Part shown: positions 1 through 64,000 of the stretch, piece after piece | Numbering within the stretch: position 1 is the stretch's first letter | Layout: every line of letters starts with the position of its first letter | NCBI GenBank assembly: GCA_006969905.1 | Contig: CP030887.1 | Span: 3,336,730-3,400,729, forward strand | Reading direction: 5' to 3' | DNA from: Balneolaceae bacterium | Lineage (GTDB): Bacteria > Bacteroidota > Rhodothermia > Balneolales > Balneolaceae | DNA length: 64,000 nt | The notes under the pieces: generated by a model | What the model saw: only the letters and a program-made list of their open reading frames with translations | What the model was told of the DNA's origin: nothing | The model's database searches: none | Program-made: the position numbers and the translations under genes

Positions 1-139
1 TGTCCGGAACCATCACATTCTCCATATGGAAAACCTGTGATCCGTCCGGGTTTTTGATCTCCGATGTCCGGGATACAAAATTCATATCGTCATATGGGGT
101 CTTCCAATCTGACTTAGTATAAAAGCGCGAAAATTTCAT
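1..139 (-). CDS. nrdJ: Class II (adenosylcobalamin-dependent) ribonucleotide reductase, 5' end only
   Basis: Class II reductases make deoxyribonucleotides from ribonucleotides using a B12-derived radical. Read leftward from 139, the 46 visible codons begin MKFSRFYTKSDW and carry RTSEIKNPDG at residues 24-33, followed by a VFxMENVxVPD stretch. This matches the conserved N-terminal lead-in of NrdJ as I remember it. The catalytic barrel lies beyond the window edge. The start is fixed by AAGGAG (plus strand 147-152), seven bases before the ATG. I looked upstream for a cobalamin riboswitch B12 box and for an NrdR box and saw neither. The gene points away from the candidate origin at 140-877. Confidence 0.85.
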   Translation of the reverse strand, partial: MKFSRFYTKSDWKTPYDDMNFVSRTSEIKNPDGSQVFHMENVMVPD

Positions 140-276
140 AGGTGTACTCCTTGCGTACCGTTAATATTCATTCTTCGTGGATAGGTAGATGACCAAAATC
201 CGGAGCCGTTTCTCCTGTAGAAGTGCGATCAAATATATATGAGGAATACGCTTACAGCAAGAAAAAAATCAATTAC

Positions 277-305
277 TTTTCCACATATTTACACATTTAT
301 CCACA
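277..305 (+). promoter_or_regulatory. Three tandem DnaA-box-like sites in 10-base phase
   Basis: TTTTCCACA at 277-285, ATTTACACA at 287-295 and TTATCCACA at 297-305. Their starts are exactly ten bases apart. The third is a perfect DnaA box (TTATNCACA). The first differs from it at one position and the second at two. One-helical-turn spacing would place bound DnaA on one face of the helix. Confidence 0.6.
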
Positions 306-436
306 GTGTCAAATGTTGACTTTCCGGAACGCGATGATTGTAATACATCTTATATTAAATATTATACATTATATTGAAGGATATTTTCAAAAAAATGGTT
401 TTAATGAATATTAAAGCAATATTTTTTACTCCTGAG

Positions 437-445
437 TTATTCACA
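437..445 (+). promoter_or_regulatory. Consensus DnaA box
   Basis: TTATTCACA matches TTATNCACA exactly. It sits inside the AT-richest part of the candidate origin, about 130 bases right of the tandem array. A weaker site, TTATATACA at 511-519, has one mismatch. Confidence 0.45.
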
Positions 446-789
446 ATATTCAAAAATTATCTGAATCCATAAATTTACAAATTCTATAGAAACAATTTTA
501 TTTATCAATATTATATACAATAAATATTCATTTTAATTACAATATTAAATCATAATTTTTTGCACTATAAAAAATATTTTAAAATAAGTTCCTTGCAATA
601 ACTGTCAAAAACGGGCATTGATGTTGTCAGTCCTTCCTCACTTTCATTTCTAATCTTACTTAGTTTCAATTTACCAGCTACTCAAAAACCCTTTTACTAT
701 TAATGATACCTAAGTCAAAAAAACAATTACAGACCAAAGGTGACTCATTCTAATAACGAATGGTGTTGATAACGTAAACGGCACAACTG

Positions 790-798
790 TGTGGATAA
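790..798 (-). promoter_or_regulatory. Consensus DnaA box, reverse orientation
   Basis: TGTGGATAA is the exact complement of TTATCCACA. A one-mismatch copy, TGTTGATAA, precedes it at 764-772. The site overlaps a GTG codon at 791 that could otherwise be taken as the start of the next gene, one reason to prefer the later start at 878. Confidence 0.45.
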
Positions 799-877
799 GC
801 TTTTCTCCCTTTCTAATTTTGAACCTCTTCTTTTTTTAGTACACTACAATATATCAATTCAAAGCAGTCATTTTCTT

Positions 878-1510
878 TTGAAGCCTTTACCTCTCATACT
901 CATTCTTCTTGCATTTCAGCTAACCGTTGGTTGCGGATCCACGAAGCAAATTCATGAAAAGAATCTTTTTTCTTTTATCCTGAATGGTGAGAACTATGAA
1001 ATAATAAGTATGAATACTGAGTCAGGAGAAGGTGGGAACCTTTTGATCCTAAGAAAGGAAAACCGAATAGATTTCAGTGCCCAGGATTTAAACCAGGATG
1101 GGCTTATCGATACCATACTTAAGGGAGATGTTGAGCTTGAAGAAGCTAATGCTATTTATTGGGAGGGAATTCGAATTGCCCGCAACAAAGGTCTTTATAA
1201 GGAAAAGGAAGGTTTGCGCACTTTCGAATGGAAATCACCTGCTATGAGTTTTGTATTACAAAGCTATATCCCAAAAAATAATTCTGACGAGATATTCTTT
1301 AACCGCTTTAGTCTGTACCTGTTGAATGAAGATGTGATCAGTATAGACAGGAATGCAGATGGCATACTTGATGAAGTTGAAAAAGGCTCTGTAAAACTGG
1401 ATAGCTTGCAAACATTTTATACGGAGGCACTCGAAATAGGAATCCGAGCTCAAAGGGTTATTCAATCTGATGGGCGCTTTATAGTTTTGATTAATAATCC
1501 CCGTCTTTAA
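878..1510 (+). CDS. Lipoprotein with two EF-hand-like calcium-binding loops, function unknown
   Basis: I do not recognise the family. From the TTG at 878 the protein is 210 residues and starts with a compact lipoprotein signal: basic MKP, a leucine-rich stretch, then LTVGC with the lipidated cysteine at residue 19. The frame is open back to GTG 791, but that start adds a mixed 29-residue leader and overlaps a DnaA box. Two DxNxDGxxD loops are visible, DLNQDGLID and DRNADGILD, each followed by a short acidic stretch, as in EF-hand or dockerin-like calcium sites. It is the first gene right of the candidate origin and stands alone. No strong ribosome-binding site is seen for either start. Confidence 0.6.
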   Translation: MKPLPLILILLAFQLTVGCGSTKQIHEKNLFSFILNGENYEIISMNTESGEGGNLLILRKENRIDFSAQDLNQDGLIDTILKGDVELEEANAIYWEGIRIARNKGLYKEKEGLRTFEWKSPAMSFVLQSYIPKNNSDEIFFNRFSLYLLNEDVISIDRNADGILDEVEKGSVKLDSLQTFYTEALEIGIRAQRVIQSDGRFIVLINNPRL

Positions 1511-1655
1511 ACCTGATACCGGTTTCTATCCATTCTTTTACACATTTGTGATACTATCTGAATAATCGTTTTCTACATTGTGCTTATTACCAGAACCTGA
1601 TTGAACTTCTGTATGGTATTTTTGTTTAAAGAAACTCCTGAAAATTGAATATCTC

Positions 1656-2390
1656 ATGAAAACAACCTTGTTAGTTTTATTACTTACCGTTGCTTCAGGT
1701 TTTTCAGTTGTGGCTCAGGATTATTTAGTGATTCCTATCTCGCAGCTTAATCCCGAAAAATACTCTGTTGATTCAGATGACGAACAATGGGATATGCAAA
1801 CAATACCAAGAGTTGATGCTACGGTGTATGAGCGGGTTTTGAATGACAGCATCCCTCATATAAAGGCCATTAGTAACAATTCTGCGTCAGGTTGGAGATA
1901 CAATATTGATGTTGACCCTAAGGAATATCCTATTGTAGAATGGCAATGGAAAGTTGACGGAGTTGTAAAAGACGGTGATATGACAAAGAAAAGTGGCGAT
2001 GATTATGCTGCACGAATCTACATTACTTTCGACTACAGCAGGCGCGACCTCCCCTTTGGCGAGCGGCTCAGATACGAATTCATAAGAACATTCACCAGAT
2101 ATGAAATTCCACTAAGGGCTCTCAACCTTATTTGGGCAAATAATGCTGAAGCCGGAACCATTGCTGAAAATCCATTCACAAATTGGGTGAATATGGTGGC
2201 AGCAGAATCCGGAGAAGAAAAAGCAGGCAAATGGGTTACTACAAGTTTAAATGTGTATGAAACCTATAAAAGAGCCTTTGGCGAAGAGCCGAAAAGAATT
2301 ACCGGTGTTGCAATAATGACGGACACCGATAACACAGGGAATTATGCAACCGGGTATTATGGTGATTTGTTCTTTAAAAAACTGAACTAA
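1656..2390 (+). CDS. DUF3047 family secreted protein
   Basis: 244 residues with a signal peptide that likely ends at VVAQ (residue 21). The body fits DUF3047, a periplasmic family of unknown function: a W-x-W core (VEWQWKVDG), then KKSGDDYAARIYITFDY, a segment with conserved NPF and W residues, and a C-terminal VAIMTDTDNTG followed by YYGDLFF. Length is normal for the family. It lies 194 bases upstream of the RND efflux operon on the same strand but probably has its own transcript, because a T-rich terminator-like sequence follows it. No catalytic role can be assigned from the sequence. Confidence 0.75.
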   Translation: MKTTLLVLLLTVASGFSVVAQDYLVIPISQLNPEKYSVDSDDEQWDMQTIPRVDATVYERVLNDSIPHIKAISNNSASGWRYNIDVDPKEYPIVEWQWKVDGVVKDGDMTKKSGDDYAARIYITFDYSRRDLPFGERLRYEFIRTFTRYEIPLRALNLIWANNAEAGTIAENPFTNWVNMVAAESGEEKAGKWVTTSLNVYETYKRAFGEEPKRITGVAIMTDTDNTGNYATGYYGDLFFKKLN

Positions 2391-2423
2391 CAACCAATAC
2401 CCATTAGTATTCAACTTGGGCTT

Positions 2424-2465
2424 GTGTCACTTTTGAAAAAGCCAATTCCCGGGCACTTTTTTTTT
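2424..2465 (+). terminator. Possible intrinsic terminator after the DUF3047 gene
   Basis: GTGTC at 2424-2428 can pair with GGCAC at 2452-2456 (one G-U pair), and nine T follow directly at 2457-2465. The loop is long and the stem short, so the call rests mainly on the T tract and position. Confidence 0.35.
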
Positions 2466-2584
2466 AAAGCTTATCCTAATCCTCACATTTCATTTTTATG
2501 TTTTATAAATCCCCTTCCGAAACAATGTAACGTTCCGTTCGTAGCGCCCGTCCAATTGGGAAACACACTAATTGGCAAACAACT

Positions 2585-3649
2585 ATGACTAAAGAAAATT
2601 TATTCTCTAAACCTGCACTTCTTTTTGCTGCAATCCTATTCATATCATTTACAGCATGCAGCAGCAACAATCAAAATAATAACCAAAACAATGACGATGA
2701 TTCTACCCTGGTAATCCCCGTTGAAGCAGGCTCTGTATTAAGAGGTGATATTTCAGCTTACTACTCAAACACAGCCACTTTGGAAGCCGAACAGGAAGCA
2801 ATGGTTGTTTCAAAAGTCCGGGGTATTGTTAAAGAAATAATGGTTGAAGAGGGAGACCGGGTAAAAGCCGGGCAAATAATCGCTAAAATTGAAGATGATC
2901 AGTATAGAATAGAAGCTGAAAGAGCGAAGTCAACAATGGATCGGCTTTATAATGATTTTCAGAGAAACGAAGAGCTTTTTGAGAAGAACCTGATCGCAGC
3001 AGAGACTTATGAAAACTCACGATTTGAATATGAAGCTCAAAAGTCGGCTTATGAATTGGCTAAACTAAATCAGGAGTACACTTCTATACGCACACCGATT
3101 GGTGGAATAATTTCTGAGCGGCTGGTAAAGAAAGGAAATATGATCGGCATAGACCAGCAAACGTTTAAGGTTACTGATTTTGATCCTCTGCAAGCTATAC
3201 TATATGTACCTGAGCATGAAATGGCTAAAATTAAAAAAGATCAGCCAGCAGAGCTTACCGCAGATGCCCGCCCTGGCGAGGTTTTTAAAGGCCGTGTTGA
3301 GAGAATAAGCCCTATTGTTGATCCTGCAACGGGCACATTCAAGGTTACGGTCTATATCGATCAAAAAGAAAATGCACTGCGCCCCGGTATGTTTGGAAGA
3401 ATTAAGATTGTTTACGACACACGCGTGAATACAAAAATGATCCCAAAGATTGCAGTCATAACTGAAGATCAAAAACAAACCGTATTTGTAGTTCGTGACT
3501 CTTTGGTCTACAAAAAAGAAATTAAAACAGGCTATGTAAACGGAAGCCAAATAGAAGTACTTGATGGCCTCGATGATGGAGAAATAGTGGTTACAACCGG
3601 CCAGGGAAGCCTGCAGGATAGTACTAAAGTAAATGTTGTTCGCAGCTAA
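2585..3649 (+). CDS. RND efflux periplasmic adaptor (membrane fusion protein), lipoprotein
   Basis: 354-residue adaptor that would link an inner-membrane RND permease to an outer-membrane channel. The lipobox SFTAC places the lipidated cysteine at residue 25; an Asn/Asp-rich linker follows. Residues about 75-105 form the first half of the lipoyl domain (EEGDRVKAGQIIAKIEDD). A helical hairpin (about 108-165), the returning lipoyl strand with PIGGIISERLVKKGN, a beta-barrel with RISPIVDPATGTFKV and a membrane-proximal domain complete the usual order. It is first in an operon with two permeases, 12 bases before the next gene. Substrate is unknown. No TolC-type channel gene or local regulator is present. 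Confidence 0.9.
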   Translation: MTKENLFSKPALLFAAILFISFTACSSNNQNNNQNNDDDSTLVIPVEAGSVLRGDISAYYSNTATLEAEQEAMVVSKVRGIVKEIMVEEGDRVKAGQIIAKIEDDQYRIEAERAKSTMDRLYNDFQRNEELFEKNLIAAETYENSRFEYEAQKSAYELAKLNQEYTSIRTPIGGIISERLVKKGNMIGIDQQTFKVTDFDPLQAILYVPEHEMAKIKKDQPAELTADARPGEVFKGRVERISPIVDPATGTFKVTVYIDQKENALRPGMFGRIKIVYDTRVNTKMIPKIAVITEDQKQTVFVVRDSLVYKKEIKTGYVNGSQIEVLDGLDDGEIVVTTGQGSLQDSTKVNVVRS

Positions 3650-3661
3650 CCGGGGTTTAAC

Positions 3662-6600
3662 ATGAAAGTCATTGAATTCTCTATAAAACGGAAAGTAACC
3701 GTGAGCATGTTCACGGTTGCCATTCTCCTCTTCGGGATTGTATCCCTCACACGATTAAATGTTAACCTTCTTCCTGATCTCAGCTATCCCACTCTTACCA
3801 TTAGAACTGAATTTGAAGGAGCTGCGCCTTTAGAAATCGAAAACCTTATTACTAAGCCTATTGAAGAAGCAGTGGGTGTAGTAAAAGGTGTAAAACAGGT
3901 TCGCTCTATTTCAAAGTCTGGGCAGTCAGATGTGGTTTTAGAATTTGTATGGGGAACGGATATGGATATATCCAACCTCGATGTGATCAGTAAACTTGAT
4001 GCTGTTCAACTTCCTTTACAAGCTAAAAAGCCGGTTACCCTACGCTTTGATCCTACTTTGGATCCAATTATGCGATATGCGCTGTATTACAGCGATCCGG
4101 AGGAAAAAAGTTCTCCAACAGATGAAACAAGGGTTTCCTTCGCTTCCGATCAGATCCAGGATCTTAATGATGCCGATGCAATAGCCCGTTTAAAGCAGCT
4201 CCGGATCATCTCAGATGAACAGCTTAAAAAAAACCTGGAATCATCAGGAGGTGTGGCCTCTGTAAAAATAAGCGGCGGGCTTGAAGAAGAAATCCAGGTT
4301 AATATTGATCAGCAGCGTCTCGCCTATTTGAATATACCTATTGAGATGGTTACAGGAATTTTACGTGCTGAAAATGTAAACCTGTCGGGCGGAAGACTTG
4401 AAGAAGGATCTCAGCAATTCCTGGTGCGAACACTTAACGAGTTCAGAAATCTTGATCAAATCCGGAATGTGGTTGTTACCCGCCAGGGCGATAATACCAT
4501 TTACCTCAAAGATATAGCTTCGGTTGAGCAATCATATAAAGAAAGAGAAGCTATTACCCGCTTAAATGGACAGGAAGCGGTAGAAATAGCCATCTATAAA
4601 GAAGGAGATGCTAATACGGTTGCAGTAGCAGAGGGTGTAAATGAACGAATGAACCAAATCCGAAGAAACCTTCCTGCTAATATGAAATTGGAGAAGGTTT
4701 ATGATCAATCTATTTTCATTTCTTCTGCCGTTAATGAAGTAAGAAATGCAGGCATCATTGGTGGTATACTGGCTGTTTTGGTGCTTTATTTCTTCTTAAG
4801 AAGCTTCTGGGCAACTGTAATTATTTCCATTTCTATACCGGTATCAATCATTGCAACTTTCAACCTGATGTATGGAAATGATATCAGCCTTAATATTATG
4901 TCGCTTGGAGGTATTGCCCTTGGTATCGGTATGTTGGTTGACAACTCCATTGTGGTATTAGAAAATATTGCCCGTCATAAAGATATGGGCAAAAACACGC
5001 TCCAGGCTGCCAAAGATGGTGCCAGCGAAGTGGGTACAGCTGTTGTTGCCTCTACCCTTACTACCATTGCAGTATTCTTCCCGCTTGTTTTTGTAGATGG
5101 TATTGCAGGACAGCTATTTCGTGATCAAGCCTTAACAGTTACTTTTTCATTGCTTGCATCTCTTGTAGTAGCCATCACTCTTATCCCTATGATGTCTTCA
5201 ATCGGGGATCGTAAAAAAGAACACGCCCCTCTTCAACTTAAAGAACCCCGAACAGGTTTTGGCAGGTTTTTAAGAGTATTAAGACTCTTTTTCTTTTATA
5301 CAATTCCGGCTTTCTTAACCAAGATAGTTCGCTACATTACCAAAGGTATCGGCATTGTTCTCAAATACATCTTCCTGCCTTTCGTATATATTTTTGATAA
5401 AGGATATTCAGGAACAGAAAGAGTATATCTAGGGCTTCTTCGTTCGTCTTTAAATCATCGTTTTATTGTAATACTTATTGCTATTGGAGCTTTTTCCGGC
5501 TCTATCTTTTTAGTGCAACAAATCGGAATTGAGCTTATCCCTCAGCTATCGCAGGGAGAATTTAAGGTAGAATTCAAATTACCTCCCGGAACCCCGATTG
5601 AACAAACTGACCAGGCTCTTCGAAAAGTCCAAAACGCAACCAAAGACAGAAATACCGTGCGGTCTACTTTTGCTGTTGCCGGAACCGGAAACCGTATGGA
5701 TGCAAATCCTGATGAAGGAGGAGAAAATTGGGGAGAACTTAACGTGATGCTCGCATCCGGAGCTTCCAGTGCCCAGGAAGAACAAACTATGGATGGAATG
5801 CGTACCTCCCTGTCCCAGGTTCCCGGGCTGCAGTATAAATTTTCACGCCCTTCCCTGTTCTCATTCAAAACCCCTGTAGAAGTTGAAGTGAGTGGTTTTG
5901 ACCTGGAAAACCTTAAAAAGGTAAGTGACCAGATTTCAAGAGAAATGGATCAATCAGGCCGGTTTGCTGATGTAAAAAGCTCCATGGAAAATGGCAGCCC
6001 AGAGATCCAGATTCTTTTCGACAGGGATCGTGCAGCAGCATTAGGTTTGCAGGTAAATAATGTGGCCGATCGCGTGGTAAGTAATGTACGTGGGGATGTA
6101 GCAACACGTTATTCCTGGAGAGACCGAAAAATTGATGTATTGGTTCGTGCAAGAGAACAAGACCGGGCCTCCATTGAAGAGATCAAACAAATAATCGTTA
6201 ATCCCGGTGCTGAACGTGGTATACCTTTAAGCGCTATCGCAACCGTTCGTGTAGCAAACGGACCTTCTGAAATACGAAGAGTTTCCCAACAGCGGGTAGC
6301 CGTTATTTCAGCCAACCTTAACTATGGTGATTTGGGAGATGCCGCACAGGAAGTACAAAATATTATTGATAAAACAACCATGCCTACAGGCATTTTTGCA
6401 CGCGTTGCAGGACAGAATGAAGAAATGGCCGATTCTTTTCAGTCACTCCTTTTTGCACTAGGCTTAGCCATATTCCTTGTTTACCTGGTCATGGCCTCTC
6501 AGTTTGAGTCATTACTCCATCCGTTTATCATTTTATTTACTATTCCATTGGCGTTGGTTGGAGCAGTACTTGCCCTTTATATTACCGGTACCACAATAAG

Positions 6601-6952
6601 TGTGGTTGTATTTATCGGGTTAATACTGTTAGCAGGTATTGTAGTAAATAATGCCATTGTACTTATCGATTTAATTAACCAATTGCGGGAACGTGGAATG
6701 GAAAAGATGGAAGCTATTATTGAAGGCGGAAAGTCGCGACTACGCCCCATCTTAATGACTACCCTTACTACTACACTGGGTTTGTTGCCCCTTGCAATTG
6801 GCTTTGGAGATGGAGCCGAGCTAAGAGCTCCTATGGGTATTACTGTAATCGGAGGACTTCTGGTTTCCACCTTACTTACCCTGGTTGTAATACCCGTGAT
6901 GTATTCTATCATGGACCATAAAAAATACAACACCGAACAGGGACTCGTTTAA
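3662..6952 (+). CDS. RND efflux permease (AcrB/MdtB type), first of two
   Basis: 1096-residue proton-driven pump of the inner membrane. The start IEFSIKRKVTVSMF, the two large periplasmic repeats and about twelve membrane spans are typical of the AcrB-like group. TM4 carries GMLVDNSIVVLEN with the proton-relay aspartate at residue 427; AcrB has two aspartates here and this protein has Asp-Asn. It is 50-80 residues longer than most homologues. The excess lies mainly after the first membrane half, around residues 520-580, where basic residues alternate with extra hydrophobic stretches. It follows the adaptor by 12 bases and precedes a second, different permease by 10. Confidence 0.92.
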   Translation: MKVIEFSIKRKVTVSMFTVAILLFGIVSLTRLNVNLLPDLSYPTLTIRTEFEGAAPLEIENLITKPIEEAVGVVKGVKQVRSISKSGQSDVVLEFVWGTDMDISNLDVISKLDAVQLPLQAKKPVTLRFDPTLDPIMRYALYYSDPEEKSSPTDETRVSFASDQIQDLNDADAIARLKQLRIISDEQLKKNLESSGGVASVKISGGLEEEIQVNIDQQRLAYLNIPIEMVTGILRAENVNLSGGRLEEGSQQFLVRTLNEFRNLDQIRNVVVTRQGDNTIYLKDIASVEQSYKEREAITRLNGQEAVEIAIYKEGDANTVAVAEGVNERMNQIRRNLPANMKLEKVYDQSIFISSAVNEVRNAGIIGGILAVLVLYFFLRSFWATVIISISIPVSIIATFNLMYGNDISLNIMSLGGIALGIGMLVDNSIVVLENIARHKDMGKNTLQAAKDGASEVGTAVVASTLTTIAVFFPLVFVDGIAGQLFRDQALTVTFSLLASLVVAITLIPMMSSIGDRKKEHAPLQLKEPRTGFGRFLRVLRLFFFYTIPAFLTKIVRYITKGIGIVLKYIFLPFVYIFDKGYSGTERVYLGLLRSSLNHRFIVILIAIGAFSGSIFLVQQIGIELIPQLSQGEFKVEFKLPPGTPIEQTDQALRKVQNATKDRNTVRSTFAVAGTGNRMDANPDEGGENWGELNVMLASGASSAQEEQTMDGMRTSLSQVPGLQYKFSRPSLFSFKTPVEVEVSGFDLENLKKVSDQISREMDQSGRFADVKSSMENGSPEIQILFDRDRAAALGLQVNNVADRVVSNVRGDVATRYSWRDRKIDVLVRAREQDRASIEEIKQIIVNPGAERGIPLSAIATVRVANGPSEIRRVSQQRVAVISANLNYGDLGDAAQEVQNIIDKTTMPTGIFARVAGQNEEMADSFQSLLFALGLAIFLVYLVMASQFESLLHPFIILFTIPLALVGAVLALYITGTTISVVVFIGLILLAGIVVNNAIVLIDLINQLRERGMEKMEAIIEGGKSRLRPILMTTLTTTLGLLPLAIGFGDGAELRAPMGITVIGGLLVSTLLTLVVIPVMYSIMDHKKYNTEQGLV

Positions 6953-6962
6953 TACTACTATT

Positions 6963-9900
6963 ATGAGCATTACCGAAATTTCTATAAAGCGTCCTGTTAC
7001 CACTATTATGGTTTTTGTAAGCCTGTTGGTGGTAGGTGTAATTGCAACACGGCTTGTACCTATCGAGTTTTTCCCGGAAATCACCTTTCCGGGAGCCTTT
7101 ATTCAGGTTCCGTACCCAAATGCCACCCCTGCTGAAGTTGAAGAACAAATATCGAGACCCATTGAAGAAGTCCTAGCAACTATTAGTGGTATTGAACGCA
7201 TCTCATCTTTTTCTTCTGAAAGCAATGCCGGAATCCAGGTGATGTTTAAACAGGGAAATGATATAAACCTGAAGGCAATTGAGATAAAAGAGAAAATTGA
7301 AAGCATTCGAAACCAGTTACCCGATGATTTTGAATACTACAATATTTTCAAATTTGCTGATGGCGGAGATAATATGCTTCAATTGCGTATTTCCAGTGAC
7401 CGTGATCTTTCAAATGCATACGATATGCTTAATCGTAATTTAAAGCAGCGCATTGAGCGGATTGAAGGGGTAGGACAGGTTACACTTTACGGTGTTGAAA
7501 AAAAGGAAATCAGAATTGAGCTGCTTACTGATCGCATTATAGGTTACGGGATAGACATAAATCAACTTTCAACCACGCTTAATAACGCCAGCTTCTCCAC
7601 TTCAGCCGGTAAAATTACAGACGCCGGTTTACGCTATACCGTACGTCCTGTAGGAGAACTAACAGGAGTTGAAGACATTGAAAACCTTATTATAGCGGAC
7701 AATAACCTTCGTGTTAAAGATATTGCAGAAGTAAAGTATGTAGAACCTGTACGAAACTATGCGCGCCATCTCGATCGAAAATATGCTATCGGATTGGATA
7801 TTGTAAAAGAATCTTCCGCAAATACCGTGGCTACTGTAGATCGAATCCTCGAAGAAATTGAACTTATCAATGAACTGCCGGAAATGAATGGCATCCGGAT
7901 ATTTGAAATGAATAACCAGGCTGAAGGCATCCTAAGTTCATTACGTGAATTATTCAATTCAGGTATACTTGGGGCCAGCCTTTCTATTATAGTACTGTTC
8001 TTTTTCCTTCGCCAATTCAGTACTACTATGATTGTGGCTACAGCTGTACCCTTTTCGTTAATAGTTACATTGGGGTTTTTCTTTTTCCTTGATATCTCTT
8101 TGAATATTTTGTCAATGATGGGCTTGATGTTAGCCGTGGGTATGCTAGTCGACAATGCCGTAGTAGTAACCGAAAATATACACCGGCATCAATATAAAGG
8201 GGATAACCCTGCTAAATCAGCTATTCTGGGAGCTAAAGAAGTTGGCATTGCCGTAACAGCAGGAACTCTTACCTCTGTGGTAGTTTTCCTTCCAAACATC
8301 ATTAATGAGAGTTTTATAAAGCAACACATGTACTATGTAGGAATGCCCATTATCATTTCCTTAATAGCTTCTTTATTAATATCACTTACTGTGATCCCGC
8401 TTCTTACCTCAAAAATAAAACCGCCTTCTAAAGAAAGAAAACGAACTGTTATCGATGCCCTTTCTGACAAGTACTCTGCATTCCTGGGTTGGTTTATAGA
8501 CAGAAGATGGGTTTCTGTAATTGGAATCCTTCTCCTCCTGTTTAGTGCTGCTATCCCTATTTCTTTTACCAACATAGATATGTTCCCCCGGGTTGAGCAA
8601 AGAGAAATTAATTTGAGATATAACCTGAATGCTTCTTATACACTTGACCGGGTTAAAGAAGCTGTCGATAAAGTGGAGGACTATCTTTACGAAAATAAAG
8701 AGCGGTTTGAAATTGAATCTGTCTACACTTACTACCAACCTGAATATGCCCTTTCAACCATAATTCTTACAGGAGAGGATGATGCCATCAAATCAGTTCA
8801 AACTCTCAAAAAAGAAATTGAAGAAGGGTTGCCGATTGTAACAATTGGTGAGCCTGCATTTGAGTTTAAAAGCAGAAATGGCGGTGAAGCTGTCCGCGTT
8901 TTTGTACAGGGAGAATCGATGGAGGTTCTTGAAGAGTTGGCTGATCAGGTGGAATGGAGGCTAAGTCAAATCGAAGGTTTTGCCGATGTTGAATCAGAAG
9001 CCGAATCAGGAAGGGACGAAATCCGGCTCACTATTGACCATACCCGTTCAAGAAACTTTGGACTTACTGCCAACGATGTGGCCCGGGCGGTATCCGGTTC
9101 AGTAAGAGGGCAAAATCTCAGAAAAATACGCGGGCCTGAATCTGAAATTGATGTGGTACTTGCACTACAGAACAGTGACCGCCAAAACATGGCCGACCTA
9201 CAAAATCTCCCCATACCTATTGGAAATAATCAAACCATTTCGCTTGCTTCGTTAGCCAGTTTTGAACAAAAAGACGGTCCCGGGCAAATTATACGGCAAA
9301 ACCGGAAAACCTCATTAGGTATTCGTGTAAACCTGGATGGAATTACAACCGATGAAGCCAGGCAACAGCTGCGTACTGTAATGGATCAGATTGTATATCC
9401 TGCTGGTTACTCATGGAGCTACGGACGGAATTTTGGTATGGATGCAGACGCCGGGGCAACCATGTTATTCAATATTCTGATTGCTTTCTTCCTGATTTAC
9501 CTGGTAATGGCAGCCTTATTTGAGTCGCTCATGTACCCGACCAGTATTTTGGCCTGTATCCTATACGGTATTGTTGGGATATTCTGGTTCTTCTTTATAA
9601 CCGGTACTACTTTTGACCTTATGGCAACCATTGGTATACTCATTCTTATGGGGATTGTGGTAAATAATGGGATCGTATTAATTGATCATATCCTTCATTT
9701 ACGAGGCGAAGGTCTAAGCCGCAGAGAAGCGGTTATACAAGGTGGAAAAGATCGTATGCGCCCTATTCTGATGACTGCAGGTACAACGGTTCTGGGCCTT
9801 ATCCCGCTCTGTATAGGCAATACACAGATTGGCGGAGATGGGCCACCCTACTTCCCTATGGCACGTGCAATTGTTGGTGGGCTCACCTTCTCAACTGTGG

Positions 9901-9995
9901 TAACGCTTATAGTTCTTCCCTCCATCTACATTATCCTGGATGATATTAAGATTTGGGCTGGCAGAATTGGCGTTAAATCCCGGCCGGGGTCTTAG
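6963..9995 (+). CDS. RND efflux permease, second of two
   Basis: 1010 residues, same fold as its neighbour but clearly diverged. It starts ITEISIKRPVTTIMVFVSLL and has GMLVDNAVVVTEN in TM4, with the relay aspartate at residue 397. The second half ends with the usual span containing MGIVVNNGIVLIDH and GGKDRMRPILMTAGTT. Two non-identical permeases behind one adaptor recall MdtABC, where the two permeases form a heterotrimer; that is an inference for this operon. A symmetric hairpin at 10010-10038 ends the transcript. Confidence 0.92.
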   Translation: MSITEISIKRPVTTIMVFVSLLVVGVIATRLVPIEFFPEITFPGAFIQVPYPNATPAEVEEQISRPIEEVLATISGIERISSFSSESNAGIQVMFKQGNDINLKAIEIKEKIESIRNQLPDDFEYYNIFKFADGGDNMLQLRISSDRDLSNAYDMLNRNLKQRIERIEGVGQVTLYGVEKKEIRIELLTDRIIGYGIDINQLSTTLNNASFSTSAGKITDAGLRYTVRPVGELTGVEDIENLIIADNNLRVKDIAEVKYVEPVRNYARHLDRKYAIGLDIVKESSANTVATVDRILEEIELINELPEMNGIRIFEMNNQAEGILSSLRELFNSGILGASLSIIVLFFFLRQFSTTMIVATAVPFSLIVTLGFFFFLDISLNILSMMGLMLAVGMLVDNAVVVTENIHRHQYKGDNPAKSAILGAKEVGIAVTAGTLTSVVVFLPNIINESFIKQHMYYVGMPIIISLIASLLISLTVIPLLTSKIKPPSKERKRTVIDALSDKYSAFLGWFIDRRWVSVIGILLLLFSAAIPISFTNIDMFPRVEQREINLRYNLNASYTLDRVKEAVDKVEDYLYENKERFEIESVYTYYQPEYALSTIILTGEDDAIKSVQTLKKEIEEGLPIVTIGEPAFEFKSRNGGEAVRVFVQGESMEVLEELADQVEWRLSQIEGFADVESEAESGRDEIRLTIDHTRSRNFGLTANDVARAVSGSVRGQNLRKIRGPESEIDVVLALQNSDRQNMADLQNLPIPIGNNQTISLASLASFEQKDGPGQIIRQNRKTSLGIRVNLDGITTDEARQQLRTVMDQIVYPAGYSWSYGRNFGMDADAGATMLFNILIAFFLIYLVMAALFESLMYPTSILACILYGIVGIFWFFFITGTTFDLMATIGILILMGIVVNNGIVLIDHILHLRGEGLSRREAVIQGGKDRMRPILMTAGTTVLGLIPLCIGNTQIGGDGPPYFPMARAIVGGLTFSTVVTLIVLPSIYIILDDIKIWAGRIGVKSRPGS

Positions 9996-10009
9996 GCTCA
10001 TTTTTTCAT

Positions 10010-10038
10010 AAATCCCTTCACTAATTGAGAAGGGATTT
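10010..10038 (+). terminator. Hairpin between RND operon and thioesterase gene
   Basis: AAATCCCTTC at 10010-10019 pairs perfectly with GAAGGGATTT at 10029-10038 around a nine-base loop. The T tract after it is weak (TTTCTTATG), so termination may be partial. Confidence 0.5.
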
Positions 10039-10061
10039 CTTATGTTCGGAAAAAATATTCT

Positions 10062-10796
10062 ATGTCCGAACAAGCAACATTCTATTCCGAAAATTTTACT
10101 ATTCGTGCAAATGAAGTAGATGAGAATGGAAACTGTACCCTATCTTCTATTTTTCAACTGTTTCAGGAAGCAGCAGGGAATCATGCTTTACTGCTCAATT
10201 TTGATATCACTGACCTGCATGCTAAAGGTTTAACATGGGTGCTCCATCGTATGGACATCCAAATCCGCAATTATCCTAAATGGAGAGATAAAATTACCAT
10301 CGAAACATGGCCTGCTACAGGCGATGCCCTGCGCGCTTACAGAAATTACCGGATACTTGATGAAAGCGGGCAGGAATTGGGAGTTTGCCTTAGTTACTGG
10401 ATGATGATGAACATGGAAACCCGAAGGCCAACACGAATGCCCCGCGAAGTCCTGGAAACCAGGCTTGCTGACCGGGAGCATGTACTGGAAGTAACCTCAG
10501 AAAAAATTCCCACTGTTTCAAAGGTAGACCTGGAATACCGGGTAACCGTCAGAAAAGCAGACCTGGATATGAACAGGCATGTGAACAATGCCGTATATGT
10601 TCAATGGATTGAAGAAACCGTTGATTTCAACCAAATTTCCGGGATTGAGCGAATGGATATATCCTTTTTAAGAGAATGTAAATTCGGAGATGTGATTTAC
10701 TCTCAAAAAGAGCAAACAGGAGCATCAGAAAGCTTACACAAGCTCAAGAACCAACGTGATGAATTAGTTGCACAGGCTTTGATTACAACCGGCTAG
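10062..10796 (+). CDS. Acyl-ACP thioesterase (FatA/FatB-like)
   Basis: 244 residues forming two hotdog domains. The enzyme hydrolyses acyl-ACP to free fatty acid in the cytoplasm. Domain one has the family pattern FQLFQEAAGNHA, GLTWVLHRMDIQI and YPKWRDKITIETWP. Domain two carries LDMNRHVNNAVYVQWIEE, with Asn171, His173 and the Asn175-Asn176 pair in the catalytic helix region. Bacterial homologues of this length often turn over acyl-ACP for lipid remodelling. The gene ends tail to tail with the aldo/keto reductase: both stops use the same CTAG at 10793-10796. Confidence 0.88.
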   Translation: MSEQATFYSENFTIRANEVDENGNCTLSSIFQLFQEAAGNHALLLNFDITDLHAKGLTWVLHRMDIQIRNYPKWRDKITIETWPATGDALRAYRNYRILDESGQELGVCLSYWMMMNMETRRPTRMPREVLETRLADREHVLEVTSEKIPTVSKVDLEYRVTVRKADLDMNRHVNNAVYVQWIEETVDFNQISGIERMDISFLRECKFGDVIYSQKEQTGASESLHKLKNQRDELVAQALITTG

Positions 10797-11614
10797 TTAT
10801 CCCAATTGGGAGCAAAGTCGGGATTTACAATTCTTCTGTCCTTTTCCAAATCATCAATAGCGTAGAAGTCATCATCCTCTAAAGAAAAATCATAAATATC
10901 CAGGTTTGCTTCCATATGCTCACGGCTTGAAGCTTTTGGAATAGCTACTACCTGTTCCTGCTCAATCAACCATCGAAGAGCGATCTGGGCAGGAGATTTT
11001 TCATACTTTTCTCCTAACGTTTTAAGCAACGGGTTACCTAACACCTCTCCCTGGGCAAGTGGGGCATAAGCAGTAACCATTATATCGTTCTCCGTAGCAT
11101 ACTCAAGTAAATCAAACTGCCCTAAAAGAGGATGATATTCTACCTGGTTACAAAAAATAGGAGCTGCCAGTTCATCATTTACTTCTCGTAAAGCAGCCAT
11201 AGGGAAGTTGCTCACGCCAATATTCAGAGCCTTACCCTGATCGCGTATAGAAAGCATCCCCTCGATGGTTTCTTCAATATCATAATCGGGATTTGGCCAG
11301 TGGATCAGCAATAAATCTACATAAGGTACATCAAGCTCCTGCAACGAACGTTCCGTGGATTTAATAACATCATCCTTTGAGTGGTTTGTCATCCAGATTT
11401 TAGTGGTAAGAAACAGTTCGTCTCTCTTTATGTGCGCTTGCTTAATCCCATTACCTACTTCTCTCTCGTTTTTATAAATCTGTGCTGTGTCTATATGACG
11501 ATAGCCCAGGTTTAAAGCCAGTTTAACAGCTTGTTCACACTCTTTCCCAATAAGTTTAAAAGTTCCAAAGCCAAGTTCGGGGACTTCAATACCTTGAATA
11601 GTTTTGTTTAGCAT
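10793..11614 (-). CDS. Aldo/keto reductase (diketogluconate-reductase-like)
   Basis: 273-residue TIM-barrel NADPH-dependent carbonyl reductase. The catalytic tetrad is intact: Asp42 and Tyr47 in HIDTAQIYKNE, Lys72 in LTTKIW and His105 in LLIHWPNP. GVSNF and the C-terminal IPKASSREHMEANLDI (cofactor binding) are also present. The short length and lack of extra loops fit the AKR5-like group that reduces sugar acids and small aldehydes; the real substrate cannot be read from sequence. It is a single gene whose stop overlaps that of the convergent thioesterase. Confidence 0.9.
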   Translation of the reverse strand: MLNKTIQGIEVPELGFGTFKLIGKECEQAVKLALNLGYRHIDTAQIYKNEREVGNGIKQAHIKRDELFLTTKIWMTNHSKDDVIKSTERSLQELDVPYVDLLLIHWPNPDYDIEETIEGMLSIRDQGKALNIGVSNFPMAALREVNDELAAPIFCNQVEYHPLLGQFDLLEYATENDIMVTAYAPLAQGEVLGNPLLKTLGEKYEKSPAQIALRWLIEQEQVVAIPKASSREHMEANLDIYDFSLEDDDFYAIDDLEKDRRIVNPDFAPNWDN

Positions 11615-11654
11615 GGTTCGTAACGAGGTTACTTTTGTTGGTTTAAGGGATTTT

Positions 11655-14456
11655 TTACTTGATTAATGTCATTTTACGAGTCATGATCCGGGTACCTACT
11701 TCCAATTGGTAGATATACATCCCGCTGGGCATTTCTGAAGCATCCCAGTCAATAGTATGCTCGCCTGATGACAACCCGCCTTCGATAAGTGTAGCTACCG
11801 GTTGGCCTACTATATTGAATACAGATAGTTTTACTTCTGACTCTTCGGGCAGGAAAAATGAAATAGTAGTAACCGGGTTAAACGGGTTTGGATAGTTTTG
11901 ATAAAGATCGAGCTTTTGAGGCTTCTCAGTATCTTCTTCTTCATAATACTTCTGCTTCGACATTAGCTGAATTTCAAAGCGTTTAAGAGGTTCTAAATCC
12001 TCAATAATATTGGAGGGGGTAAGTTCACTTTCTACTTCTGCATCATTTGAAACAGTACTTATATAATCAAATTCTATCTCCCAGTTATTATCGAGTATAT
12101 AAGTCCGTTCTTCAAGCCGGTCTTTTATTACAACTATCCAGTCATCAGGTACATTCTCCCAATCTTTAACCGAAAGTGTATATACACCTGATTTTGATGA
12201 TAGGAATGCCATATCAAAACTATAAACAACTTCCTCGGGTTCTTCTGAAAGCTCTAAACCTGAATAATGATAGTCTCCGTTTTGAAGAGTAAAAGTACTA
12301 AAAGGAACACCTGATATTTTTAACTCCTGGTAATGATTTATGGAAGTATAGGAAACCGGCTCCTTTTCATAATCATAAAAACTAAACTCTATATTTTTGT
12401 TTATCCGCTTTTCACTCAATTGAAGGGTAAAATAGCCCACGGGCTCAATTTCATTAATCTCGTTTTGTATTTCGGGCTGCTCACCTGTACTTAGTGTAAC
12501 CTGAGTTTCTGTAAAAAACTCTTTGGTAGCTACAGCAAACCATTCACCAGGATTAATCCTATCCTTCTCCTGCAAAAGCTGAAACTCATTTTTTTCCAGA
12601 TCCCATACATGTATATCAAAAAAGCCCGTGATTCCTGTTTGCTCATTTATTTGAGACTTGAGCCAATCAACCGAAATAATTTTTGATGTAGAATTAAAGC
12701 CAAAGTTTAAACCTTCTGTTCCATCCAATATTGAATTGGCATTTACATCTATAGCTGAAAGGTTTAACAAAAGCTCATCGCTTTCTTCTACAGATTTTGT
12801 TTTAAATTCACTTGATTCTGTGAAGCGAAGAGCCTGCTCGCTATTAAAATAGCCAATAGTGTATTGGGGTTCTGTGAGATTGGTTTGAATATTTATCTCA
12901 TCCGTTACAAATATTTTCCGTTCGTTATCCCAACTAAAAAAACTTACTTCCTCTTTAATATCTTCAGGTACATCTGATAGTTTTAAGCTTTTCCATCCCG
13001 GTATGCCCGTTGTAACCTTTTCCAGGGCTTGCTCCGAAATATTACCTGCTTCGTTTATTGGAAATGTAACCTCTGTAATGTTTGAAGTATTTAAAGCACG
13101 GGAATCAGAATCCACTTTTTTGATTTGTTTGATCCTGAGTTTTTTTACTGAACTACCATTTCTGTCAATTAACTCAATCTGTCCTGATTTAGTAAAAAAA
13201 CCATCACCAGAGGCATTCAAATTAATCTTACCCCCCTTTTCTGAAGCAAATAAAGGGCTTTCAGACTCAAATATGGAAATTGAGCTTGCTGCTTCCAGGT
13301 ACGTGCCATTCGCTATTTCATATTCGGACCTTCCTTTTTTCAGAACCCAATTTGAAAGATTAATTCCTGAATTCTCCAGGTTATGAATCACTAGAAATTG
13401 GTCACTCTCCGTATATACCATGTCTAAATGCACAACAGGTTTTTCATCGTCCCGAACCAGCATAGTATGCGAAACAAAATCTCCAAAGCTTCCTTTACTT
13501 AAATTCTGAAGCTCAAAAATACCCGTTTCCGTGCCTTCATAATTATTGTCATTTTCTACCGGGATCTCTACTGCAAAAACAGCATTACCAATCAGTCCGG
13601 TAAAGTTTATGGATTTGTACTTAAAATTGCTTAGCTCCGAATTATCTAAGCTGCTGTACACCGAATCGTATACCACATCTACCGTTAATTTTGATCCATC
13701 ATGTTCATAAATTGCAACATTCAGAAATGCCTTCTTATCATTCTCATTAATTGTAGAAATACTATTATCAAACAGGATTACAGGGGGTTTAAGAAGATTA
13801 AAAGAAGTCCCTATCCCATAATAATCTTTATTTGGTTGACTTCTCCAAAATGCAGGATTCGAAATGAAATCCAGTAACATATCCCTTGTACCACTTGCGC
13901 CATTGCGAATGTAATATTGATAGGATTTCTCAGTACCCAGCTCAAGAAATCCGTTTTCAGATTCTTTCAATGCAACAGGAATCAAAGCTTGATCTGCTTT
14001 CCTTTTTTCGATATCTCCCCACGATATGCTGTATAAAAATCTATATAGTTCCCCTTCCTTTTGATAGGCATACAGAATCTGGCCATTTTCTGTTATGTCC
14101 AACTCTCCCCTGACAGTAACACCGGGAATTTCATTTTCATTAGTATGTCTTAAAACCGTCCCGGCTTCTATTGCTGAATCGAATTGAAAGATTAGCTCAG
14201 CTGGGTTTTCCAGTTTACCTGAATCATTATCCCACTTGCCGGTTCCAAAACGAAGTTCTGTACCTTTTTCTAAAGGTATAAGTGGAACAAATTCAAATGA
14301 ATTTTGAAGCGAACTTGCAGATATAAATACAACATCACCAGGAATTAACACTGTTTGTGCATTCAAATTATGCACCAGAAGTGTCAAAAAACAGGTAAGG
14401 GTGATATGTAATGTGTTGATAAGTTTTTTCGGTAGTAACGTTTGCACCATAGGCAC
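11655..14456 (-). CDS. Large secreted protein with lamin-tail-like domain and type IX sorting domain
   Basis: 933 residues. An N-terminal hydrophobic segment serves as signal peptide (ends near LNAQ). The next ~200 residues resemble the beta-rich GDVVFIS module found at the N-terminus of Bacteroidota surface proteins. A Calx-beta-like stretch follows (INENDKKAFLNV, then VENDNNYEGTETGIFELQN) and then a lamin-tail-like domain (NSGINLSNWVLKKG, with ISIFESES). The C-terminus from about residue 850 is a FlgD-like sorting domain with NYPNPFNPVTTISFFLP, ending in MTRKMTLIK, as in type IX secretion substrates. Function is unknown; structural or adhesive roles are guesses. Confidence 0.75.
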   Translation of the reverse strand: MPMVQTLLPKKLINTLHITLTCFLTLLVHNLNAQTVLIPGDVVFISASSLQNSFEFVPLIPLEKGTELRFGTGKWDNDSGKLENPAELIFQFDSAIEAGTVLRHTNENEIPGVTVRGELDITENGQILYAYQKEGELYRFLYSISWGDIEKRKADQALIPVALKESENGFLELGTEKSYQYYIRNGASGTRDMLLDFISNPAFWRSQPNKDYYGIGTSFNLLKPPVILFDNSISTINENDKKAFLNVAIYEHDGSKLTVDVVYDSVYSSLDNSELSNFKYKSINFTGLIGNAVFAVEIPVENDNNYEGTETGIFELQNLSKGSFGDFVSHTMLVRDDEKPVVHLDMVYTESDQFLVIHNLENSGINLSNWVLKKGRSEYEIANGTYLEAASSISIFESESPLFASEKGGKINLNASGDGFFTKSGQIELIDRNGSSVKKLRIKQIKKVDSDSRALNTSNITEVTFPINEAGNISEQALEKVTTGIPGWKSLKLSDVPEDIKEEVSFFSWDNERKIFVTDEINIQTNLTEPQYTIGYFNSEQALRFTESSEFKTKSVEESDELLLNLSAIDVNANSILDGTEGLNFGFNSTSKIISVDWLKSQINEQTGITGFFDIHVWDLEKNEFQLLQEKDRINPGEWFAVATKEFFTETQVTLSTGEQPEIQNEINEIEPVGYFTLQLSEKRINKNIEFSFYDYEKEPVSYTSINHYQELKISGVPFSTFTLQNGDYHYSGLELSEEPEEVVYSFDMAFLSSKSGVYTLSVKDWENVPDDWIVVIKDRLEERTYILDNNWEIEFDYISTVSNDAEVESELTPSNIIEDLEPLKRFEIQLMSKQKYYEEEDTEKPQKLDLYQNYPNPFNPVTTISFFLPEESEVKLSVFNIVGQPVATLIEGGLSSGEHTIDWDASEMPSGMYIYQLEVGTRIMTRKMTLIK

Positions 14457-14536
14457 TAATCCTACTTAAGTAAACTGTACTTAATTAAACTATTTCTTAT
14501 CAAAATGGCACATTAAAAATGATGTATCAGGATATT

Positions 14537-15838
14537 CTAATCATCCAGATTCGGCTCACCTAATTTACCCTCTGAAGCTGCAACAGTAAGAGCAACAGCT
14601 GCATCTCCCGTTACATTTACCATAGTTCGGCACATATCCAAAATACGATCTACCCCCAGTATGAGAGCAATCCCGGCAACAGGAACATTAATAGCTTGAA
14701 GCACTACTACCAGCATTACAATACCTGCGCCCGGAACGCCTGCCGCACCAATTGAAGCAAGTGTTGCTGTTAATACAATGGTTAATTGCTGTACAATGGT
14801 TAAGTCCATCCCCAATGCTTGTGCAATAAAAACTGCTGCCACTGCCTGGTATAGGCTTGTTCCATCCATATTGATAGTAGCACCAACAGGAAGCACAAAA
14901 CTAGCCACTTCTTCATCAACACCAAGATTGTTCTCAACTCTTTCCATAGTTACAGGTAACGTAGCTGAGCTGGAACTGGTACTGAACCCAAGCAGCATTG
15001 CCGGCCTTATTGCCTTGAAGAAAGTTCCCAACTTATACCCGCTGGAGACTTTAAAAAGACTCATATATACGATAAATACATGAAGTGTTAAAGCAAGCAG
15101 CACTGTAATGCAATACCACCCCAGAGCCTTTAATAACTCAAGCGCCTTCGATAAATCATCTCCTGCAAGGTCAACAATAAGCGCAGCCATTAACGCAAAA
15201 ACTCCATAGGGAGCTGTTTTCATGATCATATCTACGATTAGTATGATCACATCATTGAATGAGTCAAACACATTGGATAGAAGTTCACCCTGCTTGCCCC
15301 CAAGCTTCATAATCCCGATACCAAGTAAAATTGCTACAAAAACAATTTGAAGCATATTGGAATTATCACTGGCTGCTTCAAAAAAATTGGATGGAACGAT
15401 ATCCACGAAAAATTCTAAAGGCCCTCTTTCCCTAACCAGGGCAGCGCCTTGCTCTTTCTCACCTATATTATCCTGGTAGGTGGCTTGCAGTTCCGTTTTG
15501 GTCTCCTCCGGAATAGATTTGCCTGGTTGTAATACATTAACAGCTACTAAACCTATGGTTATTGCAAAAACAGTGGTAATCATATAGATAAGAATGGTCT
15601 TCCCTCCCATTCTCGAAAGCTTGGCTGTATCATTCAGGCTGGTTACCCCTGCCACTAGAGAAGCTAACACCAATGGCATTGCAATCAGTTTTAATAAGGT
15701 TATGAAAATGGTACCGAAGGGTTTCACATATTCTGATGTGAAATCGTTGAACCCTATAATTGCAGAAGCCAAACCCCACAATAAGCCCAAAACAAGCCCT
15801 ATTATTATTTGCCAGTGCAGTTTTTTATACCACTTCAT
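14537..15838 (-). CDS. Dicarboxylate/amino acid:cation symporter (GltP/DctA family)
   Basis: 433-residue inner-membrane carrier for glutamate/aspartate or C4-dicarboxylates, driven by sodium or protons. The serine-rich re-entrant loop GFSTSSSSATLPVT and the substrate/cation motif NMDGTSLYQAVAAVF are both intact. So is the TM8 aspartate region GVDRILDMCRTMVNVTGD, which contacts the substrate amino group in glutamate-type members. A charged insert near residues 130-155 (KTELQATYQDNIGEKEQG) lies in an extracellular loop. It is three bases from the next gene downstream of DUF92 and may be cotranscribed with it. Confidence 0.92.
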   Translation of the reverse strand: MKWYKKLHWQIIIGLVLGLLWGLASAIIGFNDFTSEYVKPFGTIFITLLKLIAMPLVLASLVAGVTSLNDTAKLSRMGGKTILIYMITTVFAITIGLVAVNVLQPGKSIPEETKTELQATYQDNIGEKEQGAALVRERGPLEFFVDIVPSNFFEAASDNSNMLQIVFVAILLGIGIMKLGGKQGELLSNVFDSFNDVIILIVDMIMKTAPYGVFALMAALIVDLAGDDLSKALELLKALGWYCITVLLALTLHVFIVYMSLFKVSSGYKLGTFFKAIRPAMLLGFSTSSSSATLPVTMERVENNLGVDEEVASFVLPVGATINMDGTSLYQAVAAVFIAQALGMDLTIVQQLTIVLTATLASIGAAGVPGAGIVMLVVVLQAINVPVAGIALILGVDRILDMCRTMVNVTGDAAVALTVAASEGKLGEPNLDD

Positions 15839-15841
15839 ATA

Positions 15842-16657
15842 TCAAAAAATTAAAGTTAAAAGAAGAACAATAGTTGATGCTATACCTATAGATAGCCAGT
15901 TTACCATATTGTTATCAAATATTAATGAATCACTATCTGATAAAAAGGACAGGAAGTAAACAGGCCTGCCCTGAAACTTTGCGCCCAAAAAAGAATCTAT
16001 AAAACTACCCAATACACCTGCACAAAGCACGAAAATTGCCGGCAAAACAAATTCAGAATTATCCATTATCCAAAATAATAAAGCTATAACTGCTGCTCCT
16101 GCCATTGCGGCTATAGTCCCGGATATACTTACACCGCCATCTGTACCTGATTTCACTTCTTCAAAATTTGTAACCAATACTGTTTTGCCTCTTTTCCTAT
16201 TGCCTATTTCAGTAGCCCACGTATCAGCATTTGCAACTGCAATACTTGCCGCTGCAGCTGTTACAAAAATATAATTTTGCGAAATGAAGCCAATGGTAGT
16301 CCATAGTGCAAACCAAAAACCATTAGCCCATACTTGTGTGCCATCTCTTCGAAACTTCAAGGAAAGTTTATCCTCGATTGTTTCCATATCTTTTGAAAGA
16401 AGCGAAGCCGAGACAAAAAAAGTAAGAACCAATACTGCACCCTGCCAATCTCCTAACCCATAGGAAATAACACCAAATATCCCCGCTGAAACGGCTCCGT
16501 CAATAGTTAGCCAATTGAGTAGAAAAGCAGTAATTGAAAATATAAAAGCTAAACCCAAAGCCAATGAGATGCGCACATGTTCCCCGGCATTTGCAACAAT
16601 AATGAAGACAAAAATGAGAGCAAACAGAAAAAAGATATTTACTATGCGATAAACCAC
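15842..16657 (-). CDS. DUF92 family membrane protein
   Basis: 271 residues, seven or so membrane spans. DUF92 is widespread in bacteria and archaea; plant members (VTE6) phosphorylate phytyl phosphate, so a polyprenyl-phosphate kinase role is possible but unproven here. The conserved NADTWATEIG and GTDGGVSISGTIAA stretches and the later GVLGSFIDSFLGAKFQ are all present. It abuts the DUF3098 gene with no gap and precedes the symporter by three bases, suggesting a short operon. Confidence 0.8.
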   Translation of the reverse strand: MVYRIVNIFFLFALIFVFIIVANAGEHVRISLALGLAFIFSITAFLLNWLTIDGAVSAGIFGVISYGLGDWQGAVLVLTFFVSASLLSKDMETIEDKLSLKFRRDGTQVWANGFWFALWTTIGFISQNYIFVTAAAASIAVANADTWATEIGNRKRGKTVLVTNFEEVKSGTDGGVSISGTIAAMAGAAVIALLFWIMDNSEFVLPAIFVLCAGVLGSFIDSFLGAKFQGRPVYFLSFLSDSDSLIFDNNMVNWLSIGIASTIVLLLTLIF

Positions 16658-16909
16658 CTAGGCGGTTGAGCTCGTTTCCTCTTCGTCCGGTCGATCATGC
16701 ATTAAGATGGCAAAGATAACAAGAATGTAACCCGCCATAATTACAATAGGAGAAATAAATAAAGAAATGAATCCATCAACTTCATTTTCCCAAAGCATGG
16801 CTGCAAACCCAAAAAATATCAATGCTATTGCTATACCAATCAATTTGTAGTTAAATGAAGAGAAGAACATGGGCTTGTTGTCTTCTTTTTTTCGAAATTT
16901 CTTTGCCAT
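16658..16909 (-). CDS. Small DUF3098-like membrane protein
   Basis: 83 residues: a basic N-terminus (AKKFRKKEDNK), NYKLIGIAIALIFFGFAAML as the first span, a short loop, and ISPIVIMAGYILVIFAILM as the second span. This is the layout of DUF3098, a small Bacteroidota protein often found near cell-division and isoprenoid-recycling genes. Function is unknown. It heads a leftward operon with DUF92 and is divergent from maf; the 93-base gap at 16910-17002 must hold both promoters. Confidence 0.7.
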   Translation of the reverse strand: MAKKFRKKEDNKPMFFSSFNYKLIGIAIALIFFGFAAMLWENEVDGFISLFISPIVIMAGYILVIFAILMHDRPDEEETSSTA

Positions 16910-17002
16910 TTATTTTTTATAAACCTTAACGTTTGAGCTTTTTGAAACGATGGCGCAAGTTATTTAATTATCCACTAACTCCAAAGGCAGTTATATTCAT
17001 CA

Positions 17003-17596
17003 ATGAAAATCATCTTAGCTTCAGGCAGTCCCAGAAGATCGGCACTACTTACTCAGCTTGGCCTAAACTTTGAAATCCAGCCCAGCAACATAAATGAGGA
17101 TTTGGAAGGATTTGAACCCAAAGACTTAGTGAAAGAACTCGCCCTCCGAAAAGCTCATAGTGTAGCACAAAAAAATAAAAACGCTTTAGTTATAGGGGCA
17201 GATACCACCGTGATACTGAATGGTAAAATTTTAGGAAAACCATCCGGTAATGAAGAAGCCAAAAGTATGCTGAAAGAACTGAGCGGAAATACACATTCTG
17301 TCTTCTCGGGTGTGTCTCTTTATGATACAGCTTCTGGCAAATCAGTTACGTTCGTGGAAGAAACTATTGTCCGTTTCAGTAAACTGAGTTTAAATGAGAT
17401 TGAGTTTTACGTACAAGGTGGCAGCCCCCTGGACAAAGCCGGTGCGTATGGTATCCAGGATGATTGGGGGTCTGTTTTTGTAGAATGCATAGAAGGTGAT
17501 TATTATAATGTAGTTGGTTTACCCTTAAATAGACTTTATAATGAACTGAAGCGTTTCAAACCGGAAGTTCTTGAACAAATTTATACATCAAGTTGA
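17003..17596 (+). CDS. maf: Maf nucleotide pyrophosphatase
   Basis: 197 residues, the usual Maf length. Maf enzymes hydrolyse non-canonical or excess nucleoside triphosphates (dTTP/UTP-type group) to monophosphates. The nucleotide loop ASGSPRRSALL is at the start, followed by GADTTVILNGKILGKP, with the catalytic-site aspartate, and DKAGAYGIQDDWG. Its TGA stop overlaps the TTG start of the TPR gene (TTGA at 17593-17596), so the two are translationally coupled. Confidence 0.93.
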   Translation: MKIILASGSPRRSALLTQLGLNFEIQPSNINEDLEGFEPKDLVKELALRKAHSVAQKNKNALVIGADTTVILNGKILGKPSGNEEAKSMLKELSGNTHSVFSGVSLYDTASGKSVTFVEETIVRFSKLSLNEIEFYVQGGSPLDKAGAYGIQDDWGSVFVECIEGDYYNVVGLPLNRLYNELKRFKPEVLEQIYTSS

Positions 17597-19446
17597 ATAA
17601 AAGCCGATTTAATATCATTCTTATTTTGCTTTTGGGAATAAGCACCCAAATTGGATACGGCCAAAGCGGAAATGATTTCATACTTGCTGACCGCTTAATG
17701 CAGCAACAGCAATACGAGCCCGCACTTTCAATCCTGCAGAAACTTCATTCTAATGATCCTTACCAGGAAATCTTTTTTGAACGTCTCGTTGAGTGCCATA
17801 TTCAGCTCAAACAATATGATGAAGCACTGGCATTGTCAGAAAAGCTTCCTTCTAAAATCCCTTATCAATCTGAAGCAAATATTCTTATCGGGCAACTTTA
17901 TCACTTCAAAGGCGATACTGCCAGGGCATTTAGCATCTGGGATAAAAATTTGAATGAGCATGGGTCACAGATCCAGGTGTTTATGAACACGGCTCAGGCT
18001 ATGAGTAAAAGGAATCTTCATCTTAAAGCAGTAGAGGTATATGAAAAGGCACGGGTCGTTTTCAAAAACGGGCAAATATTCCTTAATGATATAGCTAATG
18101 AATTAATGCAGGCCGGAGAATATGAAAGAGCTATTTCTGAGTGGATTCGTTTCCTTGAGGCCCGCCCTGAGCAGCTCACCTATATCCAAAGAATGCTTTT
18201 GAGGTATAATGATCCTTTGGTATATGATATAACTATTTTAGAGGTTGAAGATAAGCTTGCAGAATTACCTATAGATGCAACTTCATACAGAACCATATTC
18301 CAGTTTCAATTATGGCTACTCCAGGAAAATAAACTTTACCGAAGAGCGCTTGTAACAGCAAGGGCGTATGAAAACTCAACCATTAACTTCAACTACTCAC
18401 TATTTAACCTGGGCAGGCAGCTTATAGAAAATAAAGAATTCGAGTTGGCTGTAGATGCCTTTTCTTATTACATAGAAAAAGGGAATGGGGAAGTAAAGTG
18501 GCGAAGTATGGAAGAACTGGCCAAAAACTACAGCCTATGGGCAAAGCATATAGATGATTTTAACCTTGATTTTTCCAATCAAAAAGATAGCCTCTTTACT
18601 ATAGCTTCTACTCTGTTAGATCAGCTTATTAAACAAGGTGATACCTATTCCCGGCTGGGAAATGCAGTAATAGCCAAAGCTGAAATCGACCTCGATCATA
18701 CCTACAATCTTGATGCTGTAGAAAAATCAAAGCAAATCTTGGAAGGGCTTAATGGATACCAGGAATCTCCTGAACTCGCTTATTTAGAGGGAAGGTTATA
18801 TTTGGCAGATTCAGAATTTACCCAGGCAAGAGTTGCATTCACAAAAAGTAACAAACGTGCTGAAATCGGAGAGTTAGCTGAAAAAACCCGGTACTTTTTG
18901 GCACTAACCGATTTCTTTACGGGAGATTATGAATTTGCAAAAATCCAACTCAAATCGCTGGGTAGGCAAAATACCTCCTATTATGCCAATGATGCTTTGG
19001 AATTGCGCCTCTGGTTGCAGGAAGGCATTTCAACGGATTCAACCGGCTCCATTCTTGAACCTTTTGCAAAAGCAGTATACCACTCAACTCTTGGACACAA
19101 AGAAGAAGCAAAACAACTATTCCTTTCCATGCTTGATGACCCGACAAGCGCTGTATTTCACGATGATGTGTATCTTCAACTATCGAATCTTGGGATTCTA
19201 AACCCGGCACTTCATGCCAAAAAAACTTCTGAATTTTTATCGAGCTCTCCCTTTATATCTCTAAAAGAACGCCTGATGTGGGAACGCGCAAAATTTGCAG
19301 AAGAAGCTGTAAACAACGGAAGCAAACAATTGTCACTGGATCAGGTAATCGGATATTATGAAGCATTGATCCTTGATTATCCTCAAGGTTTTTATGCCTC
19401 ACAAGCCCGTGAGCGACTTCAATTTTTAATCAAGCCTAACTCATGA
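17593..19446 (+). CDS. Secreted tetratricopeptide-repeat protein
   Basis: 617 residues starting at TTG, with a signal peptide ending near GYGQ (residue 24). The mature part is almost entirely helical and built from degenerate TPR-type repeats: ALSILQKLHSNDPYQEIFFERLVE, then repeats around residues 60-190 and again 390-450. No enzyme domain is seen. It probably acts as a periplasmic scaffold, in line with its operon neighbours: coupled to maf upstream, and overlapping the next secreted protein by four bases downstream. Confidence 0.75.
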   Translation: MNKSRFNIILILLLGISTQIGYGQSGNDFILADRLMQQQQYEPALSILQKLHSNDPYQEIFFERLVECHIQLKQYDEALALSEKLPSKIPYQSEANILIGQLYHFKGDTARAFSIWDKNLNEHGSQIQVFMNTAQAMSKRNLHLKAVEVYEKARVVFKNGQIFLNDIANELMQAGEYERAISEWIRFLEARPEQLTYIQRMLLRYNDPLVYDITILEVEDKLAELPIDATSYRTIFQFQLWLLQENKLYRRALVTARAYENSTINFNYSLFNLGRQLIENKEFELAVDAFSYYIEKGNGEVKWRSMEELAKNYSLWAKHIDDFNLDFSNQKDSLFTIASTLLDQLIKQGDTYSRLGNAVIAKAEIDLDHTYNLDAVEKSKQILEGLNGYQESPELAYLEGRLYLADSEFTQARVAFTKSNKRAEIGELAEKTRYFLALTDFFTGDYEFAKIQLKSLGRQNTSYYANDALELRLWLQEGISTDSTGSILEPFAKAVYHSTLGHKEEAKQLFLSMLDDPTSAVFHDDVYLQLSNLGILNPALHAKKTSEFLSSSPFISLKERLMWERAKFAEEAVNNGSKQLSLDQVIGYYEALILDYPQGFYASQARERLQFLIKPNS

Positions 19447-20720
19447 TCTTTAGCCTGAAAAAAAGCTCACTTATCTTTCTTTTGATGCTGACTTTTCCCC
19501 TGATAAGCTATAGCCAGCAACAGGTGCTTATACCTATGGACGCCTCTCAAACCAATCATTTAAAAGCCTATGGGGTAATATTCAATCATATTAAGGACGG
19601 GAATACCGCGAAATGGCTGCTCAACTACCGTGGGGGAAGCTTCATGGCCACTGTTGATAATGATATCATCCGAAAAAGCCGCTTAAGAAATGTACGTGTC
19701 GAAGTTATAAGCGCACCTGCTGCTGCATCTATTATAAGTGAAGTAGAACGTTCTGGGGTAAATATGTCGGTGGTTAACCTGGAGAAAGCGCCCCGCATTG
19801 CCGTTTACACTCCTGATCAGGCTCTCCCCTGGGATGATGCCGTTACCCTCGCGCTTACCTATGCGGAAGTAGAATACGATAAAGTTTGGGACATCGAGGT
19901 ACTGGAAGGAAAGTTGCAGGATTATGACTGGCTTCATCTCCATCATGAAGATTTTACCGGCCAGTATGGTAAGTTCTGGAGCACTTACAGGAATGTGCCA
20001 TGGTATATTGCCCAGGTTAAACAAATGGAGGCAATGGCAAAAGAACTTGGTTTTGCTAAAGTGAGTGAACAAAAGAAGGCCGTTGCAAAAACTATAAAAG
20101 AATATGTTGGAAACGGGGGCTTTTTATTTGCTATGTGCTCGGGGACAGATACTTTTGATATTGCCCTGGCTGCCGAAGGTGTTGACATTGCCCCCCTTCA
20201 GTTTGATGGCGATGCTGTTGATCCGGATGCCCAGGAAAGGTTGAATTTCGATAACACTTTTGCCTTTGAGAATTTCAATGTCATCATCGATCCCGCCCAA
20301 TATGAGCATGCTGATATTGACGTGCCTGTACAAATCAGAGAAATAGATCAATCTTTGGATTTCTTTACGTTGTTTGATTTTTCAGCAAAATGGGACCCTG
20401 TACCAACCATGCTTACCCAAAACCATGTAAGCAGTATAAAGGGTTTTTATGGGCAAACAACGGCATTCCGTAAAGAAAAAATTAAGTCCTCAGTAGTTAC
20501 ATTAGCTGAATCTCCGGGAAGAGATCATGTTAAATACATACATAGCAATTATGGGAAGGGCACGTGGACTTTCTACGCGGGCCATGATCCTGAAGACTAC
20601 ACACATCGTGTGAACGACCCCCCTACTGATCTCAACCTTCATCCTAATAGCCCGGGTTATCGCTTAATTCTAAATAACATTCTTTTCCCGGCTGCAAAAA
20701 AGAAAAAAAGAAAAACCTAG
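19443..20720 (+). CDS. Secreted protein of unknown function with glutamine-amidotransferase-like elbow
   Basis: 425 residues, signal peptide ending near SYSQ. From memory, close relatives in Bacteroidota are often labelled asparagine synthetase B, but I see neither the N-terminal cysteine glutaminase nor the ATP-binding domain of that enzyme, so I do not adopt the name. The start LIPMDASQTNHLKAYG, the DDAVTLALTYAEVEYD block and DWLHLHHEDFTGQYGKF are strongly patterned. GGFLFAMCSGTDTFDIALAA looks like the nucleophile elbow of class I amidotransferase-like folds, with the Cys in CSGTD. The final part ends in a very basic tail (KKKKRK). The overlap with the TPR gene suggests the two act together. 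Confidence 0.7.
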   Translation: MIFSLKKSSLIFLLMLTFPLISYSQQQVLIPMDASQTNHLKAYGVIFNHIKDGNTAKWLLNYRGGSFMATVDNDIIRKSRLRNVRVEVISAPAAASIISEVERSGVNMSVVNLEKAPRIAVYTPDQALPWDDAVTLALTYAEVEYDKVWDIEVLEGKLQDYDWLHLHHEDFTGQYGKFWSTYRNVPWYIAQVKQMEAMAKELGFAKVSEQKKAVAKTIKEYVGNGGFLFAMCSGTDTFDIALAAEGVDIAPLQFDGDAVDPDAQERLNFDNTFAFENFNVIIDPAQYEHADIDVPVQIREIDQSLDFFTLFDFSAKWDPVPTMLTQNHVSSIKGFYGQTTAFRKEKIKSSVVTLAESPGRDHVKYIHSNYGKGTWTFYAGHDPEDYTHRVNDPPTDLNLHPNSPGYRLILNNILFPAAKKKKRKT

Positions 20721-20731
20721 CCAAATTTAAG

Positions 20732-20790
20732 ATTCAAAATTAAGAATGAAAGATTGTACCTTCTAAAATCTTTCATTCTTAATTTTGAAT
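20732..20790. repeat. Perfect 24-base inverted repeat immediately upstream of mazG
   Basis: Bases 20732-20755 are the exact reverse complement of 20767-20790, with an 11-base spacer. The arms are AT-rich and include ATTAAGAATG. It lies between the stop of the secreted-protein gene and the mazG ATG, six bases before that start. No T tract follows, so a simple terminator is unlikely. Confidence 0.85.
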
Positions 20791-20796
20791 TTATTT

Positions 20797-21561
20797 ATGC
20801 AGCCCAGCCGTAACTTTGAGGATCTCGTTGAACTAGTATCAGTTTTGCGTAAAGAATGCCCCTGGGATCGCAAACAAACACATCAAAGTATTAAAGACAA
20901 TCTCATCGAAGAAGCCTATGAAGCTTTAGAAGCTCTTGAACAAAATGATTTCGATGAATTCAAAAAAGAGCTAGGGGACCTGCTTCTGCATGTGGTATTC
21001 CATAGTAAGATGGCATCAGAAACTAATCACTTTGCTATTGGTGATGTTATTTATGGTATAATGGATAAGCTGATTCGAAGGCACCCCCACGTATTTAATC
21101 AAACTGAAGTTTCTAATGAGAAGGAAGTAGCCGAAAACTGGGAGAATATTAAACTTAAAGAGGGGAAAAAATCAACCCTGGATGGCCTTCCTATTCATTT
21201 ACCGGCATTAATTAAAGCACAACGTATGCAGGAAAAGGCAGCAAATGTAGGTTTTGACTGGCCCGATTGGGAGCAGGCCTGGGGAAAACTGGAAGAAGAG
21301 ATAGTTGAGTTTAAAGAAGCCCTCTCTAATAATGACTCTAACGCTTCTTCTGATGAATTTGGAGATGTGCTTTTCTCTATGGTAAATGTTGCACGTTATT
21401 TCAACATAGTTGCTGAAGACAGCTTACGACAAACCAACGCCAAATTTGAAAAACGTTTTCGATATATAGAGGATCAGCTTAAACGTGAAAATAAAACCTT
21501 AAAGGAAGCCAGCCTTGAAGAAATGGATGTTTTTTGGGAAGAGGCTAAGGAATTGGATTAA
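20797..21561 (+). CDS. mazG: MazG nucleoside triphosphate pyrophosphohydrolase
   Basis: 254 residues with two tandem MazG domains. It removes pyrophosphate from NTPs and dNTPs, acting as a house-cleaning enzyme. Domain one has RKECPWDRKQTHQSI, EEAYEALEAL and ELGDLLLHVVFHSKM (the E-x-x-E and E-x-x-D metal-binding motifs). Domain two has NVGFDWPDWEQAWGKLEEE and EFGDVLFSMVNVARY. I start it at ATG 20797; a TTG at 20785 in the same frame lies inside the palindrome arm and would add four residues. The mRNA hairpin formed by the palindrome ends just before this start and could affect its translation. Confidence 0.93.
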   Translation: MQPSRNFEDLVELVSVLRKECPWDRKQTHQSIKDNLIEEAYEALEALEQNDFDEFKKELGDLLLHVVFHSKMASETNHFAIGDVIYGIMDKLIRRHPHVFNQTEVSNEKEVAENWENIKLKEGKKSTLDGLPIHLPALIKAQRMQEKAANVGFDWPDWEQAWGKLEEEIVEFKEALSNNDSNASSDEFGDVLFSMVNVARYFNIVAEDSLRQTNAKFEKRFRYIEDQLKRENKTLKEASLEEMDVFWEEAKELD

Positions 21562-21571
21562 AACTTGATAA

Positions 21572-21579
21572 AAGCGCTT
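21572..21579. promoter_or_regulatory. AAGCGCTT palindrome upstream of citrate synthase
   Basis: An eight-base perfect palindrome in the 202-base gap between mazG and the citrate synthase gene. The same core occurs before pckA (44039-44046) and before the TonB receptor (55475-55482). It could be the core of a LacI-family operator, but here the flanks match poorly. Confidence 0.3.
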
Positions 21580-21763
21580 GTTCAATAGCATAGAATAAAT
21601 TTCTGCTATCGTTTTTTTCTTCATTTTGATGTACTTTGAATTTCCCTGAATTGGAAGGGGGGAATATCCTGTTCGTAAACGCATATCTACTTAATTGCGT
21701 TACTACGATTAGCCAGTACTTATTACTGATACAAGAATAGTTAATTTAAAATTTGGAGTACCA

Positions 21764-22933
21764 ATGTCTACGGATTTACATACCGGCTTTGATGAACAAC
21801 AATACCCGCACATAAATAAAGGTCTTGATGGCATTGTTGCCTTTTCGACAACCAAAAGTTTTATAGATGGTGCCATTGGTGAACTCATTTATGCAGGCTA
21901 TAGCATTGATACTTTAGCTGAGAATGCAACTTTTGAAGAGGTTTGTTTTCTTCTTTGGAATGATCGGTTACCAAATTCCGAAGAATTGGCAGCACTTCAA
22001 GCGGAGTTAATTAAAGAAAGAAATTTACCTGAAGTAGTTTTAAACTATTTAACCTCTACCGATAAAGAAGCTGAACCGATGGCTGTACTTCAATCTGCAG
22101 TTTCTATGTTGGCCGATTTTGACCCCACTAAAGGTAAGTTTGATAGTGAACTGTTTATGAGTCAGGCCATTTCTATCACGGCAAAGATTCCAAGCATAAT
22201 AGCTTCGTTTGATCGCTACCGCCATGGTAAAGAAGTTATTGCCCCCCTTGATTCAGGAAGTACCGCTTTCAACTTCTTGTATATGCTGAATGGAGAAGAA
22301 CCAGGAACACAGGCAGAAAAAACAATGGATCTGTGTTTGATCCTGCATGCCGAGCATGGAATGAATGCATCTACTTTTACAGCACGTACTGTTTGTGCAA
22401 CCATGTCTGACATTTATTCTTCTGCAACTGCCGCGATTGGAGCTTTAAAAGGTCCATTACATGGCGGAGCTAATACCGCTGTAATGAAAACACTTCTGGA
22501 ACTTGAGAAAGAAGGAAAAGATGCTGATGCAGTTGCTTTCACAAAAAAGAAGTTGGCCAATAAAGAAAAAATAATGGGCTTTGGTCATCGCGTATATAAA
22601 ACCTTTGACCCACGCGGACGGCATCTCCAAAAAATGGCCAAAGCCTTATCTGAAGAAACAGGCCATGAAGAATTATACAGATGGTCAATGGATATGCTCA
22701 ACACTATGAAGTCTGAGAAGAATATTGATCCCAATGTGGATTTCTTCTCGGCAACAGTATATTACTCTATAGGTATTCAACCAGACCTTTATACCTGCAT
22801 TTTCACTATGAGCAGAATATCCGGTTGGACAGGTCACTTCATGGAGCAAGCAGCTAACAATCGCCTGATAAGACCAAGGGCTTTATATGTTGGCGAGAAA
22901 AATTTACCCTGGGTTTCCGTAGACGAGCGTTAA
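21764..22933 (+). CDS. gltA: Citrate synthase (short, Gram-positive-like type)
   Basis: 389 residues. It condenses oxaloacetate with acetyl-CoA; the short form also covers 2-methylcitrate synthases, which are hard to tell apart by eye. The catalytic residues are in place: His233 in GPLHGGAN, His275 in GFGHRVYKTFDPR and Asp326 in DFFSATVYYSIG. The C-terminal RPRALYVG, which contacts substrate, is also present. There is a 202-base leader with an AAGCGCTT palindrome. It is convergent with the histidine kinase gene (11-base gap). Confidence 0.88.
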   Translation: MSTDLHTGFDEQQYPHINKGLDGIVAFSTTKSFIDGAIGELIYAGYSIDTLAENATFEEVCFLLWNDRLPNSEELAALQAELIKERNLPEVVLNYLTSTDKEAEPMAVLQSAVSMLADFDPTKGKFDSELFMSQAISITAKIPSIIASFDRYRHGKEVIAPLDSGSTAFNFLYMLNGEEPGTQAEKTMDLCLILHAEHGMNASTFTARTVCATMSDIYSSATAAIGALKGPLHGGANTAVMKTLLELEKEGKDADAVAFTKKKLANKEKIMGFGHRVYKTFDPRGRHLQKMAKALSEETGHEELYRWSMDMLNTMKSEKNIDPNVDFFSATVYYSIGIQPDLYTCIFTMSRISGWTGHFMEQAANNRLIRPRALYVGEKNLPWVSVDER

Positions 22934-22944
22934 CTACAAAGCAC

Positions 22945-25506
22945 TCAGGAAGGCATATTTGACCTGGTTTTTACAGGTTCTTTCTGTACCCAAGTAGCTT
23001 TATCTACTTTATCAGGTCTAAACCTGATCGTAAATGCAACTCCTTTTCCTTTTTCGGATTTCCAGTTAAGTGTGCCTTCCAGTTGATCGGTAAGAGTCCT
23101 GATTAGTGTCATACCTAATGAGTTTAGCTCTGACATTTCAAAACCTTCAGGTAACCCAACTCCATCATCCCTGACTTCAAATAGTATATCTTCTCCTTCT
23201 GCCTTCAGTATAATCTCAATTAGGCCCTTTTCTTTTCCCTCAAACGCATATTTATATGCGTTTACCAACAGTTCACTTGCTAAAATTCCAAATGGTACTG
23301 CCTGGTTTACATTCAAAGAAATCTCGTCCCCCTTTACAATAACATCTATAGGCTTTTTTGAGTCGTCATACGTTTTTGAAATATCAACAGACAATCCTTC
23401 CAGGTAATCTACCATCTCTATACTGCTAAATGTATCCGTTTTATACAGCTTCTCATGTATTGCTGCTATTGATTTTATTCGAGACTGACTCTCATTTAAA
23501 ATTTGGAGGGTTTTCTTGTCTTTTACAGTCATTGATTGAAGCACAAAAAGACCTGATATAATGGCCAGATTATTCTTTACGCGATGATGGATTTCTTTTA
23601 TGAGGATCTCTTTTTCAGCTAATGACTCTTCAAGCTGCTCCTGGTAATCATATATATGGGTAATATCAGTTGCTGTACCCGAACACCCTATTATGCTTCC
23701 CTCCCCATCAACAACAGGATATGCAGTAGCATTTAAATGCCTGATATCACCCTTTGAGGTAACCATTTCTAATTGAAAGCTATCATAAACTTTCCCTGAA
23801 ACAACATCCTTATGTATTTGTATAGCTTCCTGGGCTTTTTCAGGCCTTACATAAGGAATGAAAGAATTTCCAACAATTTCTTTTGGAGAATAACCAAGTA
23901 TAGATTTACTCGCATTGTTGATAAAAGTAAAATTTCCTTCAATATCGATTCTCCAAACTAAATCATGAGAAGCCTCAACCAGGTTCCTGTATTTTCTTTC
24001 GCTTTCAATAAGAGCATCTTCAATCCCTTTTTTCTCTGTAATATCCTTTAGCGTTACAATATTCGCATTTCTGCCATTTAGCGTTGTATAACGGGCGTAT
24101 ATATCTACAAACATTTTTTCATTGTTCTTTTTCTGATGAACAACGCCCGGGAAAAACCTGGTTTCGTTTGAATCCAAATCAAACTTCGATGAGGTAGTTT
24201 TATACCACTTCTTTTGATCCTGGGGCCTCAGGTCTTCCGCTTTCATTTTTAAAAATTCATCCTTGGTATATCCGTAAAGTGCCCGGGCAATACTGTTAAC
24301 TTCCAGGATTTCGTCTGTTTCCGCATCAAATATTATCATTGGATTAGGACTGCGGTCAAACAAAAAACGATACTTTTCTTCACTTTTTTCAATTTCCAGC
24401 GCCTTCATTTTCTGATCGGTGATATCCTGGAATGACCCGATCAGTTTAACTACTTTGTCGTCCTCAAAAACCGGGTTTCCCGTTCCCCTGCACCACTTCT
24501 TGTTGCCTTTGGCAGTAACTATTTCAACCTCAATATCAAAAGGAAACCCCTCTTCAGCCTTTTTCATTGATTGCTTCATCAATTCCAGGGATTCCTGTGT
24601 GTGAAATTTATCATCACTATCCTTAGCCGGATCAAAAGATTTCTCATCTACTTCATAAATATCATAAATACCTTTCGTCCACATTTCCTTACCAGTGGCT
24701 ATGTCTCTTTCCCAACCTCCCAACTGGGCTATTTTACTACCTTCCTCGAAGAGTGTTTTATATTTAAAAACTTCGCTTACATCTTTTAGCGTACATACTA
24801 ATAATTTCTGCCCCTGATCACTTATTACCTTTGAACTGACTAAAAGATCTATTGAACTCCCGTCTTTTTTTATTTCCCGCTTGGTTTCATGTTCATCAGG
24901 AATAATTTTATCTCCTGATATTAAATCAAAATAGTGTTCTTGCTCATATTCTTCTCTGGAAGCCGGGGTTACTATCGAAAGATTGGAACCTATCAGTTCC
25001 TCTTTGGAGTAACCCATCATTTCACAATAAGCATCATTTACTTCTATAATCTCCCTGTTCTCATCAGAAATGCGTACCCCAACTGAGCTATTAAATACTG
25101 CCGATAATATGCGATTACTTCTTCTTTTCTGTCTCCTCTCTTCTAATGCCTGCAACTCTCTTTTTATTGCAGGAGATAATCTTTGCAAATCATCTTTGAG
25201 TACATAATCTTTTGCACCGGCAAGAACTGCATCTACTGCTTTTTCATCAGGAATGGTACCCGAAGCAAGTATAACGGGTATATCTTTATTCAAATCCTGT
25301 ATCAGTTTAAGCGCATCTAAACCCGAGAACCCGTGCAACCGGAAATCACAAATAGAAATATCAAATTTCTTTTCAGTTATCAGGTTTTGAATCTTCTCTA
25401 AGGAATCCGCAACCTCATATTTAAAATCGAATCCTTCCTTAACAAGATACCGAACAAGCAATTCCACATCCAGAGGATTATCCTCTATAATAAGTACCCT
25501 AACCAT
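22945..25506 (-). CDS. Hybrid sensor: receiver, multiple PAS domains, HisKA_2-type histidine kinase
   Basis: 853 residues with no membrane span, so a cytoplasmic sensor. Residues 1-120 are a receiver domain (IIEDN at 6-10, phospho-acceptor Asp54 in ICDFRLHG, Lys in YVLKDD). Four PAS/PAC modules follow at roughly 140-250, 255-380, 385-505 and 510-630. His640 lies in KEIHHRVKNNLAIISG, typical of the HisKA_2/HWE-related kinases, and a C-terminal ATPase domain has NAYKYAFEG and DDGVGLPEG. The receiver being N-terminal suggests the kinase is switched by phosphotransfer from another kinase as well as by PAS ligands. It has no partner regulator next to it. Confidence 0.88.
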   Translation of the reverse strand: MVRVLIIEDNPLDVELLVRYLVKEGFDFKYEVADSLEKIQNLITEKKFDISICDFRLHGFSGLDALKLIQDLNKDIPVILASGTIPDEKAVDAVLAGAKDYVLKDDLQRLSPAIKRELQALEERRQKRRSNRILSAVFNSSVGVRISDENREIIEVNDAYCEMMGYSKEELIGSNLSIVTPASREEYEQEHYFDLISGDKIIPDEHETKREIKKDGSSIDLLVSSKVISDQGQKLLVCTLKDVSEVFKYKTLFEEGSKIAQLGGWERDIATGKEMWTKGIYDIYEVDEKSFDPAKDSDDKFHTQESLELMKQSMKKAEEGFPFDIEVEIVTAKGNKKWCRGTGNPVFEDDKVVKLIGSFQDITDQKMKALEIEKSEEKYRFLFDRSPNPMIIFDAETDEILEVNSIARALYGYTKDEFLKMKAEDLRPQDQKKWYKTTSSKFDLDSNETRFFPGVVHQKKNNEKMFVDIYARYTTLNGRNANIVTLKDITEKKGIEDALIESERKYRNLVEASHDLVWRIDIEGNFTFINNASKSILGYSPKEIVGNSFIPYVRPEKAQEAIQIHKDVVSGKVYDSFQLEMVTSKGDIRHLNATAYPVVDGEGSIIGCSGTATDITHIYDYQEQLEESLAEKEILIKEIHHRVKNNLAIISGLFVLQSMTVKDKKTLQILNESQSRIKSIAAIHEKLYKTDTFSSIEMVDYLEGLSVDISKTYDDSKKPIDVIVKGDEISLNVNQAVPFGILASELLVNAYKYAFEGKEKGLIEIILKAEGEDILFEVRDDGVGLPEGFEMSELNSLGMTLIRTLTDQLEGTLNWKSEKGKGVAFTIRFRPDKVDKATWVQKEPVKTRSNMPS

Positions 25507-25593
25507 ATAAATATATTATTTGCCACTCAGTGTTTATCGACAGCAAATAAAAACATTTAAATGGAGAGTTCTAAGTTAAAAATAAGTAATACT

Positions 25594-28179
25594 TTAAGCA
25601 GGTCGTACTACTATATTTATAATTCTTTGAGGAACAAAGACTTCCTTCACAATTACCGAGTTTATTAGATAATTTTGAACTTTAGTATCTTCTTTAGCTT
25701 TTTTCAATACATATTCTTTGTCTAGGGCTTTATCAGCAGGGATTTCCAAATTTGCTCTTACTTTTCCATTTACCTGCACCGGGTAAAGAATAGAGTCAGC
25801 TTTAAGATATTCTTCGTTATACAATGGCCAATCTTCATAGGCAAGTGTTTGCTCATTCCCTAGTTTTGCCCATAGCTCTTCAGCAATATGAGGAGCAAAT
25901 GGTGAAAGGATTAATACAAACTCTTTAGCCACAGAATGGGGAATTTCTTTCCATTGATTTGCTTCATTCACAAAAATCATCAATGCGGAAATAGCCGTAT
26001 TAAAACGGAGTTCTTCAATATCTTCAGTTACTTTTTTAATGGCTTCATGAAGTGATTTTAATTGTTTTTTTGAGGGAGAAACTTCAGAAAGTTCACTACG
26101 CAATTCTCCTGTTTCTTCATCAATAATAAGCCTCCATGCACGATTAAGAAACCGGTTTACACCTTCTACCCCTTTCGTGCTCCAGGGCTTAACCTGCTCT
26201 AAAGGACCCATGAACATTTCATAAAGCCGAAGTGAATCTGCTCCATACTGTTCTATCACGGAATCAGGGTTGATTACATTTCCACGGCTTTTAGACATTT
26301 TGTGTGCCCGGGCATCCACCCGGATATCAGTTCCCTTAAGAACAAAACCGTCTCCTTTTTTCTCAACTTCCTCATCAGATAGTTTTACCTGTTCGGAATT
26401 TTCATCAGCACTGGTTGATGATATCCATTCCCCTTTTTGTTTAAACCCGGTGAATTCCATTTCACCCAGAATCATCCCCTGGTTAACCAGTTTTTGGAAA
26501 GGTTCTTTGGTAGAGACCACACCTATATCGTATAACACTTTGTGCCAGAAACGCGCATACAACAAATGCAATACGGCATGCTCAGCCCCGCCAACATATA
26601 AATCTACCGGCATCCAGTATTTCTCATAATCTGGATCAACAGGTCCCCCATCAAATTCCGGTGAAATATATCTCAGGTAATACCAGCAAGAACCCGCCCA
26701 TTGTGGCATGGTATTAGTTTCCCGCTTGGCTGGTTTGCCGGTCTCAGGATCAGTTGTATTTACCCATTCTGTTGCATTGGCCAAAGGGGGCTCACCATCT
26801 CCGGTAGGCTGATACTTATCCACCTCAGGTAACTCAAGTGGCAGCTCATCATAACTGACAGCCTTAGACTCACCATCCACGTGAATAATAGGAAAAGGTT
26901 CTCCCCAATAACGTTGACGGGAAAATAACCAGTCACGCAACTTATAGTTAATTGCCTTTTTCCCTGTTTCCTTTTCTTCCAGCCAGGTAATTATCTTTTC
27001 TTTGGCTTCTTTAATTTTCAGGCCATTCAAAAACTCGCTATTGATAGCAACCCCTTCACCAATATATGCCTTGCCTTCAAAATTCCCAGGGGGTTGTACC
27101 GTCCTGACAATAGGGAGGTCAAATTCTTCGGCAAATTCCCAATCTCTTTCATCCTGCCCGGGTACCGCCATGATTGCTCCTGTTCCATAGCTCACCAACA
27201 CATAATCAGCAATCCAGATTGGGATTTCTTTCCCGTTAGCCGGATTTATCGCAAAGGCACCTGTAAATACCCCTGTTTTTTCTTTGGTAAGCTCTTGCCG
27301 GTCTAAGTCAGACTTCAGTGCTGCAGCTTCTTTGTATTCTGCAACCGCTTGTTTTTGATCTGGGGTCGTAATCTGATCTACCAAATGGTGTTCGGGGGCC
27401 AGCACCATATAGGTTGCTCCAAAAAGGGTATCAGGGCGGGTAGTAAATACTCTCAACTTTTCATTAAAACCTTGAATTTGAAAATCAATTTCAGCACCTA
27501 TCGATTTTCCGATCCAGTTTCTCTGCATGTCTTTCAGAGACTCCGGCCAATCCAGCCCCTCCAAATCCTGAAGCAACTCCTCGGCATACTCTGTAATTTT
27601 TAACACCCACTGGCGCATGGGTTTTCTGATTACCGGGAAACCACCCACTTCGCTTTTACCGTCAATCACCTCTTCATTAGCCAGCACGGTTCCCAATTCC
27701 GGACACCAGTTCACCGCAACCTCATCCTCGTATGCCAACCCTTTTTCATAAAGCTTTAAAAATATCCACTGCGTCCATTTAAAGTAATTTGGGTCAGTCG
27801 TATTCACTTCCCGGTCCCAATCGTAACTAAAACCAATGGCCTGTAACTGCTCTCTGAATCTTTCTATATTTTTTTCGGTAGTTATTTTAGGGTGGGTACC
27901 GGTTTTAACTGCATACTGCTCTGCCGGTAACCCAAAAGCATCCCAACCAATAGGATGTAGTACATTAAATCCATTCATTCGCTTAAAGCGAGCTACTATA
28001 TCCGTAGCAGTATAACCCTCCGGATGCCCAACATGAAGTCCTGCCCCACTGGGATAAGGAAACATATCCAGCACATAATACTTAGGTTTTGAAGTATCTG
28101 TCGGGGTTTTAAAAGTTTTTTTTTCAAGCCAGTACTTCTGCCATTTAGACTCGATACTTTCCGGTTGGTAAGTGTGCAT
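25594..28179 (-). CDS. leuS: Leucyl-tRNA synthetase
   Basis: 861 residues, normal for a bacterial class I LeuRS. HIGH-type motif in [20 protein letters not shown] near residue 50; editing domain with [18 protein letters not shown] and [24 protein letters not shown] at residues 627-631; anticodon-binding and C-terminal domains ending in VVRPA. It charges tRNA-Leu with leucine and hydrolyses mischarged products. It stands alone, with a 198-base divergent gap to the next gene. Confidence 0.97.
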
Positions 28180-28377
28180 CTGATGAAATTTATCTATTAT
28201 TTTAATTCTACTTCTCTGGATATTTTTAAAGTCTATAATTTAAGGTTCTCACAACTCTATTGCTTATTCGTTTTGATGTGTATCAATACTCTGCTTCTGG
28301 TAAAATCTGCTTCATAATAAATTCATAGTATCTTGTTAATTACAGTTTGAACAATAATTAAGCGCAGGGTACCTGAT

Positions 28378-29352
28378 ATGCTAATCCGCTACTTCTTACT
28401 GGTAGTATTTTGCATCACCGGTTCGAAGCTGTTTGCCCAGGAAAGAGAACCTAATGCTTACCTGATTTTTGATTTGAATGTGGATTCTGCCTATGTCCAG
28501 TTTGGGCTAAATAACCCATCAGTTATAAAAGTAGCTTCCAACGATACAATACATGTAAAGAATGGGTTTTATCATTTAACACTCTCTTACCCAACCAGCG
28601 AAGATTATTATACGACACAGAATGTTTTGAGAGGTTCAGCAAATACCATCACTCATGATTTTGATCTTTCTGATAATAACATCAACCTCAGAAAACCTAA
28701 TATTGCAGTAAATCTTATCATGAGTGGTAATGTATTGGTTGCAAGCGATCGTAATACCAAGATCTACCTTAATGATAAGTTTATGGGTAAAGAGTTCGCT
28801 ACCTTTAGAATTACAAAACCTACGAATAAACTCTCATTTAAAAATTCTAATTTTCATACTCACTCTAGGTCTGTTTCTGAATCAAAGAAATTTCAATTAA
28901 TAGAACACTACTTCAAATCAAAAAAACGACCAGGACTTTTGCTAACAGTTGTACCTGGTTACTACCAACTAAAGAGTAAATCTTATATAAAAGGTGGTGT
29001 TATTGTTACAGGCATTATTACGTCTTTTGCTTTGAGTATTAAATATCAGAATGAGTATAAGATCAAAAAAAATGAATTTGATGTGAGAAGAAACCTTTAT
29101 TTAACTGTAACAGATGAATGGCGTGCCCAAAGATTAGGATTGCTTATGCAAAAAGAGGCAAAGGCTCTTTCAGATGAAAATACCCGAAGACAAATTGCTT
29201 TTTGGTCATTGATTGGGTTCACGGCTTATGATTATCTAGATAAGATAATTACGTACAAAAGTTTGCCTAAAACAAACCGTATTGATTTAACCATCAAAAT
29301 CGAACCTTATTTCAAAAAGTATGTTCAATTAGGGGCTAAGATTAAATTATGA
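28378..29352 (+). CDS. Secreted/membrane protein of unknown function (PEGA-like and DUF5683-like parts)
   Basis: 324 residues with a signal peptide ending at LFAQ (about residue 21). The first ~150 residues are beta-rich with KIYLNDKFMGKE, like a PEGA surface module. From about residue 185, PGLLLTVVPGYYQLKSKSYIKGG followed by a hydrophobic segment recalls DUF5683-type membrane proteins. I cannot assign a role. It overlaps the following lipoprotein gene by four bases (ATGA at 29349-29352), so the two products are probably made together. Confidence 0.6.
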   Translation: MLIRYFLLVVFCITGSKLFAQEREPNAYLIFDLNVDSAYVQFGLNNPSVIKVASNDTIHVKNGFYHLTLSYPTSEDYYTTQNVLRGSANTITHDFDLSDNNINLRKPNIAVNLIMSGNVLVASDRNTKIYLNDKFMGKEFATFRITKPTNKLSFKNSNFHTHSRSVSESKKFQLIEHYFKSKKRPGLLLTVVPGYYQLKSKSYIKGGVIVTGIITSFALSIKYQNEYKIKKNEFDVRRNLYLTVTDEWRAQRLGLLMQKEAKALSDENTRRQIAFWSLIGFTAYDYLDKIITYKSLPKTNRIDLTIKIEPYFKKYVQLGAKIKL

Positions 29353-30026
29353 TACCATTAAAATATATATTAATCATATTTCTAAGTAGTATTACTCTTG
29401 GTTGCTTCACTGGACCTAATGACGACCTTGATAATCCTTATGATCCTAACTCACCTGCCTTTGTTCCTCTTTTTGAAAATGTAACCTCAAGCCTCTCTCA
29501 ATCCGACAAAAGAATAATTGTAAGGTGGGAAGATAAATCCAGTTTTGAGGACGGTTTTATCATTGAAAAAAGATACTCTAGGTCGGGTAATTTCTTCCCT
29601 ATTGATACTACATCGGCAAATATTTTTAATGACTTGAATCCTCTTTTATCAGTAGACTTACAGTACAGGGTTAGTTCTTTTATTTTAAAGAATAATAAAC
29701 CGGACAAAAGATTTACTTTGAATGATGAAAGTATATTTAACTTTGGTGAAATTACTGAACTTTTTGCATTTGCACACAGGGACTCCATATTTGTGAGATG
29801 GTTCAGTGATACACTTTACGATTCGGAAGTTACCCTTGAGTACAAAGAGGCTTCTTCAACTAACTGGACTAATATTGTCTCAATTAACGATACTGAAAAA
29901 GTTTTCTACTTAGTGGGGCTGGACTTTTCTGTAAGCGGTTCCTATGATTTTCGGGTAACACTCTATCTTGAAAACTATAAAGGGGAATTAGAAGCTTTTG
30001 ACCAGAAGGTATTTCAGTATAATTAG
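29349..30026 (+). CDS. Lipoprotein with fibronectin-III-like repeats
   Basis: 225 residues; lipobox ITLGC puts the lipidated cysteine at residue 19, followed by an Asp/Asn/Pro-rich linker (DDLDNPYDPNSP). Two FN3-like beta-sandwich repeats are suggested by IIVRWEDKSSFEDGFIIEKR and by IFVRWFSDTLYDSEVTLEYKE. No catalytic motif is seen. Most likely an outer-membrane-anchored binding partner of the protein encoded upstream. It converges on the LuxC-like gene with a three-base gap. Confidence 0.6.
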   Translation: MIPLKYILIIFLSSITLGCFTGPNDDLDNPYDPNSPAFVPLFENVTSSLSQSDKRIIVRWEDKSSFEDGFIIEKRYSRSGNFFPIDTTSANIFNDLNPLLSVDLQYRVSSFILKNNKPDKRFTLNDESIFNFGEITELFAFAHRDSIFVRWFSDTLYDSEVTLEYKEASSTNWTNIVSINDTEKVFYLVGLDFSVSGSYDFRVTLYLENYKGELEAFDQKVFQYN

Positions 30027-30029
30027 TTT

Positions 30030-31073
30030 TCAGATAATTGAAACCCCATCCGGTTTCCACCACAGAGATGGCCGCTGTGCCATACTTAGAAATTCTGTTT
30101 CAATCTCTTCAATCTTTTTTCCTGTTGTATATACAGTCTGAACGGCGTTACCGTATTTCTTTTTCAGCTCTTTTACTTTTTGGTGATCTCCTTCCACCCA
30201 ATGCAGGGTAAAATCCAATTCGGGGAGTTCTTCGGTTTCCTGGATAAGAAAATCATTCATCCATGCTTGTTCCCTTTCAATGGCCTTGTTATACGCAAAC
30301 TGGTAAGCCAATATTTCTTTAGGCTTCTTGTGCTGGGGATTTTTCAACCAAAAGGCTTCTACATAATCCTGGAAATGGCATTTCAGCTTACTGAACCGGG
30401 TTGGGCTAACCACAATCGCAACCGAACGACACCCCCTCCCTCCATATCGAAATACAGCCTCTACCAAATCTTCAATTACTCTTGGTTCTTCGGAATCAAT
30501 GTATGCTATTGAAAATTTGGCTTTACGAATTACCCACTCTCCATCTGGCTTAACGCCTTGTATTTGGTCAATCGCTTTTCTCACAGATTTAATGGAACTC
30601 TCGGAACCTGCAAATAGCAACTTATCAGCCTCGAGGTTTGTAAAGGTTTTCAGTTCGATGGAGTAAGAGATCTCATTTTCTAAATCTGCTTCCTTAAGCT
30701 GTTCCAAAAAACTGGAAAGTAAATGCGGATCCTTCTTTGAAAGCTTCCCGTAATAATCGGCGCCGGAAAGGATGGTCCCCAAAGCATCCTGGAAACCAAC
30801 TAAAGGAAGATTCCCAGCATGCAGGCATAATACTTTTTTGCCTATCGAATTTTTTAAGCCTGAAAGCCCTGCTCTTTTTGCCCATTCTGCTATTTGCCCT
30901 GAATCTATATTTTGCTTTAATGCCCTGATTTGGAATTTGATGTCCTCGAAACTGAACAATCCTTCATGGACTGTTTTATCGATCGCTTCTTTAAGTTTAA
31001 GATTATCCGGTTGCAACCAGGCTTTGGCTGCGTTTTCAACTTTGATAATATGTTGTTGGAAGTCGTTTATCAT
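30030..31073 (-). CDS. LuxC-like acyl-CoA/acyl-protein reductase
   Basis: 347 residues of the aldehyde-dehydrogenase superfamily, LuxC branch. LuxC reduces an activated fatty acyl group to the aldehyde with NADPH. YGGRGCRSVAI carries the candidate acyl-accepting Cys215, and LHAGNLPLVGFQD fits the cofactor-binding region. It is shorter than the Vibrio enzyme (about 480 residues), as usual for the Bacteroidota group. A LuxE-like gene follows on the same strand 250 bases upstream of this start, but no luciferase genes are present, so a role in non-luminous lipid or pigment metabolism is more likely. Confidence 0.82.
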   Translation of the reverse strand: MINDFQQHIIKVENAAKAWLQPDNLKLKEAIDKTVHEGLFSFEDIKFQIRALKQNIDSGQIAEWAKRAGLSGLKNSIGKKVLCLHAGNLPLVGFQDALGTILSGADYYGKLSKKDPHLLSSFLEQLKEADLENEISYSIELKTFTNLEADKLLFAGSESSIKSVRKAIDQIQGVKPDGEWVIRKAKFSIAYIDSEEPRVIEDLVEAVFRYGGRGCRSVAIVVSPTRFSKLKCHFQDYVEAFWLKNPQHKKPKEILAYQFAYNKAIEREQAWMNDFLIQETEELPELDFTLHWVEGDHQKVKELKKKYGNAVQTVYTTGKKIEEIETEFLSMAQRPSLWWKPDGVSII

Positions 31074-31135
31074 TAAATCAAACTTTACACATATGCAGAG
31101 CCAAGCCAGTGCTTAACCAGTCTTCGCCAAATCGC

Positions 31136-31155
31136 ATCCCGAACGCTTTCGGGAT
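31136..31155. repeat. Short perfect hairpin in the luxC/luxE gap
   Basis: ATCCCGAA at 31136-31143 pairs with TTCGGGAT at 31148-31155 over a four-base loop (CGCT). GATCGGGAA follows directly, a partial echo of the arm. It looks like a dispersed extragenic palindrome rather than a terminator, since no T tract follows on either strand. Confidence 0.5.
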
Positions 31156-31240
31156 CGGGAACAGGCAGCTTGATTCAGTTTGGCATCTTAAGGCTTGCTT
31201 CTTGATTTCTTTCATAGCTGAAAGATATTTATAAGCCTTA

Positions 31241-31274
31241 CAAAGATCCTGAACCAAGTTCAGGATGACCTTTG
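31241..31274. repeat. REP-like extragenic palindrome
   Basis: ATCCTGAAC at 31246-31254 pairs with GTTCAGGAT at 31258-31266 around CAA; the outer CAAAG (31241-31245) also pairs with CTTTG (31270-31274), leaving a GAC bulge. Hairpins of this kind (a GGATGAC edge after a short palindrome) are common dispersed intergenic repeats in several bacterial phyla. Together with the hairpin at 31136 it fills the 251-base gap between the two lux-type genes. Confidence 0.55.
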
Positions 31275-31324
31275 AGGAATTTTGTAAACATTGTTAATTG
31301 AATCATTTTAATTGATCATTGATT

Positions 31325-32293
31325 TCAGTCTTGGTCAATTAGAAAATTACAACCCCGTAGGTTTTGAGGGTTCCACCTGCCTAGTACTTTAAACTTTCCT
31401 TCATCTCCCAGTATTCCTTTATCCCCGGTCAATATAAAAGAACATGAATGAATATTAGCCAGGTCAATCACTCCAATCAAACCTTCTTCCCCTTTAGGTA
31501 GAACCTCCATTGGGTTTTCAGGATTTCGGATAGAAACCTGCATCCAGGGTACACATTCAAACCACTCGCCCTGTAAACTGTATGCCTGACTAAGCAGCTC
31601 TGTCATTCCATATTCGGAATGGATATTCTGCTTTGGTAATCTAAAACCATCTGCAAGTTGTTGGTGAAGTTTTTCTTTGGATATCTCTCTTTTAAAAGTT
31701 TTCATCCCGCCCGTTTCCATAATTATTGAATCGTTTGGGATTTCCGGATTCCCAAGTTCAAGCAAATCCAGTAACCCAAAAGCTGCACCAAAAAGCATTA
31801 ATCGTTTGCCTGATTGCTTAATCTTTTTCAGTTCATGCTGATTTATCGGTTTCCCGATTTCCAAAAATTTACTTAACCCGGATTCATCCCGTTCAATTAA
31901 CGTATTAAGCATCCATATCAGAGAAGAATGCGGATTTGAATGGTAGCCAGGTGTGTATGCCCATATAACAAACTCGTCCAGGTTATAAAAATGATTCATC
32001 CCTTCAATAATGGACTGCTGATATATCTCAGGATCAGTAACATAATGTCGGCTGCGTTGCATACCTGATGTACCACTGCTTTCGAAGTATAAATCAGGGA
32101 GTTTTTCACCTGTTATTACTTTTGTGTCTTTAAATGCCTGGATAGGTAGCAAAGGTATGTCTTCGATTGATTGGATATTATCTATTCCAAGGGCTTCACA
32201 AAAGCGTGAATAGACAGGATTATTTTTCTTCTGCCAATTGAAAACCCACAGGGCTTTTTTCCAAAAAGAATCTTTTGAAAAAGGAACTATCAT
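31325..32293 (-). CDS. LuxE-like acyl-protein synthetase / acyltransferase
   Basis: 322 residues of the LuxE branch of the adenylate-forming family. LuxE activates a fatty acid with ATP and passes it via a cysteine to LuxC. FESSGTSGMQRSRHY is the ATP/acyl-phosphate loop, METGGMKTFKREIS and SEYGMTELLSQAY are further family blocks. Cys315 in LRGCNFLID lies at the same near-terminal place as the acylated cysteine of Vibrio LuxE, which supports acyl transfer. It is two bases from the beta-propeller gene and so likely in the purD-side operon. Confidence 0.8.
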   Translation of the reverse strand: MIVPFSKDSFWKKALWVFNWQKKNNPVYSRFCEALGIDNIQSIEDIPLLPIQAFKDTKVITGEKLPDLYFESSGTSGMQRSRHYVTDPEIYQQSIIEGMNHFYNLDEFVIWAYTPGYHSNPHSSLIWMLNTLIERDESGLSKFLEIGKPINQHELKKIKQSGKRLMLFGAAFGLLDLLELGNPEIPNDSIIMETGGMKTFKREISKEKLHQQLADGFRLPKQNIHSEYGMTELLSQAYSLQGEWFECVPWMQVSIRNPENPMEVLPKGEEGLIGVIDLANIHSCSFILTGDKGILGDEGKFKVLGRWNPQNLRGCNFLIDQD

Positions 32294-32294
32294 C

Positions 32295-33101
32295 TTAATT
32301 AACCAACAGAATACTTTTATCTGTCAATAAATAGACACTCTCTTTGTGAATAAATATATCCCGGAGTTCTTCATTTAGTTCTAAGTTATCGCGTTTGTCC
32401 TTATTTGAAATCGATTTGTCAGTCAAAGTCCAAAAGCCATCCTTAGTAAAAGAAAAACTCTTCACGTTCTCTACCGGATAAAACGTCTCATAAAATCCTG
32501 AGTCTGATAATTGGTGTATTACCCCTGATTTATCATCCAGTATAAATATGGAATTGCCGATCACCTTAAGTTTTGAAATTTCCTTAATCTCTTTTGGAAC
32601 AGGTATCTCATCCAGGAAAGTACCGTTCTCATCCATCTTAACCAGGTAACCTGATCTTTGATCTAAAAAAATGAGGTGCCCTAATTTTGTTACACCAAGC
32701 CATGTAGGTTCAATGCGTTGGTTTTGATTGGACACACCATAGCTATTGATTGAGCTTAGTAGTTGCCAGCGTTTATCAAAAACCTGGATGCGGTTGTTCC
32801 GGGTGTCAGAGATATAAACCTTTAATCCGTTGGTTGCATCAATATCTAAAGGCTGGTTAAACTGGTAATCTCCCGAACCTTTGTTACCGTAACTCTCCAA
32901 TAGCGTACCGTTCAGGTCCAGCTTTAAAATCCGATCCTGAGCCTGTTCAACTACAAATATTTCATTTTGAGTGACATAGAAAGAGGACGGCTTCTGAAGA
33001 CCTTCAAAAATAGTCACGGGTTTCTGCTTTGCAGACTGAGCGTATACCAGCGAAGTAATCATCACTAGTAAAGCGGTCAGTATAATTCTGAAAACATTCA
33101 T
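32295..33101 (-). CDS. Secreted NHL-type beta-propeller protein
   Basis: 268 residues; signal peptide ends near VYAQ (residue 22). The rest is a string of roughly 45-residue blades with hallmark strands: ILKLDLNGTLLESYGNKGSG, PLDIDATNGLKVYISDTRNN, RIQVFDKRW, then weaker blades to the end. This is the NHL/six-bladed propeller style, a binding platform with no catalytic signature. Its start overlaps the purD stop by four bases, and luxE-like follows two bases later. Confidence 0.72.
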   Translation of the reverse strand: MNVFRIILTALLVMITSLVYAQSAKQKPVTIFEGLQKPSSFYVTQNEIFVVEQAQDRILKLDLNGTLLESYGNKGSGDYQFNQPLDIDATNGLKVYISDTRNNRIQVFDKRWQLLSSINSYGVSNQNQRIEPTWLGVTKLGHLIFLDQRSGYLVKMDENGTFLDEIPVPKEIKEISKLKVIGNSIFILDDKSGVIHQLSDSGFYETFYPVENVKSFSFTKDGFWTLTDKSISNKDKRDNLELNEELRDIFIHKESVYLLTDKSILLVN

Positions 33102-34378
33102 GAAAAGTGTTTTAGGCCTTTAGCTCCTATATCTCTTCTATAATATGCTTTTTCAAAATTTATTTTACCAACCCGATCATAAGCTTGATCAATAGCTTGT
33201 TGTAGTGACTCTCCTTCTCCTATTATGTTTAAAACCCTGCCACCATTGGTAAGAATTTTCTGTCCTTCTCTTTTTGTGCCTGCGTGAAAGAAAGTATTGC
33301 CCTCCAGTTTATCCAAGCCGGTTATCTCTTTTTCTTTCTCATATTTTTGGGGATATCCACCTGAAACCATTACCACCGTACACCGGTATTTTTGATCAAA
33401 TTCTATTGCGGTTTTGGAAAGTCTACCCTTAGTGCAAGCTAAAATCGTATCCAACAAATCTGATTTCATGGAAGGAATGATCACCTGGCATTCCGGGTCT
33501 CCAAAGCGGCAATTGTACTCTACTACTTTTGGGCCTTCTTCTGTAATCATTAACCCGACATACAGGATACCTTGGTATGGGTATCCTTCCTCCTTCATAC
33601 CGTCAATAGTTGGCTTAATGATATCTTTTTCAACACACTCCAAAAGCTCCGGTGTAACAACAGGTGCCGGAGAGTATGCTCCCATGCCTCCGGTATTTAG
33701 TCCTGTGTCTCCTTCACCTATCCGTTTATGATCCTGTGCATTACCAATAACCTGGTAAGTATCTCCATCACAAATAGCAAAAACAGAGGCCTCTTCTCCT
33801 TCCATAAATTCTTCAATAACCAAACGTGAGGCAGCATTGCTCAAATCCCCGTCATTTAATTCTTGCAACGCGTCTATAGCCTGCTGTTCTGTTTCTGGAA
33901 TTAATACCCCTTTACCTCCGGCAAGCCCATCAGCTTTTAGCACTACCGGATATTTTCCTGATGAACGAATGTATTCTTCTGCTTCATTAAACTCACTTTG
34001 GTCAAACACTTTATATGCCGCAGTAGGAATACCATGCCTATCCATAAAGTCTTTGGCAAATTCTTTACTTCCTTCAAGCATAGCTGCCTGCTTCCTGGGG
34101 CCAAAAACCGCATGGTTTCTTGAGGTTAGAAAATCAGCAATGCCATCTACCAGAGGCTGTTCAGGGCCAACAACAGTAAGTTCAATGTCTTTATCCTGGA
34201 TAAAATCCCAAAGAGCATCAAAATCATGGGTATTGAGCTCTACATTTTCCCCAAGACTTTCAGTTCCGGGATTTCCTGGCACAATAAAAAGTTTATTGAG
34301 TGAATTTGACCGGGAAATTCCCCACGCTAACGCATGCTCACGCCCACCGCCTCCTAAAAGAAGAACATTAATAGCCAT
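33098..34378 (-). CDS. purD: Phosphoribosylamine-glycine ligase (GAR synthetase)
   Basis: 426 residues, standard length. Joins glycine to phosphoribosylamine with ATP, step two of purine synthesis. N-terminal LLLGGGGREHALAWGI, the ATP-grasp KADGLAGGKGV and EEFMEGEEASVFA, then HKRIGEGDTGLNTGGMGAYSPAP and EYNCRFGDPECQ are all intact. purK and purE lie about 13 kb away (47403-49064), so the pathway is not one operon here. It follows tpiA with a nine-base gap and overlaps the propeller gene. Confidence 0.97.
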   Translation of the reverse strand: MAINVLLLGGGGREHALAWGISRSNSLNKLFIVPGNPGTESLGENVELNTHDFDALWDFIQDKDIELTVVGPEQPLVDGIADFLTSRNHAVFGPRKQAAMLEGSKEFAKDFMDRHGIPTAAYKVFDQSEFNEAEEYIRSSGKYPVVLKADGLAGGKGVLIPETEQQAIDALQELNDGDLSNAASRLVIEEFMEGEEASVFAICDGDTYQVIGNAQDHKRIGEGDTGLNTGGMGAYSPAPVVTPELLECVEKDIIKPTIDGMKEEGYPYQGILYVGLMITEEGPKVVEYNCRFGDPECQVIIPSMKSDLLDTILACTKGRLSKTAIEFDQKYRCTVVMVSGGYPQKYEKEKEITGLDKLEGNTFFHAGTKREGQKILTNGGRVLNIIGEGESLQQAIDQAYDRVGKINFEKAYYRRDIGAKGLKHFS

Positions 34379-34387
34379 AAAATTGAA

Positions 34388-35155
34388 CTACGATATTTTT
34401 TCTGCTGCACTGATGATTTGTGAGAAGCTTTTTGCATCCAGGCTTGCCCCACCAATCAATCCACCATCAACGTCGTTTTGTTGAAGAAGCTCTTCCGCAT
34501 TACCGGGCTTCATGCTTCCTCCATATAGAATACGAATCACATCTGCTGTTTCAGAGTCGTATAAGCTTTCAATAGTATTCCGGATATGAGCGTGCATTTC
34601 CTGTGCTTGCTCCGGACTTGCTGTTTCACCGGTTCCAATAGCCCATATAGGTTCATAAGCTATTACAACATCCAGCACATCATCAGAAGAAATACCTTCT
34701 AGTGCAGCCGTAACCTGGTTTTTAACTAAATCGAAATGAACTCCATCTTTTCTTTGAGCCAAAGATTCGCCAACACAAACAACAGGTACCAGTTTATGTA
34801 AAAGTGCTTTCTTTGTTTTGGCGTTAACTCCCTCATCTGTTTCTCCGAAATATTCACGGCGCTCTGAATGACCAATAATCACATAATTGCATCCGCTCTC
34901 TTCAAGCATAGTAGCGCTTATTTCTCCTGTATATGCACCGTTGTCCTCAAAATGAAAGTTCTGTGCCCCAACTGCTATATCGGTATCATGTAGATGATTA
35001 ACAGACATTGAAAGTGAAACAAAAGGCGGACACACCAGCACATCCACATTCTCCGAAATAACCGGGGTTTCTTTTTTCAGCTCTTCCAATAGTGCAGCCG
35101 TTTCATTAGGGCCACAGTTCATTTTCCAGTTTCCGGCGATTAAAAAACGTCTCAT
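34388..35155 (-). CDS. tpiA: Triosephosphate isomerase
   Basis: 255 residues. Interconverts dihydroxyacetone phosphate and glyceraldehyde 3-phosphate. Catalytic residues are Lys11 (GNWKMN), His96 (IIGHSERREYFGE) and Glu168 (AYEPIWAIGTG); the phosphate-binding YGGSMKPGNA and GGLIGGASL are present. The start base overlaps the stop of the thioredoxin-fold lipoprotein upstream, so the two are probably coupled. Confidence 0.97.
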   Translation of the reverse strand: MRRFLIAGNWKMNCGPNETAALLEELKKETPVISENVDVLVCPPFVSLSMSVNHLHDTDIAVGAQNFHFEDNGAYTGEISATMLEESGCNYVIIGHSERREYFGETDEGVNAKTKKALLHKLVPVVCVGESLAQRKDGVHFDLVKNQVTAALEGISSDDVLDVVIAYEPIWAIGTGETASPEQAQEMHAHIRNTIESLYDSETADVIRILYGGSMKPGNAEELLQQNDVDGGLIGGASLDAKSFSQIISAAEKIS

Positions 35156-36516
35156 TAGCTTTCCTGATTTGCTATAGTTATGATTTTATTTAACCCGTTG
35201 ATTACATCATTGAAATCATCTCCAACATATTTTTTCACAATGGTTCCTTTTTGGTCAATCAATATTCTTGTTGGTATCCGGGTGATATTAAACTTTTCAA
35301 TTAAATCTTGGATATCGAAGGAGCCATATTCAGCAACCGGCCAATATTTGGCTCTCTCCTCAAAAAAAGCATTTATCGTAATTTCGCTTTTATCCAGGGC
35401 AATGGTAAAAACCTGCAGATCATAGTTTTGGTAAAGCTGATGAATTACAACGGTCCGATCATATTGTTCCTGGTATAGTTGGTTTGCAACCGGAGTAATT
35501 TCTAATAAATATGGTCTGCCCAGCATAGATTCTGCATTAATAGTATCACCTTCCTGGGTAACAAACTCAAAAGCTGGCACCCGGTAACCGGGGGCTAAAT
35601 AAGATAAATCGTACCCTATATTCTTTGCCCAATCCATCGCACGTGTATCATCTGCATACTTTTTTTCAAAACGCGCCAATAACTCTTTAGCTTTGTTTAC
35701 TTCAGCACTATCGTAGTAAAACACAATTTTTTCTTTTTCTATAGCCTGAATGATAGTCTCTTCTTCTGTAAGCTGCTTTAGAGAATCAAGATACCGTATT
35801 GCTGGTTCTACACCCCTTGTTTCTGCAATATGTGTTTTGCCAAAGCTGGCAGCAAAACTAATCATGAAATCATTAATAAGGGCAGTATCTAGTCGATTCA
35901 TCATTAATTCATTATCAAATCCTTTAAGCAGCGATACAGACTGCCGTGCAGCCAGATTACTTGCAAAAGTACCTTCGTTATTTTCTTTTACCTCCCAGTA
36001 GATGCCGCTCCATTTTAAAACCTCATCATCCACTAACGAATCGGCAACCTGGCCTGCATTTATGAAGGTAAGTACTCTATTAAAGTTGCGATCAATACGG
36101 TTAAATACACTCATTGCCCGGTTCTCTCTGGAATCGACTTCAAAATTCGTGTTCAATCCCGGAAGTTCTCCCCGGATTGAAATGGTATCATTATCCGCCA
36201 AAATAAGTTGGGACAAGAACAATCTCTCACCATTCCTGCTTATTAAAAGTGGATAGATACCCTGGAATGGGAATTCTATTTCCCCTTCAAAATTTCCTTC
36301 TATATCAGTTTGGGACTGAAAAAGTGTATCCAATTCTTCTGTTGAATTATCCCGGTATGTAACTAACAATTCAATACCTGAATAATCTCCGGTAGCATCA
36401 ATGGAGTCGGCAACCGTGATATTACCTTTAACTAATGCCTTTTGAACCTCCGGCTTTTTGCCACAGTTGGCAGTTGCAATAAGAATTGCTAAAACTATAA
36501 GTACTTTAATCTTCAT
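35155..36516 (-). CDS. TlpA/DUF4369-like lipoprotein with a cysteine-free thioredoxin fold
   Basis: 453 residues. The signal ATANC gives lipidated Cys18 (Asn before Cys is unusual). An N-terminal beta-rich domain (about 25-130) resembles the DUF4369 part of Bacteroidota AhpC/TSA-type lipoproteins; a helical middle follows; residues about 315-450 form a thioredoxin fold: VPAFEFVTQEGD, then RPYLLEITPVANQLYQ, and the cis-proline RIPTRILIDQKGTIVKKYVG. Where the CxxC should be, around residues 340-350, there is no cysteine, and Cys18 is the only one in the protein. It cannot do normal disulfide exchange; binding or structural use is inferred. It precedes tpiA directly. Confidence 0.78.
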   Translation of the reverse strand: MKIKVLIVLAILIATANCGKKPEVQKALVKGNITVADSIDATGDYSGIELLVTYRDNSTEELDTLFQSQTDIEGNFEGEIEFPFQGIYPLLISRNGERLFLSQLILADNDTISIRGELPGLNTNFEVDSRENRAMSVFNRIDRNFNRVLTFINAGQVADSLVDDEVLKWSGIYWEVKENNEGTFASNLAARQSVSLLKGFDNELMMNRLDTALINDFMISFAASFGKTHIAETRGVEPAIRYLDSLKQLTEEETIIQAIEKEKIVFYYDSAEVNKAKELLARFEKKYADDTRAMDWAKNIGYDLSYLAPGYRVPAFEFVTQEGDTINAESMLGRPYLLEITPVANQLYQEQYDRTVVIHQLYQNYDLQVFTIALDKSEITINAFFEERAKYWPVAEYGSFDIQDLIEKFNITRIPTRILIDQKGTIVKKYVGDDFNDVINGLNKIITIANQES

Positions 36517-36542
36517 TAACTTCCTGATCCGTTATATCCTGA

Positions 36543-37991
36543 TCAGCCTTCCAGTTTCTTTGTAATCATTTGTGTAATCATTTTAGGATTGGCCTTGCCT
36601 TGAGATGCCTTCATTGCCTGACCAACAAAAAAGCCCATCAGCTGCTTTTTTCCTTCTTTAAATCTTGCTACTTCATCAGGGTTTTCTTCAATAATGGTAT
36701 CCACCAGGGTTTCTAAAAAGCCTGAATCTGAGACCTGTATAAGATTCATTTCTTTAGCCAGTTCTTCGGCTGTTTTACTATTCTCCAGCATAGCATTGAA
36801 GATATCCTGCATGGCGGAAGAATTAATCTTGTCATCATTTTTTAATTTTACCAATTCAGAAAGCCGCTTAGCCGAAATGGAAAATTTATCAATGCCGATA
36901 CTTTGTTCATTCAAAACTCTGAGTACTTCGCTAAGCACAATATTGGCAGCGAATTTTGCACTTCCTGTAAATTCAGCTACCTGCTCAAAATAATCAGCCA
37001 GGTACCTGCTTTCGGTAAGTGTAATTGCATCCACTTCACTCATCCCATAATCGGCCACAAAACGTTTTTGTCGAATATCGGCTAGCTCGGGTAATTCTTC
37101 TTTAATCTCCGCTAACAATTCATTGCTCACAATAATAGGAGGCAAGTCAGGCTCTGGAAAATACCGGTAATCATGTGCCTCTTCCTTAGATCTCATTACC
37201 CGGGTCTGCATCTTATTGGTATCCCAAAGCCGGGTTTGTTGTACTACCGTGCCCCCTTCTTCAATCAGCTCGATCTGTCGGTAAATCTCAAATTCAATAG
37301 CCCGTTCTACATTCCGGAACGAGTTCATATTTTTAAGTTCAGTGCGAGTTCCGAATTCTTTCTGGCCGCGTGGCCTTACCGAAACATTCGCATCGCACCT
37401 AAGGCTACCCTCCTCCATGTTTCCATCACAAATCTCTAGATACTGAACAATTTGCTTAATCTTAGTCAGGTATGCATACGCTTCCTGCGGAGTACGAATG
37501 TCAGGCTCAGAAACAATTTCGATAAGAGGAGTTCCTGCCCGGTTCAAATCAACAAGGGTATTGTAGGGATCCTGGTCATGAATGGATTTTCCTGCATCCT
37601 CTTCCATATGAATGCGCGTGAGCCCGATTCTTTTTTCGTATCCGTCAACTTCAATATCAACATATCCATGATGACAAATAGGTGTATCGAATTGTGAAAT
37701 CTGGTATCCTTTTGGCAAATCCGGGTAAAAATAATTTTTCCGGGCAAAAATAGACTTGGGAGCTATACCACAATTCGTAGCCAATCCCATCTTAATGATA
37801 TAACGAACCAGGTTCTCATTCACAACAGGAAGGGTTCCCGGATGTCCCAGACAAAGCGGGGTAACCTGGGTATTGGGTGCCTCACCATATTGTGCAGCAA
37901 CCGGAGCGAAAGCTTTGCTTTTGGTTAATAACTGGGCGTGTACTTCAAGGCCAATTACTGCCTCAAAACGCTCATGGGCAATAGTGCTCAT
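36543..37991 (-). CDS. gatB: Asp-tRNA(Asn)/Glu-tRNA(Gln) amidotransferase subunit B
   Basis: 482 residues. The tRNA-binding and kinase subunit of GatCAB, which converts Glu-tRNA(Gln) or Asp-tRNA(Asn) to the amide form. GLEVHAQLLTKSKAF, the metal/ATP-binding DLPKGYQISQFDTPI, NRAGTPLIEIVSEPD and EGSLRCDANVSVRP are intact, as are the helical linker and the YqeY-like tail ending in ITQMITKKLEG. gatA and gatC are not in the window. It is divergent from the next gene with a 123-base gap. Confidence 0.97.
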   Translation of the reverse strand: MSTIAHERFEAVIGLEVHAQLLTKSKAFAPVAAQYGEAPNTQVTPLCLGHPGTLPVVNENLVRYIIKMGLATNCGIAPKSIFARKNYFYPDLPKGYQISQFDTPICHHGYVDIEVDGYEKRIGLTRIHMEEDAGKSIHDQDPYNTLVDLNRAGTPLIEIVSEPDIRTPQEAYAYLTKIKQIVQYLEICDGNMEEGSLRCDANVSVRPRGQKEFGTRTELKNMNSFRNVERAIEFEIYRQIELIEEGGTVVQQTRLWDTNKMQTRVMRSKEEAHDYRYFPEPDLPPIIVSNELLAEIKEELPELADIRQKRFVADYGMSEVDAITLTESRYLADYFEQVAEFTGSAKFAANIVLSEVLRVLNEQSIGIDKFSISAKRLSELVKLKNDDKINSSAMQDIFNAMLENSKTAEELAKEMNLIQVSDSGFLETLVDTIIEENPDEVARFKEGKKQLMGFFVGQAMKASQGKANPKMITQMITKKLEG

Positions 37992-38114
37992 TCAAAACGT
38001 ATTTCAAAAATCATGATTTAATCGACCTCAAAGATATTAAAGTTGGGCATCAGTTATTAAACTTAATATGCAAACTTATGCGGGTTTTGTTATGTTGTTA
38101 AAAATGAATGGATT

Positions 38115-40106
38115 GTGAAGCTAAAAGCTTTTCTCATACTTACAGCCTGTTCTTGCCTAATTGGTCAAAAAACAGGCGCACAAATAACCGATAAGACCTG
38201 GAGCTTTTCAGATTTATATTTCAGCGAATCCAAGTCGGGTGAAGTGAACCTTTTTTATCAAGAGATTGAAAAGACCGAATACTATTGCACTTACTATGAT
38301 GATTACTTGGATAGTAGTATTACAAATTTCTACACAGATTACGAAAGTACCGTCCACCATCTAAATTTAGAAACCAATAGTGATAGTGTCTTTATTCGCT
38401 ACCTTCAAACATTTCCAGTTTTTGATTGTACTGGAGGTGGCGGAATTTATGTTCACGATTTCCATCCTTTTGATGGAGATATAAAAAATTCCATTTTTGC
38501 GGGTATGCTATCGGATGGATTTGAACCTTATGGTTTTTTACAGATTGGCAATAGAAGTGGTTTTTCTCCTCTTTTTGCTTACTTCAAACGTGTTTATTCA
38601 AATCCAAAGCTGTCAAATACTCTTTTTGTTAAATATGACTATGAAAGAACCATTCAACTACCTATTACCACTAACCCTGATACTATAAATGCTATTCATA
38701 ACTATTGGTATGATCCCCATGTCCTAAAAGATTATGCCAATATATATGATTTTCAGTTAGGGGGAATTTCCAGTTTTAAAGACAGTTTGATTTTTTTCAA
38801 AAAAGATGATGCTTTTTTTATTTCAGAAGACCTAGGCAAAACCAGCGATACGCTTGATATTTCAATAGAACATTCCAGGTTTTATTTTGATCAGGACTCT
38901 CTACATATATATTTATTTTCAAAATTTGGAAGTGCATTACGATCTAACCTATATGGAAAGCCTGGAAGCTGGCAGCCATTGTTATTACCAAATGAAACCC
39001 GACTATTCAGAATTGATCCTAAACTATCTGGTTACATTTATATAGCTGATTCGACAAAAATTTATGAATCCTCCGATTTTGGAAACTCTTTTGAAATAAT
39101 CCATGAGTTTAATGAACCCATTATCGATTTCTACAAAAAAAGTAGCGAAGATATTTTCTATGTAATGCTCTCTGACAAGATCATTGAAAAAACTGGGCAG
39201 AAAACACAAGTAAGAACGATTGTTTCAGAAATACCTGAAGTAAAGCTTAACACTAAAAATTTCGCATACAAAACAGGAGATATTTTTGTTTTCAGGGTCT
39301 ATGAAAGAAAAAATGGTAGGTATGAACCGGTTGAAGATTTTAAAATGGTTGTTGAAGAAGGTTTTTTCAAGCAGGCTTCTGCATCAGTTGTAAGGCTTTC
39401 TTCTAATACTTTCCGAAAAATGTTCACTGAACTAAGAATTAGTCCTGTAGGTGATGTTTTTTCCCGATCGTTAGATCAAAATGACACGGAGTTCCTACTA
39501 TTTAAAAATAATCACAAGCTGTATAATCCTTGGTTATCTTCAATTTCAGATAATAATGAAGAAAAGGAATTAGGTATTTACAGATCTCACAACAGAAGCT
39601 ATTACCATGGAGTTTACGACTCGTTATCAGTAATACAGTTCTATGTGCCTGAGAATAATGATACACTTAAAAAGATTGGCAGTAATAAACTAAGAGTTGA
39701 TTGGTCCAACTTTTTTGGCTTCAGAAATATCTCATTTGGTGATACTTTCTATGGCCTAAAGGGAAGTGTAATTTCTGGAACTGTTTATGGAGACACTACT
39801 CGTACTCTACGAGTATCAAATGAAGAAACTCCTGAACTTCCCAAACAAATAACCCTACATCAAAATTATCCGAATCCTTTCAACCCCACTACTACCATTC
39901 AGTTCGAATTGGTAAAGCCTGCTTTTACTCAGCTCACGGTGTATGATGCTCTGGGGAGAAAAATCAGAACACTGATAGAAGAACAACGACCTGCCGGACT
40001 TAACTCGATTCCATTCGATGCTTCTGAACTTGCCAGCGGAGTTTACTTATACCGCCTTGAGGCAGATGGCTTAGTACAAACCCGAAAGATGCTGCTGATA
40101 AAATGA
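38115..40106 (+). CDS. Secreted protein with type IX sorting domain, paralogue A
   Basis: 663 residues from a GTG start; signal peptide ends near GAQ (residue 23). The body is beta-rich with repeated strands such as FFISEDLGKTSDTLDIS and IYESSDFGNSFEIIHEF, which look like BNR/sortilin-type propeller blades. From about residue 575 it has HQNYPNPFNPTTTIQFELV and ends in TRKMLLIK, a type IX sorting domain. The following gene encodes a shorter relative and starts inside this stop codon (ATGA at 40103-40106). The last ~230 bases are nearly identical in both genes. Confidence 0.75.
   Translation: MKLKAFLILTACSCLIGQKTGAQITDKTWSFSDLYFSESKSGEVNLFYQEIEKTEYYCTYYDDYLDSSITNFYTDYESTVHHLNLETNSDSVFIRYLQTFPVFDCTGGGGIYVHDFHPFDGDIKNSIFAGMLSDGFEPYGFLQIGNRSGFSPLFAYFKRVYSNPKLSNTLFVKYDYERTIQLPITTNPDTINAIHNYWYDPHVLKDYANIYDFQLGGISSFKDSLIFFKKDDAFFISEDLGKTSDTLDISIEHSRFYFDQDSLHIYLFSKFGSALRSNLYGKPGSWQPLLLPNETRLFRIDPKLSGYIYIADSTKIYESSDFGNSFEIIHEFNEPIIDFYKKSSEDIFYVMLSDKIIEKTGQKTQVRTIVSEIPEVKLNTKNFAYKTGDIFVFRVYERKNGRYEPVEDFKMVVEEGFFKQASASVVRLSSNTFRKMFTELRISPVGDVFSRSLDQNDTEFLLFKNNHKLYNPWLSSISDNNEEKELGIYRSHNRSYYHGVYDSLSVIQFYVPENNDTLKKIGSNKLRVDWSNFFGFRNISFGDTFYGLKGSVISGTVYGDTTRTLRVSNEETPELPKQITLHQNYPNPFNPTTTIQFELVKPAFTQLTVYDALGRKIRTLIEEQRPAGLNSIPFDASELASGVYLYRLEADGLVQTRKMLLIK
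39876..40106 (+). repeat. Sorting-domain DNA repeat, copy 1
   Basis: From 39876 to 40007, 132 bases are identical to 41318-41449; the rest of the copy to the stop differs at only a few positions. The upstream parts of the two genes are clearly diverged, so similarity is confined to the C-terminal sorting domain. Confidence 0.9.
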
Positions 40107-41548
40107 AAACACTGTTTCTTTCTCTTTTTTTGTTGGTAATTGGCCTCAGCCAGCTTCAAGCCCAAGAGAAATATTTCCATGAATTAAGAGGAATGGAAGA
40201 CTCAACCGGTACAACTCATCTTTTTTATCGATTATACCAAACTACAGAAAGTGATTATTTCTGTTCGATTACATCTTGGAGAAATGATGTTTTTCATTAT
40301 AACGCTTTTGAACAAAGTGACAGCCTGAAATTTAGTTCTGAAAGAATTTGTCAGGTGCAAACAGATCCTCTGGCCTTTACCCAGGATTATGCCTTTTTAT
40401 TAAATGATCCAGCAAAATGGTACAGTATATTCAACAGGCAATCCTACTTATATGGGCAATTGTTTACGAAGATTTCCGCTTTTAATTCTTCCTTTTTTGA
40501 TGTAGGCCCCAGATGGGGTAACCGTATTGAAGTATCTTTAAGTGACTCCTTAGCTTTTGCCACTCTTGGATTTGGAAAAAAAAGTGTAATAATTATCCTT
40601 GATGACTACCAACTACCTTCTGAGCGCTATCCTTATTCAATTTTGGCAAAGCAGAGCTATAAAAACAACCAACAGCATTGTGAAGTATATAATGACTGTT
40701 TCTATGGAGCTTCAGATAGTGTTTCTATCATTGACTATAACTTTTTGGCAATAAACCGCACAAAGAAGCAGAGCATTTTCTTAACAAGAAATGATACGCT
40801 TTTTGTTACCGATAACTTGGGAAAATCAGTTTATCCTCTCAACCACTCTATTGACTGGAACAGTATTGGACAAATGGGGTTTAGCAACGATAGCCTCACA
40901 ATAATTGCTACCACTGATTCCAGATTCGATCCTGATTCCATAAACCAGAACGCTGCTAAGTACAATTTATATATCTCTAATGATGCCGGAGTAAACTGGC
41001 GAATCATTGATAGTTCAGAAATCAGAATTTTTATTCCTGCCGATTTTAGAAAAGGCTATCCCATTTATTATGCCCGAAACGACACCATTTTTTCATCTGA
41101 TGACAATGGAAATTCTTTTGATACTTATTTATCTCTGGAAGATTCTATTACAGGCATTTATCAAAAAGCCGATTCAGATATTCTGTATGTACTTACTTTT
41201 AAAGAACTTTTAGAAGTTAATGACGGAACAGCTTCTGTTCTCAAAAAACTTCCTGTGAGTAATGAAGAAACTCCGGAATTACCTACTCAAACAACTCTTC
41301 ACCAGAATTACCCGAACCCTTTCAACCCCACTACTACCATTCAGTTCGAATTGGTAAAGCCTGCTTTTACTCAGCTCACGGTGTATGATGCTCTGGGGAG
41401 AAAAATCAGAACACTGATAGAAGAACAACGACCTGCCGGACTTAACTCGGTTCCATTCGACGCTTCTGAGCTTGCCAGCGGGGTTTACTTATACCGCCTT
41501 GAGGCAGGTGGCTTAGTACAAACCCGAAAGATGATGCTGATAAAGTAA
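40103..41548 (+). CDS. Secreted protein with type IX sorting domain, paralogue B
   Basis: 481 residues, ATG start overlapping the end of paralogue A by four bases. Signal peptide ends near LQAQ (residue 21). The body repeats the blade-like motifs of paralogue A (LFVTDNLGKSVYPLN, LYISNDAGVNWRIID, IFSSDDNGNSFDTYLS), the Asp-box style of sortilin/BNR propellers. The sorting domain begins near residue 400 with HQNYPNPFNPTTTIQFELV. It is a shorter version of its neighbour, from a tandem duplication with later homogenisation of the 3' end. Function unknown; surface location inferred from the domain. Confidence 0.75.
   Translation: MKTLFLSLFLLVIGLSQLQAQEKYFHELRGMEDSTGTTHLFYRLYQTTESDYFCSITSWRNDVFHYNAFEQSDSLKFSSERICQVQTDPLAFTQDYAFLLNDPAKWYSIFNRQSYLYGQLFTKISAFNSSFFDVGPRWGNRIEVSLSDSLAFATLGFGKKSVIIILDDYQLPSERYPYSILAKQSYKNNQQHCEVYNDCFYGASDSVSIIDYNFLAINRTKKQSIFLTRNDTLFVTDNLGKSVYPLNHSIDWNSIGQMGFSNDSLTIIATTDSRFDPDSINQNAAKYNLYISNDAGVNWRIIDSSEIRIFIPADFRKGYPIYYARNDTIFSSDDNGNSFDTYLSLEDSITGIYQKADSDILYVLTFKELLEVNDGTASVLKKLPVSNEETPELPTQTTLHQNYPNPFNPTTTIQFELVKPAFTQLTVYDALGRKIRTLIEEQRPAGLNSVPFDASELASGVYLYRLEAGGLVQTRKMMLIK
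41318..41548 (+). repeat. Sorting-domain DNA repeat, copy 2
   Basis: Direct repeat of 39876-40106 at an offset of 1442 bases. The first 132 bases match exactly; the differences I see after that are mostly single third-position changes. Confidence 0.9.
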
Positions 41549-41566
41549 CTTTGAAGGAAGTGTATC

Positions 41567-42607
41567 TTAGATACCATACCATTGCTGGGTAATACAATGA
41601 ATACTTCCCTGTCCCCAAACCAAATCTGAACATTCAATACCAATAATTCTTCTGTGAGGAAAGTATTTGGTAAACAAATCCAAAGCCTGTTGATCGTATC
41701 GTCCATCATACAAAGGAACTAATACCACTTTATTTGCAATATAAAAGTTGGCATAACTTGCCGGAACATACTCTGAACCATCAACTGTAGTTCCTTCAAT
41801 TCGGGTTTGAGGAAGTGGCAGCGTTTCAATATGCAAAGGTTTTCCGTTTTTTAGCTTTACTGATTTCAAAATCTCCAGGTTTTCCTGCAATACTTCATAG
41901 TTCACATCTTCAGGGTTATCACAGATCATGGTAAGCACGGTATCCTCATTCAAAAACCGGGTAATATCATCTATATGTCCGTCCGTATCGTCTCCTGCCA
42001 ATCCATTTCTAAGCCAAATAATTTGTTCAATCCCCAGGTATTTCTTCAATCTACTCTCTATTTCCTCTTTTGAAAGGCCGGGGTTTCGGTTTTTGTTTAA
42101 TAAAACCGATTCTGTAGTCAACAAAACCCCGTCTCCATTTACATCAATGGAACCTCCTTCCAATATCATACCGGGTTCAATTCTCTGTAAACCAAATGTT
42201 TCTGCTACATATCTTGGAAGCTGGTTATCATCATCATAAGGAGGGTATTTGCCACCCCAGGCATTGTATTGCCAATCCAGGATCACAAACTCTCCGTTTT
42301 CATCTTGTACAAAAACAGGCCCACAATCTCTAGCCCAAACATCGTTAATGGCCTTTATATGAATGGTTAACTTATTCAGGTCTATACCAAAGGCTGATAA
42401 TTTTGCATGTGCCCTATCATAAACTTCTTTACTTTCAACAAAGAGATGGATGGATTCATATCTATGAAGTTCATTGATAATGTGCAGATAAACCCATTCT
42501 ACCTTTTCCAGCCGTTCACCGGGCCAGGTTTCTTTATTCGATGGCCAGTGAATTTGTGTGGCCGAATGGGAACTCCACTCAGGGGGTATTTTGTATATAT
42601 AATCCAT
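41567..42607 (-). CDS. aguA: Agmatine deiminase
   Basis: 346 residues of the peptidyl-arginine-deiminase-like family. Converts agmatine to N-carbamoylputrescine and ammonia. Key sites: NDVWARDCGPVFV (substrate carboxylate-side aspartate), EGGSIDVNGDG, DTDGHIDDITRF (catalytic His/Asp) and the nucleophile Cys338 in GSIHCITQQ. The next enzyme of the route, N-carbamoylputrescine amidase, lies 0.5 kb away at 43055-43939, past a rhodanese gene. Only 19 bases separate this start from the divergent rhodanese start. Confidence 0.9.
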   Translation of the reverse strand: MDYIYKIPPEWSSHSATQIHWPSNKETWPGERLEKVEWVYLHIINELHRYESIHLFVESKEVYDRAHAKLSAFGIDLNKLTIHIKAINDVWARDCGPVFVQDENGEFVILDWQYNAWGGKYPPYDDDNQLPRYVAETFGLQRIEPGMILEGGSIDVNGDGVLLTTESVLLNKNRNPGLSKEEIESRLKKYLGIEQIIWLRNGLAGDDTDGHIDDITRFLNEDTVLTMICDNPEDVNYEVLQENLEILKSVKLKNGKPLHIETLPLPQTRIEGTTVDGSEYVPASYANFYIANKVVLVPLYDGRYDQQALDLFTKYFPHRRIIGIECSDLVWGQGSIHCITQQWYGI

Positions 42608-42626
42608 TAACTAAGCTAATACCAAA

Positions 42627-43058
42627 ATGAAAAAATCACTCTACGTTTTACTTTTGTTTATCACACCCTTGTTCATTGCTAATTGCGAAGCTAAAAAAGA
42701 AGATACTAAGCCTGCAGCTCAGGAACAGCAGGCACCTGAGATTAAAACTATTTTTGAGAATATTTCAATAGATGATTTTAATGCTATTGAGCCGGATACT
42801 GATATAGTTATCCTGGATGTTAGAACTGATGAAGAAGTTGCCCAGGGTAAAATTGAAAACTCAATTCAAATCGATTTTTACAGCGAAAACTTCAAAGATC
42901 AATTAGCCGAACTAGACCCGGAAAAAAGCTATGTTGTCTACTGCCGGTCAGGTGGACGCAGCTCTCAGGCATCTAAAATAATGGCTGAAGAACTAGGCTT
43001 TAAGAACGTAAAAAACCTTGAAGGTGGCTATAACGCTTACAGCAGTAATAATAACTAA
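42627..43058 (+). CDS. Rhodanese-domain lipoprotein
   Basis: 143 residues. Signal FIANC gives a possible lipidated Cys20, with Asn before the cysteine as in the lipoprotein at 35155. After a Gln/Lys/Pro-rich linker, one rhodanese domain runs from about residue 50: DIVILDVRTDEEVAQGKI, then the active-site loop VVYCRSGGRS with Cys106, and LEGGYNAY at the end. It would bind or transfer sulfane sulfur in the periplasm; substrate unknown. It sits between the two agmatine-route genes but on the opposite strand. Confidence 0.87.
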   Translation: MKKSLYVLLLFITPLFIANCEAKKEDTKPAAQEQQAPEIKTIFENISIDDFNAIEPDTDIVILDVRTDEEVAQGKIENSIQIDFYSENFKDQLAELDPEKSYVVYCRSGGRSSQASKIMAEELGFKNVKNLEGGYNAYSSNNN

Positions 43059-43939
43059 TCAATTATTCGTTTTTTGATATCATCGTAAACGTCAATCCTG
43101 CGATCCCTGAAAAAGGGCCAGGTTTGGCGTTGTTTTTCCAGGTCATTTAAGTCACATTCGACTACCAGTATCTCTTCTTTTTCTCCTGCTTTTGCTAAAA
43201 CCTGCCCGAAAGGTCCCGAAACAAACGAACTGCCCCAAAATTGAGTGCCGGACTCTTTTCCTACCCGGTTAACAGAGGCCACAAAACACCCATTTGCGAT
43301 GGCATGGCTTCTCTGGATAGTTTCCCATGCTTCACGAAATTCTTTTTTGTCTTTTTTGCTTTCTGAAGCTAACGTACCAATAGCTGTTGGATAAAAAATA
43401 AACTCAGCTCCTTTTAATGCCGTAATTCTCGCAGCTTCGGGATACCACTGATCCCAGCAGATTAATGTACCCACCTTACCGAACCGGGTTTCAAAAACCT
43501 TAAATCCTGATTCTTTATCTCCAGGGGTAAAATAATATTTTTCATAAAATCCGGGATCATCTGGTATATGCATTTTCCGGTAGCTTCCTAATAAAGAACC
43601 GTCGGCATCAATTACTACCAGGGAATTATGGTAAATACCTGTTGCCCTTTTTTCAAAAAAAGGTGCTACAAGTACTACTGCCAATTCTTTGGCCAAGCCC
43701 GAAAGGCTCGAAGTTAATTCCCCGTCAATAGGCTCTGCCCAGTTAAAAAACTTGTCGTTATATTCTGTGCAGAAATAAATCGTATTGAATAGCTCCTGCA
43801 AACAGATAACCTGAGCACCTTGTTTAGCGGCTTCTCGAATTAAACCCATCTGCCGATACAGATTATCTTTGGGGTTCTTTTCAGCATGGGTTTGTATTAA
43901 ACCCAGCTTCACACAAGTTTTTTTGTTTTCCATACCCAA
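43055..43939 (-). CDS. aguB: N-carbamoylputrescine amidase
   Basis: 294-residue nitrilase-superfamily enzyme that splits N-carbamoylputrescine to putrescine, CO2 and ammonia. The Glu-Lys-Cys triad is visible: Glu49 in CLQELFNTIYF, Lys in SYRKMHIPDDPGFYEKYYF and Cys in GTLICWDQWYPEAARI. The YEKYYFTPGD segment is typical of AguB. With agmatine deiminase it completes the agmatine route to putrescine; arginine decarboxylase is not in the window. Its stop overlaps the convergent rhodanese stop by four bases. Confidence 0.9.
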   Translation of the reverse strand: MGMENKKTCVKLGLIQTHAEKNPKDNLYRQMGLIREAAKQGAQVICLQELFNTIYFCTEYNDKFFNWAEPIDGELTSSLSGLAKELAVVLVAPFFEKRATGIYHNSLVVIDADGSLLGSYRKMHIPDDPGFYEKYYFTPGDKESGFKVFETRFGKVGTLICWDQWYPEAARITALKGAEFIFYPTAIGTLASESKKDKKEFREAWETIQRSHAIANGCFVASVNRVGKESGTQFWGSSFVSGPFGQVLAKAGEKEEILVVECDLNDLEKQRQTWPFFRDRRIDVYDDIKKRIID

Positions 43940-44038
43940 AAGTACAAAAACTTTGATTTTTAAGAATTTTATTATTCATCAAATCTTCACTTAGCATAAG
44001 GAAATTTAAGTGGTTTGCGGATATAGCGTAAATTAAAA

Positions 44039-44046
44039 AAGCGCTT
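44039..44046. promoter_or_regulatory. AAGCGCTT palindrome upstream of pckA
   Basis: Same eight-base core as before gltA and the TonB receptor, here in the context AAAAAGCGCTTCCATG, 70 bases before the pckA start. TTTG at 44013-44016 and a TATA-like stretch precede it and may be promoter parts. Confidence 0.35.
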
Positions 44047-44115
44047 CCATGAACTTACAAAAAGCTTTTAAACCATTAACCAACCTCGGCTTACGGGGTT
44101 AAAATCAAGGATCAA

Positions 44116-45765
44116 ATGCTTATCTTAAAAGGACCTTACAATCCAATTGAAACAGGAGCTATGAAAGCTGATTACGACAAGCATCCAAGAAGCCACATAG
44201 GCTTAGATTACTTAGGACTAGATAATGAGGAGGTATACTGGAATTTAAATCCTGCTGAATTATACGAACACGCTATTCTTCATGGAGAAGCCATTCTTAC
44301 CAAAGATCATGCGTTACTGGTTCATACCGGGAAGTTTACCGGACGTTCCCCCAAAGATAAATTCGTTGTAGAGCAACCTGCTATACAAGACGAAATTGAC
44401 TGGGGGCCCATTAACCAGCCTACTTCAGAAGAAGTATTCAACAATCTTTTCGCAAAAGTTCAAAGCTATCTTGCTGATAAGCGACTTTTTGCAAAAGATG
44501 TGTATTGTGGAGCTGATGAAAAGAACCGGCTAAATGTACGGGTAGTAAGTGAAGTAGCATATCATGCGTTATTTACGCACAATATGTTTCTTCAACCTAC
44601 TGACGAAGAACTTGCCAAACATGAACCGGAGTTTACAGTTCTTGCTGCTCCGTTTTTTGAAGCAGATCCCGCTGTAGACGGAACCAGAAGTAGTACTTTC
44701 ATTATCGTTAATATGGAGAAAAAAATTATCCTAATTGGCGGAACCATGTACTCAGGTGAAGTCAAAAAGGGAATCTTCTCTATTATGAATTACCTTCTTC
44801 CAAAAAAAGGAATTATGGCAATGCATTGTTCTGCTAATCATGATGATGATGGAAAAACTGCTATTTTCTTTGGGCTTTCCGGTACCGGTAAAACCACATT
44901 ATCTGCAGATCCGGATAAAACCCTGATCGGTGACGATGAGCATGGATGGAGTGATGAGGGCATTTTCAACTTCGAAGGTGGTTGCTACGCTAAAACCATT
45001 AATCTATCGGCTGAAAACGAGCCAATGATTTATGCCACTACGAAAATGCCGGGAACCATTCTTGAAAATGTAATCCTAGACGAAAACCGTGAACCCGACT
45101 TCGATGATGTAAGCTTGACACAAAACACTCGGTGCTCTTATCCTATTGAGTTCATTCCTAACGCCAGTGAAACCGGTAAGGGGCAACATCCCGAAAACAT
45201 TATCTTTTTAACTTGTGATGCTTTTGGTGTATTGCCTCCGATTTCCAGGCTAACTCCCGAACAAGCAATGTACCACTTCATCAGTGGTTATACTGCTAAG
45301 GTAGCTGGTACTGAGCGTGGTGTTACAGAACCTCAGGCTACCTTCTCTGCATGTTTTGGCTCTCCATTTATGCCACTGCATCCTACGGTTTATGCTGAGC
45401 TTTTAGCAGATAAAATCCGTGAACATAGTTCAAAAGTATGGCTGGTAAATACCGGCTGGACAGGTGGGGCGCACGGAGTGGGTTCCAGAATGAAGCTTTC
45501 GTTCACCCGTAAAATGCTGAGTGAAGCTATTGATGGAAAATTGGAAGATGTGGAATATGTGAAAGACCCGATCTTTGGTTTCCAGGTTCCGATTACAGTT
45601 GAAGGAGTACCTTCCAAGATTCTTATTCCAAGATATACCTGGGATGATGCTCGCGAATACGACAAGAAAGCTAACGAACTTGCAAAAATGTTTGTTGAAA
45701 ACTTTAAGAAGTTCGAAGATCAGGCCAGCGATGCTATTCGTAATGCTGCACCTAAAACTGCTTGA
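44116..45765 (+). CDS. pckA: Phosphoenolpyruvate carboxykinase (ATP)
   Basis: 549 residues. Converts oxaloacetate and ATP to phosphoenolpyruvate, CO2 and ADP, the entry step of gluconeogenesis. TGRSPKDKFVV (substrate Arg), the P-loop GLSGTGKTTLSAD with Lys259, the metal-binding GDDEHGWSDEG, and NTGWTGGAHGVGSRM are in order, all typical of the ATP-dependent form. Divergent from aguB with a 176-base gap that contains an AAGCGCTT palindrome. A strong hairpin terminator follows, shared with prfA. Confidence 0.97.
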   Translation: MLILKGPYNPIETGAMKADYDKHPRSHIGLDYLGLDNEEVYWNLNPAELYEHAILHGEAILTKDHALLVHTGKFTGRSPKDKFVVEQPAIQDEIDWGPINQPTSEEVFNNLFAKVQSYLADKRLFAKDVYCGADEKNRLNVRVVSEVAYHALFTHNMFLQPTDEELAKHEPEFTVLAAPFFEADPAVDGTRSSTFIIVNMEKKIILIGGTMYSGEVKKGIFSIMNYLLPKKGIMAMHCSANHDDDGKTAIFFGLSGTGKTTLSADPDKTLIGDDEHGWSDEGIFNFEGGCYAKTINLSAENEPMIYATTKMPGTILENVILDENREPDFDDVSLTQNTRCSYPIEFIPNASETGKGQHPENIIFLTCDAFGVLPPISRLTPEQAMYHFISGYTAKVAGTERGVTEPQATFSACFGSPFMPLHPTVYAELLADKIREHSSKVWLVNTGWTGGAHGVGSRMKLSFTRKMLSEAIDGKLEDVEYVKDPIFGFQVPITVEGVPSKILIPRYTWDDAREYDKKANELAKMFVENFKKFEDQASDAIRNAAPKTA

Positions 45766-45787
45766 TTTTTAAAATCAACAATCTTTT

Positions 45788-45821
45788 AAAAGCCTGCTTT
45801 CAGCATAGAGAGCAGGCTTTT
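45788..45821. terminator. Bidirectional terminator between pckA and prfA
   Basis: AAAAGCCTGCT at 45788-45798 pairs with AGCAGGCTTTT at 45811-45821, with T tracts on both strands (TTTTTT to the right, A run on the left). It serves the convergent genes on both sides. Confidence 0.88.
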
Positions 45822-46901
45822 TTATTGCTCAGTCATTTCGTTCAACTTCTCCAGGTTATCCTGAACCCGGAGTGCATTAATTACTTCATGGATGTCTCCT
45901 TTCATCGCACTGTCTAAGTTGTATAAGGTAAGGTTAATCCTATGATCAGTAATTCTGCCCTGGGGATAATTATAAGTACGGATTTTAGCTGAACGGTCTC
46001 CGGTTGAAACCTGGCTTTTCCTTTCAGCTGCCCTGGCTTTTTCTTTCTTTTCAAGCTCAATATCGTACATTTTTGCCCGGAGCATAGTCATGGCACGTTC
46101 TTTATTCTGATGCTGAGAACGTTCTTCCTGACATTCAACTACAATTCCCGTAGGTTCGTGGGTGATACGAATAGCAGAGTCAGTTTTGTTTACATGCTGA
46201 CCTCCAGCCCCACTCGCCCTGAAGGTATCTATTCGTAAATCACTAGTGTTAATGTCAATATCCACTTCCTCAACTTCAGGAAGTACAGCCACAGTTGCAG
46301 CGGATGTATGCACCCGTCCCTGGCTTTCGGTTGCAGGAACCCGTTGAACCCGGTGCACCCCTGACTCATATTTCATTTTTCCGAATACTTCATTCCCTTC
46401 CAGCGAAAAAGTTATTTCCTTGTATCCTCCTTTTTCAGATTCGTTCAGGCTCAGTAAACTTAGCTTCCACCCTTGAGAGTCAGAGTATCTTCGATACATA
46501 TCAAACAAATCTCCGGCAAATATAGCCGCTTCATCCCCTCCCGTTCCGGCACGGATTTCAATAATTGCGTTCTTTGAATCCTCCGGATCCTTCGGAACCA
46601 GCTTTATTTTTATGTCAGACTCCAGTTTTTCAAGATCTTCTTTAATTTCTGCATTTTCTGCTTTAGCCATCTCAGTGATCTCGGGATCATCATCCATTTC
46701 TATAAGCTCATCATTTCCCCTTTTTCGGGAGGTAAGATCCAGCCATGTATCATAGTCTTTTACCAATTCTTCAAGATCGCTTCTCTCTTTGGTAAGCTTG
46801 GTATATCGTTCAGGATCATCAAATACAGAAGGGTCGCTCATGGCCGTATTCACTTCCTGAAACCGGGATTTAATCTGTTTTAGCTTTTCTTCTATGTCCA
46901 T
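45822..46901 (-). CDS. prfA: Peptide chain release factor 1
   Basis: 359 residues. Recognises UAA and UAG and releases the finished chain. RF1-type codon-recognition motif PAT in [14 protein letters not shown]; catalytic GGQ at residues 233-235 in [14 protein letters not shown]-terminal helical domain intact. The stop lies directly against the shared terminator. The prmC gene that often follows prfA is not next to it. Confidence 0.97.
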
Positions 46902-46960
46902 AGGTGATATACTTTGCCTTTCCTAATTCGATTAATTTAAGTTAAGCATTCGTTTACTAA

Positions 46961-47369
46961 ATAGAATACAGGATTAAGAATTGAGAATATTCTTTCTGTA
47001 AGATTCCAGCATTTTACTCACCTCGGTTAGATCTTTAATTAACTGATCTGTATTTCCATACTCTAAATCCTTAATCAGAATTAAATAATATTGACATTCC
47101 TCCAGCGAACCTTGAGCAATATTATAGAATCTGGCTTTTTCTTTATTTCCCCTTTTTTTGAAGCCTTCAGCAATATTAGCAGCAATTGATATAGAAGCCC
47201 TCCTGAACTGAGAGGTTAAACCATAAATTTCTGATTTTGGGAACTTCTTACTTATTTCATATGCATTTAATACAAAATGATGGGCTTTTTGCCATACCAA
47301 TAAATCTTTAAAACTTTGAGCAGGTTTGATATTCATAAATCCTCCTATATTCTGAATTCTGCATTCTAT
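46961..47369. mobile_element. S23-type element: four-helix-bundle gene bounded by imperfect inverted repeats
   Basis: Bases 46961-46981 and 47349-47369 are 21-base inverted repeats matching at 18 positions (both outer ends read ATAGAAT inward). Between them lies one gene for a 23S-rRNA-intervening-sequence type protein. In rRNA, such proteins are encoded inside inserts closed by complementary ends. Here the unit sits between two housekeeping genes, prfA and purK. I see no clear target duplication. Mobility is inferred. Confidence 0.5.
46974..47336 (-). CDS. Four-helix-bundle protein (S23 / 23S rRNA intervening-sequence family)
   Basis: 120 residues from ATG 47336, which has AGGAGG (plus 47341-47346) just upstream; a longer frame to 47381 would run through the inverted repeat and is unlikely. 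Family marks: FKDLLVWQKAHHFVLNAYEI, FPKSEIYGLTSQFRRASISI, then ANIAEGFKKRGNKEKARFYNIAQGSLEE. The protein folds as a small pentameric helical bundle; relatives include the Avd accessory protein of diversity-generating retroelements, but no reverse transcriptase or variable repeat is present. The C-terminal codons run into the left inverted repeat. Role unknown. Confidence 0.9.
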   Translation of the reverse strand: MNIKPAQSFKDLLVWQKAHHFVLNAYEISKKFPKSEIYGLTSQFRRASISIAANIAEGFKKRGNKEKARFYNIAQGSLEECQYYLILIKDLEYGNTDQLIKDLTEVSKMLESYRKNILNS

Positions 47370-47402
47370 ATCTTCCTTCAAAAAAATGAAATTATACTAA
47401 AA

Positions 47403-48575
47403 TTGAAAAACTCTACGTTGCGTACTTCAATTCCTGCTAACCTAAAACTAGGATTTCTTGGTGCAGGACAATTAGCCCGGATGAGTGCTTTGGAAGCATT
47501 CCGTTTTGGCATTCAGGTTTCAGTTTTTTCGGATCGTTCTGAAAATGAGCCTGTTCAATTTATGACCCCCTTTTCTATCTCCGGTTCATTTGAATCTATT
47601 GATGACTTAGTGGCTTTTGCAAAAGAATGTGACGTGATTACCTTGGAAAATGAGTTTATTAGCTCTCAGATACTAAAAGAAGTACAGCAAAAAAGCGGTA
47701 CTCCTATTTATCCTTCCCCTGAAAGCTTTGCTTTAATTGAGAATAAACTGATTGAGAAGCAAACCTTTGAAAAAGCAGGTATTCCGGTAACCCCTTACCA
47801 GCTTATTACTTCTGAATCTGATCTTAAAAGTTTTGGCGAAAAACATGGCTGGCCTTACCTGCTAAAGTCTTCAAAAGGCGGATATGATGGGTATGGCAAT
47901 GAAACAGTAAGAACTCTTGAGGACGCCATTAAAGCATTTGAGAAATTGGGTGGTACTAAAGGGCATGATATCATTGCTGAAGCTTTTGTGCCATTTACTA
48001 AAGAACTTGCTGTGCAGGTTGCCAGGAATGAAACAGGATCAGTAGTATACCCTTGTTGTGAAACGGTACAGGAAAATCATATTTGTGTAGCAGTCCTGTC
48101 CCCTGCTCCTGTTCCGGAACGACACCAAAAAAGAGCGCAGGAACTTGCCATAAAAGCGGTAGAAGCTATTGATGGGAAAGGAATTTTTGCTTTCGAATTT
48201 TTTCTTACTGAAAACGGTGAAATATTACTTAACGAATCTGCCCCGCGCCCGCACAACTCAGGACATTATACGATTGAAGGATGTATATCCTCACAATTTG
48301 AAAATCATGTTCGGGCAGTATTAGGGTTACCCTTGGGAGCAACTAAATTGAATGCCCCGGCAGTAGCTATGATAAACCTCTTAGGCACTCATAGCCGATC
48401 TGCAGAAACTGATCATATTAGTAATGCATTAGCTACTGAAAATGGCCATCTTCATGTATATGGGAAAGTACAAAGTAAGGTAGGCCGCAAAATGGCACAT
48501 TTTACCCTGCTTGGGGATGATTTGGATAAAACTTATCATAAGGCAAAAGAATTAACCAGAAATATTGAGATTTAG
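47403..48575 (+). CDS. purK: 5-(carboxyamino)imidazole ribonucleotide synthase
   Basis: 390 residues from TTG 47403. ATP-grasp enzyme carboxylating AIR to N5-CAIR with bicarbonate. LGFLGAGQLARMSALEA at the N-terminus, KSSKGGYDGYGN in the ATP-grasp loop, FEFFLTENGEILLNESAPRPHNSGHYTIEG and the C-terminal HVYGKVQSKVGRKMAHFTLLG are intact. The frame is open to 47316, but that part overlaps the S23 element, and no ATG lies before the conserved glycine motif, so the start is uncertain. purE follows three bases later. The insertion-like element lies where the purK promoter would be expected. Confidence 0.93.
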   Translation: MKNSTLRTSIPANLKLGFLGAGQLARMSALEAFRFGIQVSVFSDRSENEPVQFMTPFSISGSFESIDDLVAFAKECDVITLENEFISSQILKEVQQKSGTPIYPSPESFALIENKLIEKQTFEKAGIPVTPYQLITSESDLKSFGEKHGWPYLLKSSKGGYDGYGNETVRTLEDAIKAFEKLGGTKGHDIIAEAFVPFTKELAVQVARNETGSVVYPCCETVQENHICVAVLSPAPVPERHQKRAQELAIKAVEAIDGKGIFAFEFFLTENGEILLNESAPRPHNSGHYTIEGCISSQFENHVRAVLGLPLGATKLNAPAVAMINLLGTHSRSAETDHISNALATENGHLHVYGKVQSKVGRKMAHFTLLGDDLDKTYHKAKELTRNIEI

Positions 48576-48578
48576 AGT

Positions 48579-49064
48579 ATGAGTAATCCGATTGTTGGTG
48601 TAGTAATGGGCAGTGACAGCGACTGGCCAACCATGAAGGAAGCTGCTGCAATTCTTGAAGAATTTGGTATCCCATTCGAAAAACGTGTGGTTTCTGCCCA
48701 CAGAACGCCGGGTGATATGGCTGAATATGGAAAAACAGCCAGGGAAAGAGGAATTAAAATCATTATAGCCGGTGCAGGTGGAGCCGCCCACCTTCCGGGT
48801 ATGCTTGCCAGCCATACCACGCTTCCTGTAATTGGTGTACCTATACAAACTTCTGCCTTGGGTGGAGTAGACAGCTTGTATTCTATCGTTCAGATGCCAA
48901 ACGGGATACCGGTAGCAACCGTAGCTATTGGAAAAGCCCAAAATGCCGGGCTATTGGCCTTGAGAATACTTTCCATAGAAAATGAATCTATTTCGAGACA
49001 GCTGAAAGATTATCATGAACGTATGGCTGATGAGTCAAGAAAGAAGACTGGAAATCTCAACTAG
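48579..49064 (+). CDS. purE: N5-carboxyaminoimidazole ribonucleotide mutase
   Basis: 161 residues. Moves the carboxyl group of N5-CAIR to give [17 protein letters not shown] binds the phosphate; [12 protein letters not shown] carries the catalytic His; [24 protein letters not shown] and [20 protein letters not shown] follow. Class I type, partner of purK three bases upstream. Confidence 0.97.
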
Positions 49065-49101
49065 CATAAATCTCCTAACAATATTTCTTAAATAAATAAA
49101 A

Positions 49102-49132
49102 TTGGCGATACGCATAAATAAGTGTACTTTTG
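49102..49132 (+). promoter_or_regulatory. Possible Bacteroidota-type promoter for the RRM gene
   Basis: TTG at 49102-49104 and TACTTTTG at 49125-49132, 20 bases apart, fit the -33 TTTG / -7 TAnnTTTG pattern known from Bacteroidota sigma factors. It leaves a leader of about 95 bases before the RRM start, as is common for cold-inducible RNA-binding proteins. Confidence 0.4.
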
Positions 49133-49229
49133 GTGTGGATTGGTGATAGGTCTTGACTTACAGTTCTTAAACTTACAGCTCCAGGCGTTTTTCTCTTTCC
49201 TCAATTAAGTTTAACCAGATTAATAAGAC

Positions 49230-49490
49230 ATGAACATTTATGTAGGAAACCTCAGTTATGGAGTTTCTGACGACAATTTACGAGAAGTATTTGAAGCTTA
49301 TGGAGAAGTAAGCTCAGCAAAAGTTATCACAGACAAATATTCAGGCCGTTCAAAAGGCTTCGGCTTTGTTGAAATGGATGACGACGCTCAGGCACAAGCT
49401 GCTATCGATCAACTTGATGGCGCTGAAATTGATGGGCGTGCCGTACGTGTTAACGAAGCTCGTCCTCGTGAGGAAAGACCAAGAAGATAG
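49230..49490 (+). CDS. Small RNA-recognition-motif (RRM) protein
   Basis: 86 residues: a single RRM with RNP2 NIYVGNLSY at residues 2-10 and RNP1 KGFGFVEM near residue 47, then DGRAVRVNEA and a basic tail (RPREERPRR). This is the Rbp-type protein of cyanobacteria and Bacteroidota, which binds single-stranded RNA and is often cold-responsive. It has its own long leader, a likely promoter and a strong terminator, so it is a one-gene unit. Confidence 0.93.
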   Translation: MNIYVGNLSYGVSDDNLREVFEAYGEVSSAKVITDKYSGRSKGFGFVEMDDDAQAQAAIDQLDGAEIDGRAVRVNEARPREERPRR

Positions 49491-49524
49491 TCTTCATTTG
49501 AATTAAATTTTTTTTGATTCTTAC

Positions 49525-49551
49525 AAGCCTTCCTGATAATCAGGAAGGCTT
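49525..49551 (+). terminator. Intrinsic terminator after the RRM gene
   Basis: AAGCCTTCCTGA at 49525-49536 pairs perfectly with TCAGGAAGGCTT at 49540-49551 over a three-base loop, followed by TTTTG TTTT. Confidence 0.92.
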
Positions 49552-49687
49552 TTTTGTTTTAAAGAGTATTGAATTCAATAGTTATTTTCTATCCAATTCA
49601 TTAATCCTTGCCTCGTAGGTTCTTATAAATTACATTTAATTTGTTCAATGTTAAACTATTATTACAAACTCTATATCAGAAATTATT

Positions 49688-50092
49688 ATGAAACACTTAC
49701 CTACCATAGCAAGATACTTACTTGGCTTAGTCTTCTTTTTATTCGGACTAAACAAATTCTTAAACTTTTTGCCTGCACCTGAAATGTCTCCTGAAGCAGG
49801 AGCTTTTTTTGGTGCTTTAATAGCATCAGGATATTTGATGTATTTAATTGGAGCCACCGAAGTAGTTGTAGGTCTTCTCTTACTTATTAATAAATATGTT
49901 CCCGTAGCATTAGTTATTCTTGTCCCTGTTTCTCTGAATATTTTACTATTCCATATATTCCTTGATCTGGCTGGGCTTCCAATAGGTGCTTTGGTATTCA
50001 TACTGAACATTTACCTTCTTTTTGCCTATAAAAAATATTTTGACCCTATGCTGGTTGCTTCTGCCACTTCAGGTGCAAAAGATTCTGAGTAA
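49688..50092 (+). CDS. DoxX-like small membrane protein
   Basis: 134 residues with four membrane spans. ARYLLGLVFFLFGLNKFLNF at the start and the span-two/three pattern LMYLIGATEVVVGLLLL fit the DoxX/DoxD-like family of small membrane proteins. Some members take part in quinone-linked redox or in envelope stress; no such motif is readable here. Single gene bounded by terminators. Confidence 0.8.
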   Translation: MKHLPTIARYLLGLVFFLFGLNKFLNFLPAPEMSPEAGAFFGALIASGYLMYLIGATEVVVGLLLLINKYVPVALVILVPVSLNILLFHIFLDLAGLPIGALVFILNIYLLFAYKKYFDPMLVASATSGAKDSE

Positions 50093-50112
50093 CAAAAATC
50101 TGATTCTATAGT

Positions 50113-50145
50113 AAAAAGCCATTCCGAAAACCGGAATGGCTTTTT
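50113..50145 (+). terminator. Intrinsic terminator after the DoxX-like gene
   Basis: AAAAAGCCATTCCG (50113-50126) pairs with CGGAATGGCTTTTT (50132-50145) over a five-base loop; the T run continues. An ATG at 50136 inside this hairpin is the first codon of the frame of the next gene but cannot sensibly be its start. Confidence 0.92.
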
Positions 50146-50180
50146 TATTTTGTAACAAACTAAACTTACGGAGTTTCACT

Positions 50181-50501
50181 ATGATAATGACTACAACAAA
50201 TAACCTGGATGGAAGAGAAGTAAAAAAATACTTGGGTGTGGTTACCGGAGAAGCAATTCTTGGAGCCAATATATTCAAGGATTTTTTTGCAGGAATAAGA
50301 GACATTGTTGGCGGACGTTCTGCAGCTTATGAAAAAGAACTACAGGAAGCACGCAGGCTGGCATTTGGTGAAATGGAAGAAAAAGCTTCCAGGATTGGCG
50401 CTAACGCTATAGTAGGTGTAGATATTGATTACGAGACTATAGGAGCTAACGGAAGCATGCTTATGGTATCTGTAAGCGGTACAGCAGTTAGTACAGAATA
50501 G
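50181..50501 (+). CDS. YbjQ family (UPF0145) putative heavy-metal-binding protein
   Basis: 106 residues from ATG 50181, the family's normal length; the earlier ATG at 50136 lies in the previous terminator. Family marks: [40 protein letters not shown] and [15 protein letters not shown]. YbjQ proteins form pentamers; metal binding is suggested but their role is unproven. Followed by a terminator shared with dnaJ. Confidence 0.9.
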
Positions 50502-50515
50502 AGCTTCCCCTTCGT

Positions 50516-50541
50516 AAAAAGGCACTTTTAAGTGCCTTTTT
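50516..50541. terminator. Bidirectional terminator between ybjQ and dnaJ
   Basis: AAAAAGGCACT pairs with AGTGCCTTTTT around a four-base loop; T-rich on both strands. The two genes converge here. Confidence 0.88.
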
Positions 50542-50543
50542 TA

Positions 50544-51716
50544 TTAACTAAATACGTCCTTCATTTTAGAGAAAAAACCTTTCTCTTTCTTCATATTCAC
50601 AGGATCAAAGTTCTCTGATCCTTTAAGTGACTCGATTGATTTCTTTTCTTTTTCTGAAAGGGTTTTGGGCATATACACATTCACCCGCAGTAATTGATCT
50701 CCGGTGCCGCTGTTATTCAACCCAATAATACCTTTGCCTGCCATACGCAGCAATCGTCCGGGCTGAGTGCCAGGCTCTATTTTTAGTTTTGCCTTGCCTT
50801 TAAGTGTAGGAACTTCCACTTCTGTTCCTAAAACAGCGTCGGGTATACTTAAATTTAAATTGTAGTAGATATTATTTCCTTCTCTTTCAAATTTCTCATG
50901 TTCTTTTTCTTCTATCAGTACAATAAGGTCACCTGCCTGGCCTCCCCTTCTTCCGGCATTACCTTGCCCCCTAAGTGTAATATAATTCCCATTTGAAACT
51001 CCGGAAGGAATATTGATCTTAACCGTTTCTTCGCCTTTAACACGACCCTCACCCGAACACTTGGTACATTTGTTCTTAATTATTCTTCCATCTCCCTGGC
51101 AGGTAGGGCAAACCTGAACATTCATCATTTGCCCCAGCATAGTCCTGGTTACCTGCCTGACCTCTCCCATCCCATTACATGTACCGCAGGTTTCAAAATC
51201 AGAATCTGTTTCAGCGCCTGTTCCTGAACATTTATCGCATACCACCTGCTTTTTGATCTTCAATTTCTTTTCGGTCCCAAATGCTACCTCATCTAACTCA
51301 AGCGGCATTCTGATTTTCATATCAGAACCCGGTGTACCCGGTTGCCTGCTTGCCCGTGACCTCCCCCTGCTTCCTCCGAATTCTTCACCAAAAAAACTAC
51401 CTCCGAAAATATCACTGAACCGGCTGAATATGTCTTCAAAACCCATTCCGTCAAAATCTACTCCTCCGCCTCCAAAGCCACCCGGACCTCCATTTACCCC
51501 TGCATGGCCAAACTGATCGTATCTCGCTCTTTTTTGCGGATCTCTTAATACTTCATAGGCTTCTGAAGCTTCTTTGAACTTCTTTTCAGCTGATGCATCC
51601 CCTTTGTTTCTATCAGGATGGTACTTCATAGCCATCTTGCGATAAGCCTTTTTTATATCCGCATCTGATGAAGATTTCTCTACTCCTAATATTTCGTAAT
51701 AATCTCTATTAGTCAT
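50544..51716 (-). CDS. dnaJ: Chaperone DnaJ
   Basis: 390 residues. Co-chaperone that stimulates the DnaK ATPase and delivers unfolded protein. J domain with HPD at residues 33-35; a glycine/phenylalanine-rich region (GGPGGFGGGG); four zinc-binding repeats (CDKCSGTGAE, CGTCNGMGEV, CPTCQGDGRI, CTKCSGEGRV); C-terminal substrate domains. Five bases after grpE. dnaK is not in the window. Confidence 0.97.
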   Translation of the reverse strand: MTNRDYYEILGVEKSSSDADIKKAYRKMAMKYHPDRNKGDASAEKKFKEASEAYEVLRDPQKRARYDQFGHAGVNGGPGGFGGGGVDFDGMGFEDIFSRFSDIFGGSFFGEEFGGSRGRSRASRQPGTPGSDMKIRMPLELDEVAFGTEKKLKIKKQVVCDKCSGTGAETDSDFETCGTCNGMGEVRQVTRTMLGQMMNVQVCPTCQGDGRIIKNKCTKCSGEGRVKGEETVKINIPSGVSNGNYITLRGQGNAGRRGGQAGDLIVLIEEKEHEKFEREGNNIYYNLNLSIPDAVLGTEVEVPTLKGKAKLKIEPGTQPGRLLRMAGKGIIGLNNSGTGDQLLRVNVYMPKTLSEKEKKSIESLKGSENFDPVNMKKEKGFFSKMKDVFS

Positions 51717-51721
51717 TCTGT

Positions 51722-52297
51722 TTACTCACTTACAATTACTTTTGCATGCCGGATAGTTTTATTCCCCATTTTATAACCGCTTTCTAAAATTTGAAGAACG
51801 ATATCGCTACCGGTCTTTTTGTCCGGTGCCGGTTGACGTAACAATGCATCATGAAGATTCACATCAAAAGGAACCCCGGTCTCGTCAATACGCTCAATCC
51901 CGTTTTTCGACAACAATCCTTTAAATTTATCTGCCACCATTTGAATGCCGGACATAAAATTCTTTTCTACTTCTATTTCTTTACTGGCATCCAGCGTTCG
52001 CAAAAGATCATCATTGATAGGCAGAAAATCTTCCAGGGCAGATACTTTAGCTTCCTCAAATAATGATATACGTTCTCGCTGAACACGTTTGCGTACATTT
52101 TCAAGTTCAGCCGCTTTCCTTAATAGTGAATCTTTTACCGATGCCAGTTCGGCTTCCAGTTCTTCAATTCGAGCTTCCTTCTCATCTTTAAGCTCTTGAG
52201 CTTCGGTTTCAGTACTTTCCTCTACTTCTAAAACCTCTTCAAGTACATCTTCTGCTGTATTATTCTTCTTTGATGATGCTTCTTTTTTCTTACCCAT
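51722..52297 (-). CDS. grpE: Nucleotide exchange factor GrpE
   Basis: 191 residues. Exchanges nucleotide on DnaK. A long acidic N-terminal coiled coil (KDEKEARIEELEAELASVKD) leads to the dimer helix (RVQRERISLFEEA) and the beta wing (DPxxHDALLRQ-type DVNLHDALLRQPA, then ESGYKMGNKTIRHAKVIVSE). It heads the grpE-dnaJ pair. I saw no CIRCE element and no hrcA upstream, so heat control must use another system. Confidence 0.96.
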   Translation of the reverse strand: MGKKKEASSKKNNTAEDVLEEVLEVEESTETEAQELKDEKEARIEELEAELASVKDSLLRKAAELENVRKRVQRERISLFEEAKVSALEDFLPINDDLLRTLDASKEIEVEKNFMSGIQMVADKFKGLLSKNGIERIDETGVPFDVNLHDALLRQPAPDKKTGSDIVLQILESGYKMGNKTIRHAKVIVSE

Positions 52298-52393
52298 TGA
52301 TGATATTATTTAAATATTCGTTTTTGATTTATAGAGCAAATATAATGCCATTAAAACTCTTAATGATTGCCTGTGACAAAAAGTTTCTTCAAA

Positions 52394-52425
52394 AAAAAAG
52401 CCATCTTTATACAGATGGCTTTTTT
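52394..52425. terminator. Terminator after the TonB-dependent receptor gene
   Basis: AAAAAAGCCATCT at 52394-52406 pairs with AGATGGCTTTTTT at 52413-52425; T-rich on the minus strand, where the receptor gene ends 15 bases earlier. Confidence 0.9.
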
Positions 52426-52439
52426 ATCAAAAGAATGAA

Positions 52440-55334
52440 TTAGCGGAAAAGCCCATCGAAAGTAAGCGACACATAATAAATCGCACCCAAATTTGGCCCT
52501 CCACCACTAAGTACATATTGCTCATTTAAAAGATTAGAACCTCCAATCTTTAATGTGGCATTATAATCAGGAATCAAATAACTCACTTGTGCATCAAAAG
52601 TAGAGATAGCATCTACATCAGCAAATGCGAATGAAGATTCCCACCTGAATGCATCTTGCCATCTGTAAGATAGGTTGAAACCCAGGTTGTCAATTACTTT
52701 TCTGTTTCCAAAAGTTACATTCACTTTATGCTCCGGAGTATTGAATTCATTCAGGAATGCATTCTCTAAACCATCAATCAACTTATTAAAATTATAGTTA
52801 AAACCTAGCCTATAGCCTTGCGGTAGGCTGTAATCCAATCCAAAAACAGCTCCATGAGCAGTAACTGTCTCATCTATATTTGTATAGATTTGGAAAGTGT
52901 TGCTGGCATCACCGGAAAGCAGAGAAGCTACAACCAGGGCATCTCCTGCTCCCCCGGTAAATGGACCGGAAGCTTGTCTTACTCTGATTTGGGTTATGAA
53001 ATCATCATAAATGTTATAATAGTATGCCATATCAATAAAGAGCTTATTGCCCAAAAGACCTTTATAGCCTATTTCATAAGCTCGAATTTGCTCCGGCTTC
53101 ACAGGATCATGAGTTGTATAAGGTACTAACAAACCCGGGTTTGTTGTTCCACCTAAAAGTGCATTTGTAAATGCGTTAACAGACTCCATAGTATACGTGT
53201 TCTGGGTAATATTATACTTATCTGCAAATCTTTGAAGACCACCTAAAAGACGAGCAGAAATAACATTCAGGTCAATATACTGGCCTTGAGTGGTAGGATT
53301 CCGGAAGCCTGTCTGGAAAGATGCCCTGATATTTTGATTCTCTGCCACGCTAATAACTGTAGAGATTCTTGGGCTTATCTGACCATCAAAATTTTCATTC
53401 TTATCATAACGAATGGAGCCTGTCAACTTTAACTTATCATCCAATAGTGACTTTGAACCTTGTATATAAGCGCCCCACTCATTGATATCAACTCCTCCGT
53501 CTCCATCATCAAAGATAGTACCGTTAGATCTTAACTGGAATTGCCTGAAGCTGGCTCCGGCTATTAAATCCATGAAATCAATTTCATTCTTGAAATTATA
53601 CTGGCCTTCAGCGTGATAGAACTTAGATTCATCATTGAAGAGAGCTCCGTTAGGTATCGTAGAACCTAAAGCCGTATCAACTGCGGCATCAAACTCTGGA
53701 GTACCGGGCTCATATCTGTTTGCATCTGCCTGATTTCTTGCTGCTCCAAAAATACCTGACATGGCAGCAGGGTTTGCTCTTATGGCACTTACAACTGCAT
53801 CATTATAATCTGTTGAACCAGTAGCTTGTGCAACCTGCTGAACATACGCACCCACAATAGTAGCCCCATAAGTTCCAAACCAATCCGCGTTCGCTAAATA
53901 TTGATCATTAACTGAAAAGCCCACAAAATCTGCGATATATGAATCACCTGAGTTTTCAAGGGTACCATATGCCCGGATCATAAAGTTATCACCATCCAAC
54001 TGCACCTTATGCTGTGCAATACTAAAATTCTTGAGGCTGTATCGTTGCGCACCCGTATAAACAGAAGTACCATACCCATAATTAAAACTGTAGCTGGCTT
54101 CAATCAGGTCATTAATTCTATAATGGAGCGATGTGTTTACTTTTAAGTTTTCAGCACCATAATCAACCAGGTAATGCTCATCGTATCCTGTTCTGTTTAC
54201 CGGCTGTGCAGGAAGAGCCGCAGCATATTGCTGAGCATCAGAAGCAGATAAACCAAAAGTTTGGGCTATAGTTTGAACAAATGCGGGATTAAACCCAAGT
54301 AGTTTAATATTGAGAGAGCCATCATCACCATACCTATGAATCCCATCATAAGCAGGATTGGAAGTCAGATCCCCCTGTAATGCAGCATTCTTATCCGAAA
54401 AATCTATTCCTCTCCAATCTTCAGCCTGCATGTAAGAAAGGTTTGCTTTGAAAGCGAATTTATTATCAAATGCTTTTGCATATCTGACGGACGTTGTAAA
54501 CATAGGTTGAACATCTTCCGGTTCTCCAACAGCTACATTCCCATCGAGATGGTTAACACCAGATTTTACTAAAACACTTAATCCCTGATACTGAAACGGG
54601 TCTTTACTGTTTACTAATAAAATACCATTAAAAGCATTGGGGCCATATAGTGCTGAAGCTGCACCTGGTATAAATTCTAAGCTTTCAACATCAAGCTCGG
54701 ACGGTCCATTAAGATTACCAATTGGAAAGTTCAATGCAGGGGCTTGAGTATCCATACCATCAGTCAACTGAACCATCCTGGTATTGCCTGTGGAATTAAA
54801 CCCCCGGGAGTTAATGATCTGAAAATTGATACTGCTTGTAGTTATATCCACTCCCTTTAAATTGGATATAGCCTTATAATAATCATCAGAAGCTGTATTC
54901 TTGATGCTTAAAACATCCATTTTTTCGATACTTACAGGCGCTTCCAATACACTTTCCTCGACCCTTGAAGCAGAAACCACGATGTCCTGGCCGTAAATAG
55001 TTTGTTCAATTAAGGTGACCTCAATACCTGAAGCATTACTTTCTGTAATTTCAAGTTCCTGAACCTGGTAACCCACAAATGAAAACTGTAAAACTATAGG
55101 GGGATTTTGATTAACCTTTAGCTCAAACTCACCATCTGCATCAGTAGGAGTACCCACAATGGTACCTCTTACTGTAACATTTACTCCGGGTAATGGCTCC
55201 CCGTTAACATCTACCACTTTTCCTGAAACTGTAGTTGCCTCATCTCCCGAAGAAACGTTCGCCATTACTATTATAGGATTTATAACAGTAATACCGAGAC
55301 AGAAGAAAAGAGTATATATAAGTTTTTTACTCAT
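52440..55334 (-). CDS. TonB-dependent outer-membrane receptor with carboxypeptidase-regulatory-like domain
   Basis: 964 residues. Signal peptide ends near MANV (residue 26). A CarboxypepD_reg-like domain (about 36-115) begins TVSGKVVDVNGEPLPGVNVT, as in SusC-type receptors. The plug (about 118-240) has QDIVVSASRVEES and GAASALYGPNAFNGILLVNSKDP; the 22-strand barrel follows, with TonB-dependent features up to the terminal aromatic LTFDGLFR. There is no SusD partner next to it, so the substrate (sugar, siderophore or vitamin) is unclear. A LacI-type operator-like site lies 138 bases upstream of the start, hinting at sugar-responsive control. Confidence 0.93.
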   Translation of the reverse strand: MSKKLIYTLFFCLGITVINPIIVMANVSSGDEATTVSGKVVDVNGEPLPGVNVTVRGTIVGTPTDADGEFELKVNQNPPIVLQFSFVGYQVQELEITESNASGIEVTLIEQTIYGQDIVVSASRVEESVLEAPVSIEKMDVLSIKNTASDDYYKAISNLKGVDITTSSINFQIINSRGFNSTGNTRMVQLTDGMDTQAPALNFPIGNLNGPSELDVESLEFIPGAASALYGPNAFNGILLVNSKDPFQYQGLSVLVKSGVNHLDGNVAVGEPEDVQPMFTTSVRYAKAFDNKFAFKANLSYMQAEDWRGIDFSDKNAALQGDLTSNPAYDGIHRYGDDGSLNIKLLGFNPAFVQTIAQTFGLSASDAQQYAAALPAQPVNRTGYDEHYLVDYGAENLKVNTSLHYRINDLIEASYSFNYGYGTSVYTGAQRYSLKNFSIAQHKVQLDGDNFMIRAYGTLENSGDSYIADFVGFSVNDQYLANADWFGTYGATIVGAYVQQVAQATGSTDYNDAVVSAIRANPAAMSGIFGAARNQADANRYEPGTPEFDAAVDTALGSTIPNGALFNDESKFYHAEGQYNFKNEIDFMDLIAGASFRQFQLRSNGTIFDDGDGGVDINEWGAYIQGSKSLLDDKLKLTGSIRYDKNENFDGQISPRISTVISVAENQNIRASFQTGFRNPTTQGQYIDLNVISARLLGGLQRFADKYNITQNTYTMESVNAFTNALLGGTTNPGLLVPYTTHDPVKPEQIRAYEIGYKGLLGNKLFIDMAYYYNIYDDFITQIRVRQASGPFTGGAGDALVVASLLSGDASNTFQIYTNIDETVTAHGAVFGLDYSLPQGYRLGFNYNFNKLIDGLENAFLNEFNTPEHKVNVTFGNRKVIDNLGFNLSYRWQDAFRWESSFAFADVDAISTFDAQVSYLIPDYNATLKIGGSNLLNEQYVLSGGGPNLGAIYYVSLTFDGLFR

Positions 55335-55683
55335 AGTTCTGATCCTGTTTTTTTATTTATGTTTGTAGATGATAGAGCGCCTTGTTCTTAAGGTGTTTTT
55401 ACCATCATTTGAGGTACCCCCTCTGCGCTTGAAAATCAATGTTAGCTAATTAAAGCCAGTTTTAGGGATTATGCAAGCGCTTTCATGAAATTTTTACTTA
55501 CGAAGTAAATAAATAATTAATCATTTGGAATAGTTTTTTTTACTATTACCTAATAAAATAATCAGGCATCAAACCAACATTACTGAATACTACGTTTCAT
55601 CTTCTTTAAAAACTGATTTTAGTTAGACAATAGAATTGGTCAAAGATTAGTTATTCAGTGCAATTGATAAAACCCATTTAAAT
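55335..55683. other. Divergent regulatory gap between the TonB receptor and SIMPL genes
   Basis: 349 bases without a gene. It contains the LacI-operator-like site at 55472-55485 and otherwise AT-rich sequence that must hold the promoters for both directions. I see no RNA gene or long repeat in it. Confidence 0.6.
55472..55485. promoter_or_regulatory. LacI-family operator-like palindrome
   Basis: TGCAAGCGCTTTCA fits the cre/LacI-type pattern TGnAAnCGnTnnCA and is centred on the palindrome AAGCGCTT. In several Gram-negative groups LacI-family repressors control TonB receptors for sugars through such sites. No lacI-type gene is nearby. Confidence 0.45.
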
Positions 55684-56376
55684 ATGCTTAAAAAATCTTT
55701 AATCCCTTTTGTGCTGCTTCTCATTGTATTCGGATGTAAAAGCAACGCACAGTTCATCCAGAATAACTCACCACAAATATCTGTAAATATGTCGGCCACG
55801 GAGTATCTCCCGGCTGACCAGATTGTTTTTACTATCAATATTAATGCAGAAGGTGACACACCCCAAAGTGCCTTTGATTTGCACAAGAAAAGAGAATCTA
55901 TACTAGCCGGGCTTTTGAAGAAATTTGATATTTCTGAAAAGAATATTCGATTTCAGCCCATTCGTATCCATAAGGCATATAATAACCAATCTAAAAACCG
56001 GTATTCGCAAACTAACCAGCAAGTGTCAGTTACATTTTCAGATTTCAAGATTTATGAGAAAATTCAACTTGTTCTTATTGAGAATGATTTTGACTCTTTT
56101 AACGGAAGCTTTACATCCTCTAAGGTAGAAGAAGGAAAAGAATTGGCACTTAAAGCTGCCATAGATGCTGCTAAACAGCGAGCAGCCCTTATCGCTTCTT
56201 CTTCAGGTGTAAATTTAGGCTCTATACACCAAATCAGCTATTCTGAATACCAAATCAGTTCCGGTTATCGTGAAGAAGCAATGATGGCCAAGGCAAGTAA
56301 TGACTCTATGATGGACTTTGAACAAACTGTAGGTGTGACTGCAAGTATCTCCATCAGCTTTAATATTGAAGACTAA
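55684..56376 (+). CDS. SIMPL (DUF541) domain lipoprotein
   Basis: 230 residues; lipobox VFGC gives lipidated Cys18. The SIMPL/DUF541 fold follows: ISVNMSATEYLPADQIVFTI, a central YSQTNQQVSVTFSDF strand pair, then KELALKAAIDAAKQRAALIAS, the family's alanine-rich helix. E. coli YggE is a member tied to oxidative stress; mechanism unknown. Its stop overlaps that of the convergent PIG-L gene by four bases. Confidence 0.85.
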   Translation: MLKKSLIPFVLLLIVFGCKSNAQFIQNNSPQISVNMSATEYLPADQIVFTININAEGDTPQSAFDLHKKRESILAGLLKKFDISEKNIRFQPIRIHKAYNNQSKNRYSQTNQQVSVTFSDFKIYEKIQLVLIENDFDSFNGSFTSSKVEEGKELALKAAIDAAKQRAALIASSSGVNLGSIHQISYSEYQISSGYREEAMMAKASNDSMMDFEQTVGVTASISISFNIED

Positions 56377-57257
56377 TCGGGTTGTGATTCGTTTACAGCC
56401 TTAAAGTAAGCCTTCGTTTTATCGAGGGCTTCTTCCCCGTTTGACTCAACATACCAATATTGTTCTATCATGTTACTGCCCATAAGCAATTGCATAGTCC
56501 CTTGTGATTTGTGTTCCGCAATCACCCAATTGGCAATAATGTTGTAAGTAAGCCTGTCATTAAAACCAAAGGTCTGATTCCGATCGAACTCAAAAGTAAC
56601 CCCTTCCATAACTTTTGTTTCAGGATAGCCTTCCATCATAGTGAAGTTGACTCCCGGGTCGTCAGCTCCCCTTCGTACAAAAGCTTGTAATGCGATGGGC
56701 CGGTCTTGTACCGATAAAGTTTGAATAGCTCTTAGCCCAAGTACTGCCGAAGCTTTGTGATGGCCATGAAAATCTTTAAAAGGCAGCATCAAAAACACGA
56801 AGTCGTATCTCTCTTTGGCCATAATATCTGCCAGTCTTTCAACAATCGGCTCTGTATCCCATTTTTCAAAAGTTTCTTCAACGTCAAGGGTATAATAAAA
56901 ATCCTGCTGGTCAAAAAAGTAGTAGTTCCGGATGCCAACAATATCCCCACCTGCCTTTAATTCCTTTTTTCTTATGCCTGGCAAATAAGCCCTGCCTATC
57001 TCTTCTTTGTCTAATTCTTTTCCATATATATAATTGCCTAATGTTGAATATTTATAGCCCCCTTCCCCATTTGTCATCAAAGCGAGATCAACTATCCCGT
57101 TTAAAAGCTTCGTTGTCTTCCAAACAGTAGCCGAAAACAGCGCATCGTCATCCGGGTGTGCAGTAACGAGCAATATCTTTGGCTGGTAATCAAGTAGTTC
57201 CTGCGCATGAAGTGGGCTAAAGGTAACGGCTAATAGAAGGAAAGTGATTACACGCAT
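56373..57257 (-). CDS. Secreted PIG-L family deacetylase
   Basis: 294 residues; signal peptide ends near LHAQ (residue 19). Zinc-dependent LmbE/PIG-L deacetylase fold: AHPDDD at residues 33-38 (zinc His and catalytic Asp), the second zinc site HGHHKASAVL, and NGEGGYKYS in between. The substrate is probably an N-acetylglucosamine-type sugar conjugate outside the cytoplasm. It follows the tesA-like gene by three bases and is likely cotranscribed. Confidence 0.87.
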   Translation of the reverse strand: MRVITFLLLAVTFSPLHAQELLDYQPKILLVTAHPDDDALFSATVWKTTKLLNGIVDLALMTNGEGGYKYSTLGNYIYGKELDKEEIGRAYLPGIRKKELKAGGDIVGIRNYYFFDQQDFYYTLDVEETFEKWDTEPIVERLADIMAKERYDFVFLMLPFKDFHGHHKASAVLGLRAIQTLSVQDRPIALQAFVRRGADDPGVNFTMMEGYPETKVMEGVTFEFDRNQTFGFNDRLTYNIIANWVIAEHKSQGTMQLLMGSNMIEQYWYVESNGEEALDKTKAYFKAVNESQPD

Positions 57258-57260
57258 CTT

Positions 57261-57872
57261 TTATCTAATAATAGGATAAAGGGTTTCCCATACTGTTTCG
57301 GCAACCAGTTTATGGCCTTCAGCCGTGGGATGGATTCCATCAGGGAGATTTAATTCCGGCCTTCCTCCCACTTTTTCGAGTATGAATGGGATAAGCGGTA
57401 GATTATTTTCTTTTGCTAAATCGGGATAGATATTGGCAAACTCTTTGGTATAGTCTGTTCCCAGGTTTGGTGGCACCTGCATTCCGGCTAAAATAATCTC
57501 CATGTCGGGATTTTTTTTCAGCGCTTTATCGATAATCTGCTGGAGGTTTTGTTTTGTAGAGGTCAGATCGATTCCTCTCAGCCCATCATTACCTCCAAGC
57601 TCCAAGATCATAATATCTACAGGTCTTTGTAAAACCCAGTCAATACGCCGAAGCCCTCCGGCTGATGTTTCTCCACTCAAACCTCCGTTTATGACATTGT
57701 ATGCCATTCCCAGCGAATCTATACGTTCTTGTATAAGTGCAGGAAAAGCTTGTTGAGGATCAATGCCATACCCTGCTGTAATGCTATCCCCAAAAATAAG
57801 TATTGTCTTTTTATTCTGGGCTGTAACAGAAGTAACTATCATCAAAAACCAAAAAAGTAAAAAGTATCTCAT
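57261..57872 (-). CDS. tesA: Periplasmic GDSL esterase/lysophospholipase (TesA-like)
   Basis: 203 residues with a signal peptide (to about TAQ19). SGNH hydrolase blocks: FGDSITAGYG with nucleophile Ser30, GGLSGETSAGG (Gly), LELGGNDGLRG (Asn) and Asp178/His181 in DGIHPTAEGH. E. coli TesA is a periplasmic thioesterase/protease-I. The divergent ABC transporter next door repeats the tesA-ybbA-ybbP arrangement of E. coli, which supports the name. Confidence 0.88.
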   Translation of the reverse strand: MRYFLLFWFLMIVTSVTAQNKKTILIFGDSITAGYGIDPQQAFPALIQERIDSLGMAYNVINGGLSGETSAGGLRRIDWVLQRPVDIMILELGGNDGLRGIDLTSTKQNLQQIIDKALKKNPDMEIILAGMQVPPNLGTDYTKEFANIYPDLAKENNLPLIPFILEKVGGRPELNLPDGIHPTAEGHKLVAETVWETLYPIIR

Positions 57873-58042
57873 ATCAAAAATTTTAGCTATAAACAGCTGA
57901 ACGTATAAAAGGATTCCCTATGTATTCACTCTCAAAACAAAACGAATAAATAAACGTAGGGCGGTTTGCTTTGTTACGGAATGATTCCATGTACTCCAAA
58001 GGTTTACAAAGCAATCTTTTTATTTAATAAAATCTATTTTTA

Positions 58043-58756
58043 GTGAGTAATATTCTTCAGGTAAATAATTTAACCCGTCAATTTAAAAGCGGCAGCAAAG
58101 ACCTAACCGTTGTAGATCATATAAGTTTCTCTATTCAAGAAGGTACCAGTTGCGCAATTGTTGGCCCCTCAGGAAGCGGTAAAACAACGCTACTTGGCCT
58201 GTGCGCCGGGCTTGACCGCCCTACCTCCGGCAATGTAGTATTAAATGGAATTGACATTGCTCCTTTAAGTGAAGATGAACGGGCTACCGTCCGTAATGAG
58301 CATGTAGGTTTTGTGTTCCAGTCTTTTCAGTTGGTTCCTACCCTTACTGCCATTGAAAATGTAATGGTTCCACTTGAACTAAGAGGGCAGGCAACCAAAG
58401 AGGTACGAAAGCGAGCATTGAGTTTACTTGAGGAAGTTGGGCTTGGGGATCGTCACCACCACTATCCTACTCAGCTATCAGGTGGTGAGCAACAGCGTGT
58501 TGCTATCGCAAGAGCCTTTATTAACGAACCTAAAATTCTTTTTGCGGATGAACCTACAGGTAACCTGGATACAGAAACCGGAACCCATATTGAAAGCCTG
58601 ATCTTTAACCTAAACCAGCAGGAAGGAACTACCCTTGTTTTGGTTACTCACGATTTGGAGCTGGCTTCGAGATGCGAGCGGATTATCCGTCTCAAAAATG
58701 GTAAAGTCGATTCGGACACAAAAACTTCTGAAGAAATAAAAGAGACGGTAGCCTGA
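58043..58756 (+). CDS. ybbA: ABC transporter ATP-binding protein (LolD/YbbA-like)
   Basis: 237 residues from a GTG start. Walker A GPSGSGKT at residues 41-48, Q-loop [13 protein letters not shown], signature [15 protein letters not shown], Walker [13 protein letters not shown] and switch His in VTHD. It belongs to the LolD/MacB/FtsE-like group that powers periplasmic or lipoprotein-handling machines rather than solute import. Coupled to the permease gene: TGA and ATG share one base at 58756. Confidence 0.92.
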
Positions 58757-61290
58757 TGAATCTATTATGGATTACAAAAATGGCCTGGCGCGATTCACGC
58801 TCCAACCGGAAGAAGCTCTTCCTGTATATGGCAGCGATTATAGTTGGGGTAGCAGCCCAGGTTGCTATTACATCATTCAAAGAAAACCTGAATACCAGTA
58901 TAAATGAACAGGCAAAAGAACTGTTAGGTGCCGATCTTGAAGTAGAAAGAAACTCCCCTATTCAACCTGAAGTAATAGCCTATTTGGATTCGGTAAGTGA
59001 AGACCGCTCAACTGCCCTGGCGTTTACCTCTATGGCTTTGTTCCCTGAAAACGGAGCAACCCGGCTTTCTCAAATCACTGCTTTAGAGGGTGATTTCCCG
59101 TATTACGGAACACTCAAAACCACCCCTCCCGAAGCTGCTACTACTTTTCAGTCACGAAATGGGGCTTTAGTAGATGCCCCCATTATGATGCAATTCGGTT
59201 TAGAGCCCGGAGATTCTGTAAAAATCGGGTTCGTTACTTATGAAATTGTGGGTGCTTTAGAGGATGTACCCGGCCAACCAGTAGCTGCATCTTTTATTGG
59301 CCCAAGGGTTTTCATTCCTAAGAATAACGTAGAAGCAACCGGGCTTTTGCAGCGTGGCAGCCGTTTAGAGCACAAAGCATATTTTAAATATCTCGATGAA
59401 ATTGAACCGGAAGTAGTCAGGGAAAAGCTGGATGCAATGAATGATACTACCGACTTCCGTTTTGATGATGTTGCTGAACGACAGGAAGAAGTAGGCCAGG
59501 CAATATCGTACCTCTCTAACTTCCTGAACCTGATCGGCTTCATAGCTTTGTTGCTTGGAGGCATTGGTATAGCCAGTTCTATATTTGTTTACATAAGGCA
59601 AAAAGTTAATACAGTGGCTGTACTGCGTTGTGTTGGCACGTCTTCAAACCAGGCAATGGGTATTTATTTAATTCAGGCAGGTTTTATGGGGTTAATCGGC
59701 TCTGTTATTGGTGCAGCAATCGGGGTATTTGTTCAATTGTATTTACCGGTTCTTGTAGCAGATTTTATTCCGGTGGATATAGATTTGTATATCTCATGGA
59801 CTTCGGTATTGATTGGGATCGTAACAGGAGTATTGATTTCGATCGTGTTTGCACTATTCCCTCTTTTATCAGTCCGTAAAATTTCCCCTTTGTTTGCTTT
59901 ACGAAGTATTGAAGTTGGGCTTTCAAAGCTATTAGGTATAGGTACAAAAATAGCACTTTATATAGTCATCAGCTTAGCTATTGTAGGCTATGCCTGGATT
60001 ATGCTCCGGGACCTTGGCGCGGCAGTATTCTTTACCTTAGGCCTGGCTTTTTGTCTTGCGCTGCTATCAGGCTTTGCAGTCCTTATTATGAAAGGGGCAA
60101 GAAAGTTTATGCCGGCGGGCTGGGCTTATGAATGGCGTCAGGGTTTATCTAATCTCTACCGCCCAAATAACCAGACATCTACTCTTCTGCTTACTTTTGG
60201 CTTAGGTGTCACCCTGATCAGTTCTTTGTATTTAACCCAGGATATGCTTTTGGGAACCATAAATTTTGGAGATGAACAGGACTTGCCAAACCTGGCAATG
60301 TATGATATCCAGTTTGACCAAAATGAAGGTGTAAATCGCATCATTGAAGAAAATGGCTTAGAAGTAATTCAAAATGTACCCATTGTTACTATGCGCCTTC
60401 AGGCGATAAATGGAACCGAAACGCAAGTTATATTGGCCGATACTAACAGAACTGCACGACGATGGACGTTAAATCGCGAGTATCGCTCCACCTACAGGGA
60501 TAGCCTGGTTTCTACTGAAACTCTTGAAGAAGGAGAGTTCATATCCTCAGTATCGGATCTTAATAAACCTGTACCGGTTTCTGTCGAAATTGGATTGATG
60601 GAAGATTTAGACATCCAGTTGGGTGATACCTTGGTTTGGGATGTCCAGGGCATACCCATTTCCAGTTATGTTGCCAGTACACGTACTGTTCAATGGGATA
60701 CCCCTCAACCAAACTTTTTCGTGGTATTCCCAACCGGTGTGCTGGAACCAGCTCCACAGTTTTTTGCCACTACGGTAAATACTCCAAGCAGAGAGCTATC
60801 CATGTCATTACAGCAACAGATTGTACAAACATATCCCAATGTATCCGCCATAGATGTAGGACAAATTCTGGATACCGTACGTGCTTTCATTGATAAAGTA
60901 ACTTTTGTAATTCAGTTTATTGGCTTGTTTAGCATCATAACAGGTTTAATTGTCTTAGCCGGTTCTGCGGCAACCAGCCGGTTCCAGCGCATTCGGGAAG
61001 GAGTTTTACTTCGGACACTTGGAGCAAAGCAAAACCAGGTAGTTAAAATCCAGATTATTGAATATGTATTCCTTGGTGTACTCGCATCATTTATCGGCCT
61101 GTTTTTATCGGTAGGTGCCAGCTATCTTCTTGGCTATTTTTATTTTGATATTGATTTCACACCGAGTTTTGCGATTCTCGCCACAGAAGTTGTGCTTCTT
61201 ATTGCTTTGGTCCTTATCATCGGGTTATTGAATACAAGAGGTATGCATGATCGCCCCCCACTGGAAGTTTTGAGAACTGAGTCTACCTGA
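58756..61290 (+). CDS. ybbP: ABC transporter permease, FtsX/MacB type (YbbP-like)
   Basis: 844 residues with two FtsX-like membrane modules (about 250-390 and 700-840), extra central spans near 390-450 and a large periplasmic domain between them, about ten spans in all. This is the YbbP layout, in which the transporter acts as a mechanical lever on periplasmic partners instead of moving a solute across the membrane. WRDSRSNRKKLFLYMAAI at the start and RIREGVLLRTLGAKQNQ before the last module are typical. It forms a two-gene operon with the ATPase and is divergent from tesA. Confidence 0.88.
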   Translation: MNLLWITKMAWRDSRSNRKKLFLYMAAIIVGVAAQVAITSFKENLNTSINEQAKELLGADLEVERNSPIQPEVIAYLDSVSEDRSTALAFTSMALFPENGATRLSQITALEGDFPYYGTLKTTPPEAATTFQSRNGALVDAPIMMQFGLEPGDSVKIGFVTYEIVGALEDVPGQPVAASFIGPRVFIPKNNVEATGLLQRGSRLEHKAYFKYLDEIEPEVVREKLDAMNDTTDFRFDDVAERQEEVGQAISYLSNFLNLIGFIALLLGGIGIASSIFVYIRQKVNTVAVLRCVGTSSNQAMGIYLIQAGFMGLIGSVIGAAIGVFVQLYLPVLVADFIPVDIDLYISWTSVLIGIVTGVLISIVFALFPLLSVRKISPLFALRSIEVGLSKLLGIGTKIALYIVISLAIVGYAWIMLRDLGAAVFFTLGLAFCLALLSGFAVLIMKGARKFMPAGWAYEWRQGLSNLYRPNNQTSTLLLTFGLGVTLISSLYLTQDMLLGTINFGDEQDLPNLAMYDIQFDQNEGVNRIIEENGLEVIQNVPIVTMRLQAINGTETQVILADTNRTARRWTLNREYRSTYRDSLVSTETLEEGEFISSVSDLNKPVPVSVEIGLMEDLDIQLGDTLVWDVQGIPISSYVASTRTVQWDTPQPNFFVVFPTGVLEPAPQFFATTVNTPSRELSMSLQQQIVQTYPNVSAIDVGQILDTVRAFIDKVTFVIQFIGLFSIITGLIVLAGSAATSRFQRIREGVLLRTLGAKQNQVVKIQIIEYVFLGVLASFIGLFLSVGASYLLGYFYFDIDFTPSFAILATEVVLLIALVLIIGLLNTRGMHDRPPLEVLRTEST

Positions 61291-61394
61291 TAAACACTTT
61301 GTTTTCAAATACATCACATTCTGTTAATAATCGGAACTAATATTAAGTCAAAAAGTTTAACTCTAAACATTTTAATTAAAATATATAATTAACT

Positions 61395-62069
61395 ATGAGA
61401 CACTACACCTATAAACTGACAATTTTAACTATCGTTTTAATGCTCCCGCTTTTAGGGTGTGAAAGTATAAGTAAAACTGCTAAGGGAACTGCAATTGGGG
61501 CAAGTGCCGGTGCACTGGCAGGTGCTATTATAGGTAAAGCCACCGGAAATACAGCTACCGGAGCAATTGTAGGGGCTGCGGTTGGTGGCGCTACGGGTGC
61601 GGCTATTGGTAATTATATGGACAGGCAAGCCCGTGAAATTGAAGAAGACCTGGAAGGCGCTGAAGTAGAAAGGGTTGGCGAAGGAATAAAGATAACTTTT
61701 GATTCGGGAATCCTTTTTGACGTTAACTCTTATCAACTAAAAGATGCTTCAAAAGAAGAAATAGCAAAGCTTTCTGAAATTCTTAAGAAATATGAGGACA
61801 CAAACATAATGTTTGCCGGGCATACTGATAACACAGGAAGTGAAGAATACAACCAGGAGCTTTCAGAAAAACGAGCAAAATCTGTGGCAGAGTATGCTGC
61901 TTTTACAGGTGTAGCTGCTGAGCGGATGACCATTACCGGGTATGGAGAAGAAGACCCGATAGCGGATAATACTACCACAGAAGGGCGGGCCCAGAACCGA
62001 AGAGTTGAAGTAGCAATTTGGGCTAATGAAAAGCTTAAAGAAGCAGCCGAAAAAGGTGAAATCGAATAA
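61395..62069 (+). CDS. OmpA-family lipoprotein with glycine-zipper segment (YiaD-like)
   Basis: 224 residues. Lipobox PLLGC gives lipidated Cys22; residues about 35-75 are a glycine-zipper (GASAGALAGAIIGKATGNTA, GAAVGGATGAAIGNYMD). From about residue 105 the OmpA peptidoglycan-binding domain has GHTDNTGSEEYNQELSEKRA with the key Asp and Arg, and RAQNRRVEVAIW. Likely anchors the outer membrane to peptidoglycan. A terminator follows. Confidence 0.93.
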   Translation: MRHYTYKLTILTIVLMLPLLGCESISKTAKGTAIGASAGALAGAIIGKATGNTATGAIVGAAVGGATGAAIGNYMDRQAREIEEDLEGAEVERVGEGIKITFDSGILFDVNSYQLKDASKEEIAKLSEILKKYEDTNIMFAGHTDNTGSEEYNQELSEKRAKSVAEYAAFTGVAAERMTITGYGEEDPIADNTTTEGRAQNRRVEVAIWANEKLKEAAEKGEIE

Positions 62070-62090
62070 AATTTTCTTTGCTAAACTATT

Positions 62091-62120
62091 AATCCCTGCG
62101 CATGTTTTTGTACAGGGATT
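62091..62120 (+). terminator. Intrinsic terminator after the OmpA-type gene
   Basis: AATCCCTG at 62091-62098 pairs with CAGGGATT at 62113-62120, followed by TTTTG. Confidence 0.75.
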
Positions 62121-62153
62121 TTTTGTTTCTTATGGCAACTAAAAAAGCCTTTC

Positions 62154-63239
62154 ATGAACCTGAGAAAAAAACTTTCCCCAACTAGTATCGGAAACAGTTT
62201 CAAAAAGAAAGCAATAGGTAGTGCACCAGGTACACTAGTACATGTAGGTATACAAAAACTGGAAGAAGCTACCATTGAGATTCATGATTACAGTAATGAA
62301 CACTTAACTATCCAAAAAACTACTTCTGTAGCAGAGTGTGAACCTTTTGTGGATACCTCTAATCCTACATGAATTCAGGTAAAAGGACTTCATGATATAC
62401 CCCTGCTAAAAGAACTTTGGGATAAATTTGGGTTTCATTTGTTGATCCAGGAGGATATCCTTAACACAGATCAACGCCCTAAAATTGAAGATTATGGTTC
62501 CCAGATCTTTATAGTTTTAAAGATGTTCTATTTCGAAAATGGCCTGTTACAGCAAGAGCAGGTAAGTATTGTGTTTACAGAAAAGTTTATTTTCTCCTTT
62601 CAGGAATCAGACCGGCAAATATTTTCACCCATAAAAGACCGGTTGCAGGTTCTGAATACAAGAATGAGAAAAGGCGGGCCTGATTATATGGCTTACGCCT
62701 TATTCGATATTATCATTGACTACTATTTCGATATAGTAGAGAAATTAAATGATGAGCTTGAAGAAATTGAAGAAGAACTTTGGAAAGAAAACGTACAAAC
62801 CTCTCTGCCAAGAATCCACAGAGTCAAAAGGCGGCTTACCAGGTTTAGAAAACTCGTCTGGCCTCTAAGGGATAATATAAATTCTTTACTCAGAGATGAT
62901 TCCATTTTAATTCAGGATGAAACAAAGCTTTTTTTGAGAGATGTTTACGATCACCTCTTCCAGGTTATTGACAATATTGATGCGCAGAGGGAAATGGTTT
63001 CAAGCCTGCATGATATGCATATGACAACCCTCAGCAATAAGATGAATGAGGTAATGAAAGTACTTACCATCATTGCCACCATATTTATACCCTTAACATT
63101 TATCGCCGGTATCTACGGAATGAATTTTGAGTATATGCCCGAGCTGCAATGGAAATGGAGTTACCCGGTTGCATGGCTGGTAATGATTTGTGCCACAATT
63201 GGAATGGTTATCTTTTTCCGCAAAAAGAAATGGCTTTAA
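62154..63239 (+). pseudogene. corA: corA magnesium/cobalt channel gene interrupted by an in-frame TGA
   Basis: The frame from ATG 62154 encodes a normal CorA N-terminus (IGSAPGTLVHVG, then IEIHDYSNEHLTI, SVAECEPF) up to residue 72. It meets TGA at 62370-62372 and then continues in the same frame with IQVKGLHDIPLLKELWDKFG, EDILNTDQRPKIEDYG and the full C-terminal part, including the pore motif YGMNFEYMPEL and the last span. The stop falls exactly where the family has Trp in the T-W-I-x-V strand, so TGG to TGA is the simplest reading. TGA is a normal stop elsewhere in the window and TGG codes Trp in this same gene. A TTG at 62439 could restart a 266-residue fragment lacking most of the cytoplasmic domain. 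Sequencing error or readthrough are the alternatives. Confidence 0.85.
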
Positions 63240-63244
63240 AATAG

Positions 63245-63270
63245 AAAGAGCCTCTTTCACAAGGCTTTTT
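63245..63270. terminator. Terminator between corA and the FadL-type gene
   Basis: AAAGAGCCT at 63245-63253 pairs with AGGCTTTTT at 63262-63270 (one G-U pair), with T run to the right; the two genes converge here. Confidence 0.65.
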
Positions 63271-63312
63271 CTAAACTAACTACGGAGGTATTTGGGTATT
63301 TATCCTCTACAA

Positions 63313-64000
63313 TCAAAAAAACACTTTTAAACCTGCCACCACATTTAAACTCTCTATTGTTTTATCAACCACAGAATTCGTTTCAAGGTTTGTTGCAGGA
63401 TCAGTATAAGTGTACAGAACAGAACGGTCATCCCATTTTGAATATTGTGCGGTTACATCCAGCATCATATTCTCCATTATAAATAACCCAAACCCTCCGC
63501 TGATGACATTCCTGTCTTGTTCAAAAATCTTTGTAACAGAAGGGAAATAAGCATATCCACCTGTAAGTTTGAATCTATCATTTACTTTGAAAGCTATTCC
63601 TCCTTTCAAATTCATCACTGAATTGTAATCGTTCTGTATAGAAGAATTAATCAGTGTTTCATTATCTCTTAGATTCCCCTCTTCCACCGGATCCAGGTTG
63701 TTTGATCTTGTCAGGTCTATTTTTATGTCACTATAATCTATCATTTCAATTGAACCTGTAAAGCTTAGTGGGCCAATATCACTTAACGATACACCCAGGT
63801 TAATTTGGCCTGGCCTGGTGATACTGTAATCAAATTCAGTATCTAGCCTTTCTGTATTGGTAGTGCTTTCATCATCAAATTCGGTACTCATATATGCTGA
63901 ATAGTTTTCGCTTACATGCAACTGGCTCGGGAAAACAACTCCTGCTCCAATCTGAATATTTTTAGATATCGAATAAACAAATCCACCGCGTACACTCAGT
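63313..64000 (-). CDS. FadL/OmpP1-like outer-membrane transport protein, C-terminal part
   Basis: The frame is open from its stop at 63313 to the window edge; at least 229 residues are present, beginning (at the edge) LSVRGGFVYSISKNIQIGAG. Alternating hydrophobic beta strands (LGVSLSDIGPLSFTGSIEMI, then GGIAFKVNDRFKLTGGYAYF) and the final aromatic residue (LKVFF) mark an outer-membrane barrel. The strand pattern and family style fit FadL/OmpP1/TodX, which carries hydrophobic compounds inward, but the diagnostic N-terminal plug is beyond the edge, so the family call is tentative. The real start lies outside; a TTG at 63921 is internal. Confidence 0.6.
   Translation of the reverse strand, partial: LSVRGGFVYSISKNIQIGAGVVFPSQLHVSENYSAYMSTEFDDESTTNTERLDTEFDYSITRPGQINLGVSLSDIGPLSFTGSIEMIDYSDIKIDLTRSNNLDPVEEGNLRDNETLINSSIQNDYNSVMNLKGGIAFKVNDRFKLTGGYAYFPSVTKIFEQDRNVISGGFGLFIMENMMLDVTAQYSKWDDRSVLYTYTDPATNLETNSVVDKTIESLNVVAGLKVFF

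Follow-up and report, generated by a model that had tools for sequence, protein, structure and literature searches.

Inverted Heptad Arrays Frame S23 Genes in Bacteria: A Weak, Old Example beside purK in a Balneolaceae Genome

Introduction

REPIN–RAYT systems consist of one protein gene with short inverted end repeats, together with many matching solo inverted doublets in the genome. Avd, a distant sequence relative of the S23 proteins, has a role in retrohoming. The S23 gene itself is known from intervening sequences (IVSs) of 23S rRNA: in Coxiella burnetii the IVS is 428 nt long and holds an S23 open reading frame (ORF) within inverted repeats, with tandem GACAGAT heptamers before the ORF (PMC4990558). 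The same paper notes the heptamers in its one IVS, and calls the origin and function of rRNA IVSs unclear (PMC4990558).

Heptamer repeats have a literature of their own, with GGGAATC of Xanthomonas, GGGGAYT of Nostoc, and TAACTGA of Beggiatoaceae as known examples. GGGAATC has been published as a G-quadruplex heptamer, including its convergent inverted pairs (PMC4692102). When 7006 prokaryotic genomes were surveyed in 2018, tandem heptamers proved to be the most abundant intergenic repeats, with no clear functional clue (PMC6344855). The published heptamer repeats are described without a protein partner, and the main texts of these papers contain none of the S23 terms searched for (PMC4692102 among them). 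A literature search that lay mostly outside subscription journals gave no title or abstract opening that connects heptamer repeats in general with S23 genes. Here we describe a small S23 unit between two protein genes of a Balneolaceae bacterium, and relate it to similar units in other bacteria and to heptad arrays elsewhere in their genomes.

The S23 Unit between prfA and purK

The DNA analysed is a 64,000-nt stretch of contig CP030887.1, here called the window; the features discussed are given in Table 1.

Table 1. Features of the S23 unit and its neighbours (positions in the window; arms named in gene sense).
Feature	Position	Strand	Basis and remarks
S23 gene (PF05635, 23S_rRNA_IVP), 120 aa, ATG start	46974-47336	minus	profile match, E=1.9e-37
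5' arm, heptads AGAATGC AGAATTC AGAATAT leading into AGGAGG	47347-47371	minus	sequence and end alignment
AGGAGG, 4 nt from the S23 ATG and probably its ribosome-binding site	47341-47346	minus	sequence reading
3' arm, includes the S23 stop codon	46961-46990	minus	sequence and end alignment
prfA, same strand as S23, downstream gene	45822-46901	minus	ORF listing; name presumed
purK, divergent from S23	47418-48575	plus	likely TTG start; ancestral ATG position is ACG

The S23 protein lies well over the curated cut-off of its family (128.1 bits against 33.8), and a Pfam scan returned only PF05635 and bAvd (PF22296), the latter as a weak match below its own curated cut-off (E=4.7e-5). A longer ORF, starting further upstream at a TTG (47381), is also listed. 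The ends of the unit (46961-46981 and 47349-47369) match in inverted orientation at 18 of 21 positions (86%), with a match score of 13.5, so that the initial annotation of a single, stand-alone S23 gene bounded by inverted ends holds. Both arms consist of heptads: AGAATAC AGGATTA AGAATTG AGAATAT on the plus strand at 46963-46990, and AGAATGC AGAATTC AGAATAT AGGAGGA on the minus strand, where a tandem repeat of period 7 spans 47349-47367 and the AGGAGG before the S23 gene is in phase with the last heptad. By itself this end match stands out only modestly, since a score of 13 is reached by 41 of 1600 crossed arm pairs; it becomes convincing because the genome's other units share the arrangement and because both arms are AG-heptads. 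The unit is perhaps best regarded as an old, partly decayed member of an AGAATTC type.

The unit had been described as an element in the leader of purK. It does lie before purK; however, it is on the strand of prfA (which presumably encodes peptide chain release factor 1), 72 nt upstream of that gene and divergent from purK, and is therefore just as much in the leader of prfA. The accompanying observation that purK lacks an ATG before its conserved start was borne out: where several relatives read ATG TCT CGT, the window genome reads ACG TTG CGT, and the TTG at 47418 is the likely start. Within 47415-47420 the ancestral purK ATG is thus an ACG, with the next codon, TTG, probably starting the protein. 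In our reading of the sequences, an ATG at the ancestral purK start is found in none of the seven loci with an S23 unit, and several loci without a unit have one.

Empty sites in relatives, proposed earlier as a check, were found. We read 30 purK loci, of 58 genomes with a match: seven have an S23 unit, 15 have prfA adjoining purK without a unit (G005, of the same genus as the window genome, is among them), four have prfA further off, and four have no prfA. The unit is present here in five of the eight genomes of the genus and in two genomes of another genus, and is therefore old at prfA–purK. Hairpins were scored at six of the 15 loci without a unit; two of these, G020 and G030, carry a solo heptad hairpin (scores 18.0 and 19.5, shuffled maxima 10.0 and 10.5), and the other four gave nothing above the shuffled level. 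Depending on the relative, this one site is thus empty or carries either an S23 unit or a solo heptad hairpin. Two findings had been named in advance as counting against the initial annotation: a unit fixed in the genus with no other copies, and orthologues without end similarity. The unit is indeed old at this site, but other S23 copies exist; the end match of the orthologues is weak, their own scores of 10.0-14.5 being no higher than those between orthologues.

S23 Units in the Genome and Genus

The window genome has 11 S23 (PF05635) genes. Across the eight genomes of the genus there are 83 matches, 1-16 per genome and 82 of them over the cut-off (G003 16, G006 14, G002 13, G007 12, G000 11, G001 11, G004 5, and G005 1), and an S23 match is found in 193 of 247 Bacteroidota genomes. 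In the window genome, the own end pairs of eight of the 11 units score at least 12.5, and one arm pair matches without a single mismatch over 31 nt. L005, L007, and L011 have no clear end match (7.0-9.5), although a tandem array with an 8-nt repeat lies alongside L005. Own pairs of the 11 units average 15.2, against 8.8 for crossed pairs (SD 1.26, maximum 13.0), and common ends for all S23 copies of the genome were rejected on these crossed pairs. Looking for further copies with the same ends, proposed earlier as a check, thus gave copies whose ends are private to each unit, with only a heptad grammar in common.

In G233, two related S23 units with 86% DNA identity and a similar arm type lie about 1 kb apart (L177). 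In G003, an S23 copy at a site between the genes labelled o11 and o13 has an internal deletion, leaving 251 nt between genes against about 407, and is a decaying unit (L070, 10363-10570).

The Grammar of the Arms

From 186 S23 calls in Bacteroidota, 160 units remained after duplicates and units with fewer than 200 nt on a side were removed. Their own ends score at least 13 in 110 of the 160, compared with 41 of 1600 crossed pairings; the direct-orientation control gave 15 of 160 units, and other genes of the same loci had matched ends in 15 of 370. Chance and ordinary promoter palindromes are ruled out by these crossed-arm and control-gene comparisons. In a set of 247 units, kept after removal of near-copies (85%) and odd lengths, a strong end match was found in 176 when 24 nt of the gene were included, and 71 had none.

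The arms are periodic: identity at a lag of seven is 0.57 in arms and 0.29 in control flanks, and the best period of the 110 arms is 7 in 81 and 8 in 24. In the 81 period-7 5' arms, A predominates at one position (0.77) and G at the next (0.78), whereas the remaining positions are variable, with little C. On the 5' side of the gene the arm reads AG in 87 of the 110 and CT in seven, with a tie in 16. The arm grammar is hence a tandem repeat of AG followed by five (or six) less constrained bases, with AG on the gene's 5' side. A median arm measures 30 nt (quartiles 25-34), i.e., four to five heptads. In the arm pairs that we aligned, both arms carry variant heptads in the same order; the arms therefore look like copies of each other rather than merely two arrays of one repeat unit.

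The period also follows the S23 protein. Among 161 of the 247 units with period 7 or 8, 14 changes are needed on the S23 tree—which was built from few alignment columns relative to its number of sequences and is unresolved at many nodes—against a shuffled mean of 22.7, and none of 500 shuffles was as low. The period agrees between nearest neighbours in 137 of 164 comparisons; shuffling gave 118 on average and at most 134.

The Same Design outside Bacteroidota

Part of the Xanthomonas protein 2gsc served as query against genome contigs; the best 80 named loci, of at least 469, yielded 77 scored units, and 33 more came from 37 loci of a viral collection. Own ends score at least 13 in 53 of the 77 named-genome units (crossed pairs 63 of 770, a rate raised because Xanthomonas relatives share one arm type) and in 26 of the 33 viral-collection units (crossed 23 of 330). 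Within Xanthomonas, four of seven loci score 17.5-20 and the other three 9.0-11.0, below 13. Arms resembling GGGAATC or GGGATTC are found in four of the seven Xanthomonas loci and in units of Dokdonella, Dyella, Rhodanobacter, and Solimonas. On cyanobacterial plasmids, eight units hand-picked from 42 records with a match all score 15.5-28 (no crossed control), and the arms of several are AG-heptads (CAGGGAA, CAGGTGA, AGCTTTT, CAGGAGT). With Xanthomonas, cyanobacterial plasmids, Nitrospira, and others, the S23-heptad architecture occurs in several phyla.

In two of the plasmid loci, from Anabaena sp. 90 and Pseudanabaena galeata (L410 and L414), the S23 unit lies between cas6 and cas4 of a CRISPR operon, in operon direction.

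Turnover and Exchange of Units

An operon that is presumably the paa (phenylacetate) operon has units between its genes, in operon direction, at four intergenic sites, each filled in some congeners and empty in others. At the o8-o9 site, two genomes (G000 and G004) have 6 nt between genes and the six others have 438-493 nt with an S23. Units are thus present, absent, or replaced at fixed intergenic sites.

At o8-o9, G003 has a different S23 (51-55% identical) beside a neighbouring gene that is 96-97% identical to those of G001, G002, G006, and G007. Conversely, over the 87 codons that precede its in-frame stop, the S23 of G005 is 97-98% identical to those of the same four genomes, but identity in the neighbouring host protein is only 86-87%. 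At o7-o8, the S23 of G001 is 56-57% identical to those of genomes sharing 96-97% in the neighbouring gene, and 81% identical to that of G004, whose neighbouring gene shares 89%. From such discordances at two sites, units appear to be exchanged as wholes. DNA identity of the G005 unit at o8-o9 is 0.60-0.80 in the left flank, 0.60-0.73 in the 5' arm, 0.82-0.98 within the unit, and 0.66-0.84 in the right flank, the high-identity stretch beginning just within the 5' arm; the most likely reading is that a unit passed from one species to another, the transferred segment ending at the arms. The unit in question (L075, 9556-9820) holds the sole S23 found in G005, with an in-frame TAA, and is probably a pseudogene although its DNA identity points to recent acquisition.

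The arms may change together as well. At o8-o9, own scores of G006, G007, G001, and G002 are 20-27.5 and crossed scores between the two pairs are 10-20, best read as a joint change of both arms between G006/G007 and G001/G002. No such change was seen in G005 at this site or at the purK site, where own scores are no higher than crossed ones.

Evidence of recent jumping was sought in 313 units derived from 372 S23 calls. No pair at non-homologous sites, and so no recent jump, came to light among the 106 S23 gene pairs with at least 78% DNA identity (pairs with short flanks being unjudgeable); five pairs differ in one flank. The same element at unrelated sites, as expected of an insertion sequence or MITE, was thus not seen among these close pairs, and no target-site duplication was evident by eye between filled and empty o8-o9 sites.

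Solo Arrays That Match the Arms

Arrays of an arm's heptad also occur away from S23 genes. In Xanthomonas arboricola, a single S23 gene is accompanied by 188 exact doublets of GGGAATC (reversed control 0); such doublets are absent from 12 of 16 genomes searched, and a single match in the window genome, with no surrounding array, was taken as chance. GTGAATG doublets number 11 in G283, whose S23 has such arms, and 16 in G291, where the one S23 unit read lacks them; the other 14 genomes have none, and the reversed control gave 10 in G282 and 1 in G287.

We then considered 60 genomes of the X. arboricola family, 29 with S23, in all of which the S23 arms were read. The first 20 units were picked with doublet counts in view, the remaining units over the cut-off being read later; overlapping doublets of an array are counted separately, those in the arms of the unit itself are part of the total, and kinship is uncontrolled throughout. 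At least 20 GGGANTC doublets are found in 18 of 29 genomes with S23 and in four of 31 without (p=1.2e-4, kinship uncontrolled). The median count is 255 where both arms of the S23 unit are of the GGGANT type (13 genomes), 4 where the arms are of another type (16 genomes), and 1 in the 31 genomes without S23. GGGANT-armed and other-armed genomes differ by rank (p=8.5e-5) and less so with the cut at 20 (p=0.052, kinship uncontrolled in both); with that cut, other-armed against S23-less genomes gives p=0.050. Exceptions run both ways. G330 and G340 have GGGANT arms and few doublets (7 and 16), and G311, G325, G299, G319, G310, G306, and G348 have other arms and many (20-157), with arms of near type in G306, G310, and G311; the four S23-less genomes above the cut also belong here. 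In this one family, the arm type of the resident S23 is associated with the abundance of that heptad type.

Reversed-pattern controls are not neutral where the reverse is itself a heptad of another type. This is the case in G325, whose S23 arms are AGGGCTN and which has 97 matches to that heptad, the reversed-pattern control; these matches in turn speak for a link between arm type and array type. A GGAGTGA pattern was considered as a further cognate case; it occurs in eight of the 60 genomes—G295, G299, G319, and G321, which have that arm type, G307 and G339, which have no S23, and G314 and G340—and is absent from G316, whose arms are related. With such mismatched genomes and a reversed control of up to 12 per genome, we lean on it little.

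In the genus of the window genome, AGAATTC-type sites away from S23 were counted by eye: 10 in G003, 9 in G007, 7 in G006, 6 in G001, 2 in G002, 1 in G000, and none in G004 and G005. The window genome has only one besides its unit, and the seven congeners 0-10. These counts rise with S23 counts (rank correlation 0.86 over eight genomes, kinship uncontrolled, with a reversed control of 0-14 that is itself a heptad).

Array pairs within 300 nt of each other are convergent (+/-) in 11 of 13 cases and +/+ in two, with no -/+ pair, among the places listed in three genomes. An apparent replication-strand bias of the arrays in G314 was dropped, as the all-forward pattern reflects list order in a sample chosen at forward sites. 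Two solo GGGATTC arrays of G314 (L416 and L424) start a few bases after the apparent stop codon of the upstream gene.

Comparison with Described Systems

The unit resembles the IVS of 23S rRNA in that an S23 ORF is enclosed by complementary ends, and GACAGAT, too, places AG every 7 nt (PMC4990558). In contrast, the window unit lies between protein genes and not inside 23S rRNA, and in the class as a whole each unit has arms of its own, one unit can be found in place of another, and matching arrays occur elsewhere in some genomes.

At the level of the class, the solo repeats that match an S23 gene's ends (as in X. arboricola, and in the family medians with their exceptions) and the convergent solo doublets recall REPIN–RAYT systems. 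However, S23 is not a Y1/HUH transposase—the Pfam scan gives PF05635 and bAvd alone—its repeats are periodic heptads rather than REP palindromes, and the evidence for mobility is indirect. The published Xanthomonas repeat GGGAATC also forms the arms of four of the seven Xanthomonas S23 loci and of units in related genera. Avd is set apart by a match below the family cut-off and by the genomes searched, most of which lack a PF00078 reverse transcriptase.

Proposed Explanation and Alternatives

We lean towards reading the window feature as an S23-heptad unit of a two-part selfish system, made up of an S23 protein and its cognate heptad arrays. A unit would comprise the S23 gene framed by two inverted arrays of the form (A/G)G-N5 or AG-N6, private to that unit. 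The solved S23 relatives 2gsc and 2rld, both deposited as uncharacterized proteins, have five chains each, which suggests a pentamer, and the S23 protein may be a ring that binds nucleic acid, reading AG once per 7 or 8 nt along a single strand. This role as a heptad reader is proposed because the relatives have five chains, a ring with one AG bound per subunit would need regular spacing, an arm is four to five heptads long, and the spacing follows the S23 lineage. Binding of periodic single strands by a ring protein has parallels in TRAP and Hfq. Gene and arms, together with the solo, gene-less arrays, would form a system with a logic like that of RAYT genes and REPINs, presumably kept going at the DNA level with host enzymes. 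For the class as a whole, we judge the balance to be even on the proposal that S23 is the partner of the heptamer repeats so abundant between the genes of many prokaryotes, as a ring protein reading AG every 7 nt (8 in some lineages) on a single strand, that the arrays of each lineage spread and diversify selfishly without a transposase or reverse transcriptase of their own, and that rRNA IVSs are members that landed in 23S rRNA.

The arms might instead pair in RNA, like those of the 23S rRNA IVS, into a stem around the S23 message, with RNase III cutting it to insulate the unit from its operon and compensatory change keeping the arms matched. The layout is the same as in the IVS, which has a 28-bp stem, the S23 ORF in the loop, and heptamers before the ORF (PMC4990558), and the joint arm change at o8-o9 fits as well. 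Orientation agrees with it too: among the 156 of 160 units counted, 111 have the direction of both flanking genes, 16 that of the downstream gene alone, five that of the upstream gene alone, and 24 that of neither (orthologous units not being independent), and all adjacent gene pairs of those loci number 612 on the same strand and 184 on opposite strands. A stem selected in the sense RNA should tolerate G-U pairs, but the wobble test, made on the 141 of 247 units that reached the score without gene overlap, went the opposite way: transition mismatches between arms are G-U-compatible in 96 cases and not in 144 (p=0.002), i.e., depleted (by unit 32 against 51, p=0.048; all units unfiltered 42 against 58, p=0.13), which lends such a stem no support. 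Pairing alone would also leave the fixed AG every 7 nt and the unpaired arrays elsewhere in the genome unexplained, and we regard the RNA stem as an unlikely explanation.

Unlikely as well, and a shade more so, is a domesticated, non-mobile S23 regulator, TRAP-like in its binding of AG-heptads in RNA near start codons, which would control its own operon and have the solo arrays as its regulon. The window arm does run into the probable ribosome-binding site, the period follows the S23 lineage, and heptamer repeats upstream of starts have been proposed as sites of a post-transcriptional regulator (MacGregor 2015, PMC4679880). A non-mobile regulator sits poorly, however, with the differences between close species in whether a site holds a unit, and which one, and with a unit that appears to have moved between species, and a shared regulator would not need arms private to each unit within one genome.

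Polymerase slippage could have made the heptamers independently of S23, the genes merely lying in repeat-rich intergenic DNA. The abundance of intergenic tandem heptamers in the survey cited above (PMC6344855) and the arrays in S23-less genomes would suit this, but matched ends in only 15 of 370 other genes of the same loci, an order of variant heptads (not just a repeat unit) shared by both arms, an AG polarity of 87 to 7, and doublet counts that depend on S23 arm type make it highly improbable.

Mobilisation in trans by a host reverse transcriptase or another retroelement, raised in the initial annotation and with S23 acting like Avd, is suggested by the weak bAvd match, but is not required and is very improbable indeed: PF00078 was found in six of 19 genomes searched (in the window genome as one match, not adjoining the S23 gene) and was absent from 13, including the four S23-richest of the genus (G002, G003, G006, and G007, with 12-16 S23 each) and the array-rich G278, G308, G312, G314, and G317.

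Conclusions

The small gene beside purK is one weak, old example of a widespread class of S23 genes with mirrored seven-letter repeats, and is in this way connected with the heptamer repeats, so far without explanation, that are dispersed in the genomes of many bacteria. If S23 proteins read heptads, then the heptamer repeats, the S23 structures, and the intervening sequences of rRNA would be one puzzle.
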